Of a DNA stretch of 64,000 nt, positions 1-64,000 are shown piece by piece. The translations under genes and the position numbers were made by a program. Below the pieces are notes generated by a model. The model saw only the letters and a list, made by a program, of their open reading frames with translations. It had not been told where the DNA came from and made no database searches. The stretch's first letter is position 1, and each line of letters begins with the position of its first letter. The DNA comes from Sulfitobacter sp. (lineage in GTDB: Bacteria > Pseudomonadota > Alphaproteobacteria > Rhodobacterales > Rhodobacteraceae): assembly GCA_017854855.1 (NCBI GenBank), contig JAFMGZ010000007.1, positions 1 to 64,000 on the forward strand. Reading direction: 5' to 3'.

Positions 1-134
1 ACCAGACGCAACACGCCGTGCGCCGCAGGGTGCTGCGGGCCAAAGTTGATGTTGAAATTGCGGATCTTCTGTTCGCCCGTGGCGAAATCAACCGACCCGT
101 CGTCATAGGTGTTCACGCGGATATCGCCGTCCAT
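1..134 (-). CDS. nuoD: NADH-quinone oxidoreductase subunit D (partial, N-terminus only)
   Basis: Only the first 44 codons are inside the window; the gene continues past position 1. The translation begins [17 protein letters not shown] and then shows the [18 protein letters not shown] signature typical of the NuoD/49-kDa subunit near its N-terminus. NuoD is part of the peripheral arm of respiratory complex I and helps form the quinone site with NuoB. The ATG overlaps the stop codon of the preceding 39-codon ORF (TGATG), which implies translational coupling. Family assignment is secure; length cannot be judged. Confidence 0.95.
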
Positions 135-253
135 CACTTGCGTCCCTTCAACTGGCGGTCAATCGGCCGCTCCTCATCCGCGCGCACGCGGATCGGCAGG
201 GCTTCTCGCTGACCAAACAGCTTTGCAATCATCTCTTCGAGCAAGCCAATCAT
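134..253 (-). CDS. micro-ORF (39 aa) between nuoC and nuoD
   Basis: A 39-codon frame beginning [18 protein letters not shown] and ending RQLKGRK. Its ATG overlaps the stop of the upstream 57-codon ORF (TAATG) and its stop overlaps the nuoD ATG (TGATG), so it sits seamlessly in the nuo operon with no spare bases. The N-terminal third could form an amphipathic helix; the rest is charged. No family is recognised. It may be a small accessory or assembly factor for complex I, or simply a coupling peptide. The gap-free packing is the main evidence that it is translated. Confidence 0.6.
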
Positions 254-426
254 TACAACTTCTCCAACTCTTGCAGCTTCAGACCCATCCACCACAGCAA
301 GGCAATCGTGCCAAACGGGACCAGACAGGCCGCAGCCCAGTATTTATTGATGCCAAAATGCGGCAACAGCTTCAGCATCGGAATTGCTGTTAGGGCAGAC
401 AGAACCAACCACCAGAAACCGCTCAT
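253..426 (-). CDS. micro-ORF (57 aa) two-helix membrane protein between nuoC and nuoD
   Basis: A 57-codon frame starting [19 protein letters not shown]. Its ATG lies inside the last codons of nuoC (ATGA overlap at 423-426) and its stop overlaps the next micro-ORF (TAATG). Two hydrophobic stretches (about residues 4-22 and 30-48), separated by a short polar turn containing HFGINKYW, suggest a small two-pass inner-membrane protein. No named family is recognised. Its place in the operon points to a role around complex I, but this is inference. Confidence 0.65.
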
Positions 427-1031
427 CCCTTCGCCTCCGCTTTATCGTCTCCCGGAAGGATGTATTCGGCCCCTTCCCAAGGCGACATGAAATCGAACTG
501 ACGGTATTCCTGCACCAGCTTGACCGGCTCATAGACCACACGCTTTTGCGCCTCGTCATAGCGCACTTCGGTATAGCCCGTGGTGGGGAAATCCTTGCGC
601 AGCGGATAGCCACGAAAGCCGTAATCGGTCAGGATCCGGCGCAAATCCGGATGGCCCGAGAACAAGATCCCGAACATGTCGAAAATTTCACGCTCGAACC
701 AATTGGCGCTGGGATGCACATCCACCAGCGACGGCACCATGTCCTTTTCCCGCACCGCCACGCGCAACCGAATGCGCTGGTTCTGGTACATCGACAGGAA
801 ATGATAGACCACGTCAAACCGCTTGGCCCGCCCGGTGTAATCCACCGCCGTGATATCAACCAAAGTCGAGAACCGGCAGGTCGGATCCCCCTTCAGAAAC
901 TCGACCAGCCCCGCGATATTGGCCAGCGTCACATCCATGTTCAGCTCGCCATGGGTGATATCCCAGCCCAGCACGCAATCAGGGCGCTTGGCCTCGATAT
1001 AGGTTCCCAGCTCTTGCAGTGCATCACTCAT
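423..1031 (-). CDS. nuoC: NADH-quinone oxidoreductase subunit C
   Basis: 202 aa, matching the separate alphaproteobacterial NuoC (not the enterobacterial NuoCD fusion). It contains the 30-kDa subunit core: RVNVAVREKD-type region (here [15 protein letters not shown]) followed by the hallmark [39 protein letters not shown]. It is a peripheral-arm structural subunit of complex I next to NuoB and NuoD. The ATG overlaps the nuoB stop by ATGA and the 3' end overlaps the following micro-ORF, so it is translationally coupled on both sides. Confidence 0.97.
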
Positions 1032-1570
1032 CGTACAATCGTCCCCGTCCGGCGCATTTTGCGTTGCAGCTGCAATATCCCGTACAGCAGCGCCTCGGCC
1101 GTCGGCGGGCAGCCCGGCACATAAATATCCACCGGCACAATCCGGTCACAGCCGCGCACGACACTATAGCTATAGTGGTAATAGCCGCCGCCATTGGCAC
1201 AAGAGCCCATGGAAATCACATAGCGCGGCTCTGGCATCTGGTCATAGACCTTGCGCAACGCCGGGGCCATCTTGTTGGTCAGCGTGCCCGCGACAATCAT
1301 CAGATCCGACTGGCGCGGGCTGGCGCGCGGTGCCGTACCAAACCGCTCAAGGTCATAGCGCGGCATCGACGTATGCATCATCTCAACCGCACAACAGGCC
1401 AGACCAAAGGTCATCCAATGCAAGCTGCCGGTGCGCGCCCAGTTGATCACATCCGCCGATGAGGTCACCAGGAACCCCTTGTCCTGCAAGGCCGCATTCA
1501 GCTCTTGCGTGGCGACATCACGATCAGGTCCAGCCTTATAGGCCCCTGTGCCTGCGTCCGTTACTGCCAT
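1028..1570 (-). CDS. nuoB: NADH-quinone oxidoreductase subunit B
   Basis: 180 aa when started at MAVTDAGTG. That ATG overlaps the end of nuoA by 10 bases and lies about 9 nt after a GGGGG/AAGAAGG purine stretch; the frame is open for seven more codons upstream but inside nuoA. Cysteine ligands of the terminal 4Fe-4S cluster N2 are visible: GLACCAVEM, then SMGSCANGG, then [12 protein letters not shown]. It passes electrons to ubiquinone in the complex I peripheral arm. Confidence 0.96.
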
Positions 1571-1926
1571 TCCAAGGCCCCCTTCTTCCACTCATAGGCA
1601 AACCCTGCCGTCAACACGCCCAGAAACACCATCATCGACCAAAAGCCGACCATCGACAGATCCTTGAACGCAACCGCCCATGGGAAAAGGAATGCAATCT
1701 CAAGGTCAAAAATGATGAACAGGATCGACACCAGGTAGAACCGCACATCGAATTTCATCCGCGCATCGTCAAATGCGTTGAAACCGCACTCATAGGCCGA
1801 CACTTTTTCCGGGTCCGGATTGCGCACCGCAATGATCACAGCCGACAGTATCAGGATGGCCCCGAATCCAATGGCAACGGCCAGAAAAACGAGGATGGGA
1901 AGGTATTCCCGCAGCATATCGTCCAA
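1561..1926 (-). CDS. nuoA: NADH-quinone oxidoreductase subunit A (TTG start)
   Basis: 121 aa membrane subunit with three hydrophobic segments (about residues 10-32, 65-85, 93-115) and the conserved [11 protein letters not shown] motif between the first and second helices. The preferred start is TTG at 1924-1926, 6 nt after an AAGGAG ribosome-binding site. The nearest in-frame ATG (1915-1917) would lie 15 nt away and give 118 aa. It is the first gene of the nuo operon, and a candidate promoter lies about 70-95 nt upstream. Confidence 0.94.
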
Positions 1927-1992
1927 GGGAGGCTCCTTTTGGCTTGCTGATCTTTACGTACACACCGCTTTAGCCGTGCAATCTTATGAGGG

Positions 1993-2020
1993 GTTTAACG
2001 AGCAGCGCAGGCAGGGTCAA
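1993..2020 (-). promoter_or_regulatory. candidate sigma-70 promoter of the nuo operon
   Basis: On the minus strand TTGACC (2015-2020) is followed after 16 nt by TTAAAC (1993-1998). The site is in the only intergenic gap before nuoA (1927-2186), correctly oriented, and leaves a leader of about 60 nt. The assignment is by eye; the rest of the gap shows no ORF. Confidence 0.35.
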
Positions 2021-2186
2021 CGGGATCTGGCAGCGCCAAGGTGCCACAGGTTGCAACAGGTACCCCTATTTTCCTGCCCGCAGCACAGTTTTTACGCAAA
2101 TACCCCATCAGCAGCCCCAACAGCGCCCCTCTTATCGCCCCCCTTAGCACCGCGGCATCGGCCGCCTCAACGGCCGCGCCGCAGGG

Positions 2187-2975
2187 TCAAATCATCCAGG
2201 CCGCCTTGCGCTTGTCAAAAAACGCACCGATCCCCTCGGCGGCTTCCTCGGTCTCCCAGCGGGCCGACAGGGCCGCAATCGTATGGGCCACGACCTGCGC
2301 GTCGATGCGCGGACCCAGATCGCGCGCCAGCTGCTTGGCCGCCGCCACCGCGCCGGGCGCACAGGACAGATAGGGCACCACTTCACGCTCCACTGCAGCC
2401 TCCAGCTCGGATGCCGGCACCGCCCGGGCCAATAGCCCCAGCTCCACCGCCTCCGCCGCGTCAAAGACCCGGCCGGACATGAACACACGCCGCGCCCGCC
2501 CCTCGCCCATCCGCGCCAGAACATATGGGCCGATGGTCGCCGGAATGATCCCCAGCCGCGTCTCGGTCAGCGCCATCTTCAGGCTATCGACCCCGATCGC
2601 CACATCACAGACCGCAGCCATGCCAACCCCGCCGCCAAAGGCATTGCCCTGCAACAGCCCGATCAGCGGCTTGGGCAGTGCATTCAACGCCCCCAGCATG
2701 GCAGCCAGCTTGCCCGCCTCCGCGGCCCGGGTCGGTGCGTCCATCTCGCGCTGCGCCTGCATCCAGGCCAGATCGCCACCGGCGCAAAACGACTTGCCCG
2801 CCCCGGTCAGAACCACCACCCGCACCGCATCATCCGCCGCCAGATCCGCCGCAGCCTGCGTCAGCTCCGCCAGCATCAGCGCCGACATCGCGTTATGCTT
2901 GTCCACCCGGTTCAGCGTCAGCCGCGCCACACCGCGCGCATCGGTCTCCAGCGCAATCGTCTCAAACATACTCAT
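2187..2975 (-). CDS. liuC: enoyl-CoA hydratase, probable methylglutaconyl-CoA hydratase
   Basis: 262 aa crotonase-fold protein. Visible landmarks are LNRVDKHNAMSALM near the N-terminus, the oxyanion-hole segment KSFCAGGDLAWM (about residues 62-73), and ETRLGIIPATIGPYVLARMG (about residues 138-157), the last being typical of methylglutaconyl-CoA hydratases. It would hydrate 3-methylglutaconyl-CoA to HMG-CoA, the substrate of the lyase encoded immediately upstream. Its ATG overlaps that gene's stop (ATGA). It is the last gene of the leucine operon. Exact substrate is inferred from context. Confidence 0.9.
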   Translation of the reverse strand: MSMFETIALETDARGVARLTLNRVDKHNAMSALMLAELTQAAADLAADDAVRVVVLTGAGKSFCAGGDLAWMQAQREMDAPTRAAEAGKLAAMLGALNALPKPLIGLLQGNAFGGGVGMAAVCDVAIGVDSLKMALTETRLGIIPATIGPYVLARMGEGRARRVFMSGRVFDAAEAVELGLLARAVPASELEAAVEREVVPYLSCAPGAVAAAKQLARDLGPRIDAQVVAHTIAALSARWETEEAAEGIGAFFDKRKAAWMI

Positions 2976-3826
2976 CCCCGCATCGCCTGCGCCAATGCGG
3001 CCGCCTCTTCCAGCACCCCCTGCTCCAACCCGGTCTGATAGCCCAGCGCAGTCAAATGCCGGTTCACAGCCTCGGTCGCCACATTACCCGCCGCACCGGG
3101 CGCAAAGGGACATCCCCCCAAGCCACCAACCGCCGCATCAAAGACCCGCACCCCCAATGACAAGGAGGCATCAATATTGGCCATCGCCCGACCTTCGGTG
3201 TCATGATAATGCCCCGCCAACCGGCCCACCGGCACCGCATTCCTGACCGCCAGCAACATCCGCGCGATACTGTCTGGCGTGCCCGCACCAATCGTGTCGC
3301 CCAGCGAAATCTCGTAACACCCCATGGCAAACAGCCGGTCCGCCACCTCCGCGACAGCCGCCGGGGCCACAGGCCCGTCATAAGGGCAGGCCACCACACA
3401 AGACACATAACCGCGCACCGGAATATCGCGGTGCCTTGCCTCCTCCAGAACCGGGGCAAACCGCTCCAGGCTCTCGGCAATACTGGCATTGATGTTCTTC
3501 TGGCTGAACCCTTCAGAGGCCGACCCAAAGACCGCGATCTCATCAGCCCCCGCCTCCAGCGCATCCTCATAGCCACGCATATTGGGCGTCAAGGCCGCAT
3601 AGCGCACCCCGTCTGCGCGCTTGATCCGCGCCAGAACCTGTGCCGATCCGGCCATCTGCGGCACCCATTTGGGCGACACAAAACTCGCCACCTCAATCCG
3701 GCGGAACCCGGCTTGCGTCAGCTTGTCAACCAGTGCCACCTTCTCCGCCACCGGAATATCGCGCGCCTCATTTTGCAGCCCATCCCTTGGACCAACCTCA
3801 AAAATCTCACATGGACCTAAAGACAT
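2972..3826 (-). CDS. mvaB: hydroxymethylglutaryl-CoA lyase
   Basis: 284 aa TIM-barrel enzyme of the HMGL family. The N-terminus EVGPRDGLQNE carries the metal-binding/catalytic start motif; SFVSPKWVPQMAG follows; the C-terminal signature GGLGGCPFAPGAAGNVATE holds the catalytic cysteine. It cleaves HMG-CoA to acetyl-CoA and acetoacetate, the last carbon-cleaving step of leucine catabolism. A GGGGGGAG ribosome-binding site precedes the ATG, directly abutting a repeated leader element at 3841-3863. Confidence 0.96.
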   Translation of the reverse strand: MSLGPCEIFEVGPRDGLQNEARDIPVAEKVALVDKLTQAGFRRIEVASFVSPKWVPQMAGSAQVLARIKRADGVRYAALTPNMRGYEDALEAGADEIAVFGSASEGFSQKNINASIAESLERFAPVLEEARHRDIPVRGYVSCVVACPYDGPVAPAAVAEVADRLFAMGCYEISLGDTIGAGTPDSIARMLLAVRNAVPVGRLAGHYHDTEGRAMANIDASLSLGVRVFDAAVGGLGGCPFAPGAAGNVATEAVNRHLTALGYQTGLEQGVLEEAAALAQAMRG

Positions 3827-3840
3827 ATCGCTCCCCCCAG

Positions 3841-3863
3841 CTTCATCTTGCCAATAAACTCAT
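3841..3863 (-). repeat. 23-bp leader element, copy 1 (before mvaB)
   Basis: The 23 bases here are identical to 63798-63820 (plus), which precede pepP. In both places the core GTTTATTGGCAAGATGAAG ends directly at the ribosome-binding site and lies within 15 nt of the start codon, between two genes of the same direction. It resembles the GGTATTTGA-GCCAAAAAGA element found before two other genes in this window. Confidence 0.75.
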
Positions 3864-3877
3864 TGCCGAGCCTAACC

Positions 3878-4543
3878 TCAAACGACCGGCCAAGGGGGAT
3901 AAAAATCCTTTTGATAGATCCCGTCCCCCTGAGGCAGCGATTGTTGAAACCCCACCCTTTCGGTAATCCGCTCATACCAGGCCGCCAAGGCCGGATGTCC
4001 GTCCAGCTTGACGAAATACCGCGACATGTAAACCGCCTGTCCCACGGAAATATCCGCCGCCGAAAATCCGCTGGTCAGCAAATAATCCCGATTCTCCACC
4101 GGCGTGCTCAATCTGGCCTCGATCGCGTCAAAGCATTTGGCCACCCGCGCCGCCTCCAGCTTCATCACGATGGGGCTGCGCATGTGATCCTCGCGCAGCG
4201 CCACATGCTGCTGGGTCAGCGCCGCGGTATGCTGGCTGAGGGTCTCGGCAAAATGCACCCAGACCAACCAAGCCATCCGGTCAGGACTGCCGACAGAGCG
4301 GCCCAGACGGTCTGGGCTGTACCTGTCACACAGATATTGCGTGATCGCGCCGGTCTCGAACATCCGCTCCCCGTCGATCTCCAGCGCCGGCACCCGTCCC
4401 GCAGGTGACAGGCTCAAATAAGCCGGATCGCGCAAGGACCGGTCAAAGGCATAGACCCGCACCTGGAAATCCACCTCCAACTCATTGAGCAGCCAAAGGG
4501 TGCGCATCGACCGGGTCTGCGGACAGTGATGCAGCGTGATCAT
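3878..4543 (-). CDS. glutathione S-transferase family protein
   Basis: 221 aa with the two-domain GST layout. The N-terminal thioredoxin-like domain is seen as HHCPQTRSMRTLWLLNELEV, then LSPAGRVPALEIDGERMFETGAITQYLCDRY, which includes the cis-proline VPAL and the glutathione-binding E(T/S)GAI segment. A helical C-terminal domain follows from about residue 90. It overlaps the 3' end of the carboxylase alpha gene (ATGA). Its place inside a leucine operon is unusual; it may detoxify reactive CoA intermediates or be a passenger. Substrate unknown. Confidence 0.85.
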   Translation of the reverse strand: MITLHHCPQTRSMRTLWLLNELEVDFQVRVYAFDRSLRDPAYLSLSPAGRVPALEIDGERMFETGAITQYLCDRYSPDRLGRSVGSPDRMAWLVWVHFAETLSQHTAALTQQHVALREDHMRSPIVMKLEAARVAKCFDAIEARLSTPVENRDYLLTSGFSAADISVGQAVYMSRYFVKLDGHPALAAWYERITERVGFQQSLPQGDGIYQKDFYPPWPVV

Positions 4544-6492
4544 GCCGCCACCTCCACATCCGCTTCCGCTTCCAGCCGCACCAGCGCGGCACCGGCCTCG
4601 ACCTGGTCGCCGGTGGCGGCCAGAACCTCGGCCACGATACCGTCACGCGCCGCCAACAGGGCATGCTCCATCTTCATCGCCTCCAACACGGCCAGCCGGT
4701 CGCCCTTGGCCACCACCTGACCCACATGCGCCTCCATGACCCGGACCAAACCGGGCATCGGCGCCTCGATCAGATTGCCATCACCCTGCGCACCTGCCGC
4801 GCGGTCCAGCGGGTCGATCACGTCAAATACCATGCCGTAGCCCTCAAACAGCGTCACAACCCCGCCCGACAGGGTCACTTGGGCAGCAAGCTGACCGTCA
4901 AGCGTCCAGCCACGCGCGCCGCGCTCGGCAAGCACCTCCTGCGCGCCCACAGACCAAATCTGCCGGTCCGGCCCCAGAACGCGCACCTTGACGACCTCCT
5001 GCTGCTCCCCCCAGCCCAGCATGACCGACCGCCGCAAAGGCCGCCACAGGGTAAATCCCGCATCAGCCCCCGCCTCCAGCAGCCCCAGCGCGGCCATGCC
5101 CGCCTGCGCCACATGCCGCGCCTGGATCGCAGGCACCGCCGTCAAGGCCTCGATGTCGCGCGCAATCAGCCCGGTATCGACCTGCCCTCGCCCGAACCCC
5201 TCATGGCCCGCAAGCGCACCCAGAAACGCAAGGTTCGTCACCGTGCCGCCCACCTGGCAGCCCGCAAGGGCCGCGCGCAGCTTGGACAATGCCACCGCAC
5301 GCGTCTCGCCATGAACAATCACCTTGGCAATCATCGGGTCATAAAACGGGCTGATCACATCACCTGCCCTGACCCCCGAATCCGCCCTTGTTTCGGGCGT
5401 GAACGCCAAATGCGTCAAGGTGCCGGTGCTGGGCAAAAACCCCGCCGGCACATCCTCGGCATAAAGCCGCGCCTCAAAGGCATGACCCGTGATCGACAGA
5501 TCCTCCTGCGCCGCAGGCAATGCCTCTCCGGCCGCCACCCGCAACTGCCAGGCCACCAGATCAACCCCGGTGATCATCTCCGTCACCGGATGCTCCACCT
5601 GCAACCTTGTGTTCATCTCCATGAAAAAGAACCCATCCGGCGACAGCCCGTCCGACCCATCCACGATGAATTCCACCGTCCCGGCCCCGGCATAGCCAAT
5701 CGCCTTGGCCGCCTTGACCGCCGCATCCCCCATCGCGCGCCGCATCTGCGGCGTCATCCCCGGTGCGGGCGCTTCCTCGATCACCTTCTGATGGCGCCGC
5801 TGCAAGGAACAATCGCGCTCGAACAAATGCACCGCATCCGTGCCATCGCCAAAGACCTGCACCTCGATATGGCGCGGCTTGGCGACAAATTTCTCCACCA
5901 GCACATCGGCATTGCCAAAGGCCGTCCGCGCTTCGGATCTTGCCGACTCCAGCGCCGCCTGAAACCCCTCCGCCGCCTCAACCAGACGCATCCCCTTGCC
6001 GCCGCCCCCGGCCACCGCCTTGATCAACACCGGATAGCCAATCTTGCCCGCCTCATCGGCCAGCAAGGCATCATCCTGATCCGCACCGTGATAACCCGGC
6101 ACCACCGGCACACCGGCCTCAATCATCAGCGCCTTGGCCGCATCCTTCAGCCCCATCGCCCGGATCGCCGCGGCGGAGGGCCCGATAAACACCAGCCCCG
6201 CCGCCTCGACCGCATCCACAAAATCCGGGTTCTCCGACAAGAACCCGTATCCCGGATGGATCGCCTGCGCACCCGTGTCCAAAGCCGCGCGAATAATCAC
6301 ATCCCCGCGCAAATAACTCTGCGCCGGAGAGGAGCCGCCAATATGCACCGCCACATCCGCCATCGCCACATGTTTGGCCTGCGCATCCGCGTCCGAATAG
6401 ACCGCCACACAGCGCACCCCCATGGCCTGCGCCGTCTCCATCACCCGGCAGGCAATCTCGCCCCGGTTCGCAATCAAAATTGTCTCAAACAT
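4540..6492 (-). CDS. liuD: methylcrotonyl-CoA carboxylase, biotin-containing alpha subunit
   Basis: 650 aa. Biotin carboxylase domains run from FETILIANRGEIACRV through the ATP-grasp loop AGGGGKGMRLV (about residues 160-170) and HIEVQVFGD, with MEMNTRLQVEHPVTE (about residues 287-301). The C-terminus is a biotinyl carrier domain with the biotinylation site EAMKMEH. Together with the beta subunit encoded upstream it carboxylates 3-methylcrotonyl-CoA. Propionyl- or geranyl-CoA carboxylase alpha subunits look similar; the operon decides for methylcrotonyl. The ATG follows GGAAGGAAGA and a 20-bp tandem repeat. Confidence 0.94.
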   Translation of the reverse strand: MFETILIANRGEIACRVMETAQAMGVRCVAVYSDADAQAKHVAMADVAVHIGGSSPAQSYLRGDVIIRAALDTGAQAIHPGYGFLSENPDFVDAVEAAGLVFIGPSAAAIRAMGLKDAAKALMIEAGVPVVPGYHGADQDDALLADEAGKIGYPVLIKAVAGGGGKGMRLVEAAEGFQAALESARSEARTAFGNADVLVEKFVAKPRHIEVQVFGDGTDAVHLFERDCSLQRRHQKVIEEAPAPGMTPQMRRAMGDAAVKAAKAIGYAGAGTVEFIVDGSDGLSPDGFFFMEMNTRLQVEHPVTEMITGVDLVAWQLRVAAGEALPAAQEDLSITGHAFEARLYAEDVPAGFLPSTGTLTHLAFTPETRADSGVRAGDVISPFYDPMIAKVIVHGETRAVALSKLRAALAGCQVGGTVTNLAFLGALAGHEGFGRGQVDTGLIARDIEALTAVPAIQARHVAQAGMAALGLLEAGADAGFTLWRPLRRSVMLGWGEQQEVVKVRVLGPDRQIWSVGAQEVLAERGARGWTLDGQLAAQVTLSGGVVTLFEGYGMVFDVIDPLDRAAGAQGDGNLIEAPMPGLVRVMEAHVGQVVAKGDRLAVLEAMKMEHALLAARDGIVAEVLAATGDQVEAGAALVRLEAEADVEVAA

Positions 6493-6510
6493 GGATCGGT
6501 CTTCCTTCCA

Positions 6511-6590
6511 TCATCATTGCTTCTTGGCCCTCATCATTGCTTCTTGGCCCTCATCATCGCATCTTGGCCCATCGCATTTCTTTTTGGCCT
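6511..6590 (-). repeat. 20-bp tandem repeat in the leader of the carboxylase alpha gene
   Basis: Two perfect units (6511-6530 and 6531-6550), a third with two changes (6551-6570) and a degenerate fourth (6571-6590). On the coding (minus) strand each unit reads GGGCCAAGAAGCAATGATGA. The array lies 18 nt upstream of the start codon, just before the ribosome-binding site, and its motif resembles the tail of the adjacent GGTATTTGA-type leader element. Copy number could vary by slippage. Confidence 0.85.
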
Positions 6591-6624
6591 CAAATACCGC
6601 GGAGGTCCGGAGGCAGAGCCTCCG
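6579..6624 (-). promoter_or_regulatory. hairpin plus GGTATTTGA-type leader element, copy A
   Basis: On the minus strand a 7-bp hairpin CGGAGGC-TCT-GCCTCCG (6608-6624), just after the ASCH gene stop, is followed by GGTATTTGAGGCCAAAAAGA (6579-6598). The same arrangement, 19 of 20 bases identical in the second part, occurs at 43157-43205 after malate synthase. Probably a processing, attenuation or translation-initiation element between operon genes; function not shown. Confidence 0.7.
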
Positions 6625-6635
6625 AAAATCCGACT

Positions 6636-7046
6636 TCAAAACCGTTCGACCACTTCAAATCTTTCCACCAGCATGACCACATCGGGCGCAAACAGCTGCG
6701 CTCGTGTCAGATAGGCCCGATAGCCTGCCCGCCAGTGGGCCAAATCCCGAAATTCCGCCTGATGCTGCACCAGGTCCTCCCGCATTTGATCAAAGGGGAT
6801 CAACTCTACAGCCACCGTCCGCACAGCCGCCACCGGACGCCCCTCCCAATCCAGCGCAATATCCACACGCCCCGGTTGGGGTTTTGCTTCCCCGCGTTGC
6901 TCAAAGTTTGCGACCGCATCACAGGTCACCGTCTTTTTCCCTGACAACACCAAGTCCAGAATTTCACCATTCAGCTTGGGACCATCCCCAAACTTAAAGC
7001 TCACCGCCCCCGGGTAACGCGCCAGCGCCTCTGCTTGCGTCACCAT
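6636..7046 (-). CDS. ASCH domain-containing protein
   Basis: 136 aa when started at MVTQAEAL, chosen because GGAGGGG precedes that ATG by 4 nt; 41 further upstream codons are open but low-quality. The pattern FKFGDGPKLNGEILDLVLSGKKTVTCD near the N-terminus matches the ASCH (PUA-like beta-barrel) fold, and later residues R-P-VAAVRTVAVELIPF fit its second half. ASCH proteins are proposed RNA- or nucleoside-binding proteins, and some hydrolyse modified cytidines. It sits between the two carboxylase genes with no obvious metabolic link to leucine. Confidence 0.8.
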   Translation of the reverse strand: MVTQAEALARYPGAVSFKFGDGPKLNGEILDLVLSGKKTVTCDAVANFEQRGEAKPQPGRVDIALDWEGRPVAAVRTVAVELIPFDQMREDLVQHQAEFRDLAHWRAGYRAYLTRAQLFAPDVVMLVERFEVVERF

Positions 7047-7077
7047 AGCCCCTCCTTTCTCCGCCTCGACCCTGTGC

Positions 7078-7122
7078 GGTACGCCCCGTGTACGTCCGGT
7101 GCACAGAATGTGACATTTAACC
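7078..7122 (+). repeat. 45-bp dispersed element, copy 1
   Basis: An ungapped comparison with 57407-57451 gives 34 identical positions of 45. Shared blocks are GTGTACG, CCGGTG and TGTGACATTTAACC. Here the element lies between the carboxylase beta stop and the ASCH gene start, and its TTAA is followed by a degenerate second half (TTCA) at CtrA-box spacing. Role unknown. Confidence 0.7.
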
Positions 7123-7134
7123 AAACCTTCACAC

Positions 7135-8739
7135 CTACATCCGGAACAGACCGAATTTCGTGGGCTCAATCGGCGCGTTCAAACTGGCCGAGAGGCTCAG
7201 ATGCAGCACATCCCGGCTCTTGCGCGGGTCAATAATCCCATCATCCCAAAGCCGCGCGCTGGCATAAAGCGGATGGCTCTGCTCCTCGAACATATCAATC
7301 GTGGGCTGTTTGAACGCGGCCTCTTCTTCGGCCGACCAGCTCTCTCCGGCGCGCTCGATGGCATCGCGTTTCACCGTGGCCAGAACCCCGGCGGCCTGCG
7401 CGCCCCCCATCACCGAAATCCGGCTGTTGGGCCAGGTCCACAGGAACCTTGGCCGATAGGCCCGCCCCGCCATCCCGTAATTCCCCGCCCCAAAAGAGCC
7501 GCCCACCAACATGGTGATCTTGGGCACATTGGTCGTGGCCACCGCCGTCACCATCTTGGCCCCATGCCGCGCAATCCCCTCGTTTTCATATTTCCGCCCC
7601 ACCATGAACCCGGTGATATTCTGCAAGAAAACCAAGGGGATATTGCGCTGCGAGCAAAGCTCAACAAAATGCGCGCCCTTCTGTGCCGCTTCTGAAAACA
7701 ACACGCCATTATTGGCGATAATCCCAATCGGACAGCCCTTCACATGGGCAAAACCAGTGACCAGAGTCTCGCCAAAGCGCGCCTTGAACTCATCAAACCG
7801 TGAGCCATCCACCAGCCGGGCAATCACTTCGCGAATGTCATAGGGCGTGCGCAGATCCGCAGGCACCACCCCCAGCAATTCGCTGGGATCATAGGCCGGC
7901 TCTTCGGGGCTTTCCCATTGCACATTTGTCGGTTTGGCGCGGTTCAAATGCCCGATCGCGCGCCGCGCCAAGGCCAGCGCATGGGTGTCATCCTCGGCCA
8001 GGTAATCGGCCACACCGCTCAGCCGCGTGTGCACATCCCCGCCGCCCAGATCCTCGGCGCTGACCACCTCACCGGTCGCCGCCTTGACCAAAGGCGGCCC
8101 GGCCAAAAAGATAGTCCCTTGTTCTTTCACAATAATTGTCACATCCGACATGGCCGGCACATAGGCCCCGCCTGCCGTACAAGACCCCATGACGACCGCA
8201 ATCTGGGGAATGCCCTTGGCGCTCATCCGCGCCTGATTGTAGAAAATCGCACCAAAGTGGTCCCGATCCGGAAACACCTCATCCTGCTGGGGCAGGTTCG
8301 CGCCACCTGAATCCACCAGATAGACGCAAGGCAGATGGTTCGCCTCGGCAATTTCCTGCGCTCTTAGGTGTTTCTTAACGGTCATCGGGTAATACGTACC
8401 TCCCTTAACCGTCGCATCATTGCACACCACCATGACCTCATGCCCCTGCACCCGGCCAATGCCTGCAATCACACCCGCACAGGGGGCGGCCCCGCCATAA
8501 AGCCCATGCGCCGCCGTGGCACCCACTTCCAGAAAGGGCGATCCCGGATCCAGCAGGTTGGCCACTCGTTCGCGCGGCAACATCTTGCCCCGGCTTTCAT
8601 GCCGTGCGCGCGATTTCTCTCCCCCGCCCATGGCCGCCGCCTCAGTGGCCTGATGGACCAGCTCCAGGGCCTCCAGATGGGCGGCTTCATTGGCCTTGAA
8701 ACTCTCCGAAGACGGCAGTGCCGTTGATGCTAATTTCAT
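7135..8739 (-). CDS. liuB: methylcrotonyl-CoA carboxylase, carboxyltransferase beta subunit
   Basis: 534 aa acyl-CoA carboxyltransferase. Landmarks: the [28 protein letters not shown] region, [48 protein letters not shown], and near the C-terminus [30 protein letters not shown]. These motifs are typical of methylcrotonyl-CoA carboxylase beta rather than propionyl-CoA carboxylase beta. It transfers carboxyl from biotin on the alpha subunit. Start overlaps the stop of the synthetase gene by ATGA. Confidence 0.95.
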
Positions 8740-10259
8740 GTCGATCCCTCAACTTCCCGCGCCGCTTGCGCCTTTAACTCCCGCCGGATCACCTTGCCTG
8801 TCACCGTCATTGGCAGGGCATCCAGAAACTCAATTTCCCTTGGATAAGAATAGCTTGCCAGCCGTTCCTTCACCCATTTCTGCAGGACCTCCGCGCTCAC
8901 ATCCGACCCCGGTTTGCGCACCACATAGGCCTTGACGATCTCGGTTCTCAACACATCGGGCTTGCCCACAACCCCGCAGGTGGCAACCCCCTCATGGGTC
9001 AGCAGACAGTCTTCAATCTCGGCCGGACCAATCCGGTAACCGGCAGAGGTGATCACGTCATCCTCGCGGCCCACAAAGCGCAGATAGTCGCCCTCCCAGA
9101 TGCCCCGGTCCCCCGTCACCATCCAATCGCCCCGGAATTTTTGCGCCGTGGCCTCGGGCCGGTTCCAATAGCCCAGCATCATCGCAGCCGACCCTTTGCG
9201 CAACGCCACATCACCCTCGGCATCGGTAGGATTGCCCGCCGCGTCAATCACAGCCACCGTATGACCCGGCACCGCCTTGCCAATACATCCGGGCCGCGCG
9301 GCAAAGACCGCACCGCAAGAGGACGCCACCATATTGCATTCAGTCTGGCCATAGAACTCGTTGATATCCAAGCCAAAAGCCTGCTGCCCCCAGGCCAGCA
9401 TCTCGGCCCCCAAAGGCTCTCCGCCGCTGGCGACCGACCGCAGACCGGGCAGGCTCACATCCGCCGCCTTCAGCATCCGCAGGGCCGTCGGCGGGAAAAA
9501 CACATTGCGCACATCGCCCTCTGCCACAATCCGCGCGCAGCCCTCGGGCGTGAACTTGGTCATGCGCGCGGCCACCACCGGCACGCCCAGGGCAAGCCCC
9601 GGCATCAGCACGTCAAACAGCCCGCCGATCCAGGCCCAATCCGCAGGCGTCCATAGACAGTCGCCCGCCTGACCCAACAGATCATGGCTCATCGCGACAC
9701 CGGGCAAATGCCCGGTCAGAACCCGGTGCCCATGCAAGGCCCCCTTGGGGCTGCCCGTGGTCCCCGACGTATAGATCAAAACGGCCGCATCCTCGGGTCC
9801 GGTCCCCGCAAATGGCACATCAGCCCCCGCGCGCCCGACCTCAGAGGCCAGCCACGCCTGCGCCAGATCCCCCAGCATCGCCGCCCCTTCGGCATCCGTC
9901 AAAACGATCTGACAGCCTGCGTCCGTGACCCGGCTTGCCAGCGCGTCGCGCTTGAAGAGCTTGAACAAAGGCACTGAAATCGCACCAATTTTCCAGATCG
10001 CCAAATGGGCTGCGGCACACCAGGGCGACTGGCTCAGCAAGACCCCGACCCGGTCGCCCTTGGCCACAGCGCCCATCAAGGCACGCGCCAGACCATCCAC
10101 CATCTCGCCCAAGGCACCATAGCTGACATCCCGCCGCGCCCCTTCGGTCAGATCAATAATCGCAATCTGCTCCGCAGGTTGGCCCAAACATTGCGCCGCC
10201 ATATTCAGCCGCTCAGGCAGATCCCACGCACCATCCTGACGCAACCCCGGCAAATTCAT
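8736..10259 (-). CDS. AMP-binding acyl-CoA synthetase, possibly acetoacetate- or short-chain-specific
   Basis: 507 aa ANL-superfamily ligase. Visible motifs are the P-loop-like [11 protein letters not shown] (about residues 166-176), [10 protein letters not shown], the hinge [35 protein letters not shown], and the C-terminal catalytic-lysine motif TGKVIRREL. It resembles medium/short-chain acyl-CoA synthetases. Inside a leucine operon the plausible substrates are isovalerate or the acetoacetate released by HMG-CoA lyase. It overlaps both neighbours by ATGA. Substrate is inference. Confidence 0.88.
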
Positions 10260-10585
10260 GTTTCTGGCCTGTCGATAGGCGGCTGTTCGGGGCTTTCGCC
10301 ATATTCGAACCCGCCCAGCCGATTGACATGAAACTCATACCCCCGCCCCTGCGGCGGCGCACAGCGCACAATCATCCAGATCCCCTCAGAGGCATCCCCC
10401 GGCACGGCCGTGCAATCGGTAAGCTGCGCCCCCGCTCCGGCCATCTCAACATAGCGCTGCGCATATTTGTTGATCACATCCGTCTCCGTTATCGTCGCAG
10501 CCAACCATCCCCAGCGCAGGCCCAGCAGCGCAAACCCCAGCACCAAAGCGGCCAAAGGAGCCCACCAAAGCCAGCGCAACACCAT
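10256..10585 (-). CDS. small membrane-anchored protein of unknown function
   Basis: 109 aa. Residues about 5-31 are strongly hydrophobic and tryptophan-rich (LRWLWWAPLAALVLGFALLGLRWGW in part), giving one membrane anchor. The remainder is a soluble domain with two cysteines (LTDCTAV and IVRCAPP) that could pair. No family is recognised. It lies 3 bases after the isovaleryl-CoA dehydrogenase stop and overlaps the synthetase ATG by 4, so it is certainly co-transcribed and probably coupled to the next gene. Confidence 0.7.
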   Translation of the reverse strand: MVLRWLWWAPLAALVLGFALLGLRWGWLAATITETDVINKYAQRYVEMAGAGAQLTDCTAVPGDASEGIWMIVRCAPPQGRGYEFHVNRLGGFEYGESPEQPPIDRPET

Positions 10586-10588
10586 AGG

Positions 10589-11752
10589 CTAGCCCATCGC
10601 GGCCATCATTTCCCGCCCCACCAGCATCCGCCGGATCTCAGAGGTGCCGGCACCGATTTCCATCAACTTGGCGTCGCGGAAAATGCGCCCCACCGGGTTG
10701 TCCGAAAGATATCCCGCACCGCCCATGGCCTGCACCGCCTGATGCGCCTGAACCATCGCCTGCTCTGAGGCATAAAGACAGCACGCGGCCGCATCCGCCC
10801 GCGTCACATCCCCCCGGTCACAGGCCTGCGCCACACTGTAAACATAGGCCCGGGCCGAATTCATCGCTGTGTACATATCGGCCATCTTGCCCTGCATCAG
10901 CTGGAAATTCCCGATGGGCTGACCAAACTGCTTGCGCGCGGCCATATAGGGCATGATCTCATCCAGACAGGCCGCCATGATGCCCAGTCCGATCCCGGCC
11001 AGAACAACCCGCTCGTAATCCAGCCCCGACATCAGCACAGCCACACCGCGCCCCTCTTCACCCAGCACATTCTCAAAGGGCACTTCAACATCATCAAAGA
11101 CCAGCTCAGCGGTGTTTGACCCCCGCATCCCCAGCTTGTCAAAATGCGGCGAGGTGCTGAAACCCTTCATGTCCTTATCGATCAAAAAGGCCGTGATCCC
11201 CTTGGAGCCCGCATCCGGATCGGTCTTGGCATAAACCACCAGGGTCTGGGCATCCGGTCCATTGGTGATCCAGTATTTATTGCCACTCAAACGGTAATGA
11301 TCATTGCGCTTTTCGGCGCGCAACTTCATCGACACCACATCGCTGCCCGCCGACGGCTCGGACATGGCAAGCGCGCCTACATGCTCGCCCGAACACAGCT
11401 TGGGCAAGAACTGCTGCCGCTGCGCCTCGGTGCCGTTCAAACTGATCTGATTGACGCAAAGATTGGAATGCGCCCCGTAGGACAGCGAAACCGAGGCCGA
11501 AGCCCGCGCAATCTCTTCCACCGCCACCGTATGGGCCACATAGCCCATGCCGGTGCCGCCATATTGCTCATCCACGGTCATGCCCAACAGGCCCAATTCG
11601 CCCATCTCGGTCCAAAGCTCTGCGGGAAAATCATTGCTGCGGTCAATCTCGGCGGCCATCGGCTTGACCCGCTCCTGGGCCCAGCGGTGCACCAGCTCAC
11701 GCAGCGCCTCCACATCCTCGCCCAAATCAAATTTCATGCTCGCATTAAACAT
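10589..11752 (-). CDS. ivd: isovaleryl-CoA dehydrogenase
   Basis: 387 aa acyl-CoA dehydrogenase, first gene of the leucine operon. It shows the family signature [17 protein letters not shown] (about residues 131-147), the FAD-contact stretch [10 protein letters not shown], and the C-terminal region [41 protein letters not shown]. It oxidises isovaleryl-CoA to 3-methylcrotonyl-CoA and passes electrons to ETF. Specificity is inferred mainly from the carboxylase, hydratase and lyase genes downstream. A 20-bp palindrome lies 22-42 nt before the ATG. Confidence 0.93.
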
Positions 11753-11774
11753 GGCCCACTCCCCAAAGTCGATT

Positions 11775-11794
11775 TAATGAACGCTTGTTCATTA
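11775..11794. promoter_or_regulatory. palindromic operator candidate upstream of the leucine operon
   Basis: TAATGAACGCTTGTTCATTA: two perfect 8-bp arms around a 4-bp centre. Its near edge is 22 nt upstream of the isovaleryl-CoA dehydrogenase ATG. Length and symmetry fit a TetR-family site, a type that often controls acyl-CoA catabolism; no regulator gene is next to it. A MerR-type LiuR control, known elsewhere, would normally show a different motif. Confidence 0.6.
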
Positions 11795-11831
11795 CCTACG
11801 CCCTTCCCGCCCACCGGTCAAGCGTCCCTCT

Positions 11832-11991
11832 GGTCTGGAGCCGCCCTTGCTTGAGCACCAGTGGGGCGGAGCGATGGCCGGATGCCAAGAACAATCGCCG
11901 AGGGACCCGCGCCAGCGGGAGACGGCTATTGTTCTTGGCATCCGGACAGCGCTCTGCCAGACGGGGGATCAATCAAGGGTGGCTCCAGACC
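11832..11991. repeat. 160-nt imperfect inverted repeat
   Basis: The left arm from 11832 and the reverse complement of the right arm ending at 11991 align without gaps over about 69 positions at roughly 80 percent identity. They start with GGTCTGGAGCC and include the perfect 17-base block CCGGATGCCAAGAACAAT less one base at each side. The central 22 nt contain a further CCCGC/GCGGG hairpin. The gene-free interval 11795-12127 contains this structure and no convincing ORF. It may be a MITE-like remnant, a structured RNA or a bulky terminator. Confidence 0.75.
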
Positions 11992-12127
11992 TTCTGGGAT
12001 GGTGAGCCCGAAGCCTGCCACGTCACGTCCCGCGCCACATCCGCGTTCAACCCGACAAAGGCCGCCACAAACACACCCATGCCAGATGCAACCCACCTTG
12101 TATCTCCTCCCCCTACAGCTCCCGCAG

Positions 12128-13321
12128 CTACATCTTCTCGTATACCGCTCCCACTTCCGCCTTGATGATCCGTGCGATCAACGCGCAATCTGCCAGCGTA
12201 AACGTCAAGGGCACCCGCATGTCGACAATTCCGGCCAACACCGCATCGCTGTGGGGCATCGGGGGGGCGTCAACATAGCGCCAGCTGTCATAGCGGCTGG
12301 TAAAGCCCACGGGTTCCGCGCTGCCGAACCATTTCAGTTCGACCCCCCGCGCCAGGCAGCGCGACAATACCTGCTGCACCGCCTCCCCGTCCCAGCCTTG
12401 CAACAGGAACTGGATCGACGATCCGACGATCGTCTCCTCTGCGGGGCGGTCGATCACCGTCAGTCCCGGCGTGTCGCGCAGGCCTTTCTCGATCTCGGCG
12501 TAGCGTTCGTTCCACCTGGCGCATTGGCGCGCCAGATCACGCAGTTGCGGGCGCAGGATTGCGGCACGCAGATTGTCCATCCGCCCCGAGATATTGGGCG
12601 TCTCATAGCGGATCGTCTCAAAGGCCTCTTTCGGCGGGCCCGCCAGATGACGCTCGTACATCATGTAAGAGCCCGACAGAATCACCGCACGCGCCGCCAC
12701 TTCGGCGTCATCGGTGATCAGCAAACCGCCCTCGCCGGAATTCACGTGTTTATAGGTCTGGCAGGAATAGCACCCCACCCGGCCCTGCGTGCCAGAGGCC
12801 ACACTCTTCCACGCCGCGCCCATGGTATGGGCGCAATCCTCGATCACCGTGACGCCAGCCGCATCACAGATCGCCATCAGCGCCTCCATATCGGCCAGAT
12901 GGCCGCGCATATGGCTCAGCAGCAGCACATCGGCCTGATCCGCCTTGGCCGCCAGATCCTCCAGATCAATGACCAGGGCCTCCGTCACACCCACGAATAC
13001 CGGCACCGCCGAGACCGCGGCAATCGCCCCCGGTACCGGGGCCAGCGTAAAGGCATTGGTCAGCACCCTGTCGCCAGGCTTCACCCCGACTGCCCGCAGC
13101 GCCGTGGCCAGCGCATAGCCGCCCGAGGCCACTGCCAGACAATATTTGGCACCCATCTGGGCCGCGAATTCCTGCTCCAGCAGCACGGTCTCGGCCAGTT
13201 CACCGGGGGCCGTGTTATAACGGTGCAGACGGCCCGACCGCATCACTGCCACGGCCGCCTCAATCGCCTCATCCGGGATCGGTTCTTGCTGGGTAAAACT
13301 GCCCTTGAAAATCTCGCTCAT
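12128..13321 (-). CDS. DegT/DnrJ/EryC1/StrS family PLP-dependent aminotransferase
   Basis: 397 aa starting at MSEIFKGSFTQQEP, which overlaps the phosphatase stop by ATGA; the longer open frame runs through that gene and is rejected. Fold-type I features are visible: LAVASGGYALATALRAVGVKPGDRVL, VIEDCAHTMGAAW, and the PLP-lysine segment YSCQTYKHVNSGEGGLLITDD. Members aminate nucleotide-sugar ketones or act as dehydratases. No sugar-biosynthesis cluster is adjacent, so the substrate is unknown. Confidence 0.85.
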   Translation of the reverse strand: MSEIFKGSFTQQEPIPDEAIEAAVAVMRSGRLHRYNTAPGELAETVLLEQEFAAQMGAKYCLAVASGGYALATALRAVGVKPGDRVLTNAFTLAPVPGAIAAVSAVPVFVGVTEALVIDLEDLAAKADQADVLLLSHMRGHLADMEALMAICDAAGVTVIEDCAHTMGAAWKSVASGTQGRVGCYSCQTYKHVNSGEGGLLITDDAEVAARAVILSGSYMMYERHLAGPPKEAFETIRYETPNISGRMDNLRAAILRPQLRDLARQCARWNERYAEIEKGLRDTPGLTVIDRPAEETIVGSSIQFLLQGWDGEAVQQVLSRCLARGVELKWFGSAEPVGFTSRYDSWRYVDAPPMPHSDAVLAGIVDMRVPLTFTLADCALIARIIKAEVGAVYEKM

Positions 13322-13995
13322 GCCCCGACCTCGCCAATCAAATCCACCACGATGCCCGGCAGATCGCTGTAGCGGTCCAGCAGGGCCTCGGGCTCCAGCG
13401 CGGCCATATCGCCGCCAGCGGGGCCAAAGGTGACCAGCACACAGGGCACCTGGGCCGCGCGGGCGGTGTTGCGATCGGTATCGCTGTCCCCGATCAGCAC
13501 ACATTTGTCGGGATGCCCGCCCGCGCGGCGCGCGGTCTCGAACAGATGTTCGGGGTGCGGTTTGCGCACGCTCAGCGTATCCGCCCCCAAGAGCGCGTCA
13601 AATGCATCCAACACCTTCAGCCGCGTCAACAGCTCGCGCGCCAGACCTTCGGGCTTGTTGGTACAGATCGCCACGCCGTAGCCTGCCCCCTTGAGCGTCT
13701 CCACCGCCTCCATCGCGCCGTCATACAAAAACGTGTGGCGGTCAATGTCGCGGGCATAGGCCTCTAGCAGCCTGGGGTAATAGGCATCTATCGTGGCTGC
13801 GTCATCCGCCCGGCCCAACCGCCGCATGCCCAGCGTCAGCATCGCCCGCCCGCCGCGCAGGGCCGTGCCTGCATCTGTTGCGACATCCAGCAGGTCCCCC
13901 GCCCCCATATCGCGAAAACACGCATTGGCCGCCGCGATCAGATCGCCGCTGGTGTCAGCCAAAGTCCCGTCCAGATCGAATACAACTGTCTTCAC
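13318..13995 (-). CDS. gph: HAD-superfamily phosphatase, probable phosphoglycolate phosphatase (GTG start)
   Basis: 225 aa from a GTG codon at 13993-13995, which follows GGGAGAG by 5 nt and puts the nucleophile motif TVVFDLDGTLADT at the N-terminus. Motif II/III ICTNKPEGLARELLTRL and motif IV LIGDSDTDRNTARAAQVP follow. Phosphoglycolate phosphatase removes 2-phosphoglycolate formed in DNA repair or by Rubisco oxygenation; other HAD substrates are possible. It is divergent from glmU. The open frame continues 420 codons upstream antisense to glmU, which is coincidental. Confidence 0.85.
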   Translation of the reverse strand: MKTVVFDLDGTLADTSGDLIAAANACFRDMGAGDLLDVATDAGTALRGGRAMLTLGMRRLGRADDAATIDAYYPRLLEAYARDIDRHTFLYDGAMEAVETLKGAGYGVAICTNKPEGLARELLTRLKVLDAFDALLGADTLSVRKPHPEHLFETARRAGGHPDKCVLIGDSDTDRNTARAAQVPCVLVTFGPAGGDMAALEPEALLDRYSDLPGIVVDLIGEVGA

Positions 13996-14109
13996 CCAAC
14001 TCTCCCATGGGCGGAACCCCGCCCGTTGATGTTGCAACTCGCAACCATGTTTGATCCCTGTCAGTCTTGCGCCTTTGTGCCAAGCGCGTAAAGAGAGGCC
14101 AAGCCAGTC

Positions 14110-15477
14110 ATGAGTGAGAATGAAATGAATATTGCCCTGATCGTCCTTGCCGCAGGCAAAGGCACGCGGATGAACTCGGAACTGCCAAAGGTTCTGCACC
14201 CGATTGCCGGCGATCCCATGTTGATCCACGCATTGGAGGCAGGTGCCATGCTGGAACCGCAGCGCACCGTTGTTGTCGCGGGGCATGGCGCCGATCTGGT
14301 GCGCCACGCGGCCCTGGCCCATGACGCCACGATCAAGGTGGTTGAACAGACCGAGCAGCTGGGCACCGCCCATGCGGTCGCCCAGGCGCGCCCGGCCCTT
14401 GAGGGGTTCAACGGCGTGGCGCTGGTGCTTTATGGCGACACCCCCTTTATCCAGCCCGAAACACTGGAAAGAATGCGCGACGCCCTGGCCCAGAACGACG
14501 TGGTCGTGCTGGGATTTGAAGCGGCTGATCCCGCGCGCTATGGCCGCCTGGTCATGGAGGGCCAGCAGCTGGACCGGATCGTCGAATTCAAGGACGCCTC
14601 GGAACAGGAACGCCTGATCACCCTGTGCAACTCGGGCGTTGTCGCCTGCAAGGCGGATCTGCTGTTTGACCTGATTGACGCGGTGGACAACACCAACGCC
14701 TCCGAAGAATATTACCTCACCGATATCGTGGGCCTTGCCCGAGAGCGCGGACTGACGGCCACCGCAGTGACCTGCAACGAGGCCGAAACCATCGGCATCA
14801 ACTCGCGCGGTGAACTGGCCCGCGCCGAGGCCGGCTTTCAGACCCGCGCCCGTGCCACCCTGCTTGAGGACGGCGTGACGCTGGTCGCCCCCGATACCGT
14901 CTTTCTGGCCCGCGACACAGTGATCGGTCGCGACACATTGGTCGAACCCCATGTGGTCTTTGGCCCCGGCGTGACAGTGGAAAGCGGTGCCACCATCCGC
15001 GCCTTTTCCCATCTTGAGGGCTGCCATGTGTCGCGCGGGTCCATCGTCGGGCCCTATGCCCGCCTGCGTCCCGGCGCGGAACTGGCAGAACACGTCCGGA
15101 TCGGCAACTTTGTCGAGATCAAGAATGCCCAGATCGCCGAAGGGGTCAAGATCAACCACCTCAGCTATATCGGCGATGCCACCGTCGGGGCGGCGGCCAA
15201 TGTCGGTGCAGGCACGATCACCTGCAACTACGATGGCGTGATGAAACATCACACCCATATCGGTGCCGGTGCCTTTATCGGGTCCAACACGATGCTGGTC
15301 GCACCTGTGTCAATCGGGGAAGGCGCGCTGACCGGCAGCGGCTCGGTGATCACCTCGGATGTGGAACCCCACGCGCTGGCCTTGGCACGTGCGCCGCAGG
15401 TCGAAAAACCTGGCATGGCGCGTAAATTGTTCGAAATGTTAAAGGCCAAAAAGGCAAAACAGCAGAGAGGCAGCTGA
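14110..15477 (+). CDS. glmU: bifunctional UDP-N-acetylglucosamine pyrophosphorylase / glucosamine-1-phosphate acetyltransferase
   Basis: 455 aa, the usual GlmU length. The N-terminal uridyltransferase shows LIVLAAGKGTRMNSELPKVLHP and QLGTAHAV and YGDTPF. The C-terminal half is a left-handed beta-helix of hexapeptide repeats with GNFVEIKNA and HLSYIGDATVG and GAGTITCNYDG. It makes UDP-GlcNAc for peptidoglycan and lipid A. A second in-frame ATG (MNIALIVL) six codons in could also be used. It is followed after 2 nt by glmS. Confidence 0.97.
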   Translation: MSENEMNIALIVLAAGKGTRMNSELPKVLHPIAGDPMLIHALEAGAMLEPQRTVVVAGHGADLVRHAALAHDATIKVVEQTEQLGTAHAVAQARPALEGFNGVALVLYGDTPFIQPETLERMRDALAQNDVVVLGFEAADPARYGRLVMEGQQLDRIVEFKDASEQERLITLCNSGVVACKADLLFDLIDAVDNTNASEEYYLTDIVGLARERGLTATAVTCNEAETIGINSRGELARAEAGFQTRARATLLEDGVTLVAPDTVFLARDTVIGRDTLVEPHVVFGPGVTVESGATIRAFSHLEGCHVSRGSIVGPYARLRPGAELAEHVRIGNFVEIKNAQIAEGVKINHLSYIGDATVGAAANVGAGTITCNYDGVMKHHTHIGAGAFIGSNTMLVAPVSIGEGALTGSGSVITSDVEPHALALARAPQVEKPGMARKLFEMLKAKKAKQQRGS

Positions 15478-15479
15478 TT

Positions 15480-17300
15480 ATGTGCGGTATTGTAGGTGTT
15501 CTGGGCAACCATGAAGCCGCGCCAATTCTGGTCGAAGCATTGAAGCGGCTGGAATATCGCGGCTATGACAGCGCGGGCATCGCGACGGTCAACGCAGGCA
15601 AGCTGGCGCGGCGGCGCGCGGTGGGCAAGCTGGTGAACCTCAGCGATCTACTGGTCCATGAGCCGCTGGCGGGAAAGGCCGGTATCGGCCACACCCGCTG
15701 GGCGACCCATGGTGCCCCGACCGTGACCAATGCCCACCCCCATCAGGCCGGCCCCGTCGCCGTGGTCCACAACGGCATCATCGAAAATTTCCGCGAATTG
15801 CGCGCTGAACTGGCCAAGTCTGGTGTCCAATTCGTCACCGAAACCGACACCGAGACAGTGGCCCTGCTGACCCATCACTACATGACCAAAGGGGCCGGAG
15901 CCGTTGAGGCTGCCAAACAGGCCCTGGCCCGTCTAGAAGGCGCTTTTGCCCTGGCCTTTGTGTTTGATGGCCATGACGACCTGATGATTGCGGCGCGCAA
16001 GGGCTCTCCGCTGGCCATCGGCTATGGCACCGGAGAGATGTTCGTGGGCAGCGACGCCATCGCGTTGTCGCCCCTGACCGACCGCATTTCCTATCTGGAA
16101 GAGGGCGACATCGCCGTCATCACCCGCAGCAGCGTCGAGATCACCGATGCCAACGGCGCATTGGCCAACCGCGCCATCAAGACGATCCAGATCGATTCAA
16201 CCCGCATCGACAAGGCAGGCCACAAGCATTTCATGGCCAAAGAGATCGCCGAACAGCCCGCTGTGATCGGTCAGGCCATCTCGCATTACCTCAGCGATAC
16301 CGGAGAGATCATCCTGCCCGGTGCCGGACAGGACTTCAGCCAGATCGACCGTATCACCATGGTGGCCTGCGGAACCGCCTCCTATGCCTGTCTGACGGCG
16401 AAATACTGGTTTGAACAGATCGCCCGCCTGCCTGTTGAGGTCGATGTCGCCTCTGAATTCCGCTACCGCGAGCCGCCGATCCCGGCCCGTACCCTTGCGC
16501 TGTTTGTCAGCCAATCCGGTGAGACGGCAGATACCCTTGCCGCGCTGCGCTATTGCGAGGGCAAAGCCCAGAGCATCATGTCAGTGGTCAATGTGCCCGA
16601 ATCCTCCATCGCCCGTGAAAGCGATCTGGCCCTGCCCATCTATGCCGGCGTCGAAGTTGGCGTGGCCTCAACCAAGGCCTTTACCTGCCAGCTGACCGTG
16701 CTCTTTCTGCTGGTGCTCAAGGCCGCCCATGACCGTGGTGTGCTGAGTGATGCGGACCTTGCCGATCACATCAGCGCCCTGCGCGCTCTGCCCTCCATCA
16801 TCAACACGGCACTTGAACAGAACACTGCCATGCGGGATGCGGCCCATCGGCTGTCCACCGCCCGCGACGTGTTGTTTCTGGGCCGTGGCCAGATGTTTCC
16901 TCTCGCCCTTGAGGGCGCATTGAAGTTAAAGGAAATCAGCTACATACACGCCGAAGCTTATGCATCAGGTGAACTTAAACACGGCCCCATCGCCCTGGTG
17001 GACGAAGACGTGCCCATCGTGGTCTTTGCCCCGCGGGACGCGCTGTTCGACAAGACGGTCAGCAACATGCAAGAGGTGATGGCCCGCAAGGGGAAGGTGA
17101 TCCTCGTCTCCGATGCCCAAGGTCTGGCAGAGGCCAGCGAAGGCGTCTGGTGCTGCATCGAAATGCCCAAGGTGCCTGACGCCCTGGGCCCGATCCTCTA
17201 TGCGATCCCGGCGCAGCTTTTGGCCTATCACACGGCGGTGGCCAAAGGGACGGATGTCGATCAGCCCCGCAACCTGGCAAAATCTGTCACGGTGGAGTGA
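15480..17300 (+). CDS. glmS: glutamine-fructose-6-phosphate aminotransferase (isomerizing)
   Basis: 606 aa. The N-terminal Ntn glutaminase begins MCGIVGVLGNHEAAP with the catalytic Cys2; HTRWATHGAPT follows. Two SIS domains include SQSGETADTLAAL and GRGQMFPLALEGALKLKEISYIHAEAYASGELKHGP, and the protein ends DQPRNLAKSVTVE, the normal GlmS end. It forms glucosamine-6-phosphate, the entry to the pathway completed by GlmU immediately upstream. No ribozyme/riboswitch is seen in the 2-nt gap. Confidence 0.98.
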   Translation: MCGIVGVLGNHEAAPILVEALKRLEYRGYDSAGIATVNAGKLARRRAVGKLVNLSDLLVHEPLAGKAGIGHTRWATHGAPTVTNAHPHQAGPVAVVHNGIIENFRELRAELAKSGVQFVTETDTETVALLTHHYMTKGAGAVEAAKQALARLEGAFALAFVFDGHDDLMIAARKGSPLAIGYGTGEMFVGSDAIALSPLTDRISYLEEGDIAVITRSSVEITDANGALANRAIKTIQIDSTRIDKAGHKHFMAKEIAEQPAVIGQAISHYLSDTGEIILPGAGQDFSQIDRITMVACGTASYACLTAKYWFEQIARLPVEVDVASEFRYREPPIPARTLALFVSQSGETADTLAALRYCEGKAQSIMSVVNVPESSIARESDLALPIYAGVEVGVASTKAFTCQLTVLFLLVLKAAHDRGVLSDADLADHISALRALPSIINTALEQNTAMRDAAHRLSTARDVLFLGRGQMFPLALEGALKLKEISYIHAEAYASGELKHGPIALVDEDVPIVVFAPRDALFDKTVSNMQEVMARKGKVILVSDAQGLAEASEGVWCCIEMPKVPDALGPILYAIPAQLLAYHTAVAKGTDVDQPRNLAKSVTVE

Positions 17301-17334
17301 TCCCCGCCCCAGCCCCCGCAAAAGGACACGCGCC

Positions 17335-17889
17335 ATGGCCAAGCAATTCGATCACCTGACCAAAGATCACATCGGATTTATCACCGCGCAGCATATCTTC
17401 TTTTGCGGGACCGCCGCCGATGAAGGTCGGGTGAACATATCGCCCAAGGGGATGGACAGCCTGCGGATACTGGGCCCGAACCGCCTGATCTGGCGCAACT
17501 GGACAGGATCAGGCAATGAAACCGCCGCCCATCTGGCCTTGCACAACCGCATGACCTTGATGTGGTGCGGGTTTGAAGCGCGCCCCATGATCATGCGCGC
17601 CTATGGCACCGCACGTACCCTGCACCCCAGGGATCCGGAGTTCGCAACATTGAACGCGCAATTCCCGACAACCGATGGCGCTCGGCAGATCTATGATGTA
17701 TCGGTCGCCATGGTTCAGACCAGCTGCGGCTATGCAGTGCCCTTTTTTGAGCACCAAGGCCCGCGTGACACCCTTGAGGGCTGGACCAGGGACAAAGGCC
17801 CGCAGGGTATCGCCACCTATTGGAAAGAGCGCAACCAGCAGACGATTGACGGGCTGCCGACGCATATTCTGGAAGACCCGAATGCATGA
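17335..17889 (+). CDS. pyridoxamine 5'-phosphate oxidase family protein
   Basis: 184 aa from MAKQFDHLTKDHIGFITAQ. The start is the first ATG after the glmS stop and fits family length. The split-barrel flavin-binding fold is suggested by FFCGTAADEGRVNISPKGMDSLRILGPNRLIWRNWTGSGNETAAHL, common in the PPOX-type proteins of unknown substrate. Its last 8 bases overlap the next gene (ATGCATGA), so the two are coupled. Confidence 0.8.
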   Translation: MAKQFDHLTKDHIGFITAQHIFFCGTAADEGRVNISPKGMDSLRILGPNRLIWRNWTGSGNETAAHLALHNRMTLMWCGFEARPMIMRAYGTARTLHPRDPEFATLNAQFPTTDGARQIYDVSVAMVQTSCGYAVPFFEHQGPRDTLEGWTRDKGPQGIATYWKERNQQTIDGLPTHILEDPNA

Positions 17890-18568
17890 ACCCTATCTTG
17901 AGCAACTGACAGCTCTGACCCTCCCGGCACGCGCGCTGGAGATGCGGAAATATCACAAGGCAGAGCGGGTCTATCTGGGCCTGACCAATCCGCAGATCAA
18001 CGATCTGGCCCAGGACTGGCGCAAGACCCTTGATGCACAAGACCGCGTGGCCGTGGCGGACGGGCTGTGGCAAACCGATATCTTTGAGGCCCGGCTGGCC
18101 GCCGCCAAGCTGCTGACGCAGGCCCGCATCCGTCCCGATGACGACCCCACATGGAGGCTGATTGCCTCATGGACCCCCGATTTTGACAGCTGGGCCATCG
18201 CGGACCATGCGTGCATGGCAGGTCAAAAACGTCTGGTCGCAGATCCCTCACGGCTGGACGAAGTCGCCAAATGGGTCACCTCTGATCACATGTGGACCCG
18301 CCGCGCCGCCTTGGTCAGCACCCTGCCCTGGACCAAGCAGAATCACCCCAAACCCCAAGAGCTGGAGGCGCGTGAGCGCATTTTGGGCTGGGCGGCGCAG
18401 CTGGTGACCGACCACCAGTGGTTCATTCAAAAGGCCATCGGCTGGTGGTTGCGTGAATTGTCCAAACATGACGCTGCCCGCACACAGGCCTTTGTCGCCG
18501 AACACGGTTCACAGATGAAACCCGTCGCGGTCAAAGAAGCCCTGCGGCTGCTCAAGAAAACCGCCTAG
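17882..18568 (+). CDS. DNA alkylation repair protein (AlkC/AlkD-like HEAT-repeat glycosylase)
   Basis: 228 aa from MHEPYLEQLTALTLPARA; the ATG is embedded in the stop of the preceding gene. The helical-repeat pattern includes AERVYLGLTNPQINDLAQDWR, then WAIADHACM and WVTSDHMWTRRAALVSTLPW, and QLVTDHQWFIQKAIGWWLRELSKHD, all typical of the AlkD family. These enzymes remove alkylated bases from DNA by backbone contacts rather than base flipping. Pairing with a PPOX protein is recurrent in appearance but not explained. Confidence 0.85.
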   Translation: MHEPYLEQLTALTLPARALEMRKYHKAERVYLGLTNPQINDLAQDWRKTLDAQDRVAVADGLWQTDIFEARLAAAKLLTQARIRPDDDPTWRLIASWTPDFDSWAIADHACMAGQKRLVADPSRLDEVAKWVTSDHMWTRRAALVSTLPWTKQNHPKPQELEARERILGWAAQLVTDHQWFIQKAIGWWLRELSKHDAARTQAFVAEHGSQMKPVAVKEALRLLKKTA

Positions 18569-18589
18569 AGCGCTCACGCCGCGCGGCGG

Positions 18590-19135
18590 CTACTGCTCCA
18601 GCGCCACTTCGACTTCGGTCAGCCCTGCCAGCGGGGCGTCAATCACGCGCAGCGCAGAAAGGGACATCTGGCTGCCCGCAGTGGGCGGTCCGGCCAGCGG
18701 GATCAGCGTGACCAGCGACGACTTTCCAGTCGCCGGATTCGTCACGCGCCCCTGCGCCTCGGCCTGGACCAACGGTGTTTTCAGCCATAATCCCGGCTCT
18801 GTCGCGCTGCCAAGGGACACGATGGTCCGGCCCAGCACCGCCCCCCCTGCTTGGGAGGGCACGGCCGCCGCCGCACGCTGTGCCGGGGTCGTGGTATCCA
18901 GCGCCTCTGCCGTCCGCGCCGCCGACGGCGGCCGTGGCGCGGCCGTGGCGGGGGCAAGCACGGTATCTGACACCGGCGCTGCGGCAGGCAGAAAGGGATC
19001 ATCTGCCCCCTCGACAGCCCCTGCTTCGGGCTGGGGTGCCGCACGTTTCAGGCCGAAACGGTCAGCCATACCATCCAGCCGCGCACAGCCAGTCAAAAAC
19101 AGCGCAACCGCGCCAAGGATCAACAGATGTTTCAT
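18590..19135 (-). CDS. putative lipoprotein of unknown function
   Basis: 181 aa from MKHLLILGAVALFLTGCARLDG; two extra codons (MI) upstream are possible, and no strong ribosome-binding site separates the choices. The lipobox LTGC at about residues 14-17 predicts lipid attachment and envelope location. A disordered Ala/Pro-rich linker (about 30-95) leads to a C-terminal domain containing VLGRTIVSLGSATEPGLWLKTPL. Family not recognised. It is divergent from moaA and convergent with the alkylation repair gene. Confidence 0.75.
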   Translation of the reverse strand: MKHLLILGAVALFLTGCARLDGMADRFGLKRAAPQPEAGAVEGADDPFLPAAAPVSDTVLAPATAAPRPPSAARTAEALDTTTPAQRAAAAVPSQAGGAVLGRTIVSLGSATEPGLWLKTPLVQAEAQGRVTNPATGKSSLVTLIPLAGPPTAGSQMSLSALRVIDAPLAGLTEVEVALEQ

Positions 19136-19221
19136 GATCACAGACTATCCGCGCCTGCGTCTTGCATCAATTGCCCAAATGCCGCTTGCCCGCATCACGG
19201 CGGGCCTTTACCAATACGGTC

Positions 19222-20229
19222 ATGAATGCTCCATTGATTGATCCTTTCGCCCGCGCCATCACCTATCTTCGGGTCTCCGTGACGGACCGTTGCGATTTTC
19301 GCTGTGTCTATTGCATGTCAGAGAACATGACCTTTCTGCCAAAGAAAGAGCTGCTGACCCTCGAAGAGCTGGACCGCATGTGTTCCACCTTTGTTGGCCT
19401 CGGCGTAGAGAAACTGCGCATCACCGGCGGCGAGCCGCTGGTGCGGCGCGACATCATGACATTTTTCAACGGCATGACCCGTCACCTTGAGGCGGGCACG
19501 CTCAAGGAACTTACCCTGACCACCAACGGCAGCCAGCTTGAGCGTTTCGCCGATCAGCTTTATGCCGCAGGCGTGCGCCGGGTGAACATCTCGCTTGATA
19601 CGCTGGATGACCAGAAATTTGCCGATATCACCCGCTGGGGCCGCCTGCCGCAGGTGCTGCGCGGTGTCGATGCGGCGCAAAAGGCAGGGCTGCGCGTCAA
19701 GATCAACGCCGTCGCCCTCAAAGGGTTCAACGAGGACGAATTGCCAACCATCACCGCATGGTGCGCCGAGCGCGACATGGACCTGACCTGGATCGAGGTG
19801 ATGCCTATGGGGGATCTGGGCAACGAGGACCGTCTGGGCCAGTATTGGTCGCTGAAGGACGTGCGCGCGCGCTACGGCGATCATTACACGGTCACGGATC
19901 TGGCCGAACGCACCGGCGGGCCCGCGCGCTATGTGCGGCTTGAGGAAACGGGCCAGAAGATCGGTTTCATCACCCCGCTCAGCCATAATTTCTGCGAAAG
20001 CTGCAACCGGGTGCGCCTGACCTGCACCGGCGAGCTGTATATGTGCCTGGGACAAGAGGACATGGCCGACCTGCGCGCGCCCCTGCGCATCAGCCCCGAT
20101 GACAACGGCCCCCTGCAAGCGGCCATTCGCGATGCCATCAGTCACAAGCCCAAGGGCCATGATTTTGACTATTCGCGTCAGAAACTGGATGGTCAGATGC
20201 CGCGCCACATGAGCCACACAGGCGGCTGA
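19222..20229 (+). CDS. moaA: GTP 3',8-cyclase (molybdenum cofactor biosynthesis protein A)
   Basis: 335 aa from [19 protein letters not shown]; the frame is open 20 codons further but family length supports this ATG. The radical SAM cysteines are in [13 protein letters not shown]. The C-terminal second 4Fe-4S cluster ligands are in [26 protein letters not shown]. The [13 protein letters not shown] motif is present. It converts GTP to the cyclised intermediate of molybdopterin. Unlike many MoaA proteins it ends without an obvious GG dipeptide tail but with HTGG. Confidence 0.96.
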
Positions 20230-20237
20230 GAACCCAC

Positions 20238-21521
20238 ATGACTGTGCCCTTTCTCTATCGCGCATGGGTCGGGGCGAGCATGTTTCTCGTGCCCTTCGCG
20301 GCCCGCTCGGAGGTGCGCAAGCTGCGCCGCGCGGGGTTTGCCACCTACCGCGCCCATGAGAAACTGGGCCATGCCACAGAACCGCGCGCGCCGGACGGGC
20401 CGCTGATCTGGTTCCATGCAGCCTCCGTCGGCGAAAGCCTCTCCGTTTTGGCCCTGATCACCCGGATGGGGGTTGCCCTGCCAAAGGCGCAGTTCCTGAT
20501 CACCTCGGGCACCGGCACATCCGCCCGGATCGTCGCAGACCGCATGCCCCCCCGCGCGGTCCACCAATTCGCGCCACTCGACGCCCCCGGCCCCCTGACC
20601 CGTTTCCTCAGGCACTGGCGGCCCGATGCGGCGATCTTTGTGGAAAGCGAACTATGGCCGCAGATGCTGCGCCGGACCCATGCCAGCGGGGCCAGGATGG
20701 CGCTGCTCAATGCGCGGCTGTCAAAAAGGTCCATGGCCGGATGGCGCAAGCGCCCCGCACTGGCCCGCTACCTGCTTGAGGTGTTTTCCCTGATCCTGAC
20801 CCAGAATGACGCCATGGCCCAGGCCATGGTAGAGATGCACGCACCCGCAGAGCGCGTCGCGCGCGGCTTCAACCTCAAATCCCTTTCAGATCCGCTTCCC
20901 ATCGACCAGGACGCACTCTTTGAGGCCCGCGCGGCCCTGGGGCACCGCCCCGTCTGGGTCGCCTCCTCCACCCATGCAGGAGAGGAGGCAATCCTTCTTG
21001 CCGCCCATAAGTCCCTGCTGCGCAGCCATCCCGACCTGCATCTGATCCTGGCCCCCCGCCATCCCGAACGCAGCGCAGAAGTGGCAGGGCTGATCACGCA
21101 GGCCGGGCTCAGCTTTACCCGCCGCACAGCAGGCGAGATGCCCGGCGCACAGGTCTACCTGGCCGATACCATGGGCGAGCTGGGGACATGGTATGCCCTG
21201 ACGGATATGGTCTTTCTGGGCGGCTCCTTGCAGCCCATCGGCGGGCATAACCCCTTTGAGGTGGCCCAGTCCGGGGCCAGCGTTCTGTCTGGCACCCATG
21301 TGGCCAATTTTGCCGAAACCTACGCAGAGATGGAAAGCCTCGGCGCGGCCCGCATGATCGGCGGTGCCGATGACCTGGTGGCCCAGCTTGATACGCTCTT
21401 GACCGATGCGCAGGCCCGCAGATCGGCGATGGCGGCCGCGGTCCGTTTTACCGAGGGCCAGACAGACCGGCTCGACATGATCGCGGACCGGCTGATCGCA
21501 GCCTTGGAGATCGCCCGGTGA
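20238..21521 (+). CDS. waaA: 3-deoxy-D-manno-octulosonic acid transferase
   Basis: 427 aa GT30-type enzyme. N-terminal membrane-associated segment FLYRAWVGASMFLVPFA is followed by WFHAASVGESLSVLALI, FVESELWPQMLRRTHASGARMALLNARLSKRS and, in the C-terminal GT-B domain, LILAPRHPERSAEV and DTMGELGTWYALTDMVFLGGSLQPIGGHNPFEVA. It attaches Kdo to lipid IVA in LPS synthesis. It lies 8 nt after moaA and its stop overlaps a GTG start of the next glycosyltransferase. Confidence 0.95.
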   Translation: MTVPFLYRAWVGASMFLVPFAARSEVRKLRRAGFATYRAHEKLGHATEPRAPDGPLIWFHAASVGESLSVLALITRMGVALPKAQFLITSGTGTSARIVADRMPPRAVHQFAPLDAPGPLTRFLRHWRPDAAIFVESELWPQMLRRTHASGARMALLNARLSKRSMAGWRKRPALARYLLEVFSLILTQNDAMAQAMVEMHAPAERVARGFNLKSLSDPLPIDQDALFEARAALGHRPVWVASSTHAGEEAILLAAHKSLLRSHPDLHLILAPRHPERSAEVAGLITQAGLSFTRRTAGEMPGAQVYLADTMGELGTWYALTDMVFLGGSLQPIGGHNPFEVAQSGASVLSGTHVANFAETYAEMESLGAARMIGGADDLVAQLDTLLTDAQARRSAMAAAVRFTEGQTDRLDMIADRLIAALEIAR

Positions 21522-22576
21522 CACAGGTAGACCCACGCCAGCTTCGGGTGATCGCGCCCAATTTCAAGCGCCGCCTGTCAGGGGTGACAGCAACGGTGGT
21601 GCGCCTTGTGCCGGTCCAGTCGCAGGACATCGCCATTGCAGCCACCGGTCCCGTCATCCCCGACCACGTGCCACAGATCGCACTGCGCCAGCTGATTACC
21701 TTGCCGCGCCGCGGCCCCGACGGCCCCCGCGTCTGGCACGCGCGCCGCAACCTCGAGATGATCGGCGGGCTTGCGTTGAAATACCTTTTGGGCAAACGCC
21801 TCAAGCTGGTCTTTACCTCGGCATCCCAGCGCAAACAATCGGGCCTCACCCGCTGGCTGATCCGCCGCATGGACGCTGTCGTCGCCACCTCTGAACGCAC
21901 TGCCAGCTACCTTGAGCATCCGGCCCAGGTGATCATGCACGGCATTGATACCCAGGACTATGCCCCCGCCACGGACCGTGCCGCGCTGCGCAAGACGCTT
22001 GGCCTGCCTGAGGGGCTGCTGATTGGCTGCTATGGCCGCATCCGTGCGCAAAAGGGCACCGACGCCTTTGTCGATGCGCTGATCCCCGTGCTGCAGGCCC
22101 ATCCCGATGCCTATGCCCTGGTCATGGGACGCGCCACAGATCAGCACCGCAGCTTTGAGCAATCTCTCAAGGACCGCGTCGCAGCCCAGGGGCTAGGCGC
22201 GCGCGTGCTGTTCCTGCTGGAAGTTCCGGTTGAAAAGATGGCCGATTGGTACCGCGTGCTGGACCTTTATGTGGCCCCGCAACGCTGGGAAGGCTTTGGC
22301 CTGACCCCGATAGAGGCCATGGCCTGTGCCGTGCCCGTGGTCGCCACCCGCGTGGGTGCCTTTGAGGCTCTGGTGGTTGAGGGACGGACCGGAACCCTGG
22401 TGGATCCCGATGACATTCCCGCCCTGTCGCGCGCGGTGATGGCAGCACTGGATGACCCCGATACCCTTGGGGCATGGTCGGCCAACAGCCGGCCCCATAT
22501 CATCGAAAATTTCTCAATCGCGCGCGAAGCGGCAGAGCTGGTCGCGCTCTACCGCAGGCTGCTGGCCGCTGACTGA
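21518..22576 (+). CDS. GT4-family glycosyltransferase, probable LPS core mannosyltransferase (GTG start)
   Basis: 352 aa, starting at a GTG that overlaps the waaA stop (GTGA). The N-terminus PRQLRVIAPNFKRRLSGVTATVV and the C-terminal donor-binding signature LYVAPQRWEGFGLTPIEAMACAVPVVATRVGAFEALV place it in GT4. Resemblance to the LpcC-type core mannosyltransferases of Rhizobiales, and coupling to waaA, suggest it extends the Kdo region of the LPS core. The sugar is inferred. A REP-like hairpin follows the stop. Confidence 0.85.
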   Translation: MTQVDPRQLRVIAPNFKRRLSGVTATVVRLVPVQSQDIAIAATGPVIPDHVPQIALRQLITLPRRGPDGPRVWHARRNLEMIGGLALKYLLGKRLKLVFTSASQRKQSGLTRWLIRRMDAVVATSERTASYLEHPAQVIMHGIDTQDYAPATDRAALRKTLGLPEGLLIGCYGRIRAQKGTDAFVDALIPVLQAHPDAYALVMGRATDQHRSFEQSLKDRVAAQGLGARVLFLLEVPVEKMADWYRVLDLYVAPQRWEGFGLTPIEAMACAVPVVATRVGAFEALVVEGRTGTLVDPDDIPALSRAVMAALDDPDTLGAWSANSRPHIIENFSIAREAAELVALYRRLLAAD

Positions 22577-22604
22577 GCATGGATAGCTGACCGATAACCG
22601 GCAG

Positions 22605-22631
22605 GTAAGGTGCAGATCATCTGCACCCTAC
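22605..22631. repeat. REP-like hairpin 1 (after the LPS glycosyltransferase)
   Basis: Perfect palindromic arms GGTGCAGAT / ATCTGCACC around a single C (22609-22627), framed by GTAA on the left and CTAC on the right. It lies between convergent genes. It shares the GTA(A/G)GG foot with the other hairpins listed here while the stem differs. Confidence 0.7.
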
Positions 22632-22663
22632 TGCGGTCCCGGAAAAACGCACCGCGCCTCAGA

Positions 22664-23827
22664 TCACGCCGCAGGCATCCGTTCTTCCACGATCCCCGCC
22701 CACCAGCTGCATCCCGCCGGGATCGCTTCGTCGTTGAAGTTGTACAAGGGGTGGTGCACCGCAGCCCCGTCCCCATTGCCCATCAAAATATAGGCACCGG
22801 GCCGCTCTTCGAGCATGAAGGCGAAATCCTCACCGCCCATGACCAGCGGTGCCTCCATGCACTCCCCCGCGACCTTGCGCGCCACATCGGCGGCAAACTC
22901 TGTCTGATCGGGGTGGTTCACCATCACCGGATAGTTGCGGGTATATTTCACGGTCGCCTTGGCCCCAAAGGTCGCGGCGATGCCTTCGCAGATCTCGACC
23001 ACCCGTTTTTCAGCCAGATCGCGCAGCTCATTTGACAAGGTGCGCACCGTGCCCAGCATATTGACCCGCTGCGGGATCACGTTGAACGCGGTCGATGAGG
23101 TGTGGAACGACGTGATGGACACCACGATGCTGCCCACGGGATCGGCATTCCGGCTGGCAATCGTCTGCAGCGCGGTGACGATATGGGCAGAGACCACGGT
23201 TGTATCAATCGTCTCGTTCGGCTTGGCCGCATGGCCGCCCAGCCCCTCGATCTCGATGTCCAGCAGATCTGTCGCCGCAAAGAACGGGCCCGTGCGGATG
23301 CCAAAGCTGCCCGTGGGCATGCCCGGCCAGTTGTGCATGCCGTAAACCTCCTGAATGCCCCAGCGGTCCATCATACCGTCCTGGCACATCTCGCGGCCGC
23401 CGCCGCCGCCTTCTTCGGCGGGCTGAAAGATCACCACGCAGGTGCCGTCGAAATTGCGCGTCTCCGCAAGATAGCGTGCCGCCCCCAGCAACATCGCCGT
23501 GTGGCCGTCATGACCGCAGGCGTGCATCGCATTTGGGGTTTTTGAGGCATAGTCCAGCCCTGTCTGTTCGTGGATCGGCAGCGCATCCATATCCGCCCGC
23601 AGCCCGATCACCTTGCCCGATGCGGTCTGCTTACCCTTGATCACCCCCACAACACCCGTGCGCCCGATGCCTTCGACCACTTCGTCACAGCCAAAGGCGC
23701 GCAGCTTTTCGGCGACGGTGGCAGAGGTGCGATGGGTCTCAAACAGAATTTCGGGATGTTCATGCAGGTCACGCCGCCATGCGGTGATGTCGGCGTGTAA
23801 TTCGGCAAAGCGGTTCTTGACAGGCAT
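22664..23827 (-). CDS. M20 family amidohydrolase (hippurate hydrolase-like), paralogue 1
   Basis: 387 aa from MPVKNRFAELHADITAWRRDLHEHPE. Metal-site residues are visible: LRADMDALPIHEQTG, then MHACGHDGHTAMLLGAARYLA, then FQPAEEGGGGG and, near the end, GGEDFAFMLEERPGAYILMGNG. These hydrolase N-acyl or N-carbamoyl-type amide bonds of amino acids or short peptides. It is a close tandem paralogue of the gene upstream (similar along the whole length), separated by a REP-like hairpin. It is the last gene of a peptide-catabolic gene set. Cytoplasmic. Confidence 0.9.
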   Translation of the reverse strand: MPVKNRFAELHADITAWRRDLHEHPEILFETHRTSATVAEKLRAFGCDEVVEGIGRTGVVGVIKGKQTASGKVIGLRADMDALPIHEQTGLDYASKTPNAMHACGHDGHTAMLLGAARYLAETRNFDGTCVVIFQPAEEGGGGGREMCQDGMMDRWGIQEVYGMHNWPGMPTGSFGIRTGPFFAATDLLDIEIEGLGGHAAKPNETIDTTVVSAHIVTALQTIASRNADPVGSIVVSITSFHTSSTAFNVIPQRVNMLGTVRTLSNELRDLAEKRVVEICEGIAATFGAKATVKYTRNYPVMVNHPDQTEFAADVARKVAGECMEAPLVMGGEDFAFMLEERPGAYILMGNGDGAAVHHPLYNFNDEAIPAGCSWWAGIVEERMPAA

Positions 23828-23903
23828 TGGGTGTCCTTTTGTGTTGTGTTGGGTCGGGCTGGGCCGGGCTTGGGCTGATGCCCGGTATGCGGGGCCGCGA
23901 AAG

Positions 23904-23925
23904 TAAGGTGGGCATCCTGCCCACC
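23904..23925 (+). repeat. REP-like hairpin 2 (between tandem M20 genes)
   Basis: GTAA followed by GGTGGGC (23907-23913), loop ATCCT, GCCCACC (23919-23925). It sits 9 nt downstream of the stop of the second M20 gene on the minus strand and about 77 nt before the first paralogue's start. Stem core GGTGGGC is the same as hairpin 7. Confidence 0.75.
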
Positions 23926-23934
23926 CTCCTTGAC

Positions 23935-25101
23935 TTAGGCCAAAGCCAGCCGGGTTTCCACCATCTGCGCAAACCACGAACAGCCTGCAGGTATGGCTTC
24001 GTCATTAAAATCGTATTTCGGATGATGCACCGTGGCCCCATCGCCATTGCCGATCATGATATATGATCCCGGCCTTGCGTTCAGCATATAGGAAAAATCC
24101 TCGCCCGCCATGATGGGCGGCGTGTCGCGCCAGACCCCCGGTGTGATCGTCTCGGCGGCATCGGCGGCATAGTCGGTGTGGACGTCATGATTGACCGTCA
24201 CCGGATATCCGCGCTCATAGGCGACCTCGGCCCGGCATTGATGGGCGACTGCCGTATGGGTCACGATGTCATGCAACCGCTGCTCTGCCAGATCGCGCAC
24301 ATCCTCGTCCAGCGACCGCACCGTGCCGCGCAGTGTCACCGTCTGGGGCAGCACGTTATGACTGTCCGTCTCAGAGCGCACCGTACAGACCGACACAACC
24401 ACCTGTTTGACCGGGTCGACATTGCGGCTGGCGATGCTTTGCAGGGCCACCACCACATGGGCCGCCGCCAGGTTGGTATCCACCGCCTCATGCGGGGCTG
24501 CCGCATGGCCACCCTGCCCTTCGATCACGATGTCGAACTGATCAGCCGCCGCCAGCAGCGCGCCCTTGCGGATCGCAAACTGCCCCACCGGATAATAGGG
24601 CATGTTGTGCATGCCATAGACTTCGTCGATGTTCCAACGCTCCATCAGTCCGTCCTTGACCATCTCGTTGCCGCCGCCGCCGCTTTCTTCGGCGGGTTGA
24701 AAGATCAGCACGCAGCGCCCGTCGAAATTCCGCGTCTCCGCCAGATATTGCGCCGCCCCCAGCAACATCGCCGTATGACCGTCATGGCCACAGGCATGCA
24801 TCTTGCCGGGTATTTTCGACGCATACTCCAGCCCCGTCGCTTCCATGATCGGCAGCGCGTCCATATCGGCCCTCAGCCCGATGGCCCGGCCAGAGGTGTT
24901 GGTCCGGCCCTCGATCACCGCGACAACACCGGTCTGACCAATGCCGGTCGTGATCTGGGTGATCCCAAAGCTGCGCAGCTTTTCCTCAACGAATTTCGCG
25001 GTCTCATGCACCTCGAAACCAATCTCGGGATATTCATGCAAATGCCGCCGCCAGGCGGTAATTTCAGCGTGGGTCTGTGCAAAGCGGTTCTTGATCGGCA
25101 T
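23935..25101 (-). CDS. M20 family amidohydrolase (hippurate hydrolase-like), paralogue 2
   Basis: 388 aa from MPIKNRFAQTHAEITAWRRHLHEYPE. The M20 metal ligands are conserved: LRADMDALPIMEATG, MHACGHDGHTAMLLGAAQYLAETRNFDG, FQPAEESGGGG, AGEDFSYMLNARPGSYIMIGNG. It and the following paralogue arose by tandem duplication and have since diverged in the lid domain (for example KQVVVSVCTVRSETDSHNVLPQ here). It follows the FAD oxidoreductase by 26 nt, so a common transcript is likely. Confidence 0.9.
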   Translation of the reverse strand: MPIKNRFAQTHAEITAWRRHLHEYPEIGFEVHETAKFVEEKLRSFGITQITTGIGQTGVVAVIEGRTNTSGRAIGLRADMDALPIMEATGLEYASKIPGKMHACGHDGHTAMLLGAAQYLAETRNFDGRCVLIFQPAEESGGGGNEMVKDGLMERWNIDEVYGMHNMPYYPVGQFAIRKGALLAAADQFDIVIEGQGGHAAAPHEAVDTNLAAAHVVVALQSIASRNVDPVKQVVVSVCTVRSETDSHNVLPQTVTLRGTVRSLDEDVRDLAEQRLHDIVTHTAVAHQCRAEVAYERGYPVTVNHDVHTDYAADAAETITPGVWRDTPPIMAGEDFSYMLNARPGSYIMIGNGDGATVHHPKYDFNDEAIPAGCSWFAQMVETRLALA

Positions 25102-25127
25102 CTGTGATTCCTTTTGCTCAAAATAGA

Positions 25128-26474
25128 TTAAAGATGCGGCCCCAAAACGATGGGGCTGTTATCCGCAAAGCGGGAACTGCGAAAACGGGTCAAATCATGA
25201 CCCGATGTCCCGCCCGTCACCAATGTCGCCAGCACATGGCCCATACCCGGCCCGATGCCAAAGCCATGACCTGACATGCCCGTCCCGATCACCAGCCCCG
25301 GCAGGGCTGCCCAGTGATCCACCACCGGCACCACGTCGGGCATCGTGTCGATCATACCAGCCCAGGCCCGTTTGACCGTGACCGCAGGCAAGGCCGGGAA
25401 CAATGCGGCGAAATCAGCCGCTGCCTGTTTGACAAACTTGCGATTCGGCGCCGGATCAAGGATGCGCATCTTCTCAAAGGGGGTCACATCCTCTGCCGAC
25501 CAGCGACGTCTGGTGCGCCATGCATCGGGAAATCCGGCCGGGGCCGCCAGCTTCAGGCTTTGGCCAAATGGTTCGGCCTTCAACTGGCTGAGATATTTGG
25601 GCAGGGCCCGAAACGCATCCGGCCCGATAAACAGCTCCGTGCCACGCCCGACAGCCAGCGTATAGCCGCCATCCATCCGCCTGCGAAAGGCGACCCTTTG
25701 ATCGGCCGCGGCCCCCCGGCAAATGCTGGGCAAGGGTCCGGTCGCCAGCACAGTTTCGCGCACCGAAAGCTGCGGCAGCACGCCCCCATGGTTGCGCAAG
25801 AACAGCGACGACCAGGCACCCGCCGCCAAAACCACTGTAGAGGCCTTGATCAGCCCCCGCTCTGTCACCACGCCGGCCACGCGGCCCGCCTGCAAATCCA
25901 GGCTTCGCACCGCACAGCCCTCGATGATCCTGACGCCGGCCTGATTGGCAATCGCCGCCAGGGCGGGCACCGCCAGAAACGGCTCTGCGCGCATGTCAGA
26001 GGGGGTAAACATGGCACCGGCCACCTTGCGGGACATGCCGGGAAACATCTCTTGGGTCTGGCGCGCGCTCAGGATCTCGGTATCCAACTCCTGTTCGAGG
26101 GCAATCTGCTGCCAGGCCTCATAGCGCTGCATCTGGTCTGCGTCTTTTGCAAAATAGGTAACACCGCCGTGGCGCAGACCGAAATCCACATTGGTCTTGC
26201 GTGCCAGTTCCTTCCAGCGCTCAAGCGCGTCGATCATGATCGGCAACTCGGCCGGATCGCGGCCTTGCTGCCGGATCCACCCCCAATTGCGCGACGATTG
26301 TTCGCCCGCAATCCGGCCCTTTTCCAACAAGACAACCTGATGGCCATCGCGTGCCAGATAGAGCGCGGTACATACCCCGATGACACCGCCCCCGATCACC
26401 ACGACATCGGCCCGCGCAGGTGGCGGCCCCGGATAGGTTATGGGGGTCGCCTCGGATATGGGAAAAGGTTGCAT
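25128..26474 (-). CDS. FAD-dependent oxidoreductase, DAO family (D-amino acid dehydrogenase-like)
   Basis: 448 aa. The dinucleotide-binding motif DVVVIGGGVIGVCTALYLARDGHQVVLLEK is near the N-terminus, followed by GEQSSRNWGWIRQQGRD and, at the C-terminus, DVVPVVDHWAALPGLVIGTGMSGHGFGIGPGMG for the second FAD contact. Likely oxidises an amino acid or N-methyl amino acid, feeding electrons to the chain. Its neighbours (three M20 enzymes and a peptide transporter) suggest it degrades the amino acid released by deacylation. Substrate is inference. Confidence 0.85.
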   Translation of the reverse strand: MQPFPISEATPITYPGPPPARADVVVIGGGVIGVCTALYLARDGHQVVLLEKGRIAGEQSSRNWGWIRQQGRDPAELPIMIDALERWKELARKTNVDFGLRHGGVTYFAKDADQMQRYEAWQQIALEQELDTEILSARQTQEMFPGMSRKVAGAMFTPSDMRAEPFLAVPALAAIANQAGVRIIEGCAVRSLDLQAGRVAGVVTERGLIKASTVVLAAGAWSSLFLRNHGGVLPQLSVRETVLATGPLPSICRGAAADQRVAFRRRMDGGYTLAVGRGTELFIGPDAFRALPKYLSQLKAEPFGQSLKLAAPAGFPDAWRTRRRWSAEDVTPFEKMRILDPAPNRKFVKQAAADFAALFPALPAVTVKRAWAGMIDTMPDVVPVVDHWAALPGLVIGTGMSGHGFGIGPGMGHVLATLVTGGTSGHDLTRFRSSRFADNSPIVLGPHL

Positions 26475-26512
26475 TTAATCTAAGCCAATCAAGCGCTTTT
26501 CATCTATACGGA

Positions 26513-26530
26513 TCTGAATTAATATTCAGA
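26513..26530. promoter_or_regulatory. palindrome upstream of the FAD oxidoreductase
   Basis: TCTGAATTAATATTCAGA: perfect 7-bp arms around TAAT, 39-56 nt before the oxidoreductase ATG in the 114-nt gap after argE. A regulator half-site pair or internal promoter is plausible, which would let the last three genes be expressed separately from argE and the ATPase gene. Confidence 0.5.
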
Positions 26531-26588
26531 CCGCCACGAAGAACCACATCCTGTGGCATTTGAACACCAAAAATATTCCAAGAAAAAT

Positions 26589-27752
26589 CTACGTGCCCAG
26601 TTTGACCAGCAGCTTTTTCATGAAATCATGGCCCGCATTGAACTGCGCCACCTCAATGAATTCATTGGGCTGATGCGCCTGCGCGATATCGCCGGGACCA
26701 CAGATCACGGCTGAATATCCGGCATCCTGAAATTGCCCGGCCTCTGTGCCATAGCTGACCTTGTGGCTGGCGTTGTCGCCGGTGATCTGGCGGACGAAAC
26801 TCTCTGCGGGCCCGTCTTCCTCGGGCTGCAGCGCTGGCACGTCAAAACGCGGCGTGATGTCAATGCGCGTCTGGGGCACCACCGCCTGCATCTGCGCCTC
26901 GACCTCACGGACCCTCTTGAGGTAGGCGTTGGCCCAGACGTCTTTGTCCTCGCCCGGCACCACGCGGAAATCCATCGCGAATTTGCAGTCCTTGGCGGTG
27001 ATGTTATGCGCCGTGCCCCCCTGAATCATGCCGACATGCAGGGTCGTAAAGGGCGGATCGAACATTGCTGCCAGATCGGTGGGCGTGGCTTCCATGTTCA
27101 AGGTGTTCATCTCATTGGCCCATTCGATCAGCTTGGCCCCGGCCATGATCGCATTCACCCCGGTGTGCAAAAGCGATGAATGCACCTCAAAGCCGACCAC
27201 ATGGGTGTCAAAGCCGATGCCGCCCTTGTGCCCTGTCACGGCCTGCATGGTCGATGGCTCGCCAATGATGGCGGCCGTGCCCTTGGGCAAGACCGGCTGC
27301 ATGGCCGCGATCATTGGCGGTGCGCCGGTACATCCGATTTCTTCGTCAAAGCTGAGCGCAATCTGCAGCGGACGCTTCAGCGTGCTGTACTTGCCCTCGA
27401 CCAGCGCCCAAAGCGCCAGCGCATCGAACCCCTTCATGTCGCAGGTGCCCCGGCCGTAGTATTTGCCGTCCTTTTCAACAACGCTGAACGGATCGGTATC
27501 CCAGGGCTGGCCATCCACCGGCACCACATCGGTATGCCCCGACAGGACCATCGCGCCCTCTTCCCAGGGACCGACATGGGCAAAGATCGCATGTTTGGGC
27601 TGGTTGGGGTCAATGTAGCGGTGGCTTTCGATGCCGTGACCGGCCAGATAGTCGGCCACCCAATCGACCAGCGGAATATTCGAATCACGCGATACGGTGG
27701 GAAAGCTGATCAGCTTTTCCATGATCTCGAAGGGGGAGAGCCTGACTGCCAT
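26589..27752 (-). CDS. argE: acetylornithine deacetylase (ArgE-type M20 peptidase)
   Basis: 387 aa from MAVRLSPFEIMEKLISFPTVS, placed after GAGG; four more upstream codons end in a TTG and are not favoured. M20/ArgE motifs: VLSGHTDVVPVDGQPWDTDPF, GRGTCDMKGFDALAL, SFDEEIGCTGAPPMIA and YGTEAGQFQDAG. It would deacetylate N-acetylornithine, but co-location with a peptide ABC transporter means that another N-acyl amino acid is equally possible. It begins 8 nt after the ATPase gene stop. Confidence 0.85.
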   Translation of the reverse strand: MAVRLSPFEIMEKLISFPTVSRDSNIPLVDWVADYLAGHGIESHRYIDPNQPKHAIFAHVGPWEEGAMVLSGHTDVVPVDGQPWDTDPFSVVEKDGKYYGRGTCDMKGFDALALWALVEGKYSTLKRPLQIALSFDEEIGCTGAPPMIAAMQPVLPKGTAAIIGEPSTMQAVTGHKGGIGFDTHVVGFEVHSSLLHTGVNAIMAGAKLIEWANEMNTLNMEATPTDLAAMFDPPFTTLHVGMIQGGTAHNITAKDCKFAMDFRVVPGEDKDVWANAYLKRVREVEAQMQAVVPQTRIDITPRFDVPALQPEEDGPAESFVRQITGDNASHKVSYGTEAGQFQDAGYSAVICGPGDIAQAHQPNEFIEVAQFNAGHDFMKKLLVKLGT

Positions 27753-27760
27753 GGTACGCC

Positions 27761-29593
27761 TCAATATCCGCTGTCGGTGATGAGCAGGAAATGCCCCGGA
27801 TGCACTTCGACATATTCCGAAGGCGCGGCCTTGTATTTGGCGGAATGGATCGGCGACGGGATCGGTTTAAAGTTCAGATCCCTTTCATCCTTGCGCTTGC
27901 GCGGGTCGGCGATGGGAACCGCCTTCATCAGCGCCTGCGTATAGGAATGCAACGGGTTCTCGAACACCTGATCGCGGCGGCCCCATTCCACTATTCGGCC
28001 CAGATACATCACGCCCACGTAATGGCTGACCCGTTCGACCACGGCCATGTCATGGCTGATGAACAAAAAGCTGAGCCCCAATTCGGACTGCAATTCCATC
28101 ATCAGGTTCAAAACCTGCGCCTGCACCGAAACATCCAGCGCCGATACCGCCTCATCTGCGATGATCAGCTTGGGGTTCAGCGCGAGGGCACGCGCGATGG
28201 CCACGCGCTGGCGCTGGCCGCCGGACAATTCATGGGGAAAACGGCGCATGTAGCTGCGGGGCAGTTCAACGCGGTCAAACAACATCTCGACCCGGTCCTG
28301 CACCGCCTTGCCCTTGAGCGTGCCAAAGTTGTGGATCGGCTCTGCCACCTGATCGGCCAGATGCATCTGCGGGTTCAGAGACGCAAAGGGATCCTGAAAG
28401 ATCATCTGCATGTCCAGCCGGGCTGTGCGCAGGTCGCGGTGGTTCAGCGCCATGATGTCCTTGCCGCCCAGGTTGATCTCACCCGACATCGGCTCCACCA
28501 GCCGCAAGATGGAGCGGCCCGCAGTGGATTTTCCGCAGCCTGATTCGCCCACAAGGCTAAGGGTCTGGCCCTTGTTGATGGTGAACGACAGGTCCTCGAC
28601 CGCATGGACATTCGCGACAGTGCGGCGAAAGAACCCGCCCTTGACCGGAAAGCGTGTGGTCAGGTTCTTGACCGTCAGCAGCACCTCTTCGGTGCCCTCG
28701 ATGGGCACGATCGGCTTGTCCTTGGTCCCCAGCAGTTTCATCGGCTCAGGATATCTTTTGCCCGTCATCTCGCCCAGCTTGGGCACCGCCGCCAAAAGCG
28801 CTTTGGTATAGGCATGCTTGGGGTTCTCGAAGATCTCTTCGACCGTCCCCTCCTCGACCTTGTTGCCACGGAACATCACGACCACCCGGTCAGCCATCTG
28901 TGCCACAACGGCCATGTCATGGGTGATGAACATCACCGCCGTGCCGGTCTCGCGCTTCAGACGGTCCATCAGTGCCAGGATTTCCGCCTGGATCGTCACA
29001 TCCAGCGCGGTCGTCGGCTCATCCGCGATCAACAGGCGCGGCTCGCAAGCCAGCGCCATCGCGATCACCACGCGCTGGCGCATCCCGCCTGACAATTCAT
29101 GCGGATACTGCTTCAGCCTGCGCTCAGGCTCAGGGATTCGCACCTGCGTCAACAGCTCCAGCGCCCGCGCTTCGGCCTGCCGCTTGTTCATGCCTTTGTG
29201 CAGGCGCAGCCCTTCGGTCATTTGCCGGCCAACGGTGAAAACAGGGTTCAACGCGGTCATCGGTTCCTGAAAGATCATGCCGATCTCATTGCCGCGAATG
29301 CGCCGCATCTCATCTGCGCCGGTCTTGGCCAGATCAATCTGGTCGCCGTTAGAACGATCAAAAAGTAGGCGACCGCCCGAAATTTCACCGCCCCCATATT
29401 CCACCAGCCGCATCAGCGACAGCGAAGACACTGATTTTCCCGAACCAGATTCGCCCACAACACAGACAGTCTCGCCTGGATTGATGTCAAAACTGACGTC
29501 CTCAACCCCGACAACCGGACCATCTTTGGTCTGAAATTCGACGCGAAGGCCTTTAATTTGTGCGATTGGAGCCGCGGTTGTCTGGTCGAGCAT
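27761..29593 (-). CDS. peptide ABC transporter, fused double ATP-binding protein
   Basis: 610 aa from MLDQTTAAPIAQIKGLRVEF, which follows AGGGGAAATC; the open frame 34 codons further upstream is spurious. Two complete ABC modules are fused, as in GsiA. Module 1 has Walker A GESGSGKSVSSLSLMRL, LSGGMRQRVVIAMALA and DEPTTALDVTIQ. Module 2 has GESGCGKSTAGRSILRL, LSGGQRQRVAIARALALNPKLIIADEAVSALDVS. It energises the permease pair encoded divergently on the plus strand. Substrate class: dipeptides, oligopeptides or glutathione. Confidence 0.93.
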   Translation of the reverse strand: MLDQTTAAPIAQIKGLRVEFQTKDGPVVGVEDVSFDINPGETVCVVGESGSGKSVSSLSLMRLVEYGGGEISGGRLLFDRSNGDQIDLAKTGADEMRRIRGNEIGMIFQEPMTALNPVFTVGRQMTEGLRLHKGMNKRQAEARALELLTQVRIPEPERRLKQYPHELSGGMRQRVVIAMALACEPRLLIADEPTTALDVTIQAEILALMDRLKRETGTAVMFITHDMAVVAQMADRVVVMFRGNKVEEGTVEEIFENPKHAYTKALLAAVPKLGEMTGKRYPEPMKLLGTKDKPIVPIEGTEEVLLTVKNLTTRFPVKGGFFRRTVANVHAVEDLSFTINKGQTLSLVGESGCGKSTAGRSILRLVEPMSGEINLGGKDIMALNHRDLRTARLDMQMIFQDPFASLNPQMHLADQVAEPIHNFGTLKGKAVQDRVEMLFDRVELPRSYMRRFPHELSGGQRQRVAIARALALNPKLIIADEAVSALDVSVQAQVLNLMMELQSELGLSFLFISHDMAVVERVSHYVGVMYLGRIVEWGRRDQVFENPLHSYTQALMKAVPIADPRKRKDERDLNFKPIPSPIHSAKYKAAPSEYVEVHPGHFLLITDSGY

Positions 29594-29912
29594 GATTTCC
29601 CCTGTCGCTTTTTGCAGCGTTATAGCCTGCACGCTACGGCCAATGCCCCGACAGGTCAAACCGCTCGGCCCATTGCGCGACCAATTTCTAGGCAATTTTG
29701 CTTTTGCGTGATGACAAGGCTTGCATTTTGGGCAGAAATTGGTGTGATTGCGTGCATGCGTTCTGGGGGAACGTACCGGACGTTATATTTATTTCTCATG
29801 ATTACCTTGAGTTACTTGACGTTCTTAAAGTTTCCTCGGAATGATGACGCCGGATGGAGACCCCATCCCAAAACGCGATGCATCGAAAGACGTATCCAAC
29901 AAGGAGAGTATA

Positions 29913-31634
29913 ATGAAACTGAGAACCCTACTGATGGGTGCGATTGCGACAACCGCTTTTGCCCCTCTGGCCTTTGCCGACGGTCATACCGGCGAGCGTG
30001 GCCGCGACGGCGAAGTCAAAATCATCTATTGGCAAGCCCCGTCCATCCTGAACCCCTACCTGTCCGGTGGTACCAAGGACGTTGAATCCGCCTCTCTCGT
30101 GGTAGAGCCTCTGGCGCGCTACACAGAAACAGGTGCCATGGTTCCGTTCCTGGCCGAAGACATCCCCACGGTTGCCAACGGCGGCGTATCCGAAGATCTG
30201 ACCACCATCACGTGGAAGATCAAGGAAGGCATGGTTTGGTCCGATGGCACGCCACTGACCTCCGCAGACGTGAAATTCACGGCTGAATACTGCATGCACC
30301 CCGAAGGTGGCTGTGCACAGGCGGCCTTCTTTGACGGTGTTGAATCGGTCGAAGCACTGGACGATCTGACGGTCAAAGTGACCTTCAACCAGCCCAAGCC
30401 CAACCCATACGGCCCCTTCGTCGGTGGCCAGTCGCCTATTATTCAGGCAGCACAGTTCGCTGATTGCCTTGGTGCCAAGGCACCAGAGTGTACAGAAGCC
30501 AACTTCAACCCAATCGGCACGGGTCCTTTCGTGGTTGATGATTTCCGTCCAAACGACGTGATCACAATGTCCGCGAACCCCAACTACCGTGACCCAAGCA
30601 AGCCTGCCTTTGCCAAGCTGACCTTCAAAGGTGGCGGCGATGCGGTTGCTGCGGGCCGTGCGGTTCTGGAAACCGGTGAATTCGACTACGCCTGGAACCT
30701 CCAGCTGGCACCCGACGTGATTGCCAAGATGGAAGAAGGCGGCAAAGGTGTTGCGATTGCAGGCTTTGGTCCGCTGGTTGAGCGTATCGAGATGAACCTC
30801 ACCAACCCATCCCCTGATCTGCCACCAGAGACACGTGCGACCGTTGCAGAACCCCACCCAATCCTGTCCGACTTCAAAGTACGCAAGGCGCTTTCCATGG
30901 CGATCGACCGCGCGCTGCTGACCGAAGTCGGCTATGGCAAGGCCGGTTCACCAACATGTAACCTCGTCCCTGCACCCGCACTTTATGCCTCCGACAACAC
31001 AGAATGTCTGACACAGGACATCGAAGGCGCAAAGGCACTGCTGGAAGAAGCCGGTTGGACCGACACGGATGGCGACGGTGTACGTGACAAGGACGGCATG
31101 AAGCTGGCACTGCTGTACCAGACATCCACAAACGCGGTACGTCAGGACTTCCAGGCGCTGATCAAAGACTGGTGGCAGCAAATCGGTGTTGAAACCGAAC
31201 TGCGCAACCTTGACGCTTCCGTCTTCTTTGGTGGTGACCCAGGTTCTCCTGACACGTTCCAGAAGTTCTATGCGGACGTGGAAATGTACGCCAACACCTT
31301 CAACGGCACAGACCCCCAGCAGTATCTGGCGGCCTATCGTTGCGGCGGCGAACCAAAGCCATCCAGCCAGTGGCAGGGTGAAAACATCAACCGCTTCTGT
31401 GATCCGGCCTATGACGCCATGATCGACGAGCTGGCCCGTACAGGCGATCTTGAGAAGCGCGGCGAGCTGGGCCGCAAGATGAACGACATGCTGACCAAAG
31501 ACACGATGACAATCGTGCCGCTGGTCAACCGTGCGCGCGTCTCTGCCCACGCAGACAGCCTCGGCGGTGTTGTCCTGAACGTTTGGGACTCAGAGCTGTG
31601 GAATGTTGCCGACTGGTATCGCAAAGGCGAATAA
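29913..31634 (+). CDS. peptide ABC transporter substrate-binding protein (SBP family 5)
   Basis: 573 aa from MKLRTLLMGAIATTAFAPLAFADG, a clear signal peptide cut after AFA; AAGGAGAG precedes the ATG. Family 5 features include VVEPLARYTETGAMVPFLAEDIPTV, TSADVKFTAEYC and NPIGTGPFVVDDFRPNDVITMSANPNYRD, and VRKALSMAIDRA. Periplasmic receptor that delivers peptide to the permeases downstream. Its third-position base use is visibly less G/C-rich than that of its neighbours, consistent with high expression or with a different origin. Two hairpins follow the stop. Confidence 0.93.
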   Translation: MKLRTLLMGAIATTAFAPLAFADGHTGERGRDGEVKIIYWQAPSILNPYLSGGTKDVESASLVVEPLARYTETGAMVPFLAEDIPTVANGGVSEDLTTITWKIKEGMVWSDGTPLTSADVKFTAEYCMHPEGGCAQAAFFDGVESVEALDDLTVKVTFNQPKPNPYGPFVGGQSPIIQAAQFADCLGAKAPECTEANFNPIGTGPFVVDDFRPNDVITMSANPNYRDPSKPAFAKLTFKGGGDAVAAGRAVLETGEFDYAWNLQLAPDVIAKMEEGGKGVAIAGFGPLVERIEMNLTNPSPDLPPETRATVAEPHPILSDFKVRKALSMAIDRALLTEVGYGKAGSPTCNLVPAPALYASDNTECLTQDIEGAKALLEEAGWTDTDGDGVRDKDGMKLALLYQTSTNAVRQDFQALIKDWWQQIGVETELRNLDASVFFGGDPGSPDTFQKFYADVEMYANTFNGTDPQQYLAAYRCGGEPKPSSQWQGENINRFCDPAYDAMIDELARTGDLEKRGELGRKMNDMLTKDTMTIVPLVNRARVSAHADSLGGVVLNVWDSELWNVADWYRKGE

Positions 31635-31644
31635 ATAATGGTCT

Positions 31645-31666
31645 GGCGGGGAAATCCCCGCCTTAC
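31645..31666 (-). repeat. REP-like hairpin 3 (after the substrate-binding protein)
   Basis: GGCGGGG (31645-31651), loop AAAT, CCCCGCC (31656-31662), then TTAC. Read on the minus strand it has the GTAAGG foot. It starts 10 nt after the stop codon and probably also stabilises the abundant upstream mRNA segment. Confidence 0.7.
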
Positions 31667-31675
31667 CCAACACCC

Positions 31676-31698
31676 GTAGGGCGGGGTCACCCCCGCCC
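31676..31698 (+). repeat. REP-like hairpin 4 (before the first permease)
   Basis: GTAG foot, GGGCGGGG (31679-31686), loop TCAC, CCCCGCCC (31691-31698). It is a second copy in inverse orientation to hairpin 3, 13 nt away, giving a pair resembling a REP doublet (BIME-like) within the 108-nt gap between substrate-binding protein and permease. Confidence 0.7.
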
Positions 31699-31742
31699 TG
31701 CACCCTTTCCCATAGACCGATAAACAAAGGCGACGGCCACCC

Positions 31743-32780
31743 ATGCTGACCTTCACCCTGAGACGATTGATCCTCTCTGTTCCGACACTTTTGTTCATCA
31801 GTCTTGTGATCTTTGGCCTGCTGCAACTGGCACCGGGCGATCCCATGGCACAGGTCCCCCTGACCGTACCCCCAGAGGTCAAACAAAAGATGCGCGAGGC
31901 GCTTGGCCTGGGCGCGCCGTGGTATGTCCAATACTACAAATGGCTGATCCAGTTCTTCTGGATCGAACCCAAGATCTTTATCGACTACCTGACCAACACC
32001 AGCTTCCTGTTCGGCTGGTTGCCCGACACCGCCTTTTATCAGGGCGAATTGCGCGTGATCTCCTGGCAGACCCGCTCTCCGGTGATGGATATCGTGGTCC
32101 AGCGGATGCCACAGACGCTCTGGGTGGTTGGGCTCAGCTATATCGTGGGCATCGTGATCGCCATTCCGATCGGCATTTACTCGGCCTACAAACATTATTC
32201 GGTGTTCGATCAGGCCGGTACCTTTGTCACCATGGTCGGCTTTTCCATTCCGCCCTTCTTTACCGGGCCGCTGCTGATCGTGATCTTTTCGGTCACCCTG
32301 GGCTGGCTACCATCCATCTATGACACCACCCATGTGGTCACGGATTGGGAGAGCTTCAAAATCCAGTTCTTCCAGATGGTCATGCCCGTGATGGTGCTGG
32401 CCCTGCAAACGACAGCCCAGATCAGCCGCTACATGCGCGGTGCCATGCTGGACAACCTCAATCAGGACTATGTGCGCACCGCCCGCGCCAAGGGCCTGCG
32501 CGAAGGGGTTGTGGTTATGGTCCATGTCCTGCGCAACTCGATGATCCCCGTGGTCACGGTGATTGCCCTTGGGATGCCCGCGATCTTTGGCGGGGCTATC
32601 ATCACTGAAAACGTGTTCAAGGTGAACGGCATCGGCCAGCTGCTGCTGACCGCCCTTTTCGCCAACGACCTGCCGATGGTGATGACGCTGACCTTTATCT
32701 TCGCCATCCTCATCGTTCTGTTCAACCTAATCGCCGATGTCCTCTACGGCCTACTCGACCCAAGGATCCGCTATGACTGA
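31743..32780 (+). CDS. peptide ABC transporter permease (DppB-type)
   Basis: 345 aa. Opening transmembrane helix MLTFTLRRLILSVPTLLFISLVIFGLLQLAPGDP has the classic PGDP of DppB/OppB. Five further helices follow, with the EAA-loop region YVRTARAKGLREGVVVMVHVLRNSMIPVVTVIALG that docks on the ATPase and the family end VFNLIADVLYGLLDPRIRYD. Its last 8 bases overlap the next permease gene (ATGACTGA). Confidence 0.94.
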   Translation: MLTFTLRRLILSVPTLLFISLVIFGLLQLAPGDPMAQVPLTVPPEVKQKMREALGLGAPWYVQYYKWLIQFFWIEPKIFIDYLTNTSFLFGWLPDTAFYQGELRVISWQTRSPVMDIVVQRMPQTLWVVGLSYIVGIVIAIPIGIYSAYKHYSVFDQAGTFVTMVGFSIPPFFTGPLLIVIFSVTLGWLPSIYDTTHVVTDWESFKIQFFQMVMPVMVLALQTTAQISRYMRGAMLDNLNQDYVRTARAKGLREGVVVMVHVLRNSMIPVVTVIALGMPAIFGGAIITENVFKVNGIGQLLLTALFANDLPMVMTLTFIFAILIVLFNLIADVLYGLLDPRIRYD

Positions 32781-33759
32781 TCAAGCGACCACACCAGACG
32801 AGATCGAAGTATTTGGTGCCCTGACCGACAAAGAGCCGCAAAAACCACCGCGCAGCCAGTGGAAGGACGTCTGGGACCAGTTCCGCAAACACAAGGGCGC
32901 TGTCTTTGGCGGCGGGTTCCTGCTGTTCATCACCCTTGGCGTGATCTTTGGCCCATGGCTGTGGGATGTCGACCCCAAGACCCTGGACATCCGCAACAAG
33001 GACTGGCGTCCGATCTATACCCTGCTTTGGGACGGCGACGCCAAGGCAGGCTGGTCGCATCCCTTTGGCACCGACCAGCTGGGCCGTGACATTCTGGCCC
33101 AGATGATCGCAGGCGGTCGCGTCTCCATGGCGGTGGGCTGGCTGGCCATGGGCCTTGCGCTGCTGATCGGTACGGCCATCGGCGTCATGTCGGGCTATTT
33201 CAAACGTCTCGACTTCCTGATGATGCGCTTTACCGATCTGGTGCTGTCGCTGCCCATCCTGCCCCTGACGCTTTTGGCCGTGACCCTGTTCCGCCAGCCG
33301 CTCAACTCGCGCTTTGGCCCCGAAGGCGGCATGTTCATCCTGATCGTCGGCATCATCGGCCTGACCTCCTGGATGCAGACAGCACGGATCGTGCGCGGCG
33401 ACATCCTGGCGCTCAAGGAACGCGAATTCATCCTTGCCGCCCGCTCAATCGGGACCACCTCGGGCAAGATCATCCGCCGGCACCTGCTGCCCAATGTGAT
33501 CTCGCCGATCATGGTCTCTGCCACTTTGGGTTTGGCTACGGCGATCATCACGGAAAGCGCGCTCAGCTTTCTGGGCGTGGGCTTTCCGTCGGATTATCCA
33601 ACATGGGGCAAATTGCTGGCCGATGCGGTGCAGCGGATGCAGGACTATCCCGAACGCGTGCTGCTGCCGGGTATTGCAATCTCGCTCACCGTGCTCAGCG
33701 TGAACTACCTGGGCGACGGGCTGCGCGATGCGCTTGATCCGCGGATCCGCGGCCGCTGA
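32773..33759 (+). CDS. peptide ABC transporter permease (DppC-type)
   Basis: 328 aa from MTDQATTPDEIEVFG; earlier in-frame codons lie within the previous gene. After a soluble N-terminus the helix FGGGFLLFITLGVIFGPWLW leads to HPFGTDQLGRDILAQMIAGGRVSMAVGW, a DppC/OppC hallmark. The EAA loop REFILAARSIGTTSGKIIRRHLLPNVISPIMVSATLGLATAI and the end LNYLGDGLRDALDPR-type (here VNYLGDGLRDALDPRIRGR) are present. It pairs with the upstream permease. Confidence 0.94.
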   Translation: MTDQATTPDEIEVFGALTDKEPQKPPRSQWKDVWDQFRKHKGAVFGGGFLLFITLGVIFGPWLWDVDPKTLDIRNKDWRPIYTLLWDGDAKAGWSHPFGTDQLGRDILAQMIAGGRVSMAVGWLAMGLALLIGTAIGVMSGYFKRLDFLMMRFTDLVLSLPILPLTLLAVTLFRQPLNSRFGPEGGMFILIVGIIGLTSWMQTARIVRGDILALKEREFILAARSIGTTSGKIIRRHLLPNVISPIMVSATLGLATAIITESALSFLGVGFPSDYPTWGKLLADAVQRMQDYPERVLLPGIAISLTVLSVNYLGDGLRDALDPRIRGR

Positions 33760-33770
33760 AACCGCACAAA

Positions 33771-33793
33771 GGTGGAGGAGGCCTCCACCCTAC
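33771..33793 (-). repeat. REP-like hairpin 5 (after the DppC-type gene)
   Basis: GGTGGAGG (33771-33778), AGG, CCTCCACC (33782-33789), then CTAC. The minus strand therefore reads with a GTAGGG foot. It starts 12 nt after the permease stop. Confidence 0.7.
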
Positions 33794-33816
33794 GTAAGGT
33801 GGCCCCCCGGGCCACC
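33794..33816 (+). repeat. REP-like hairpin 6 (adjacent, inverted to hairpin 5)
   Basis: GTAAGG foot, GGTGGCCC (33798-33805), CCC, GGGCCACC (33809-33816). Together with hairpin 5 it makes a second head-to-tail inverted doublet, as at 31645-31698. Confidence 0.7.
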
Positions 33817-33838
33817 CTCCCCCCCGAATAAGGATCAC

Positions 33839-33873
33839 AACGCAAGGCAAGCCGGTTTGGCAGGCCTTGCGTT
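33839..33873 (+). terminator. hairpin at the end of the peptide transporter operon
   Basis: AACGCAAGGC (33839-33848) and GCCTTGCGTT (33864-33873) form a 10-bp perfect stem with a 15-nt loop that itself contains GCC/GGC. There is no run of T after it, so factor-independent termination is uncertain. Confidence 0.4.
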
Positions 33874-33900
33874 CATCATTTCCGCCAATCGCGGAACAGA

Positions 33901-33956
33901 CATTCCGACAATTCCAGCCCGACAGAATTTCGTTCTGACATTCAAGGGTCGGAATG
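33901..33956 (+). promoter_or_regulatory. nested inverted repeats upstream of the YeeE-type gene
   Basis: Outer arms CATTCCGAC (33901-33909) and GTCGGAATG (33948-33956) are perfect. Inside lies CAGAA-TTTCG-TTCTG (33923-33937). The structure ends 71 nt before the ATG. It may be a paired operator or a folded 5' leader. Confidence 0.5.
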
Positions 33957-34027
33957 CGTATGTCAGCCTTGATCAGCCTAATTTTCCGCTCCAAATGGAA
34001 CACATGTTCTAAAATAGGAGTCAGGGC

Positions 34028-35101
34028 ATGTTCGAGACCTTCGCATTCGAGACACTGACAGCGCCGCAGGCCTCTGTCTATTTCGCCCTGATCATCGGGG
34101 CACTCTTTGGCGTGCTGGCCCAGATCACCCGCTTTTGTTTCCGCCGCGCCGTGGTGGGCGAGGATCGCCGCGCGGCGGCCGGTGTCTGGCTGACCGCGCT
34201 GGCCGTTGCCGTGCTTGGGACCCAAGCCGCCGTGACCGCCGGCTGGATCAGCTTTGACGATCACCGCTTCATGGTGTCCGACATGCCGGTGCTGGCGATT
34301 GCTGTTGGCGGGCTGCTGTTTGGCGCGGGCATGGTGCTGACGCGCGGCTGTGTCTCGCGGCTGACCGTGCTGACGGGCTCTGGCAACCTGCGCGCCGCTT
34401 TCGTGCTGCTGGTCTTTGCCGTGGTGGCCCATATGACGCTCAAAGGGGTGCTGGCCCCGCTGCGCACGTCCCTTGGGGCGGTGACGGTGCCCATGGGCGA
34501 CTACACCACCCTTGCCGCCCTGCCGGGCGGTGGCTGGCTGTGGTCGGGCGTGATCGCCATCGCGGCACTGGGCTTTGCGCTGCGCTCGGGCAATCGTGCC
34601 GGGATGCTGGCACTGGCGGTGCTGATCGGGCTGCTGGTCCCTGCGGCCTGGGTCGGGACGGGGTTCATACTCTATGACGACTTTGATCCCATCGCGATGG
34701 AGAGCCTGTCCTTCACCTCACCGGCGGCAGATACGCTGTTCTGGAGCATTGCCAGCACGTCAATCGCACCGGGTTTCGGCACCGGCCTGTTGGGCGGCGT
34801 GCTGCTGGGGGCGCTGGCGGCCAGCCTGACCTTTGGTGGCTTCCAATGGCAAAGCTTTGACAGCGCCCGCCAGACCGGCCGCTATACGCTGGGGGCTGCC
34901 CTGATGGGCGTCGGCGGTGTGCTGGCCGGTGGCTGTACGCTGGGCGCGGGCCTGTCAGGCGTGCCTGCCCTCTCCGTCGCGGCCCTTCTCGCGATTGCAA
35001 CGATTGCCCTGGGCGCAAAGCTCGCCCAGGCGCTGCTCAGCCAAGATGTTTTCGCAGACGCCGCACCATCAGCCACACGGCACCAACTACCGGCAGAGTG
35101 A
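34028..35101 (+). CDS. YeeE/YedE family sulfur-compound transporter
   Basis: 357 aa polytopic membrane protein with about nine to ten hydrophobic segments. The conserved cysteine motifs of the YeeE family are visible: ITRFCFRRAVVGED near residue 35-40, GMVLTRGCVSRLTVLTGSGNLRAAFV around 100, and GGCTLGAGLSGVPALSV around 300. Characterised members import thiosulfate via these cysteines. No TusA-like partner is adjacent. The ATG follows TAGGAG. Its last 65 bases overlap, tail to tail, the end of the DUF3422 gene. Confidence 0.88.
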   Translation: MFETFAFETLTAPQASVYFALIIGALFGVLAQITRFCFRRAVVGEDRRAAAGVWLTALAVAVLGTQAAVTAGWISFDDHRFMVSDMPVLAIAVGGLLFGAGMVLTRGCVSRLTVLTGSGNLRAAFVLLVFAVVAHMTLKGVLAPLRTSLGAVTVPMGDYTTLAALPGGGWLWSGVIAIAALGFALRSGNRAGMLALAVLIGLLVPAAWVGTGFILYDDFDPIAMESLSFTSPAADTLFWSIASTSIAPGFGTGLLGGVLLGALAASLTFGGFQWQSFDSARQTGRYTLGAALMGVGGVLAGGCTLGAGLSGVPALSVAALLAIATIALGAKLAQALLSQDVFADAAPSATRHQLPAE

Positions 35102-36320
35102 CCATGGCCAGCAGGGTGCCTTTGTTGATCCCAAAGGCATCCGCCAGCGGATACAGCAGGTACCCCGCCAGCGACACCGCGTAGTAACTGATCGCCACCA
35201 CCGACAGACCCTCGACCGTCTTTTGCAGGCGCAGCTGCAAATCGGCGCGTTTGTCCATACTGGCCAGAATTTCCTGGTTCTGCGCCGATCGCTCCACATC
35301 CACCCTCGTGCGCAGCAATTCAGAGGCCCGGATGGCCCGCTCCGACATCGCCTTGAGCCGGTTATCACTGGCCCCCACGGTGCGCATCGCAGGCTCATAG
35401 CGGCGCATCATGAATTCCGCAAACCCCTGCCGCCCCATGAACCGCTCTTCGCGCAGCGCCTCGATCCGCTGGCTCACAATCGCCTGATAGGCCCCCGTCG
35501 CACCAAAGCGAAAGGCCGTCTTCACCGCCAGCGTCTCCAGCTCGACAGAGATATCCAGCAACGCATGCAGCGTATCCTCGGCCCGGGCCGCCGGGCCGCG
35601 CATCTGCGCCATCAGGTCTTCCAGCTTGGCATCCAGCGTATTCAACTGGGGCGACATCCAGCGCACCATCGAAAACCCCAGCATGGAGGCCGCCTTGTAG
35701 GTCTCTATCTCGCACAGGCGCTGCACGATGCGGCCGGTACGCCGGTCATCGGTGTTCTTGTCCGTAAAGACGGCAATGCGCAAATGCCCAGCTGAATCGA
35801 TGCGAAAGTCTGAGGCCACGACCGCCGCCTCGTCCAGCACCGATGCCACCGCAAGGCTTTCGGGCACAAACCATTCGTCCAGCTTTTCCTTGATCTCTTC
35901 ATCCGACTTGGGGCGCGGCATCAGGCGCAACAACGCCGAGGTGATCCGCCCCCCCGGTGCGTCGTTCAGCCAGTAGTCGGGAAAGACATCGAACTCACCC
36001 GGATCAAAGGCCCGCTCGCTCATGTCATTGCGAAACACCGTATAGGTCACCAGCTCCGTGTGCTGTTCCCACTTCAGCCAGTATTTGCCCATCTCGCCGT
36101 AGTAATGCGTGGCATTGGCATCAGGACGCGGGGCACCGTAATGGTCCAGCAAGGCGGTCAGATGCGCCAGATCCACGCTCTTATCCCGGTTGGCGGCATC
36201 CTCTGGCTGTTTGATCGCCAGGAAAACCGCCGTCGACGGTGCCTTAAGCGATGGAAAGGGCCGCGCATGCAACTCTCCCGTCAGGGCATAGCGTTGCGGG
36301 TAATCTTTGATAGGTGCCAT
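35037..36320 (-). CDS. DUF3422 family membrane-anchored protein
   Basis: 427 aa. The N-terminus APIKDYPQRYALTGELHARPFPSL and the segments HYYGEMGKYWLKWEQHTELVTYTVF and LRIAVFTDKNTDDRRTGRIVQRLCEIETYK match DUF3422. A coiled-coil-prone stretch lies around residues 330-375. The C-terminus carries two membrane helices (VEGLSVVAISYYAVSLAGYL and GTLLAMVTLPVVGAVWLMV). Function unknown. Upstream (36321-36480) is AT-rich and likely holds its promoter. Its 3' end overlaps the YeeE gene. Confidence 0.85.
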   Translation of the reverse strand: MAPIKDYPQRYALTGELHARPFPSLKAPSTAVFLAIKQPEDAANRDKSVDLAHLTALLDHYGAPRPDANATHYYGEMGKYWLKWEQHTELVTYTVFRNDMSERAFDPGEFDVFPDYWLNDAPGGRITSALLRLMPRPKSDEEIKEKLDEWFVPESLAVASVLDEAAVVASDFRIDSAGHLRIAVFTDKNTDDRRTGRIVQRLCEIETYKAASMLGFSMVRWMSPQLNTLDAKLEDLMAQMRGPAARAEDTLHALLDISVELETLAVKTAFRFGATGAYQAIVSQRIEALREERFMGRQGFAEFMMRRYEPAMRTVGASDNRLKAMSERAIRASELLRTRVDVERSAQNQEILASMDKRADLQLRLQKTVEGLSVVAISYYAVSLAGYLLYPLADAFGINKGTLLAMVTLPVVGAVWLMVRRLRKHLG

Positions 36321-36480
36321 GGTCGGGTTCCTGATCGTTATGCCTGATACATAGTGCGGAAGGAAACAAATTTCAAATACTTTATACTTTTCAATACGTT
36401 AATAGCGTACAATGGTATACTTCGGGGCAGGCGCAGCCAATCATCCTTGAAACCACGCGGCACCCCGATGTCCCACAGGC

Positions 36481-36507
36481 AAAAAGCCCCGCCATTTCTG
36501 GCGGGGC
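36481..36507 (-). terminator. intrinsic terminator of the pntAB operon
   Basis: On the minus strand a 9-bp GC-rich stem GCCCCGCCA-GAAA-TGGCGGGGC is followed directly by TTTTT. It lies 48 nt after the pntB stop. This is the most canonical intrinsic terminator in the window. Confidence 0.9.
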
Positions 36508-36554
36508 CTTGCACCTGTTTCGCATATCAGACCCAAGCGGCCTGACAGGCCGGA

Positions 36555-37988
36555 TCAGTCGATCATCGGCAACAGCTTGTCGAGGGACGCCTTGGCATCG
36601 CCATAGAACATGCGTGTGTTGTCCTTGAAGAACAGCGGGTTCTCGATCCCGGAATAGCCCGTACCCTGCCCCCGCTTGGAGACAAAGACCGTCTTGGCCT
36701 TCCAGCATTCCAACACCGGCATGCCGGCGATGGGCGAGTTGGGATCATCCTGAGCCGCAGGGTTCACGATGTCATTGGACCCGATCACAATCGCTACATC
36801 CGTGTCCGGGAAATCATCGTTGATTTCATCCATCTCCATGACGATGTCATAGGGCACCTTGGCCTCGGCCAGCAGCACGTTCATGTGACCGGGCAGACGC
36901 CCCGCCACAGGGTGAATGGCGAAACGCACATTCTTGCCCTTGGCGCGCAGTTTCTTGACCAGCTCAGACACAGCACCCTGCGCCTGCGCCACAGCCATGC
37001 CGTAGCCCGGAATGATGATGACGCTATCGGCATCATTCAGCGCCGCTGCCACACCTTCGGCCTCAATCGCGATCTGCTCGCCTTCAACGGCCATCTGCTC
37101 GCCTGCAGGTCCGCCAAAGCCGCCCAGGATCACGCTGATGAACGACCGGTTCATCGCCTTACACATGATATAGGACAGGATCGCACCCGAAGAACCGACC
37201 AGCGCGCCGACCACGATCAACAGATCGTTGCCCAGGCTGAAACCAATCGCCGCCGCAGCCCACCCTGAATAGGAGTTCAACATGGACACAACCACCGGCA
37301 TATCCGCGCCGCCGATCCCCATGATCAGATGGTAGCCGATGAACAGGGCCGCCAGCGTCATGAAGAACATCGGCATGAAGCCACCGGTGTTGAAATACCA
37401 GATCAGGCAGAGCACTGAAATCGCCGCCGCAGCCGCGTTCAGCATGTGACCACCCGGCAGTTTGGTCGCGGCTGAATCCACCCGGCCCGCCAGTTTGCCA
37501 TAGGCAATGACAGACCCAGTAAAGGTGACCGCACCAATAAAGATGCCCAAGAACACTTCGACCCGCAGGATGGCAATCTCGACGCTGTCCTTCTTGGCCA
37601 GCAGCGCGGCAAAACCCTCTGCGGCCTTCTTGGCGGCATCGTCCATGGCCATGACATTGCCCATCTCGATATGGGCGTTAAAGCCCACAAAGACGGCCGC
37701 CAGACCCACCAGCGAATGCATCGCCGCCACCAGCTCTGGCATCTGCGTCATCTGCACCTTTGTCGCCAGCTGATAACCAATGGCACCACCCGCCGCGATC
37801 AGGATCAGCGACAGCAACCACAGGCCCGCACCCGGACCGATCAGCGTTGCCGCCACGGCCAGCGCCATGCCCGCAATCCCGTACCAAACGGCGCGTTTCG
37901 CACTTTCCTGCCCTGACAGACCGCCAAGGCTGAGAATGAACAAGATAGCTGCGACAACATAAGCAGCTGTTGTAAAACCAAAATCCAT
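36555..37988 (-). CDS. pntB: NAD(P) transhydrogenase subunit beta
   Basis: 477 aa. The N-terminal membrane domain begins [30 protein letters not shown] and spans about eight to nine helices. The C-terminal NADP-binding domain III shows [43 protein letters not shown] and [31 protein letters not shown]. It couples hydride transfer from NADH to NADP+ with proton entry. The gene follows pntA by 13 nt. Confidence 0.97.
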
Positions 37989-38001
37989 GATCCCCGCCCC
38001 C

Positions 38002-39576
38002 TTAAGATTTCTGGAACATGGCGAGCATGCGCCGTGTCACGAGGAAGCCGCCGAAAATGTTGATCCCACACATAAAGACCGACAAGGCAGCAAGAATGAT
38101 CACAAGAAAGGAGCTGGAGCCGATTTGCATCAGCGCGCCTAGGATGATGATCGAAGAGATCGCATTGGTCACAGCCATCAGCGGTGTATGCAGACTATGC
38201 GCCACACCCCAGATCACCTGGAACCCGACAAAGACCGCCAGCACGAACACGATAAAATGCTGCATGAAACTGGCCGGTGCCACCAGACCCACAGCCAGCA
38301 ACAACGCACCACCGATGGCCAACAAGGTCACCTGGTTCTTGGTCTGCTGCTTGAACGCGGCAACTTCCGCCGCGCGCTTTTCTTCTGGGGTCAGCTCTTT
38401 GGCAGCCGGTTTCTTCTTTTGGGCCGCGATCGCGGCCACCTTTGGCGGTGGCGGCGGGAAGGTGACGGCCTTGCCATGCGCGATGGTGGCCCCACGGATC
38501 ACGTCGTCTTCCATGTTGTGGTTGATCACACCGTCTTTTTCCGGCGTCAGATCCGTCAGCAGGTGACGGATGTTCGTGGCATAAAGCGTTGAGGCCTGCG
38601 TCGCCATCCGGCTGGGGAAATCGGTGTAGCCGATGATGGTCACACCATTGTCGGTCACGATCTTTTCATCCATGACGGTCTGTTTGCAGTTACCGCCCTT
38701 TTCTGCCGCCAGATCGATGATGACGGAACCGGGTTTCATGGCCGCAACCATGTCTTCGGTCCACAACTCGGGCGCTTCGCGGTTCGGGATCAGGGCCGTG
38801 GTGATGACAATATCCACCTCGGGTGCCAATTCACGGAACTTGGCCAGCTGCGCCTCGCGGAACTCGGGGCTGGACACAGCGGCATAGCCGCCCGTGGCGG
38901 CCCCGTCCTGCTGCTCTTCCTCGAAATCCAGATAGACAAACTCAGCGCCCATGCTCTCGACCTGCTCGGCCACTTCGGGGCGCACGTCAAAGGCCAGCGT
39001 GATCGCACCCAATGAGGTGGAGGTCCCGATCGCGGCCAAACCGGCCACGCCGGCACCCACAACCAGCACCTTGGCCGGTGGCACCTTGCCCGCGGCCGTG
39101 ATCTGACCGGTAAAGAAACGACCAAAGTTGTTGCCCGCTTCGATCACCGCACGGTAGCCCGCGATATTGGCCATGGAAGACAGCGCATCCATCTTCTGGG
39201 CACGCGAGATACGCGGGATCATCTCCATCGCGACCACGGTGGCCCCCTTGTCGGCGGCCTGCTGCATCTTGGCTTCATCCGCTACGGGGCTGAAGAACGA
39301 AATCAGCGTTTGGCCGTCGCGCAGCCGCTTCATCTCGGCGGCATCGGGCACGCGCACCTTGGCGACGACATCTGCAGCTTTCCACAATGCCGCGGCGGTC
39401 TTGACCACCTCGACACCGGCGGCCTTATATGCGGCATCGTCAAATCCGGCAGCGGCACCCGCCCCGGTTTCGATCACACATTCATGGCCCAGCTTTTGCA
39501 ACTGCAGCGCGGAGTCCGGCGTCATCGCGACGCGGTTCTCTCCTTCGAAAATCTCTTTTGGCGTTCCGATCTTCAC
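38002..39576 (-). CDS. pntA: NAD(P) transhydrogenase subunit alpha (GTG start)
   Basis: 524 aa from a GTG codon preceded by GGGGGAA. Domain I binds NAD(H): [42 protein letters not shown] and the [24 protein letters not shown] mobile region. A Lys/Ala-rich linker (about residues 380-405) precedes four membrane helices including [43 protein letters not shown]. Alpha is a single long polypeptide here, unlike the split PntAA/PntAB of some alphaproteobacteria. Confidence 0.96.
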
Positions 39577-39712
39577 TCAGTATTCCCCCTATTTGGTCAC
39601 CGGGTGGTCCGCGCGCCCTTGGGGGACGCACATTCGCACCCGCAGCAAGTAGCGCGGTGACAGGTCGTTAACAAGCGCAGCACCGTCCAAAACTTGCTGA
39701 TAACGCTAACTT

Positions 39713-40195
39713 TCAGAACCAACGTTGCGTTTTTTGCACATAGTGCTCAAACTCAAGCCCGAAACTTTGTTTCATCCGTGCCTCTTCGGGCGCAATAAAG
39801 CGTCGCATCAATATCCAGACAAAGGCGGGAATCACGACAAGCGCGGGCCATGCCCCCCACCACAACACAGCCCCCGTCAGGATCATGACATCCCCCAGGT
39901 AAATCGGATTGCGGCTGCGCGCGAAAGGACCGGTGGTGATGATCCGCCTTGGCACCAGGTGGGGCACCACGCTGGTCTGATGGGCGCGAAAGGCAGCAAT
40001 CGCCCAGATCGTCAGCGCAATGCCCAGCCCTGCCAGCACAGCCCCCAGCAGGCGGCTCAAGCCAAAGGGATAGGTCAGCGCGGGCAAGGCACGGGCCTGA
40101 AGCCACACCAACCCAAGCGCCCCGATCAACCAGACCGGCGGTACATCCAGCATCTGACGTGCCGTCAAATCCCCGGTATCGCGCCATTTGCCCAT
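39713..40195 (-). CDS. membrane methyltransferase of the isoprenylcysteine/phospholipid methyltransferase type
   Basis: 160 aa from MGKWRDTGDLTARQ, preceded by GGGGAAAG. Four hydrophobic segments are evident. The C-terminal signature HLVPRRIITTGPFARSRNPIYLGDVMILTGAVLWW, then MRRFIAPEEARMKQSFGLEFEHYVQKTQRW, is typical of the ICMT/PEMT-like family that binds S-adenosylmethionine at the membrane face. Substrate unknown. It is divergent from the SDR gene across 63 nt. Confidence 0.85.
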   Translation of the reverse strand: MGKWRDTGDLTARQMLDVPPVWLIGALGLVWLQARALPALTYPFGLSRLLGAVLAGLGIALTIWAIAAFRAHQTSVVPHLVPRRIITTGPFARSRNPIYLGDVMILTGAVLWWGAWPALVVIPAFVWILMRRFIAPEEARMKQSFGLEFEHYVQKTQRWF

Positions 40196-40258
40196 CTGAC
40201 GATCTTTCCCCTTCCCGGTCCAACTCCTAGGCTGCACCCAAACATGAGGGAGAGCAAC

Positions 40259-41011
40259 ATGACATTATCCGGCAAACACGCATTGATCACCGGCGGCGGC
40301 ACCGGCATCGGCCTGGCCATCGCACGCGACCTGGCCGCCAAGGGGGCGCAAGTCACCATCACCGGGCGACGTCAGGACGTGCTGGACGAGGTCGCCACCG
40401 ACGGCATGTTCGGCATGGCCATGGACGTGCGCGACGAAGCCGATGTGGTGGCCAAGATCGCCGCGGCCGTGGCCGCACGCGGCCCCGTACAGATCTGCAT
40501 CCCCAACGCGGGCATCGCCGAAGGCAAGGCCCTGCACAAAACCGACATGACCTTCTGGCGCAACATGATGGCAACCAATCTGGACGGTGCCTTTTTGACG
40601 ATCCGCGAATGCCTGCATTCCATGCGCCAGACCGACTGGGGCCGCGTGATTGCCGTCGCTTCCATGGCGGGCCTGCGCGGCTTGCCCGGCGGGGCCTGCT
40701 ATGCCGCCTCCAAACACGGGATGATCGGGCTGATCCGCTCCTTGTCAGAGGACTACATGGGCCAGCCCTATACGTTCAACACCCTGTGTCCTGGCTATGT
40801 GGACACCCCAATCGTGGAGCGCAACACCGCCTCCATCGCGCAGCGCGGCAAGATGAGCGAAGCAGAGGCCCGCGCGGTCATGGTGAACGCCAATCGGCAC
40901 AAACGCCTGATCACACCAGCCGAAGTCGCCAGCGCCGCGGCCTTCCTCTATGGTCCGGACTCAGGCAGCATCAACGGCCAGAACATCGAAATCGCCGGCG
41001 GTCAGGTCTGA
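40259..41011 (+). CDS. SDR family oxidoreductase (3-hydroxybutyrate dehydrogenase-like)
   Basis: 250 aa from MTLSGKHALITGGGTGIGLAIARDLAAKG, selected because GAGGGAGAG precedes this ATG. Classical SDR motifs: TGGGTGIG for the cofactor, NAGIAEG, the catalytic serine region VIAVASMAGLRG, and YAASKHG with the YxxxK pair. The end ITPAEVASAAAFLYGPDSGSINGQNIEIAGGQV is usual for the class. 3-hydroxybutyrate or another 3-hydroxyacyl substrate is possible. Confidence 0.85.
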   Translation: MTLSGKHALITGGGTGIGLAIARDLAAKGAQVTITGRRQDVLDEVATDGMFGMAMDVRDEADVVAKIAAAVAARGPVQICIPNAGIAEGKALHKTDMTFWRNMMATNLDGAFLTIRECLHSMRQTDWGRVIAVASMAGLRGLPGGACYAASKHGMIGLIRSLSEDYMGQPYTFNTLCPGYVDTPIVERNTASIAQRGKMSEAEARAVMVNANRHKRLITPAEVASAAAFLYGPDSGSINGQNIEIAGGQV

Positions 41012-41023
41012 TCCGGCAGCGCG

Positions 41024-41046
41024 GGTGGGCGACGCGCCCACCTTAC
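41024..41046 (-). repeat. REP-like hairpin 7 (between the SDR gene and the RAYT gene)
   Basis: GGTGGGC (41024-41030), GACGC, GCCCACC (41036-41042), then TTAC; the minus strand has the GTAAGG foot. It starts 13 nt after the SDR stop and 103 nt before the RAYT start, the arrangement expected for a RAYT gene and one of its cognate REP sites. Confidence 0.75.
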
Positions 41047-41087
41047 CCCAAACCACCGCCCTCAAGCCCCAAACTTTCCCCCGCCCC

Positions 41088-41102
41088 TTAAGCCCCCGTT
41101 AA
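41088..41102 (+). promoter_or_regulatory. CtrA-type box upstream of the RAYT gene
   Basis: TTAAGCCCCCGTTAA, i.e. TTAA-N7-TTAA followed by CC, matches the CtrA response-regulator consensus of alphaproteobacteria. It ends 25 nt before the ATG at 41127. Confidence 0.45.
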
Positions 41103-41106
41103 CCAA

Positions 41107-41124
41107 GCCCACCCTAGGCTGGGC
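41107..41124 (+). promoter_or_regulatory. hairpin overlapping the RAYT translation start
   Basis: GCCCACC-CTAG-GCTGGGC, 6 of 7 stem positions paired, ending 2 nt before the ATG. It contains a CTAG loop. It would mask the ribosome-binding region and is a candidate self-recognition site. Confidence 0.45.
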
Positions 41125-41126
41125 CC

Positions 41127-41699
41127 ATGTCACATTACATCCGCCGCCGCACGCCCGGTGCCACCTATTTCTTCACCATCCGCCTTGCAGACCGCCACAG
41201 CGACCTGCTGACCCGCCAGATCGGCCCGCTGCGCGCGGCCATGCGCGCCACCCTGGACCGTCACCCTTTCCACATCGACGCGATCACCGTACTGCCCGGC
41301 GTGATCCACACCCTATGGACCCTGCCCGCAGATGACGCCGATTTTGCCACCCGCATCGGCATGCTGAAATCGCGCTTCTCGCGCAGCCAGCCGATGCCGC
41401 CCGACCGCAGCCTGACCCAGATCAGACGTGGTGAAAAAGGCATCTGGCAACGGCGCTACTGGGAACATGAAATCCGCGACAAGGCCGACTTTGACCGCCA
41501 CCGCGACCTGATCTATCTCAGCCCCGTCCACGCAGGCCTCTGCCCCCGCCCGCAAGACTGGCCGCATACATCGCTGCACCGTGACCTGCGTCAGGCCAAA
41601 CCAGCCCCGCCGCCCATCGGCCATGGTGCAGCGGGCCTGCACCTTACACATCCCGCCCCGCCCCGCTCAGAGGCAAAGCAAAGACATCTCACCGCCTGA
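41127..41699 (+). CDS. degenerate REP-associated tyrosine transposase (RAYT)
   Basis: 190 aa Y1-transposase-like protein. From memory of the E. coli TnpA-REP sequence, the frame aligns nearly without gaps: RRTPGATYFFTIRL, then VLPGVIHTLWTLPADDADF where the family has VLPEHMHCIWTLPEGDDDF, then IWQRRYWEHEIRDKADFDRHRDLIYLSPVHAG where the family has IWQPRFWEHAIR and VDYIYINPVKHG. The first His of HuH is thus Val59 and the catalytic Tyr is Leu128. A Pro/His-rich tail of about 35 residues is added. It is probably catalytically inactive but may still bind hairpins. Confidence 0.85.
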   Translation: MSHYIRRRTPGATYFFTIRLADRHSDLLTRQIGPLRAAMRATLDRHPFHIDAITVLPGVIHTLWTLPADDADFATRIGMLKSRFSRSQPMPPDRSLTQIRRGEKGIWQRRYWEHEIRDKADFDRHRDLIYLSPVHAGLCPRPQDWPHTSLHRDLRQAKPAPPPIGHGAAGLHLTHPAPPRSEAKQRHLTA

Positions 41700-41774
41700 A
41701 ACCTTAGGCACAGGTCAGATTGCGGGACCTGCAAACCGCGGCACGGCGCACACAGACCGCCCCGCCAACCCCGC

Positions 41775-42551
41775 TCAGACCGCCTTCAACGCAGGCCGAC
41801 GCGCCGATGACGCCCAATCGCGCACCGCATCGCCAAAGGCACTAAACAAGGGCCGCGACACAGGATCATCCGCCGCATTCCACTCCGGATGCCACTGCAC
41901 CCCCAGCGTAAAGCCCGGCGCTCCCTGCACATAGATCGCCTCGGGGGTGCCATCATCGGCATAGCCGTCAATCACGATCCGCGGCCCGGGCACCTTGATC
42001 CCCTGCCCATGCAGCGTATTGGTCCGCACCTTGGCACTGCCCATCACGCCGTGAAACACCCCGCCTTCGGTAAAGGTCACGTCATGACGCAGCTCAAACT
42101 TCTCCTCCAGCGTGCCATCGGGCGGCATGCGGTGGTTCATGCGTCCGGGCAAATCGCGGATTTCAGGATAGAGCGTGCCACCCATGGCAACATTCACCTC
42201 CTGAAAACCCCGGCAAATCGCCAGAAACGGCTGCCCGCGTTCCACACAGGCCCGCACCAACGGCAGCGCAATCGCATCACGGTCACGGTCAAAGGTGCCA
42301 TGCGCCTCCGTCTCGGCCTCGCCATATTCTTCGGGATGCACATTGGCCCGCCCCCCGGTCAGCAAAAACCCGTCACAGACCTCAAGCAGCTCTTCGACAC
42401 TCACATGCCGCGGATCGGTGGGAATGATCAGCGGCACACATCCCGACACGCTGGACAGCGCACCGGTGGTCATCTGCCCCCCCGCATGAACCGGGTACTG
42501 GTCATTCAACAGATAGGAATTGCCGATAATGCCAACGACGGGACGGGCCAT
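41775..42551 (-). CDS. puuD: gamma-glutamyl-gamma-aminobutyrate hydrolase family protein (class I glutamine amidotransferase-like)
   Basis: 258 aa of the peptidase C26 type. RPVVGIIGNSYLLNDQYPVHAGG opens the protein. The nucleophile elbow is PFLAICRGFQEVNVAMGGTLYPEI, with Cys at about residue 114. The catalytic His-Glu pair is in GVQWHPEWNAADDPVSRPLF. Characterised members hydrolyse gamma-glutamyl-GABA in putrescine degradation; no other puu genes are adjacent, so the symbol reflects family rather than proven substrate. Confidence 0.8.
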   Translation of the reverse strand: MARPVVGIIGNSYLLNDQYPVHAGGQMTTGALSSVSGCVPLIIPTDPRHVSVEELLEVCDGFLLTGGRANVHPEEYGEAETEAHGTFDRDRDAIALPLVRACVERGQPFLAICRGFQEVNVAMGGTLYPEIRDLPGRMNHRMPPDGTLEEKFELRHDVTFTEGGVFHGVMGSAKVRTNTLHGQGIKVPGPRIVIDGYADDGTPEAIYVQGAPGFTLGVQWHPEWNAADDPVSRPLFSAFGDAVRDWASSARRPALKAV

Positions 42552-42663
42552 AAATCACCTGGGGTTGCCTGTTTCTCCCCACATATAGGCAAACCGCGCC
42601 CCAGCCTCAAGCGCAGCCTCAGACGCAGCGTGCCACCACTGCCAATTTCAAAGGCAGTTGCAC

Positions 42664-42690
42664 AAAAAAGGGGCAGCCCAAGGCCACCCC
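42664..42690 (-). terminator. intrinsic terminator after the GlcG-type gene
   Basis: On the minus strand GGGGTGGCC-TTG-GGCTGCCCC (two G-U pairs) is followed by TTTTTT, 25-50 nt after the stop of the GlcG-type gene. Confidence 0.85.
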
Positions 42691-42714
42691 TTTCACCGTC
42701 CAAACAAGCACAGC

Positions 42715-43140
42715 TCAGATCTCGCCCGTCAGCCCCGCCGCCTCGATCCCCGCCATGGCCGCGACCGCATCATTATCGGAACTGTCACCCGTCACACCAA
42801 CAGCACCAATCACGGCACCCTTCTTGTCACGCAGCAACACGCCACCCGGCACCGGGATCACCTGACCACCATACACACCATTGACCGCCGCCATGAAATA
42901 GGCCTGATCCTCGGCCCGCTTCATCTGCGCCGTGCCCGCCATGCCCAGCATCACAGCGCCATAGGCCTTGCCATGCGCAATCGCAAAACGCCCCGGTGCA
43001 GCACCATCCTCGCGTTCAAATGCCTGCACATATCCCCCCGCATCCAGCACCACGACAGAAAGCGGCTTCAGCGACATCTCGCGACCCTTTTCCAGTGATT
43101 TTCTGATGATCGCCCGCGCCTTACGTAGTGAAATCGACAT
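42715..43140 (-). CDS. GlcG/HbpS family heme-binding-like protein
   Basis: 141 aa, the usual length of this domain. SISLRKARAIIRKSLEKGREMSLKPLSVVVLDAGGYVQAFEREDGA, then FAIAHGKAYGAVMLGMAGTAQM and QVIPVPGGVLLRDKKGAVIGAVGVTGDSSDNDAVAAMAGIEAAGL match the GlcG/HbpS (formerly DUF336) fold. GlcG is often encoded with glycolate oxidase or malate synthase genes, and here it follows glcB. Role is unresolved; heme sensing or storage is reported for HbpS. Confidence 0.88.
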   Translation of the reverse strand: MSISLRKARAIIRKSLEKGREMSLKPLSVVVLDAGGYVQAFEREDGAAPGRFAIAHGKAYGAVMLGMAGTAQMKRAEDQAYFMAAVNGVYGGQVIPVPGGVLLRDKKGAVIGAVGVTGDSSDNDAVAAMAGIEAAGLTGEI

Positions 43141-43156
43141 GTCTCGACCTTTCTTC

Positions 43157-43205
43157 TCTTTTTGGCTTCAAATACCTCGGGGAGCCTGAGGGGCCGGCCC
43201 CTCAG
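43157..43205 (-). promoter_or_regulatory. hairpin plus GGTATTTGA-type leader element, copy B
   Basis: On the minus strand the perfect palindrome CTGAGGGGCCGGCCCCTCAG (43186-43205), 22 nt after the malate synthase stop, is followed by GGTATTTGAAGCCAAAAAGA (43157-43176) and then the AGAAAGG ribosome-binding region of the GlcG-type gene. Same layout as 6579-6624. Confidence 0.7.
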
Positions 43206-43227
43206 TCCCGAACACTCCGTCTTGGCC

Positions 43228-45387
43228 TCAGCTCTTGCTGGCAGCCTTCAGTTCCAACCGGCGCGCATGCAAGACCGGCTCGGTATAACCCGAAGGCTGC
43301 ACCCGCCCCTTGAACACCAGGTCACAGGCCGCCTGATAGGCAATGCCGTCGAAATCCGGTGCCATCGGCTTGTACAATGGGTCGCCCGCATTCTGCCGGT
43401 CCACCACCTGCGCCATCTTCTGCATCGCCGCATTGACCTGGTCCTCGCTCACCACCTCATGGTGCAGCCAGTTGGCCAAGCCCTGCGCCGAGATGCGACA
43501 GGTCGCGCGGTCTTCCATCAGGCCGACGTCATGGATGTCGGGCACCTTGGAACAGCCCACACCCTGATCCACCCAGCGCACGACGTAGCCCAGGATACCC
43601 TGCGCATTGTTCTCGATCTCGTTGCGGATCTCGTCTTCCGACAGGTTGCGGCCCGCCAGCACCGGGATGGTCAGCAGATCCGCCAGCGTTCCGCGCGGCC
43701 CACCGGCCTTCAGCGCATCCTGACGCGCCAGCACGTCCACCTTGTGATAATGCGTCGCATGCAGCGTGGCCGCCGTGGGCGATGGCACCCAGGCACAGGT
43801 CGCACCGGCCTTGGGGTGGCCGATCTTGGCCTCCAGCATATCCGCCATACGGTCGGGCATGGCCCACATGCCCTTGCCGATCTGGGCGCGGCCCTTCAGA
43901 CCACAGGCCAGACCGATATCGACGTTGCGGTCCTCATAAGATGCAATCCACGGGGCGTTCTTCATATCGCCCTTGGGCACCATCGGTCCCGCTTCCATGG
44001 AGGTGTGGATCTCATCCCCCGTCCGGTCCAGAAAGCCTGTGTTGATAAAGGCAACACGGGCCTTTGCCGCGCGGATACACTCCTTGAGGTTGGCCGAGGT
44101 GCGCCGTTCCTCGTCCATGATCCCCAGCTTGACAGTATGTGCCGGCAGGCCCAGCGCGGCCTCGACCGCCGTGAAAATCTCGTCGGCAAAGGCCACTTCG
44201 GCAGGGCCGTGCATCTTGGGCTTGACCACGTAAACGCTGCCCGTGACCGAATTGCCGCCCGCACGCGACAGATCATGCATCGCGATCAGCGTGGTGATCA
44301 TCGCATCCATCAGCCCCTCGCCCACTTCCAGACCGTCACGGTCCAGCACGGCAGGATTGGTCATCAGGTGACCCACATTACGGATCAGCATCAAGGAACG
44401 GCCCTTCAGCGTCAGCTCTGAACCATCCGGTGCCGTATAGGTCCGGTCCGGGTTCATCACCCGCGTCATCTGCTGACCGCCCTTCTCAAAGGTCTCGGAC
44501 AGATCGCCCTTCATCAGGCCCAGCCAGTTGCCATAGGCCACGACCTTGTCCTCGGCATCCACGGCCGCGACACTGTCTTCGCAATCCATGATGGTGGACA
44601 GGGCCGATTCGACCACGATGTCGGACACATGCGCGGGATCGGTCTTGCCGATCGCATGGCTGTCGTCGATCCGGATCTCGATGTGCAGCCCGTTGTTCTT
44701 GAGCAAGACCGCCGTCGGCGCATCCGCAGCCCCCGTGTATCCGGCAAATTGCGCGGGATCGGCCAGCGCGACAGCACCCGCAGCGCCCACACCGTGCAGG
44801 GCACCGCCCACAACCTTGTAGCCCAGCAAATCACTGTGGCTGCCCGTGGCCATCGGTGCCGCACCGTCCACAAAGGCCTTGGCCGCCGCAACCACCCGCG
44901 CCCCGCGCTCCGCGTCATAGCCGCCGCCCTTTGGCAAATCGCCCAGCGCATCGGTGCCGTAATAGGCGTCATACAGGCTGCCCCAGCGGGCATTGGCCGC
45001 ATTCAGCGCAAAGCGGGCGTTGGTGATCGGCACCACCAGCTGTGGTCCCGGCACATGGGCAATCTCAGGATCGACATTCGCCGTCTCGATCTCGAAATCC
45101 GGCCCCTCAGGAACAAGGTATCCGATCTCTTTCAAAAACGCGGTGTAAGCCGCCGCATCATGTGGCTGTCCGGCGCGGGCGCGATGCCAATCGTCAATCT
45201 GGCCCTGCAACTCTTCGCGCTTTGCCAGGAAATCCCGGTTCTTTGGGCCCATCTGATGCACCAGACCGGAAAACCCAGTCCAGAACGCCTCTGCATCCAC
45301 ACCGGTGCCGGGCAGTGCCCGCGCCTCGATAAAGTCAACCAGTTCTGCATCTACTTGCAATCCGGCTTTATCAATTCTCTGCGACAT
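43228..45387 (-). CDS. glcB: malate synthase G
   Basis: 719 aa, the G-type length. Features: [20 protein letters not shown] near the N-terminus; [88 protein letters not shown]; and [25 protein letters not shown] with [31 protein letters not shown]. It condenses glyoxylate and acetyl-CoA to malate. In this lineage it could serve the ethylmalonyl-CoA pathway or glycolate use. No isocitrate lyase is in the window. Confidence 0.98.
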
Positions 45388-45458
45388 GGGGTCTCTCCTG
45401 GCCTGAGCGTTTCCTTTCGGAAACCTTTAGAGCGAAAGAAACCCCGAAACAAGCCGCA

Positions 45459-45479
45459 TTGGTAATGTTATTTTACCAA
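45459..45479. promoter_or_regulatory. inverted repeat upstream of malate synthase
   Basis: Arms TTGGTAA (45459-45465) and TTACCAA (45473-45479), spaced 7 nt, form a perfect dyad 71-92 nt before the glcB start. It overlaps the last codons of the DUF2256 gene. TTGGT/ACCAA half-sites recall GntR-family operators, but the spacing is wider than the usual 3 nt. Confidence 0.5.
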
Positions 45480-45638
45480 AACCCGCGTCTGACCCGATTT
45501 CCGCTCTGATCTGCAACGCTCAGAACAGTATTTCACCTCGTCCCAAACCTTTTCCCATTTGCGCCGCCAGGCAAAGGGCCGCCCGCAGGTCAGGCAGGTC
45601 TTGACCGCAAGGTCCTGTTTCTTGCGCATTTTCGCCAT
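45468..45638 (-). CDS. DUF2256 small zinc-ribbon protein
   Basis: 56 aa from MAKMRKKQDLAVKTCLTCG, with GGGGAGGG before the ATG; 16 further upstream codons are open but unlikely. CLTCGRPFAWRRKWEKVWDEVKYCSERCRSER gives two Cys pairs (CxxC and CxxxC) and the RRKWEKVWDEVKYCSERC signature of DUF2256. Probably binds one zinc. Function unknown. The gene ends inside the presumed glcB operator. Confidence 0.85.
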   Translation of the reverse strand: MAKMRKKQDLAVKTCLTCGRPFAWRRKWEKVWDEVKYCSERCRSERKSGQTRVLVK

Positions 45639-45698
45639 CGCATCCGCCCTCCCCGGCCAAGGCACCATCGAACGCCCTTGGCTCAAACCTTTTGCCGC

Positions 45699-45974
45699 TC
45701 AGTCAACACCATCCGCGCCGGATGCCACCGCATCGACCAGACCCGCCTGCTGCGCCGCCCGGCTCTCGGCCTGGGTGCCGACCATACTGTCCACGGTGGG
45801 CGCACCCCGGTTCATCGCCGCGATGTAAATCACGGTGAACACCATCAAAGCGCCGAAAACCGCCGCCCCCCCTCGGCCCAAAAACGCCGGTTCATGCCGC
45901 GCGTCATGCCGCGCTTCATACCGCGATTCATACCGGGCGGGGGGCCGGCCAACAAACCTGTCAGGTGCAGACAT
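45699..45974 (-). CDS. small single-pass membrane protein with four-residue repeats
   Basis: 91 aa from MSAPDRFVGRPPARYES, with AAGGAG 8 nt upstream. Residues about 15-30 are four consecutive R-(Y/H)-(E/D)-X units (RYES RYEA RHDA RHEP) encoded by 12-nt tandem repeats at 45889-45936. A hydrophobic stretch AVFGALMVFTVIYIAAM follows, then an acidic/Ala-rich tail. No family recognised. It is divergent from pepN. Confidence 0.6.
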   Translation of the reverse strand: MSAPDRFVGRPPARYESRYEARHDARHEPAFLGRGGAAVFGALMVFTVIYIAAMNRGAPTVDSMVGTQAESRAAQQAGLVDAVASGADGVD

Positions 45975-46075
45975 GACCAACTCCTTCTCATCTCGCGCGC
46001 ATTTGACCCGTTGAGGGTCGCCTTGTGCAGGGATAACGTAAGCACAGACCCCAAAGTTCCAAAAAAGGTACCCCC

Positions 46076-48664
46076 ATGCGCGATGCAGCCCCCAAGACCA
46101 TCCATCTGGCGGATTACACCCCCTTCGGTTTCATTCTGGACGAGGTCGCGCTGTCCTTTGATCTGGCCCCCAACAAGACCCGCGTGCGCAGCCGCATCGC
46201 CCTGCGTCCCAACCCCGAGGCAACAGACAAGACCTTCTTTCTGCACGGCGAACAGCTCAGCTTGATCTGGGCCCGCATCGACGGTGTGCCCGTCACCCCC
46301 ACCCTCACCGATGAGGGGCTGACCTGCGATGTCCCCGACGGCCCCTTCATCTGGGAAGCCGAGGTAGAGATCGACCCAGAGGGCAACACCGCCCTCGAAG
46401 GGCTCTATATGTCGAACGGGATGTATTGCACCCAATGCGAGGCCGAAGGCTTTCGCAAGATTACCTATTACCCCGACCGCCCCGATGTGATGAGCGTCTT
46501 TACCGTCACCATCAACGGGCCCCATCCGGTGCTTCTGTCCAATGGCAACCCCGTAACAACCAGCCAGCACCACGCCCAGTGGCACGACCCATGGCCCAAA
46601 CCCGCCTATCTCTTTGCGCTGGTCGCCGGCGATCTGGTCGCCCATAGCGACAGCTTTACCACCATGAACGGCCGCCATGTGGATCTGAACCTCTATGTGC
46701 GCCCCGGTGACGAGGGCAAATGCGCCTTTGGCATGCAGGCACTCAAGGCGTCGATGAAATGGGACGAAGACGTCTACGGGCGCGAATATGACCTCGACCT
46801 GTTCAACATCGTCGCGGTGGATGATTTCAACATGGGTGCGATGGAAAACAAAGGGCTGAACGTGTTCAACTCTTCAGCCGTCCTCGCCTCGCCCGAAACC
46901 TCGACCGACATGAACTTTGAACGCATAGAGGCGATCATCGCGCATGAATATTTCCACAACTGGACCGGCAACCGCATCACCTGCCGCGACTGGTTCCAAC
47001 TCTGCCTCAAGGAAGGGCTGACGGTCTACCGCGACAGCCAGTTCACCTCCGACATGCGCTCTGCCCCGGTCAAACGCATATCCGATGTCATCGACCTGCG
47101 CGCCCGCCAGTTCGCCGAGGACCAGGGCCCGCTGGCCCATCCGGTGCGCCCCGAAAGCTTTCAAGAGATCAATAACTTCTACACCGCGACCGTCTACGAA
47201 AAAGGGGCCGAGGTGATCGGCATGCTGAAAACACTGGTGGGCGATGACGCCTATGCCAAATCCGCAGCCCTCTATTTTGACCGCCACGATGGCCAGGCCT
47301 GCACCATCGAGGATTGGCTGGCCGTGTTCGAGCAAACCACCGGCCGCGACCTGACCCAGTTCAAGCGCTGGTATTCCCAGGCCGGCACCCCGCGCCTGAC
47401 CGTCGAACACAGCTTTGAGCTGGACACGCTGACCCTCACCTTCTCTCAGCACACGCCACCCTCGGCGGCCACCCCTTCGCCCCAGCCACAGGTGATCCCC
47501 ATCGCCGTCGGCCTGATCTACCCCGATGGCACCGAAGCCTTGTCCACCCAGGTGCTCGAAATGACCCGGGCCGAACAAAGCTTCCGCTTTACCGGGCTTG
47601 AGGCAGAACCCATCGCCTCCATCCTGCGCGGCTTTTCGGCCCCCGTGGTGCTGAACCAGGCCCTGTCTGACGCCGACCGCGCCCTTTTGCTGGCCCATGA
47701 CACCGATCCCTTCAACCGCTGGGAGGCAGGCCGCAGCCTCGCCCGCAGCTCGCTTTTGTCGATGATCCGCGCCGATGCGCCTTCCGACGGGACATCCGAT
47801 GCGCCTTCCAATCTTGGCCCCGACACGGCCTACCTCGCAGGCATCCGTGCCGTCGTCACCGACGACAGCCTCGATCCGGCCACCCGCGCCCTGATGCTGG
47901 GCCTGCCCAGCCAGTCCGACCTTGCCACCGCCCTGCATGACGCAGGCGACACCCCCGATCCCGCCGCGATCTATGCCGCAACCGAGGCCATGCGCGAGGC
48001 GATGGCCGATACTTTTGCCCAGGACGCCGCCCGCCTCTATGCGGCCAACACCGTCACCGCCCCCTATGATCCGGGGGCCGAACAGGCAGGCATGCGCAGC
48101 CTGTCAAACGCCATGCTGTCGCTGATCACCCGCCGCGATGGCGGTGCCGCAGCACAGGCGCAATATGACGCGGCCGACAACATGACCCAGCAGCTCAGCG
48201 CCTTGGCGAACCTTATTCGCGCGGGCTCGGGCGATGCCGCCCTCGCCGCCTTTTACAACCAGTGGAAAGACGACCGTTTGGTAATGGACAAATGGTTCGG
48301 CCTGCAGGTGATCGAAGCGGCCCCTGATCAGGCCGCCGCAACCGCCCAGCGCCTGACCCAGCATCCCGACTTCAACCACAAGAACCCCAACCGCTTCCGC
48401 GCGGTCTTTGGGTCATTGGCCATGCACCACGCAGGCTTCCATCACGCCAGCGGCGACGCCTACAGGCTGCTGGCCGACTGGCTGATCATCCTCGATCCGC
48501 TGAACCCGCAAACCACCGCGCGGATGTGCTCGGCCTTCCAGACCTGGAGACGCTATGACACCGACCGCCAGACCCGGATGCTGGCACAAGTGGACCGCAT
48601 CCTTGCCACGCCGGGCCTGTCACGCGACACAACAGAGATGCTGACCCGCATCAGGAGCGCCTGA
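46076..48664 (+). CDS. pepN: aminopeptidase N
   Basis: 862 aa M1 metallopeptidase. The exopeptidase motif GAMENKGLNVFNSSAVLA lies at about residues 259-276. The zinc site HEYFHNWTGNRITCRDWFQLCLKEGLTVYRD gives HExxH plus the downstream Glu; FYTATVYEKGAEVIGM carries the catalytic Tyr. The C-terminal half is the helical PepN domain. It removes N-terminal residues from peptides in the cytoplasm. An SDR gene follows directly. Confidence 0.97.
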   Translation: MRDAAPKTIHLADYTPFGFILDEVALSFDLAPNKTRVRSRIALRPNPEATDKTFFLHGEQLSLIWARIDGVPVTPTLTDEGLTCDVPDGPFIWEAEVEIDPEGNTALEGLYMSNGMYCTQCEAEGFRKITYYPDRPDVMSVFTVTINGPHPVLLSNGNPVTTSQHHAQWHDPWPKPAYLFALVAGDLVAHSDSFTTMNGRHVDLNLYVRPGDEGKCAFGMQALKASMKWDEDVYGREYDLDLFNIVAVDDFNMGAMENKGLNVFNSSAVLASPETSTDMNFERIEAIIAHEYFHNWTGNRITCRDWFQLCLKEGLTVYRDSQFTSDMRSAPVKRISDVIDLRARQFAEDQGPLAHPVRPESFQEINNFYTATVYEKGAEVIGMLKTLVGDDAYAKSAALYFDRHDGQACTIEDWLAVFEQTTGRDLTQFKRWYSQAGTPRLTVEHSFELDTLTLTFSQHTPPSAATPSPQPQVIPIAVGLIYPDGTEALSTQVLEMTRAEQSFRFTGLEAEPIASILRGFSAPVVLNQALSDADRALLLAHDTDPFNRWEAGRSLARSSLLSMIRADAPSDGTSDAPSNLGPDTAYLAGIRAVVTDDSLDPATRALMLGLPSQSDLATALHDAGDTPDPAAIYAATEAMREAMADTFAQDAARLYAANTVTAPYDPGAEQAGMRSLSNAMLSLITRRDGGAAAQAQYDAADNMTQQLSALANLIRAGSGDAALAAFYNQWKDDRLVMDKWFGLQVIEAAPDQAAATAQRLTQHPDFNHKNPNRFRAVFGSLAMHHAGFHHASGDAYRLLADWLIILDPLNPQTTARMCSAFQTWRRYDTDRQTRMLAQVDRILATPGLSRDTTEMLTRIRSA

Positions 48665-48665
48665 G

Positions 48666-49403
48666 ATGCGGCCCGTCTGCCTGATCACCGGTGCCTCTGC
48701 GGGCATCGGTGCCGCCTGCGCCCGCCTCGCCGCCCGGCGCGGCTATGACCTCGCCCTGACCTATAACACCGACCCCAAAGGGGCTCAGGCAGTGGCCCAG
48801 GACGCCCAAGAGGCCGGGGCGAAAACCCTGATCCTTCAGGCCGATGTCGCCGATCCTGCCGCCATTGATGCGCTCTATGCCCGCATCGACACCACCTTTG
48901 GCCGCCTTGATGCGCTGATCAACAACGCAGGCATCGTGGGCCAGACCGCCCGCGTCACCGACCTGACCCATGACCGTTTGCGCCAGATCTTTGACGTCAA
49001 CGTCATCGGCGCGATCCTTGTGGCACAGGGGGCCGTCAACCGGATGGAGCCGCAAGGAACGGGCGTCATCATCAATATTTCCTCGGTTGCGGCACGGCTG
49101 GGCTCTGCCAATCAATACGTGGATTACGCCGCCACCAAAGGGGCCATCGACACATTCACCAAAGGCCTGTCGGACGAAGTCGCGCCCAAGGGCATCCGCG
49201 TCATGGCCCTGGCCCCCGGCCTGATTGAAACCGATATCCACGAAAAAGGCGGAGAACCGGGCCGCGCCGCGCGACTGGGCGGCTCCACCCCCATGGGGCG
49301 CGCGGGCACCGCCGATGAAATCGCCCATGCGGTGCTCTGGCTGATGTCGGATGAGGCCTCCTATGTCACCGGCTCCACCCTCAACGTCAGTGGCGGCCGG
49401 TGA
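48666..49403 (+). CDS. SDR family oxidoreductase
   Basis: 245 aa. RPVCLITGASAGIGAACARLAARRGYDLALTYNTDPKGA gives the NAD(P)-binding motif; LINNAGIVGQTARVTDL, ISSVAARLGSANQYVDYAATKGAIDTFTKGLSDEVAPKGIRV and the SYVTGSTLNVSGGR end complete a classical SDR. The tyrosine and lysine of YxxxK are in YAATK. It begins one base after the pepN stop with AGGAG inside the pepN end. Substrate unknown. Confidence 0.88.
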   Translation: MRPVCLITGASAGIGAACARLAARRGYDLALTYNTDPKGAQAVAQDAQEAGAKTLILQADVADPAAIDALYARIDTTFGRLDALINNAGIVGQTARVTDLTHDRLRQIFDVNVIGAILVAQGAVNRMEPQGTGVIINISSVAARLGSANQYVDYAATKGAIDTFTKGLSDEVAPKGIRVMALAPGLIETDIHEKGGEPGRAARLGGSTPMGRAGTADEIAHAVLWLMSDEASYVTGSTLNVSGGR

Positions 49404-49413
49404 GCTGCTGACG

Positions 49414-49848
49414 ATGCCCGATGCCTTCACCTACAGGGCCCAGGGGCGCAGCCTGCGCGGCGGGCTGGTGGTCGGCGGCATCTGGCTGGCGCTCGCGGGC
49501 CTGTGGCTGGGGCTGCAGGCAAACCCTTGGATCATGGGCTTTGTCGCGCTGTTCACCCTGCCCGCCTGCTGGGATCTGATCCGCAACCCCGCCTGCGGGC
49601 TGACCCTGAACGCCGACCAGATCAGCTGGTTCTCCGGCAGACATCACGGCCAGGTGGCCCTTGCGCAGATTGATCAGGTCCGCCTTGATACCCGTCTGGA
49701 CATGTCGGTCCGCACCACCTTGGTGCTGCACAGCGGTGCCAAGATCCGCCTGCCCTTTGAGGCAACCCCGCCTCACCGCCAATTTGAGGACGCGCTGAAC
49801 GCAAAAGGCCTCAAGACCCGGCGCACCCATTTCCAACTGATGCAATGA
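49414..49848 (+). CDS. small membrane protein of unknown function
   Basis: 144 aa from MPDAFTYRAQGRSLRGG, 10 nt after the SDR stop. A GTG at the SDR stop and earlier codons are possible alternatives. Two adjacent hydrophobic segments (GGLVVGGIWLALAGLWLG and PWIMGFVALFTLPACW) form a hairpin, followed by a PH-like beta-rich stretch (LNADQISWFSGRHHGQVALAQIDQVRLDTRLDMSVRTTLVLHSG). No named family. Its stop codon abuts that of the opposing transglycosylase gene. Confidence 0.75.
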   Translation: MPDAFTYRAQGRSLRGGLVVGGIWLALAGLWLGLQANPWIMGFVALFTLPACWDLIRNPACGLTLNADQISWFSGRHHGQVALAQIDQVRLDTRLDMSVRTTLVLHSGAKIRLPFEATPPHRQFEDALNAKGLKTRRTHFQLMQ

Positions 49849-50586
49849 TCAAGGCCGCGCCCGTGGGCGCAGACCATCTAACACCGCGCAATAGCTTTGC
49901 TGTTTCAGCCATGCCGACATCTCCTGCCGCTTGGCCGCCGACCGCATCGGTCCCCAATCGGCAGCCACACCGCGCCCGCCCCGGCCATAGATCACGCCGT
50001 CCCTGGGCACCGTGACCGCCATGATCCGCGCCGCACAGCTCAGGTTCGCCCCACCGTCCTTCAAGGCCTCTCCCGTGCCCACCCGGCACTTGTAGCCCCG
50101 CGCGGTGGCAGGCAGGATCTGCAGCAACCCGTACCATTTGCCCCCGCCCCCCACGGCCTCGGCCTTGTAGGTGCTCTCGTATTTGGCCAGCGCCGACATG
50201 AACCCCACCCAGAATGCACGCCGCTCCGCCGGTTTGGCCTGCGGATACTTTGGGCACCAATCGGCGATATCGGCCGGGACCAGATCCACCAGCGGCTTGC
50301 CATGATCTTTCAGCGCCGACAGCGCCGCGCGGGTCCACAGCGCATGACCCGCCTTATGCTGCCAGCGGGTACGCGGCAGCCGGGGCCGGTGGGCGGGGGG
50401 GCGGATCAGGCGGATCACATCCTGCTGTGCCTGCCCTGTTATCTGGCCTGATATCTGGCCTGTTATCTGGCCCGGTCCGGGTGCCGCGACCGCCGCCCGC
50501 AGCCCACCGCCCCCAACAGACTGCGCCTGCACCTCACAGGTCAGACCCGCGAAAAACAGCGCCCAAATGGCAAAGAACCGTTTCAT
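49849..50586 (-). CDS. lytic transglycosylase domain-containing exported protein
   Basis: 245 aa from MKRFFAIWALFFAGLTCEVQAQS, a clear signal peptide; the frame is open far upstream but through an opposing gene. A short GQITGQISGQITGQ repeat (12-nt units, 50435-50470) forms a linker. The SLT domain is seen as SALAKYESTYKAEAVGGGGKWYGLLQILPATARGYKCRVGTGEALKDGGANLSCAARI with the catalytic Glu in AKYEST. It cleaves peptidoglycan glycan strands in the periplasm. Confidence 0.85.
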   Translation of the reverse strand: MKRFFAIWALFFAGLTCEVQAQSVGGGGLRAAVAAPGPGQITGQISGQITGQAQQDVIRLIRPPAHRPRLPRTRWQHKAGHALWTRAALSALKDHGKPLVDLVPADIADWCPKYPQAKPAERRAFWVGFMSALAKYESTYKAEAVGGGGKWYGLLQILPATARGYKCRVGTGEALKDGGANLSCAARIMAVTVPRDGVIYGRGGRGVAADWGPMRSAAKRQEMSAWLKQQSYCAVLDGLRPRARP

Positions 50587-50841
50587 CCCCCCACCATGTC
50601 GACAAACAGCGATTCTACGCAACAGCCACCGCCACCAGATGCGCCAGTCCAGAAACAATACAGGCCCAGCCCCCAGATTGCCCCCATCTGAAAAACAATA
50701 CGAAGGATTTGAGGCAAAATGGCCCATCCCGCCCCGACCTGCGCGAAAATCAACGTGATATCTCCCCATGCGCGCCACGGTCTTGCCCCAAACAGCCGCC
50801 ATCACTTGTCTTAACGAAACGTTCCTTCGGATGGGATTACT

Positions 50842-52143
50842 ATGAGAACTCTCAGCGCCTTCCTGCAAAAGCACGTCACCCCTTTTGGTCGCCTGCTCAA
50901 AGAAGAACCCAAAAAGCAGCCCTTCGAAAGGCTCGATATGCCCTCCGTCGTCCGCCGCCGCGCCCCGCGCACAGTCATGAAAGCGGCCAGCGAAGACGCC
51001 CTGCTGATCTCCTGTCCCGATCCCACCGCAGAAGACGCAGTGCGCGACAAACACATCAAGACCGGTCAACGTCTGGTGCGTCAGGAACGCTGGGATGAAC
51101 TGATCAAACTGATCGAAACCGCCGACCGGGGCCGCCATATGACCACAGGCACCATGCCCGTGGCCGAACTGCTGGCCTTTGGCACCCGCGCCGATGTGGT
51201 CCACGCCGCCGAACATGCGCTGCTGGATGGCCGCCCCGCCAAGGACGCGCCGCTGATGGAAGGCATCGAAGCACTGGAACATGTGCTGGCCGAATACCCC
51301 GATTCCTACGTGGTCGCCTGTATCGTGGCCCAGGCCCATATCGACATCGGCTGGGCATGGCGCGGCAATTGCTGGGACGTCGAAGTGGCCGAACGCAACC
51401 GCGAAGCCTTTGCAGCGCATTTTGACCGCGCCGCCGACATTATGGCAGATTTCTGCGCCTTCAAGACCTGCTCGCCCTTCCTTGCCGCAACCTGCTGCGC
51501 CCTGCTGGGCGGCACCGAGAACGGCAAGAACCATGTGGCCGACCGCTATGAAGTGCTGATTGACCTGAACCCGTCCAACCCCCGCCCCATGCGCGCTATG
51601 GGCAACCATCTGCTGCCGCGCTGGTACGGCAGCTATGACACCCTCGAACTTGAGGCCCGCCGCACCGCCTCGCGCACGCAAAAGGTCTGGGGGGCCGGTG
51701 GCTATACCTGGGTCCAGTTCGACGCGATCGTGAATGACGACGAAGCCTGTGCAAACCTTGATCTGGATTTCTTTGTCGAAGGGATGCGCGATATCCTCAA
51801 GCGCCGCAGCGATCCCTATACCGCCAACCTTCTGGCCGCCTATTGCTCCAATTCCATCGGTCAGGCCTATTCCGGCAATGATCAGGCCGATCACATCCGC
51901 GCACAGATCGCCGATTGTGCCAATTGGATCGTACGCAACCACCTGACCGAACTGCATCCGATGATCTGGGCCCATGCGGCACGCGGCTTTGACAACAACC
52001 TGCGCATTCATTCGCCCAGCCGCTTTGCAGCCTCGGGCCGGGATGACGCCATCCGCATCATCACCTCCATGTTCAGCTCCGAAATCGCAGCCGGTAAGCG
52101 GATCGTCTTTACCGACAACGGCCCCGTCGCACAGCCCGGCTGA
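50842..52143 (+). CDS. conserved-looking protein of unknown function
   Basis: 433 aa from MRTLSAFLQKHVTPFGRLLKEE. No signal peptide or membrane helix. The N-terminal 60 residues are basic; the rest is mostly helical with many Trp, Cys and acidic residues, e.g. AQAHIDIGWAWRGNCWDVEVAERNREAF, DRYEVLIDLNPSNPRPMRAMGNHLLPRWYGSYDTLELEARRTA and DPYTANLLAAYCSNSIGQAYSGNDQ. The pattern hints at TPR-like helical hairpins but no clear consensus. Coding character is strong over the whole length. The 255-nt gap upstream has no other feature. Confidence 0.75.
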   Translation: MRTLSAFLQKHVTPFGRLLKEEPKKQPFERLDMPSVVRRRAPRTVMKAASEDALLISCPDPTAEDAVRDKHIKTGQRLVRQERWDELIKLIETADRGRHMTTGTMPVAELLAFGTRADVVHAAEHALLDGRPAKDAPLMEGIEALEHVLAEYPDSYVVACIVAQAHIDIGWAWRGNCWDVEVAERNREAFAAHFDRAADIMADFCAFKTCSPFLAATCCALLGGTENGKNHVADRYEVLIDLNPSNPRPMRAMGNHLLPRWYGSYDTLELEARRTASRTQKVWGAGGYTWVQFDAIVNDDEACANLDLDFFVEGMRDILKRRSDPYTANLLAAYCSNSIGQAYSGNDQADHIRAQIADCANWIVRNHLTELHPMIWAHAARGFDNNLRIHSPSRFAASGRDDAIRIITSMFSSEIAAGKRIVFTDNGPVAQPG

Positions 52144-52159
52144 TCAACTGCCCAGCTGA

Positions 52160-52951
52160 TCAATTACCAAAGGGCGGCCTGTCGCGATCAAAGGCCGCCA
52201 CCATCGCCCCGCGCAGCCGCGCGACATCCGCGTCCACCGGCGCATCCGGGTCGCAGACAAAAGGGGCCAATACCTCGATACGGATGGTCCCGCTGCGCGG
52301 CACGAATGTGCCCCGTGGCAACAGCCGTTCTGAATCGTGGATCACGATGGGCAGAATATGCCGCCCCGTCGCCCGCGCCACCACCACAGCGCCCGCCTTG
52401 AACGGACCCAAAGTGTCGGACCCGGTCCGTGTCCCTTCGGGAAACAGCACCACCGACCGGCGCTGCGGCATCTCATGAACCGCGCGTGACAAGGTCTCCA
52501 TCGCCACCGCACCACTGGCCCGGTCAATGGGCACCAGCCCCGCACCGGTAAACCCCGTGCGCAGCAGCGCCGCATCGCACAGCTCTTTCTTGGCGGCAAA
52601 GGTGAACCATTTGGCGTCCGGCACCACATGCATCAGCGCAAATCCGTCCAGATGGCTGCGGTGGTTGATCACGATGATGCTGCCGCTGTCCTGCGCCAAG
52701 GCGGCGCGATCCTCTGGCGACATCTCGGCGCGAATGCTCAGCAGCCACAACAGCCGCGAACAGGACCGTTTGACCAACCGCCAGTACCAGCCCCGAAAAC
52801 CGCGCCTCTTGGCACAAAGCAGCGGCACAAAAGCGATGAACAGGAAATAGACCGGCCCCAAGAACACCAGCACAAACCGCTTGAACCAGCGCACCGGTGC
52901 CGGATCAATCGGCACAGTCGCAGCCGTAGCGGAAGAAAGCATATCTGACAT
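52160..52951 (-). CDS. plsC: 1-acyl-sn-glycerol-3-phosphate acyltransferase family protein
   Basis: 263 aa (a further ATG lies one codon upstream). A membrane segment FVLVFLGPVYFLFIAFVPLLC precedes the acyltransferase motifs: NHRSHLDGF (Hx4D) at about residue 96 and LFPEGTRTGSDTLGPFKAGAVVVA (the glycerol-phosphate-binding FPEGTR). LPIVIHDSERLLPRGTFVPRSGTIRIEV completes the domain. It acylates lysophosphatidic acid or a related lipid at the inner membrane. Convergent with the unknown gene; direct repeats of CTGATCAA lie between. Confidence 0.88.
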   Translation of the reverse strand: MSDMLSSATAATVPIDPAPVRWFKRFVLVFLGPVYFLFIAFVPLLCAKRRGFRGWYWRLVKRSCSRLLWLLSIRAEMSPEDRAALAQDSGSIIVINHRSHLDGFALMHVVPDAKWFTFAAKKELCDAALLRTGFTGAGLVPIDRASGAVAMETLSRAVHEMPQRRSVVLFPEGTRTGSDTLGPFKAGAVVVARATGRHILPIVIHDSERLLPRGTFVPRSGTIRIEVLAPFVCDPDAPVDADVARLRGAMVAAFDRDRPPFGN

Positions 52952-52954
52952 CAA

Positions 52955-53312
52955 ATCCTGACCAAAGCCCCTGACTTCCTGAGCAACGCCCCAGTCACCA
53001 ACGGCATGGGGTCATGAAAGTTATCCACCCGCTCAAACCAAAGGTCCGCGTCCAGACATGCACCGGACCCCCGCGGCACCTTCTCAAACGTCGCCTCTAT
53101 CGGTCAAACCCGCCAGCGGCGCAACGCCAAACTTGACGCTGCGGCATCTTGGACATCCACCAGCCTTCCGACACCCCAATCCGCCAGCAACAACGCCGCC
53201 AGGGGCCGAATTCTGCACCGCTGCGCGCCCCCTGCCTCTTGCAGCACCCTGCCCCCTGACTTAAGACCGCATCTAGCGACCGCTTACAGACACCAGCGCA
53301 CATGAGGCACCC
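52955..53312. other. gene-free interval between plsC and gatB
   Basis: No ORF here looks coding and no strong hairpin was found. The interval should contain the divergent promoters of plsC and gatB, but no confident boxes could be assigned by eye. Confidence 0.5.
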
Positions 53313-54824
53313 ATGCTTGATCTGACCTATGAGACCCCAAAACCCCGCGTCATTGCAGGGGCAAAGCACGACTGGGAACTTGTGATCGGCATGGAAGTCC
53401 ATGCGCAGGTCTCCTCCAATTCCAAACTCTTCTCCGGGGCCTCAACCCAATTCGGCGCAGAGCCCAACAGCAATGTGGCCTTTGTGGACGCGGCCATGCC
53501 CGGCATGCTGCCCGTCATCAACGAATATTGCGTCGAACAGGCCGTGCGCACCGGGCTGGGCCTGAAGGCGCAGATCAACCTGAAATCCGCCTTTGACCGC
53601 AAGAATTATTTCTACCCCGACCTGCCGCAGGGCTATCAGATCAGCCAGCTTTATGAACCCATCGTGGGCGAAGGCGAAGTGCTGGTGGAACTGGGCGACG
53701 GCACCGCGCGGCTGGTGCGGGTGGAACGCATCCACATGGAACAGGACGCCGGCAAATCCATTCACGACATGGACCCCAACATGTCCTTCGTCGACCTCAA
53801 CCGCACCGGTGTCTGTTTGATGGAGATCGTCTCGCGCCCCGACATCCGCGGCCCCGAAGAAGCGGCGGCCTATCTGGCCAAACTGCGCCAGATCCTGCGC
53901 TATCTGGGCACCTGCAACGGCGACATGCAATCCGGTGCCATGCGCGCGGACGTCAACGTCTCTGTCTGCCGCGTCGGCCAATATGAGAAATACGCAGCCA
54001 CCCAGGACTTCTCCCATCTCGGCACCCGCTGCGAGATCAAGAACATGAACTCCATGCGCTTTATCCAGCAGGCCATTGAGGTTGAGGCCCGCCGCCAGAT
54101 CGCCATCGTTGAGGCGGGCGGAGAAGTGGTTCAGGAAACCCGCCTGTTTGACCCCGACAAACAGGAAACCCGCTCCATGCGCTCCAAGGAAGAGGCGCAT
54201 GACTACCGCTATTTCCCCGACCCCGACCTGCTGCCGCTGGAAATCGAACAGGCCTGGGTCGACGACATCGCCGCCAACCTGCCCGAACTGCCCGACGCCA
54301 AAAAGGCCCGCTTTATCGGCGACTTCGGCCTGTCCGACTATGACGCCTCGGTCCTGACGGCCGACCTCGACTCCGCCGGCTACTTCGAAGCGGTCGCACA
54401 AGGCCGCGACGGCAAAATGGCCGCCAACTGGGTCATCAACGAACTCTTTGGCCGCCTGAAAAAAGACGACCGCGACATCACAGACAGCCCCGTATCGCCT
54501 GCGCAGCTGGGCGCCATCGTCGATCTGATCGCCTCTGACGCCATCTCGGGCAAGATCGCCAAGGACGTGTTTGAGATCAGCTATACCACCGGCCGCGACC
54601 CCGCCGAAATCGTTGAAACCGAAGGCATGAAACAGGTCACCGACACCGGGGCCATCGAAGCGGCGGTCGACGCCATCATCGCCGCCAACCCCGATCAGGT
54701 GGCAAAGGCGCAGGAAAACCCCAAACTGGCAGGCTGGTTCGTGGGACAGGTGATGAAAGCCACCGGCGGCAAGGCCAACCCAAAGGCCGTTAACCAGATC
54801 ATCGCCGCCAAACTCAAACCATAA
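53313..54824 (+). CDS. gatB: aspartyl/glutamyl-tRNA amidotransferase subunit B
   Basis: 503 aa. [25 protein letters not shown] opens the GatB core. [62 protein letters not shown] and [20 protein letters not shown] are hallmark segments, and the YqeY-like C-terminal helical domain ends [18 protein letters not shown]. With GatA and GatC it converts misacylated Glu-tRNA(Gln) to Gln-tRNA(Gln). gatA and gatC are not in the window. A REP-like hairpin follows immediately. Confidence 0.98.
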
Positions 54825-54828
54825 AGGC

Positions 54829-54850
54829 TGGGCCAACAGGCCCACCTTAC
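54829..54850 (-). repeat. REP-like hairpin 8 (after gatB)
   Basis: TGGGCC (54829-54834), AACA, GGCCCA (54839-54844), then CCTTAC. The minus strand reads with the GTAAGG foot. It begins 4 nt after the gatB stop. Confidence 0.7.
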
Positions 54851-54877
54851 CGCCCAGATCCCCTGTCGGAGAACCCC

Positions 54878-55348
54878 ATGCACGTCCCCTTCCGCTCCTC
54901 CCTGATGACCGTGAAACCGGAATGGATCGACTTCAACGGCCACCTCAACATGGCCTATTACAACGTGCTGTTTGACCAATCGGTCGATGAACTCTACCCC
55001 CATATCGGCTTTGGCTACGACTATGTGAAAACCACCGGCTGCACGACCTATGTAGCCGAATGGCACATCTGCTATCTGCGCGAATTGCACGAAGGCGACC
55101 AGGTCACCGCCACGTTCCACCTCATCGACTTCGACGAAAAACGCTTCCACAGCTACTCAGAGCTCTACCACAAGGACGGCTGGCTTGCCGCCACCGCCGA
55201 AGGGGTCACCCTGCACGTCGACCAATCCGGCCCCAAGGTCGCGCCCATGCCCCAATCCATCCAGGACGCATTGGCCCGCTACCACGCCGCCCAAACCGAC
55301 ATGCCCGCCCCCGACCGCATCGGCCGCTCGATCGGCCTGAAACGCTAG
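54878..55348 (+). CDS. hotdog-fold acyl-CoA thioesterase family protein
   Basis: 156 aa. PFRSSLMTVKPEWIDFNGHLNMAYYNVLFDQSVDELYPHIGF is typical of 4-hydroxybenzoyl-CoA-thioesterase-like hotdog proteins, with the catalytic Asp in WIDFNGHLN. RELHEGDQVTATFHLIDFDEKRFHSYSELYHKDGWLAATAEGVTLHVD continues the beta-sheet. Similar proteins act on betainyl-CoA or short acyl-CoAs; the substrate here cannot be told. GGAGAAC precedes the ATG. Confidence 0.85.
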   Translation: MHVPFRSSLMTVKPEWIDFNGHLNMAYYNVLFDQSVDELYPHIGFGYDYVKTTGCTTYVAEWHICYLRELHEGDQVTATFHLIDFDEKRFHSYSELYHKDGWLAATAEGVTLHVDQSGPKVAPMPQSIQDALARYHAAQTDMPAPDRIGRSIGLKR

Positions 55349-55407
55349 GGCCACCTGCGGCAACACCCGCCTGACAACATAAATCATTGAATAGCAGCCA
55401 ATCCTTA

Positions 55408-55429
55408 CCTAAGTCTTAATCAACTTAGG
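55408..55429. promoter_or_regulatory. inverted repeat directly upstream of the TPR gene
   Basis: Perfect arms CCTAAGT (55408-55414) and ACTTAGG (55423-55429) spaced by CTTAATCA. The right arm runs into the GGGGGGAA ribosome-binding region, ending 12 nt before the ATG at 55442. A repressor bound here, or the RNA hairpin, would block translation initiation. Confidence 0.55.
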
Positions 55430-55441
55430 GGGGAATGGCAG

Positions 55442-57382
55442 ATGGCTTGGTATACCGATGACAAGACCCTGCATGCCGCCAATCTGCTGGTCTGTGCCGG
55501 CACGCTGATCACACCGGCGGGCTTCATTTCCATAAGCGGTGCCGCCGTTGGTGCCGCACTCTCGCTCAAGGAAATCGCCAAGCGCCTGAACGACAACACC
55601 CGTCCGCTGGCCGAGACCCTGAACACCAAACTGGCCCAAGCAATTGAAGATCTTGGCCATCTCAAAGGGGACGCCAAAATCATCATCCCCCAGATGATCG
55701 AAGCCGCCCTGCCCGAGGCCCAAACCATCATCGACACGGGACAACAGGTAGAACCGCTGTTGGGCGAAATGCTCAATCAACTCGCTGCCTCGGATCAGGT
55801 GGAGTATAAACTCCCCGCCAATACAACCGCCTTCAAACAGGTCATGCGCCCTGTTTTGCAACATCTGCTCCATGATCCTGCCTTTACCGCGCAACTCGCC
55901 CCGCTGCGCGACCAAGTCCTGCTGGAAATGCGCGATACCCTGAACGATGTGCAAAGCGATGTTCAGGATGTCAAAGCAATGATGCAGGCGTTCATCGCCC
56001 AGCAAACCAATGGCGAACAGGCATTAGACCTCAGCGCACTTCGCAAATTGGCCGATGAATTCGGCATCGAAAATGCGCTCAGCCAGTCAGCCGAAACCCT
56101 AACCACATTACTCCGCGAAAAAGCAGATCAGCATCAGGCATTAATCAAAGAAATCAATTTGCTAAAAGGGCTCTCGCACCGGATTGACAACATCCATGCG
56201 GCAGCGCTCCATGCGGCAAAAAACTACGAATATGATGAAGCAAACCGGCTTCTGGAAGACGCTCGTGAAATCCATACTCAGGAAATCATGCGTCCGGCGA
56301 TTGAGACCAACGCCAAGCTTCTTGAAGCGCAAGCTGATATCGCCCTGCTGCGCGGCAAGGTCGATCAGGCCTACAGCCTGCTCTGCGCCGCCGCTGACAG
56401 TTTCGCCCCCATCGACCCGCTGGAACCCGCCCGCCGGCGCATCCTGCGCTATTTCAAAATCCTATATGAACACGGCTTGCGCTACGGCGGTGCCGCTCTG
56501 CCCGCCGCCGAACAGATCATCTCGCCCCTCCTCACCGATACACTCAAAGCAGCCGACCCTTCGCTCTGGTCCGCTGGCCAAAATGCACGCGCCACTGCCC
56601 TTGCAAACCAAGGCATCCGCACCGACGGCGCAAAAGGCACCGCTCTGCTGGCCGAGGCCGTCATCATCTACCGCGCCGCGCTTGAGGTCCGCACCCGCGC
56701 CGATCATCCGGGGCAATGGGCCAAGACGCAGAACAACCTCGCCAATGCCCTCCAAGACCAAGGCAGCCGCACCGAGGGTGCAAAAGGCACCGCTCTGCTG
56801 GATGAGGCCGTCTCCACCTACCGCGCCGCACTTGAGGTCACCACCCGCGCCAATCATCCAGTGGACTGGGCCAAGACGCAGAACAACCTCGCCAATGCCC
56901 TCCAAGACCAAGGCAGCCGCACCGAGGGTGCAAAAGGCACCGCTCTGCTGGATGAGGCCGTCTCCGCCAACCGCGCCGCACTTGAGGTCCACACTCGCAA
57001 CGATCATCCGCTGGACTGGGCCATGACGCAGAACAACCTCGCCAATGCCCTTTCAGACCAAAGCAGCCGCACCGAGGGCGCAAAAGGTGCCGCTCTGCTG
57101 GGTGAGGCCGTCACCACCTACCGCGCCGCACTTGAGGTCCGCACCCGTGCCGATCATCCGGTGCACTGGGCCGAGACGCAGGAAAACATCGCCATCGCCC
57201 AATTGGCAATCGCAGGTCACGACAGTTGCACCGATCCCCAAGCGGCCCTCCTTGCCGCGCGCGACGCGGTCAACAAGGCGCTCACCATCTATGACCCCGA
57301 CCATATGTCCTACCGCTTCACCACCGCCACCCGCCTGCGCGAGCGCATCCAATCCCGTCTCGACGCCCTCGGCCCCGGCTGA
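55442..57382 (+). CDS. tetratricopeptide-repeat protein with near-identical tandem repeats
   Basis: 646 aa. An N-terminal hydrophobic, glycine-rich segment (HAANLLVCAGTLITPAGFISISGAAVGAALSL) could insert in a membrane. Helical and coiled-coil-prone sequence runs to about residue 290. From residue 376 five 50-residue units follow, beginning at W376, W426, W476, W526 and W576, with consensus WAKTQNNLANALQDQGSRTE, GAKGTALLDEAVSTYRAALE and V-TRA-HP. Units 2 and 3 share 99 identical bases. The middle part (about 56030-56300) is richer in A/T than the flanks. Function unknown; a protein-protein scaffold is likely. Confidence 0.85.
   Translation: MAWYTDDKTLHAANLLVCAGTLITPAGFISISGAAVGAALSLKEIAKRLNDNTRPLAETLNTKLAQAIEDLGHLKGDAKIIIPQMIEAALPEAQTIIDTGQQVEPLLGEMLNQLAASDQVEYKLPANTTAFKQVMRPVLQHLLHDPAFTAQLAPLRDQVLLEMRDTLNDVQSDVQDVKAMMQAFIAQQTNGEQALDLSALRKLADEFGIENALSQSAETLTTLLREKADQHQALIKEINLLKGLSHRIDNIHAAALHAAKNYEYDEANRLLEDAREIHTQEIMRPAIETNAKLLEAQADIALLRGKVDQAYSLLCAAADSFAPIDPLEPARRRILRYFKILYEHGLRYGGAALPAAEQIISPLLTDTLKAADPSLWSAGQNARATALANQGIRTDGAKGTALLAEAVIIYRAALEVRTRADHPGQWAKTQNNLANALQDQGSRTEGAKGTALLDEAVSTYRAALEVTTRANHPVDWAKTQNNLANALQDQGSRTEGAKGTALLDEAVSANRAALEVHTRNDHPLDWAMTQNNLANALSDQSSRTEGAKGAALLGEAVTTYRAALEVRTRADHPVHWAETQENIAIAQLAIAGHDSCTDPQAALLAARDAVNKALTIYDPDHMSYRFTTATRLRERIQSRLDALGPG
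56567..57216 (+). repeat. 150-bp tandem repeats inside the TPR gene
   Basis: Units start at 56567 (divergent), 56717, 56867, 57017 and 57167 (last one partial). Bases 56717-56815 equal 56867-56965 exactly (99 nt). Strict 150-bp periodicity keeps the reading frame, so gain or loss of units would alter length without frameshift. Confidence 0.9.
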
Positions 57383-57406
57383 ACCCCCACAGAATCGCCC
57401 CGCGTA

Positions 57407-57451
57407 TGTACGTGGGGTGTACGCCCGGTGTACGTCCTGTGACATTTAACC
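57407..57451 (+). repeat. 45-bp dispersed element, copy 2
   Basis: Matches 7078-7122 at 34 of 45 ungapped positions, with the TGTGACATTTAACC block complete. It lies 24 nt after the TPR gene stop, and its final TTAACC forms the first half of a CtrA-type box. Confidence 0.7.
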
Positions 57452-57460
57452 CCTTATTAA
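57446..57460 (+). promoter_or_regulatory. CtrA-type box upstream of the DUF4177 gene
   Basis: TTAACCCCTTATTAA, i.e. TTAA-N7-TTAA followed by CC, 69 nt before the ATG of the DUF4177 gene. It fits the CtrA consensus in both half-sites. Confidence 0.5.
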
Positions 57461-57528
57461 CCCTCTGATCGTTCCCTTTGCCTGCTACTTGCAGTAAATA
57501 CGTCTCATTCCCAAGGTCGAGACAGCAC

Positions 57529-58035
57529 ATGCCCCGTTACGAGTACAAAGTTGTTCCCGCCCCCACAAAGGGCCTCAAAGGCAAGGGCGTGAAAGGGCCT
57601 GAGGCGCGGTTTTCCCATGCGCTTCAAGAGCTTATGAACGGACTCTCAGGTTATGGTTGGGAATATCAGCGCGCCGAAACCCTGCCGTCGGTGGAACGTT
57701 CGGGCCTGACATCGACCACCACGGAATGGCGCAACGTCCTGGTCTTTCGCCGCCTGCGCGAGACCGGAGCCGAGGCTTTCGCCCCAGAACTGCTCCCGCC
57801 GCCCGACCAGACCCCTCCGACCCCGCAAAACGCGGCCCCCCCGTCCTTGGCGGAAGCTGCAAAACCGGGGGACGATCCGGCGGAAAATGCCCCGCCAGAC
57901 AGCCCGCCAGATGAGGCAGAAACGCCCGAACACAGCGCCGAAAATGACAGCGATCATGAGGATAACGGCGTTGAGGAAACCCGTGATGAGAAGAACCTCA
58001 GCGTCAGCCTGAAAACGCTGCTGTCTTTTCGATAG
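57529..58035 (+). CDS. DUF4177 domain protein with acidic disordered tail
   Basis: 168 aa from MPRYEYKVVPAPTKGLKGKG; 17 upstream codons are open but family alignment starts at MPRYEYKV. The N-terminal 75 residues (YEYKVVPAP, FSHALQELMNGLSGYGWEYQRAETLP, EWRNVLVFRR) form the DUF4177 fold. Residues about 85-155 are Pro-, Asp- and Glu-rich and should be disordered. A short C-terminal stretch LSVSLKTLLSFR is hydrophobic. Function unknown; CtrA control is suggested by the upstream box. Confidence 0.8.
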   Translation: MPRYEYKVVPAPTKGLKGKGVKGPEARFSHALQELMNGLSGYGWEYQRAETLPSVERSGLTSTTTEWRNVLVFRRLRETGAEAFAPELLPPPDQTPPTPQNAAPPSLAEAAKPGDDPAENAPPDSPPDEAETPEHSAENDSDHEDNGVEETRDEKNLSVSLKTLLSFR

Positions 58036-58065
58036 CCTGATAAATCAACGGATTAAAAGACGACG

Positions 58066-58323
58066 TTAAACGTCCAGATCCAGCGCCAGCGCATGAATGC
58101 GCCCGATCAGGTCAGCCCCCAGCGCCCCATGCACCGCCCGGTGCCGCGCTACCCGGTTCATCCCCGCAAAAGCCTGCGTACGGATGCGCACGTTAAAGTG
58201 GCTCTCGCCGGCATCATCAAAACCCGCGTGACCCCGGTGACTTTCGCTGTCATCCACCACCAGCAACTCCCGCGGCGCAAACGCCTCCTTCAGCCGATCT
58301 TCAATCTCTTGTGTCTTTGACAT
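58066..58323 (-). CDS. bolA: BolA family protein
   Basis: 85 aa from MSKTQEIEDRLKEAF; earlier codons are rejected. The class II KH-like BolA motif is present: LLVVDDSESHRGHAGFDDAGESHFNVRIRTQAFAGMNRVARHRAVHGAL, with the His residues used with monothiol glutaredoxins for Fe-S binding. Role in iron-sulfur trafficking and morphology. It is divergent from the dnaJ-like gene over 76 nt, an arrangement common in alphaproteobacteria. Confidence 0.94.
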   Translation of the reverse strand: MSKTQEIEDRLKEAFAPRELLVVDDSESHRGHAGFDDAGESHFNVRIRTQAFAGMNRVARHRAVHGALGADLIGRIHALALDLDV

Positions 58324-58399
58324 ATTTTTTCTCTCCGCCCCCTTCAATCTCACCACACAAAGTCTAAACTCCACCGCCTGAGTCGGAAAGGTCTAACCC

Positions 58400-59026
58400 A
58401 TGAGCAAACCTGATCCCTTCGGATTCGACATGTCCGTGTCGACCTCGAAAAAGAAAAACCCACGCGGTCGCCGGGGCATGTCAGGTGCCTCTGAAACCTC
58501 GACGCGTATCTGTGACCACGACGGCTGCGATGAGGCCGGCAAGTACCGCGCGCCCAAAGCCCCCGATGTGCTGGACGATTACTTTTGGTTTTGCCAGCAG
58601 CACGTTCGCGAATATAACCTCAAGTGGAACTTCTTTGACGGCACCACAGAGGCCGAGTTGAACGCGCAACTGTCCGAGGACAAGGTCTGGGAGCGCAAGA
58701 CCAAGCCGCTGGGCGATCCGGAGGCCCGCGCATGGGCCCGTCTGGGCATTGAGGACCCGCATCAGGTGCTGGGCAAGAACGCCACACAAAACCCAGGCAA
58801 GGGCGCACAATCAGGCAAGCGTTTGCCGCCCACCGAACGGCGCGCCGCAGATATTCTGGAGGTCAAGGACAACATGACCAAGCCGGAAATTCGCAAGGCC
58901 TACAAGGCGCTGATCAAAGTGCTGCACCCCGATATGAACGGAGGGGACCGCAGCCAGGAAGAACAGCTGCAACAGGTCGTCTGGGCATGGGAACAGCTCA
59001 AGGGCAGCCGCAATTTCAAGGATTAG
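58400..59026 (+). CDS. J-domain (DnaJ-like) molecular chaperone protein
   Basis: 208 aa. The J domain is at the C-terminus: ADILEVKDNMTKPEIRKAYKALIKVLHPDMNGGDRSQEEQLQQVVWAWEQLK, with the HPD triad needed to stimulate DnaK. The N-terminal part (TRICDHDGCDEAGKYRAPKAPDVLDDYFWFCQQHVREYN) has cysteine/histidine residues that could bind a metal. Proteins of this layout usually lie next to bolA and cobS in this order. Confidence 0.88.
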   Translation: MSKPDPFGFDMSVSTSKKKNPRGRRGMSGASETSTRICDHDGCDEAGKYRAPKAPDVLDDYFWFCQQHVREYNLKWNFFDGTTEAELNAQLSEDKVWERKTKPLGDPEARAWARLGIEDPHQVLGKNATQNPGKGAQSGKRLPPTERRAADILEVKDNMTKPEIRKAYKALIKVLHPDMNGGDRSQEEQLQQVVWAWEQLKGSRNFKD

Positions 59027-59064
59027 GGCCAACGGCCTCTAACCCGCATGGCAAGGAGGCCGAT

Positions 59065-60723
59065 ATGGACTATCTGTATGATTTGGGGCGCTTTTCCCGC
59101 ATTGTCACGACCCAGGATGCACAGGCGCAACAGTGGTTCGACCGGGGCCTGAACTGGATTTACGGCTTTAACCACAAAGAGGCGATCGTGTGTTTCCAGC
59201 ACGCCGCTGCCGCTGATCCGACCTGCGCCATGGCCCATTGGGGTCAGGCCTATGCCGCCGGGCCAAACTACAACATGCCTTGGGTGCTTTACGATTCCAA
59301 AGGCCGCGCCGAGGCGCTGGCCGAAGCCTATGACGCCACGCAGGCGGCCCTTGCCCAGATCGGGCATGTGACCCCAGCAGAGGCCGCGCTGATCACCGCC
59401 CTGACGGCCCGCTACCCCCAACGCGATCCTGTCGACGATATGGCCCCCTGGGATGCGGCCTTTGCCGATGCGATGCGCCAGGTTGCGGCCAAATTCCCCG
59501 ATGATCCCGATATTGCGACAGCTTTTGTCGATGCATTGATGAACCTGACGCCGTGGAACATGTGGGACCTGCGCAGCGGCACGGTGGCCTCGGGTGCTGC
59601 CACGCAAGAGGCAAGGGGCATCCTTGAACGTCATATGTCCCTGCCCGGCGGCATGGAACATCCCGGCATCCTGCACCTCTATGTGCACCTGATGGAAATG
59701 TCCCCTTTTCCTGAAAAAGCGTTGAAAGCAGGCGATGTCCTGCGGACTTTGGTCCCTGATGCGGGCCATCTGGTGCATATGGCCAGCCATATCGACGTCC
59801 TATGCGGGCATTACGAAAATGTCGTGCGATGGAACGAAGCCGCGATCAAGGCCGATCTGAAGTATTACAACGCCAGGGGCGCCTTCAACATCTACACCGG
59901 TTACCGGCAGCATAATTATCACTTTGTCATCTATGGTGCCCTGTTCATGGGGCAGTTCGCCCCGGCGCTACAGGCCGTGCGCGGCATGGATGAGACCACC
60001 CCAGAGGCGCTCTTGCAGATAAAATCGCCCCCAATGGCAGATTTTTTCGAAGCCTATCTCAGCATGGAACCCCATGTGCTGATCCGCTTTGGGATGTGGG
60101 AAGAGATCTTGCAATTGACTCTGCCGGAAGATACCGAAATCCGGTGCAGCAAGACGGCGATGATCGAATATGCCAAGGCGCTGGCCCTGTCGGCCCTGGG
60201 CCGCGTGCCCGAGGCCGAAGCGCAATATGACGTCTTTGTGGCAGCCCGCGACCGCGTGCCCGAAAGCCGCCTGTTGCACAATGTCCGGGTCGTCGACCTG
60301 CTGGCGATTGCAACGGCGATGCTGGATGGCGAACTGGCCTATCGCAAGGGCGAATATGACTTTGCCTTCAAGCGCTTGCGCGATGCCGTGGCCCTGGATG
60401 ATGCCCTGCCCTATGACGAGCCATGGGGCTGGATGCAGCCCACCCGCCACGCCTTGGGTGCGCTGTTGTTTGAGCAGGGCCAGATTGCCGAAGCCGAGCA
60501 GGTCTTTCGTCAGGACCTCGGGCTTGCCCCCGGTCTGCCGCGTGCCTGCCAGCACCCCGACAACGTCTGGGCCCTGCGCGGATTGTTCGATTGCCTGAAC
60601 GCCCAGGCCAAGGACACCGAAGCCGCGCATGTAAAGCTGCGTCTGGATCTGGCCGAAGCCCGGTCAGACCGCCCCGTAAAGGCCGCATGTGGCTGTGCAC
60701 AGGTTGCCATGAGCGCAGGCTGA
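59065..60723 (+). CDS. tetratricopeptide repeat protein of unknown function
   Basis: 552 aa from MDYLYDLGRFSRIVTTQDAQAQQWFDRGLNW, with AAGGAGG upstream. AIVCFQHAAAADPTCAMAHWGQAYAAGPNYN is a clear TPR unit; others are around VPEAEAQYDVFVAARDRVP and GQIAEAEQVFRQDLGLAPGLPRACQHPDNVWALRGLFDCLNAQ. HLYVHLMEMSPFPEKALKAGDVLRTLVPDAGHLVHMASHIDVLCGHYENVVRWNEAAI carries His-rich motifs recurrent in this family. No signal peptide. It lies between the dnaJ-like gene and cobS, which are adjacent in many relatives. Confidence 0.85.
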   Translation: MDYLYDLGRFSRIVTTQDAQAQQWFDRGLNWIYGFNHKEAIVCFQHAAAADPTCAMAHWGQAYAAGPNYNMPWVLYDSKGRAEALAEAYDATQAALAQIGHVTPAEAALITALTARYPQRDPVDDMAPWDAAFADAMRQVAAKFPDDPDIATAFVDALMNLTPWNMWDLRSGTVASGAATQEARGILERHMSLPGGMEHPGILHLYVHLMEMSPFPEKALKAGDVLRTLVPDAGHLVHMASHIDVLCGHYENVVRWNEAAIKADLKYYNARGAFNIYTGYRQHNYHFVIYGALFMGQFAPALQAVRGMDETTPEALLQIKSPPMADFFEAYLSMEPHVLIRFGMWEEILQLTLPEDTEIRCSKTAMIEYAKALALSALGRVPEAEAQYDVFVAARDRVPESRLLHNVRVVDLLAIATAMLDGELAYRKGEYDFAFKRLRDAVALDDALPYDEPWGWMQPTRHALGALLFEQGQIAEAEQVFRQDLGLAPGLPRACQHPDNVWALRGLFDCLNAQAKDTEAAHVKLRLDLAEARSDRPVKAACGCAQVAMSAG

Positions 60724-60845
60724 TCCATATATCTGGCCGTAAGGTCGCACAAACCGTTAGGCCAGCCCTTGCAGGTGCTGCTGATATGTTGCACCACGGA
60801 ATGGAAATTACGCTCTGAGCAGGGCAAGGACGAAAGGACACCACG

Positions 60846-61832
60846 ATGGCCGACGGCGCGCTGGATATCAACACGAAACCTACCGAAGAAATCAGCGTCC
60901 GGGACGTGTTTGGCATTGATACCGATATGGTTGTCAAAGGCTTTGCTGAGCGTACAGACCGCGTGCCGGAAATGGACAGCACCTATAAATTCGATCCCGA
61001 CACCACGTTGGCGATCCTTGCAGGGTTCAACAACAACCGCCGCGTGATGATCCAAGGGTATCACGGCACCGGCAAATCGACCCATATCGAACAGGTCGCC
61101 TGCCGCCTCAACTGGCCTGCCGTGCGCGTCAATCTGGACAGCCACATCAGCCGGATTGACCTGATTGGCAAAGACGCGATCAAGCTGCGCGATGGCAAAC
61201 AGGTCACCGAGTTCCAGGAAGGGATTCTGCCCTGGGCGCTGCGCAACCCCACTGCGATCATCTTTGACGAATATGACGCGGGCCGCGCGGATGTGATGTT
61301 CGTGATCCAGCGCGTATTGGAAGTGGACGGCAAGCTGACCCTTCTGGACCAGAACAAGGTGATCGAACCGCACCCCTATTTCCGCATCTTCGCCACCGCC
61401 AACACGGTCGGTCTGGGCGACACCACCGGCCTGTATCACGGGACCCAGCAGATCAACCAGGGTCAGATGGACCGCTGGTCGCTGGTCGCCACGCTGAACT
61501 ACCTGTCGATCGACGCCGAGACCGCGATCGTTCTGTCCAAAAACCCGCATTACAACACCTCCGAAGGCCGCAAGACCGTCAAACAGATGGTCACTGTCGC
61601 CGACCTGACGCGCACCGCCTTCATGAACGGTGAACTGTCGACGGTGATGTCGCCACGGACCGTCATTGCTTGGGCCCAGAACGCAGAGATTTTCCGCAAC
61701 GTCGGCTATGCCTTCAGGCTGTCCTTCTTGAACAAATGCGACGAGCTGGAGCGCCAGACCGTGGCAGAATTCTATCAGCGCCTGTTTGATGAGGAATTGC
61801 CAGAATCGGCGGCAAGCGTGAGCTTGGGGTGA
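60846..61832 (+). CDS. cobS: aerobic cobaltochelatase subunit CobS
   Basis: 328 aa AAA+ MoxR-type ATPase. [46 protein letters not shown] precedes Walker [22 protein letters not shown] and Walker [46 protein letters not shown] is diagnostic. With CobT and CobN it inserts cobalt into hydrogenobyrinic acid a,c-diamide in B12 synthesis. Followed after 78 nt by cobT. Confidence 0.97.
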
Positions 61833-61910
61833 GCCGCAGGCTCATCCTGACCTTCGATCAGGCCCGCCGGGGCGCGGGCCAACGCGGATGACCGGCCGAG
61901 GAAGAATGAC

Positions 61911-63788
61911 ATGAGCAAACCTACCGACAACCCTGCAGATGCGTTCAAGAAAGCCTTGGCCGAAGCCTCCAAGGTGATGGCGAATGACCCTGACCTGAAC
62001 GTTAGCTATTCCGTCGATCCCTCAGGTCTGTCCGGCGACAGCATGCGCCTGCCCCAGGTATCGCGCCGCATGACCCGCGAAGAGGTGCTGCTGGCCCGAG
62101 GCACCGCAGATGCCCTGGCGCTGAACCGGCGCTATCACAACGGCCAGACCCACGCCCGCTATGCCCCCCAAGGCGACATGGCACGCGACCTTTATGAGGC
62201 GATGGAAACCGCGCGCTGCGAGGCCGTCGGTGCCCGCGACATGCCCGGCACCGCAGGCAATATCGACGTCAAGATCAAGCATGAAGCCCTGCGCAAAGGC
62301 TATGATCAGGCCAAACAGGCCAGTGATATACCGCTTGCCGTGGCCGCAGGTTATCTGGTGCGCCATCTGGCAACGGGCCGCGAGCTGCCCGCAGGGGCAG
62401 CCAATGCCATGGACCTGTGGCGCGGCTTCATCGAGGATCAGGCCGGCGGCACGCTGGAAGACCTTAATGACATTCTGGATGACCAGACCGCATTTGCGAA
62501 ATTCGCACGCAAGATGATCACCGATCTGGGCTATGGCGATCAGCTGGGTGACGATCCCGATGCCATGGACGAAAACCAGGAAGACGAGGCCGAGGAAGGC
62601 GCTGAAGAGGAGCAGGATCCCGACAGCACCGGACAGGATGATCAGGACGAAGATGAGGCCGAGGGCAGCGCAGAGCAGTCCCAGGAAGAACAGCAGGATT
62701 CGGCAGAGGCCCAGGTCTCCATGGACGATATGGCCGACCAGGAGCTGGGCGACGAGGCCGAAATGCCCGACGGCGATGCCCCGATGGAGCCCCCCGCCCC
62801 GCAGCCCGTATCGGACGCCGATCCCAATTATCAGGTCTATCAGGACACCCATGACGAAGTCATCGGGGCCGAAGAACTGGCCGATCCGGTCGAACTGGAA
62901 CGCCTGCGCGCCTATCTTGATCAACAGCTGGAGCCGCTGAAAGGGGCCGTCAGTCGCCTGGCCAACAAACTGCAGCGTCGGCTGCAGGCCCAGCAGAACC
63001 GGTCTTGGGAATTTGATCTGGAAGAAGGCACGCTGGATGCCGGCCGTCTGGCGCGCGTCGTGGCAAACCCCACGACCCCTCTCAGCTTCAAGATGGAGCG
63101 TGATACCGAATTCCGCGACACCTGTGTGACATTGCTGCTGGACAACTCGGGCTCCATGCGCGGGCGTCCGATTTCAATCGCGGCAATCTGTGCCGACGTT
63201 CTGGCCCGCACCCTGGAACGGTGCAACGTCAAGGTCGAGATCCTTGGCTTTACCACCCGCGCCTGGAAGGGTGGCCAGGCCCGCGAGGCATGGCTGAACG
63301 AGGGCCGCCCCGTGCAGCCCGGCCGCCTGAACGACCTGCGCCACATCATCTACAAATCTGCAGATGCGCCCTGGCGGCGGACCCGGCCTAACCTGGGCCT
63401 GATGATGAAAGAGGGCTTGCTGAAGGAAAACATCGACGGTGAAGCGCTGGAATGGGCGCACCGCCGGATGATGGCGCGCCACGAGGCCCGCAAGATCCTG
63501 ATGGTGATCTCGGACGGTGCGCCGGTCGATGACAGCACGCTGTCGGTGAACCCGGCCAATTACCTTGAAAAACACCTGCGCGATGTGATCGCAATGGTGG
63601 AAAAACGCAAGGCGGTCGAGCTTTTGGCGATCGGTATTGGCCATGATGTGACGCGCTATTATGACCGGGCTGTTACCATCACCGATGTGGACCAGCTGGC
63701 CGGGGCGATGACCGAACAACTGGCCGCGCTGTTTGACAGTGATCCACGGGCACGGGCGCGCGTCATGGGCATACGCCGCGCCAGCTGA
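61911..63788 (+). CDS. cobT: aerobic cobaltochelatase subunit CobT
   Basis: 625 aa. The N-terminal helical region ([22 protein letters not shown]) is followed by an extremely acidic linker at about residues 215-285 ([20 protein letters not shown] in part). A C-terminal von Willebrand A domain follows, with the MIDAS motif [24 protein letters not shown] and [14 protein letters not shown]. It works with the CobS ring as chaperone of the chelatase. Family length and order are normal. Confidence 0.96.
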
Positions 63789-63797
63789 GGCGGTGTG

Positions 63798-63820
63798 ATG
63801 AGTTTATTGGCAAGATGAAG
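63798..63820 (+). repeat. 23-bp leader element, copy 2 (before pepP)
   Basis: Identical at all 23 bases to the reverse complement of 3841-3863. It starts 9 nt after the cobT stop and ends where GAGGGG, the pepP ribosome-binding site, begins. Confidence 0.75.
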
Positions 63821-63829
63821 GAGGGGCGG

Positions 63830-64000
63830 ATGTTCCAGAGTTTCGAGGTCACCGCGCGGCCGGAACAGGGGCCACCGCGCCTTCAGCTCTTGCGCGAGGC
63901 GATGGCCGCCGAGGGTCTGGATGGTTTCCTGGTACCGCGTGCGGATGCGCATCAAGGCGAATATGTCGCCCCCCATGACGACCGTTTGGCCTGGCTGACC
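63830..64000 (+). CDS. pepP: Xaa-Pro aminopeptidase (partial, N-terminus only)
   Basis: 57 codons are visible before the window ends. MFQSFEVTARPEQGPPRLQLLREAMAAEGLDGFLVPRADAHQGEYVAPHDDRLAWLT matches the N-terminal creatinase-like domain of M24B aminopeptidase P proteins (FLVPRADxHQGEYV, then RLAWLT). GGAGGGG precedes this ATG; an in-frame ATG five codons earlier lies within the leader element and is less likely. The metal-binding catalytic domain is outside the window. Confidence 0.88.
   Translation, partial: MFQSFEVTARPEQGPPRLQLLREAMAAEGLDGFLVPRADAHQGEYVAPHDDRLAWLT

What the first reader, a model, noticed from the sequence alone, without database searches (positions are those of the whole stretch)
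41024..41699. Degenerate REP-associated tyrosine transposase next to a REP-like hairpin
The 190-aa product aligns with RAYT/TnpA-REP along its length. At the catalytic positions it has Val59 in place of the first HuH histidine and Leu128 in place of the nucleophilic tyrosine (GVIH for EHMH; DLIYLSP for DYIYINP, the reference recalled from E. coli). It keeps the fold-defining WTLP, IWQRRYWEH and DWP motifs and a full ORF. A complete frame with dead catalysis suggests domestication, for instance as a hairpin-binding regulator, rather than plain decay.
Basis: partly seen in the sequence, partly recalled or inferred. Interest (0 to 1): 0.78.

Follow-up and report, generated by a model that had tools for sequence, protein, structure and literature searches.

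The report
Inactivated transposase kept as host gene
A jumping-DNA enzyme in marine Sulfitobacter bacteria has lost its cutting residues, yet relatives have kept it intact at one chromosomal place behind what looks like a cell-cycle and motility control switch, which suggests it now does a job for the cell.

Summary
The 190-aa ORF (41127-41699 +) is a RAYT/TnpA-REP homologue (NF047646, 145 bits; fold match 4er8) with Val59 for the first HuH His and Leu128 for the Tyr. I also find Ser132 for the third metal ligand (Asn119 of E. coli TnpA-REP). This is not private decay: 31 of 62 genus genomes carry the dead form, all at one locus. 40 fully dead sequences form an inner clade, all at that locus (one confirmed on one side only). 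Close pairs show dN/dS 0-0.18. Genomes without the gene mostly have a clean short gap. The REP hairpin beside the window gene is real, but REP adjacency is mostly lost in the dead clade (12 of 40, against 54 of 61 active Rhodobacteraceae RAYTs). Conserved instead is a CtrA-type box (TTAA-N7-TTAAC) at -37 to -40 in all 40 dead genes (35 with at most one mismatch) and about half of active Rhodobacteraceae RAYTs, against 7 of 576 neighbouring ORFs. Best reading: a domesticated, catalytically dead RAYT under CtrA control, probably still binding hairpin nucleic acid. Residue loss and selection are well supported; CtrA control is inferred from sequence; hairpin binding is untested; the cellular role is unknown.

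The parts
41127..41699 (+). ORF of 190 aa, catalytically dead RAYT/TnpA-REP homologue
41301..41303 (+). codon of Val59, where active RAYTs have the first HuH histidine
   Evidence: dead set V 21, T 10, A 6, L 2, one other, of 40; active Rhodobacteraceae H 62 of 62
41307..41309 (+). codon of His61, second HuH histidine, kept
   Evidence: 40 of 40 dead
41508..41510 (+). codon of Leu128, where active RAYTs have the nucleophilic tyrosine (Y115 of E. coli TnpA-REP)
   Evidence: L 33, M 6, Q 1 of 40 dead; Y in 62 of 62 active Rhodobacteraceae
41520..41522 (+). codon of Ser132, where active RAYTs have the third metal ligand Asn119
   Evidence: S 26, A 13, X 1 of 40; ligand role from PMC6006769 passages
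41088..41104 (+). CtrA-type box TTAAGCCCCCGTTAACC, starting 39 bases before the ATG
   Evidence: consensus TTAA-N7-TTAAC as printed in PMC3692519 and PMC4046655
41115..41120 (+). TAGGCT, possible -10 hexamer, at -12 to -7 from the ATG (inferred)
   Evidence: sequence; a TANNNT word in -18..-5 in 22 of 40 dead genes, none of four Shine-Dalgarno-like words in the last 20 bases in 40 of 40
41024..41046 (-). REP hairpin GTAAGGTGGGCGCGTCGCCCACC, 80 bp upstream of the ATG
41625..41647 (-). REP-like hairpin GTAAGGTGCAGGCCCGCTGCACC inside the 3' end of the ORF, same orientation as the upstream one

Best explanation
A RAYT (single-strand HuH/Y1 transposase of REP elements) that the host has taken over. 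Its active site is dismantled: the first metal-binding His, the nucleophilic Tyr and the third metal ligand are replaced, so it should not cut or join DNA. Where present, the gene is kept by selection at one locus between pntA-side genes and the GATase gene, and reads from a promoter whose widely conserved element is a CtrA-type box at a fixed distance from the ATG (probably a leaderless transcript). The likeliest mode of action is that CtrA switches on a small basic protein that still folds like TnpA-REP and binds hairpins of single-stranded DNA or RNA without cleaving them. Shown here by computation: homology, residue losses, clade, locus, purifying selection, conserved box. Inferred: loss of catalysis, CtrA control, leaderless start. 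Not shown: hairpin binding and the cellular process served.
For: Family and fold. First His, Tyr and Asn replaced in the dead set of 40 (one Asn position unreadable, X), H61, K81, W107 and W112 kept 40/40, clade-specific new residues R19 39/40 and A136 39/40. No tyrosine column conserved in the dead set; the best has 26 of 40. A 49-row clade (support 100/99) in which 48 rows have A or S and one has X at the Asn position, with a 40-row fully dead inner clade (98/95), catalytic columns left out. Same locus in 40 of 40 of the inner clade, L192 on one side only. 16 pairs with core dS under 0.88 have omega 0.00-0.18. Of 30 genus loci without the gene, 28 have a gap of at most 395 bp to the nearest of the window's neighbour genes, and there is no convincing remnant. 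CtrA-type box best match at -37 to -40 in 40 of 40: 25 perfect, 10 with one mismatch, 5 with two. Background: 7 of 576 neighbouring ORFs with at most one mismatch, three of them the RAYT's own box read from the divergent gene. Four of the other eight exact 17-mer sites in G000 precede a flagellin, a LuxR-type autoinducer-binding regulator, an Hpt protein and a PAS-domain protein, the kinds of genes linked to CtrA in Dinoroseobacter (PMC4046655, passages). Basic protein, pI 10.9.
Against: No expression, binding or CtrA data exist here; the box is sequence only. Genome-wide the exact 17-mer is only modestly enriched (9 sites against 3 for the pattern read backwards), and the other genes do not share the RAYT's spacing to the start. 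Residues that contact GTAG in E. coli (Q95, position 100, R104; PMC8266576 passages) are only partly kept: 37, 31 and 26 of 40; N-terminal Y4 and R6, kept in 61 of 62 active Rhodobacteraceae sequences, remain in 12 and 14 of 40, so DNA specificity may have changed or been lost. The gene is absent from 31 of 62 genus genomes, so it is dispensable at genus scale. About half of active Rhodobacteraceae RAYTs have the box too, so the box may predate and not explain the domestication. The 16 low-omega pairs come from three groups of close relatives; pairs with the window gene among those printed have omega 0.17-0.37 at dS 0.88-1.05, and the maximum over 142 pairs is 0.52. The C-terminal tail looks unconstrained.
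Confidence: 0.6

Rival explanations
1. A decaying transposase: catalytic residues lost first, frame still open by chance.
For: C-terminal tail varies freely; gene missing from half of the genus; isolated RAYTs elsewhere in the family also have single lost residues.
Against: Dead state shared by 40 sequences in one clade, omega 0-0.18 in close pairs, presence or absence without convincing remnants, promoter box kept across divergence near saturation at silent sites.
Confidence: 0.04
2. Still a nuclease, with other residues in the active site.
For: H61, H114 and H125 are kept in 40, 37 and 39 of 40.
Against: Three catalytic positions lost together; H114 and H125 are also conserved in active RAYTs (61 and 55 of 62), so they look like no replacement; no conserved tyrosine. 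Y-to-F mutants of three TnpA-REPs gave no cleavage product (PMC8266576 passages).
Confidence: 0.05
3. A keeper of the REP population: it binds REPs as a non-cutting competitor that restrains active RAYTs or marks REPs for regulation.
For: The window genome has a REP family and one RAYT match only, and two of the REPs sit at the gene. Dead-only genomes have a higher REP excess than genomes with neither kind (median 3.5 against 0, p 0.012, not corrected for kinship).
Against: 15 of 22 dead-only genomes have an excess of 5 or less; genomes with a counted active RAYT differ more clearly from the rest (p 1.3e-4); ten species keep the gene with an excess of -2 to 6 (counts) and none for a second REP pattern; only 9 of 31 dead-gene genomes also carry a counted active RAYT; REP adjacency mostly lost.
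Confidence: 0.15
4. The fold has been recruited for protein binding or another task without nucleic acid.
For: Partial loss of GTAG-contact residues and of Y4/R6; new fixed residues R19 and A136.
Against: Strong positive charge (pI 10.9; median 10.3 in the dead set, 9.7 in active Rhodobacteraceae); K81 kept 40/40, beside the E. coli position K82 that PMC8266576 places in the DNA-binding helix. Position 82 itself is S, A or G in 37 of 40 dead and mostly A or S in active Rhodobacteraceae copies.
Confidence: 0.12

Closest known systems
RAYT / TnpA-REP (E. coli TnpA-REP, PDB 4er8; NCBIfam NF047646; class 2 of PMC6006769)
   Same: Sequence family, fold, length, second HuH histidine, WTLP / IWQRRxWEH / DWP motifs, one copy of this kind per genome in the genus.
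   Different: First HuH His, Tyr and third metal ligand replaced; no conserved flanking REPs; clade-specific R19 and A136. PMC6006769 wrote that absence of core motifs suggests 'non-functional proteins' and kept only sequences with HuH and Y (section read).
S. maltophilia REPtron (group 3; PMC8266576)
   Same: 23-nt REPs with an 8-bp palindrome and 3-nt loop behind a GTAG tag (passages), like many of the GTAR-tagged 23-mers in the window genome.
   Different: Its TnpA-REP is active and its Y130F mutant gave no product; here the protein RAYT search found no active partner in the genome.
CtrA regulon of Rhodobacterales (PMC4046655, PMC6473078, PMC3692519; passages read)
   Same: TTAA-N7-TTAAC box; flagellin, LuxR-type, Hpt and PAS-domain genes share it in G000.
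   Different: The passages read name no transposase; search listings show zero hits for 'transposase' in PMC4046655 and PMC7232146 and in PMC6473078. Supplementary tables were not available.
Exapted, nuclease-dead TnpB homologues (TldR; recalled, nothing read)
   Same: A transposon enzyme kept as a binding protein after losing its active site.
   Different: Different enzyme class (RNA-guided RuvC), different target recognition; analogy only.

Membership tests
RAYT / TnpA-REP | Sequence profile of REP-associated tyrosine transposases | tested here: met
   NF047646 144.8 bits, cut-off 80
RAYT / TnpA-REP | TnpA-REP fold | tested here: met
   4er8 first hit of the predicted model, E 2.5e-16
RAYT / TnpA-REP | HuH motif, both histidines | tested here: not met
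   V59, H61
RAYT / TnpA-REP | Nucleophilic tyrosine (Y---NP) | tested here: not met
   L128, S132-P
RAYT / TnpA-REP | Gene flanked by two inverted REPs (PMC2817692, abstract passage) | tested here: not met
   Window: two hairpins, both on the - strand. Dead set: REP-like hairpin up 10, down 4, both 2, either 12 of 40 (shuffled 0.15); active Rhodobacteraceae either 54 of 61 (shuffled 0.10); other active 19 of 54 (shuffled 0.11), so the scan or the criterion is weak outside the family
RAYT / TnpA-REP | ssDNA cleavage and strand transfer at REPs | not testable with these tools
   needs purified protein
Domesticated gene | Kept at a fixed locus under purifying selection | tested here: met
CtrA regulon | TTAA-N7-TTAAC box near the start | tested here: met
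   41088-41104; 35 of 40 dead genes with at most one mismatch
CtrA regulon | CtrA binding and CtrA-dependent transcription | not testable with these tools
   needs ctrA mutant or ChIP

The most novel reading that the evidence does not exclude
RAYTs of Rhodobacteraceae, active and dead, are wired into the CtrA programme that also runs motility, quorum sensing, gene transfer agents and DNA uptake. The dead branch has become a CtrA-induced, non-cutting hairpin-binding factor acting on single-stranded DNA during DNA exchange or replication, no longer needing REPs.
Probability: 0.2. Interest if true: 0.85.

Novelty: new variant of a known kind. Interest (0 to 1): 0.68.

Why it matters
RAYTs are described as domesticated transposases of unknown benefit (PMC8049555, PMC6006769, passages read). 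A clade in which the catalytic residues are gone but the gene is kept separates benefit from transposition: what selection sees here is unlikely to be REP spreading by cutting. The grade of relatives that lost only Asn, then Asn plus Tyr, then also His gives natural steps for following the change of function, and the CtrA-type box points to a condition under which to look for it. The clade also shows that filtering homologues by catalytic residues, as the survey in PMC6006769 did, can hide exapted proteins.

Tried and rejected
Hairpin next to the gene as its conserved partner: rejected for the clade. REP abundance as the reason for keeping the gene: weak and not corrected for kinship; a GC-richer REP class (GTARGGCG...CGCC) is raised over its control in a few genomes (such as G009, G051, G054) but not in the ten-species branch. 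Only these two REP patterns were counted. Alternative catalytic residues: none found. Tail of the protein: low model confidence and variable, not interpreted. Literature: eight searches, most with capped listings, showed no title or abstract start on a catalytically dead RAYT clade or on RAYT and CtrA; the library lacks most subscription papers, and Bertels 2017 (PMC5581495) was not held.

Rows dropped or partial: 6 of 264 RAYT stretches were shorter than 140 aa and dropped; L232 was left out of the tree, which used 30 of 119 HHYN sequences (22 of 63 Rhodobacteraceae, 8 of 56 others) and 72 variants. Short RAYT fragments (for example in G017, G023, G050, G051, G054) were not classed as dead or active. 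The genome-contig scan kept 80 of 454 relatives. In the family search (394 genomes, 129 with a match) only part of the matches was fetched, mostly full-length ones. The omega set had 41 sequences (the 40 plus L196) and counts only pairs with dS under 1.5. The 'active other' set of 57 was split by locus number, not by taxon, and holds one Rhodobacteraceae MAG (L102). GATase tree: 66 of 67 loci, L192 missing. The 16 'active' genomes were listed by me.

Full report
Observation. The ORF at 41127-41699 (+) encodes 190 aa. It matches NCBIfam NF047646, REP-associated tyrosine transposase, at 144.8 bits against a cut-off of 80, and E. coli TnpA-REP 4er8 at E 2.7e-29; Pfam is silent. An AlphaFold2 model from 29 aligned sequences (pLDDT 85.2) finds 4er8 first (E 2.5e-16) and IS200/IS605-type transposases next. 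In the alignments V59 faces the first HuH histidine, L128 faces Y115 and S132 faces N119, the third metal ligand (ligand role: PMC6006769 passages). H61 is intact.

Relatives. In 62 genomes of the genus (own included), 40 have a match. Aligned, the full-length copies fall into two kinds: 31 genomes carry a copy with the first His and the Tyr replaced, and other copies, sometimes in the same genome, have DHxH plus YCxxNPVKHG. Short fragments were not classed. Titles place the genus as Sulfitobacter. With family-wide and wider loci I had 264 RAYT stretches, 258 at least 140 aa long, 192 unique. The state at H59/H61/Y128/N132 is HHYN in 119 of 192; VHLS, THLS, AHLA and similar states make up the dead kind.

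Tree. A tree of 102 sequences with the four catalytic columns left out puts the window's group in one 49-row clade (bootstrap 100, SH-aLRT 99); at the Asn position 48 rows have A or S and one has an unreadable X. An inner clade of 40 (98/95) lacks all three residues. The other nine rows, whose own grouping is not well supported, include L203 with only the Asn lost, L200 and L201 with Asn lost and Tyr to Phe, L199 with Asn and Tyr lost but both His kept, and five rows with the first His lost as well. The natural reading is Asn first, then Tyr, then His; the order is inferred, and the tree has few columns. H61 is lost in 2 of 102 rows only, L216 and L243, both outside this clade.

Locus. In all 31 dead-gene genomes of the genus the gene lies next to the same GATase gene (from a 133-bp overlap to a 339-bp gap). 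glcG and/or glcB lie beyond it in 30 of 31 (not within the stretch of L161), and pntA, an ICMT-like gene or an SDR gene on the other side in 30 of 31 (L187 is near a contig end). Nine further loci of the inner clade, L191, L192, L194 (gene inverted), L195, L198, L202, L060, L063 and L064, share the place, L192 on one side only. Of the nine other rows of the 49-row clade, L196, L197, L199, L200, L201 and L203 show none of these neighbours, nor do the 5-kb stretches of L244 and L260; L193, on a 3.8-kb contig, lies beside a pntA homologue. Of the 31 genus genomes without the dead gene, 30 have the GATase. In 28 of these the gap to the nearest of the window's neighbour genes is at most 395 bp; one is at a contig end and one has 1,255 bp; one weak tblastn match (E 0.008) is the only candidate remnant. 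The GATase tree needs seven changes of presence, so there were repeated losses or transfers.

Selection. By Nei-Gojobori counts on the core, 16 pairs with dS under 0.88 have omega 0.00-0.18; they come from three groups of close relatives. Printed pairs with the window gene have omega 0.17-0.37 at dS 0.88-1.05. Over 142 pairs with dS 0.1-1.5 the median is 0.28 and the maximum 0.52 (41 sequences). The tail after residue 155 varies freely. In the dead set of 40, H61, K81, W107, W112, W145, P57, P67, P133, G137 and S149 are invariant; R19 and A136 are new residues fixed in 39 of 40, where active Rhodobacteraceae copies have mostly A/N/C and H. Of the GTAG contacts named in PMC8266576 (passages; its D100 is E100 in 4er8), Q is kept in 37, E in 31 and R104 in 26 of 40. 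No tyrosine column is conserved (best 26 of 40). This is a constrained protein without the known active site.

REPs. The window genome has a REP family: 53 strand matches of GTARGGTG-N8-14-CACC against 6 in the reversed control, with eight close inverted pairs among the places listed. The protein search finds one RAYT in the genome, this one. One REP ends 80 bp before the ATG and one lies inside the 3' end of the gene, both on the - strand. In the clade this is the exception. With a stricter scan, 7 of 37 dead loci have such a hairpin near (one of the seven, L190, is poor). With a looser scan it is 12 of 40 (shuffled 0.15) against 54 of 61 active Rhodobacteraceae genes (shuffled 0.10) and 19 of 54 other active genes (shuffled 0.11). 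In 44 of the 61 the stop codon is itself the TAA/TAG of the REP tag, against 3 of 40 dead and 1 of 54 other active genes. Ten related species keep the dead gene with an excess of -2 to 6 of these REPs (worked out), and 15 of 22 dead-only genomes have an excess of 5 or less. Against this, dead-only genomes have a higher excess than genomes with neither kind (median 3.5 against 0, p 0.012); genomes with a counted active RAYT differ from the rest at p 1.3e-4; neither is corrected for kinship. The gene has been largely uncoupled from REPs.

Promoter. Aligning upstream regions of varied dead loci showed two conserved words and little else. They spell TTAA-N7-TTAAC, printed as the CtrA full site in PMC3692519 and PMC4046655 (passages). 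In the 40 dead genes the best match within 120 bases starts at -37 to -40 in every case: 25 perfect, 10 with one mismatch, 5 with two; mononucleotide shuffles reach one mismatch or better in 0.13%. Of 576 other ORFs in the same loci, with starts chosen mechanically, 7 have such a match, one of them at -36..-42; three of the seven, that one included, are the RAYT's own box read from the divergent gene. Of the nine grade rows 8 have it, two of these farther upstream; active Rhodobacteraceae RAYTs have it in 33 of 62 (3 perfect), all at -37 to -40, other variants in 15 of 24, and the remaining active RAYTs in 0 of 57. All 40 dead genes start with ATG, none has a Shine-Dalgarno-like word among the four tried, and a TANNNT hexamer is seen in 22 of 40; a leaderless transcript is my inference. 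The 17-base form occurs nine times in G000 against three for the reversed control, a modest excess. Besides this gene it precedes a flagellin, an Hpt protein, a PAS-domain protein and, behind a short ORF, a LuxR-type autoinducer regulator, at other distances than here; also a gene with an Aconitase_C domain and three places with no clear sense.

Interpretation. A transposase of the RAYT family lost its catalytic centre stepwise, was fixed at one place in an ancestor shared by several Rhodobacteraceae genera, lost its REPs in most lines and is kept by selection behind a CtrA-type box. I take it to be a CtrA-controlled protein that binds structured single strands without cutting. In Rhodobacterales CtrA is linked to flagella, quorum sensing, gene transfer agents and Com proteins (PMC4046655, PMC6473078, passages), so single-strand DNA handling during DNA exchange is a plausible but unproven use.

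Known or new. It is a RAYT homologue but fails the catalytic and REP-flanking criteria of a working RAYT. PMC6006769 reduced 924 sequences to 722 by asking for a complete core with HuH and Y, and wrote that absence of core motifs suggests non-functional proteins (section read). The listings of eight literature searches showed no description of a retained dead RAYT clade or a CtrA link; that library and the listings are partial.

Noticed in passing
active RAYT genes of Rhodobacteraceae, e.g. L205, L206 (and intermediates L199, L200): The stop codon of the RAYT gene is the TAA or TAG of the GTAA/GTAG tag of the downstream REP in 44 of 61 active Rhodobacteraceae copies, against 1 of 54 other active copies (examples, where L205 and L206 have variant metal-ligand states).
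   Followed up: partly
promoters of active Rhodobacteraceae RAYTs (33 of 62): The CtrA-type box lies at -37 to -40 there too, in some with a hairpin running into its first half-site (e.g. L032, L035, L208).
   Followed up: partly
L221, L243: A second, separate pair of RAYTs with lost catalytic residues (QHIL and HRIA states) groups together away from the window's clade.
   Followed up: no
L204, L206, L207, L226, L237, L249, L257: Seven RAYTs keep HuH and Tyr but have Asp in place of the Asn metal ligand (HHYD), scattered over the tree.
   Followed up: no
window 57446-57462 (+): A second exact TTAA-N7-TTAACC box in the window, upstream of an ORF starting near 57529 with no Pfam match.
   Followed up: partly
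window 22605-22631 and 33771-33816: Further REP hairpins of the same family, the second as an adjacent inverted pair.
   Followed up: no
G053 (no RAYT found, 64% complete): The genome with the most GTARGGTG REP matches of the 62 (74 strand matches) has no RAYT match; the assembly is incomplete.
   Followed up: no
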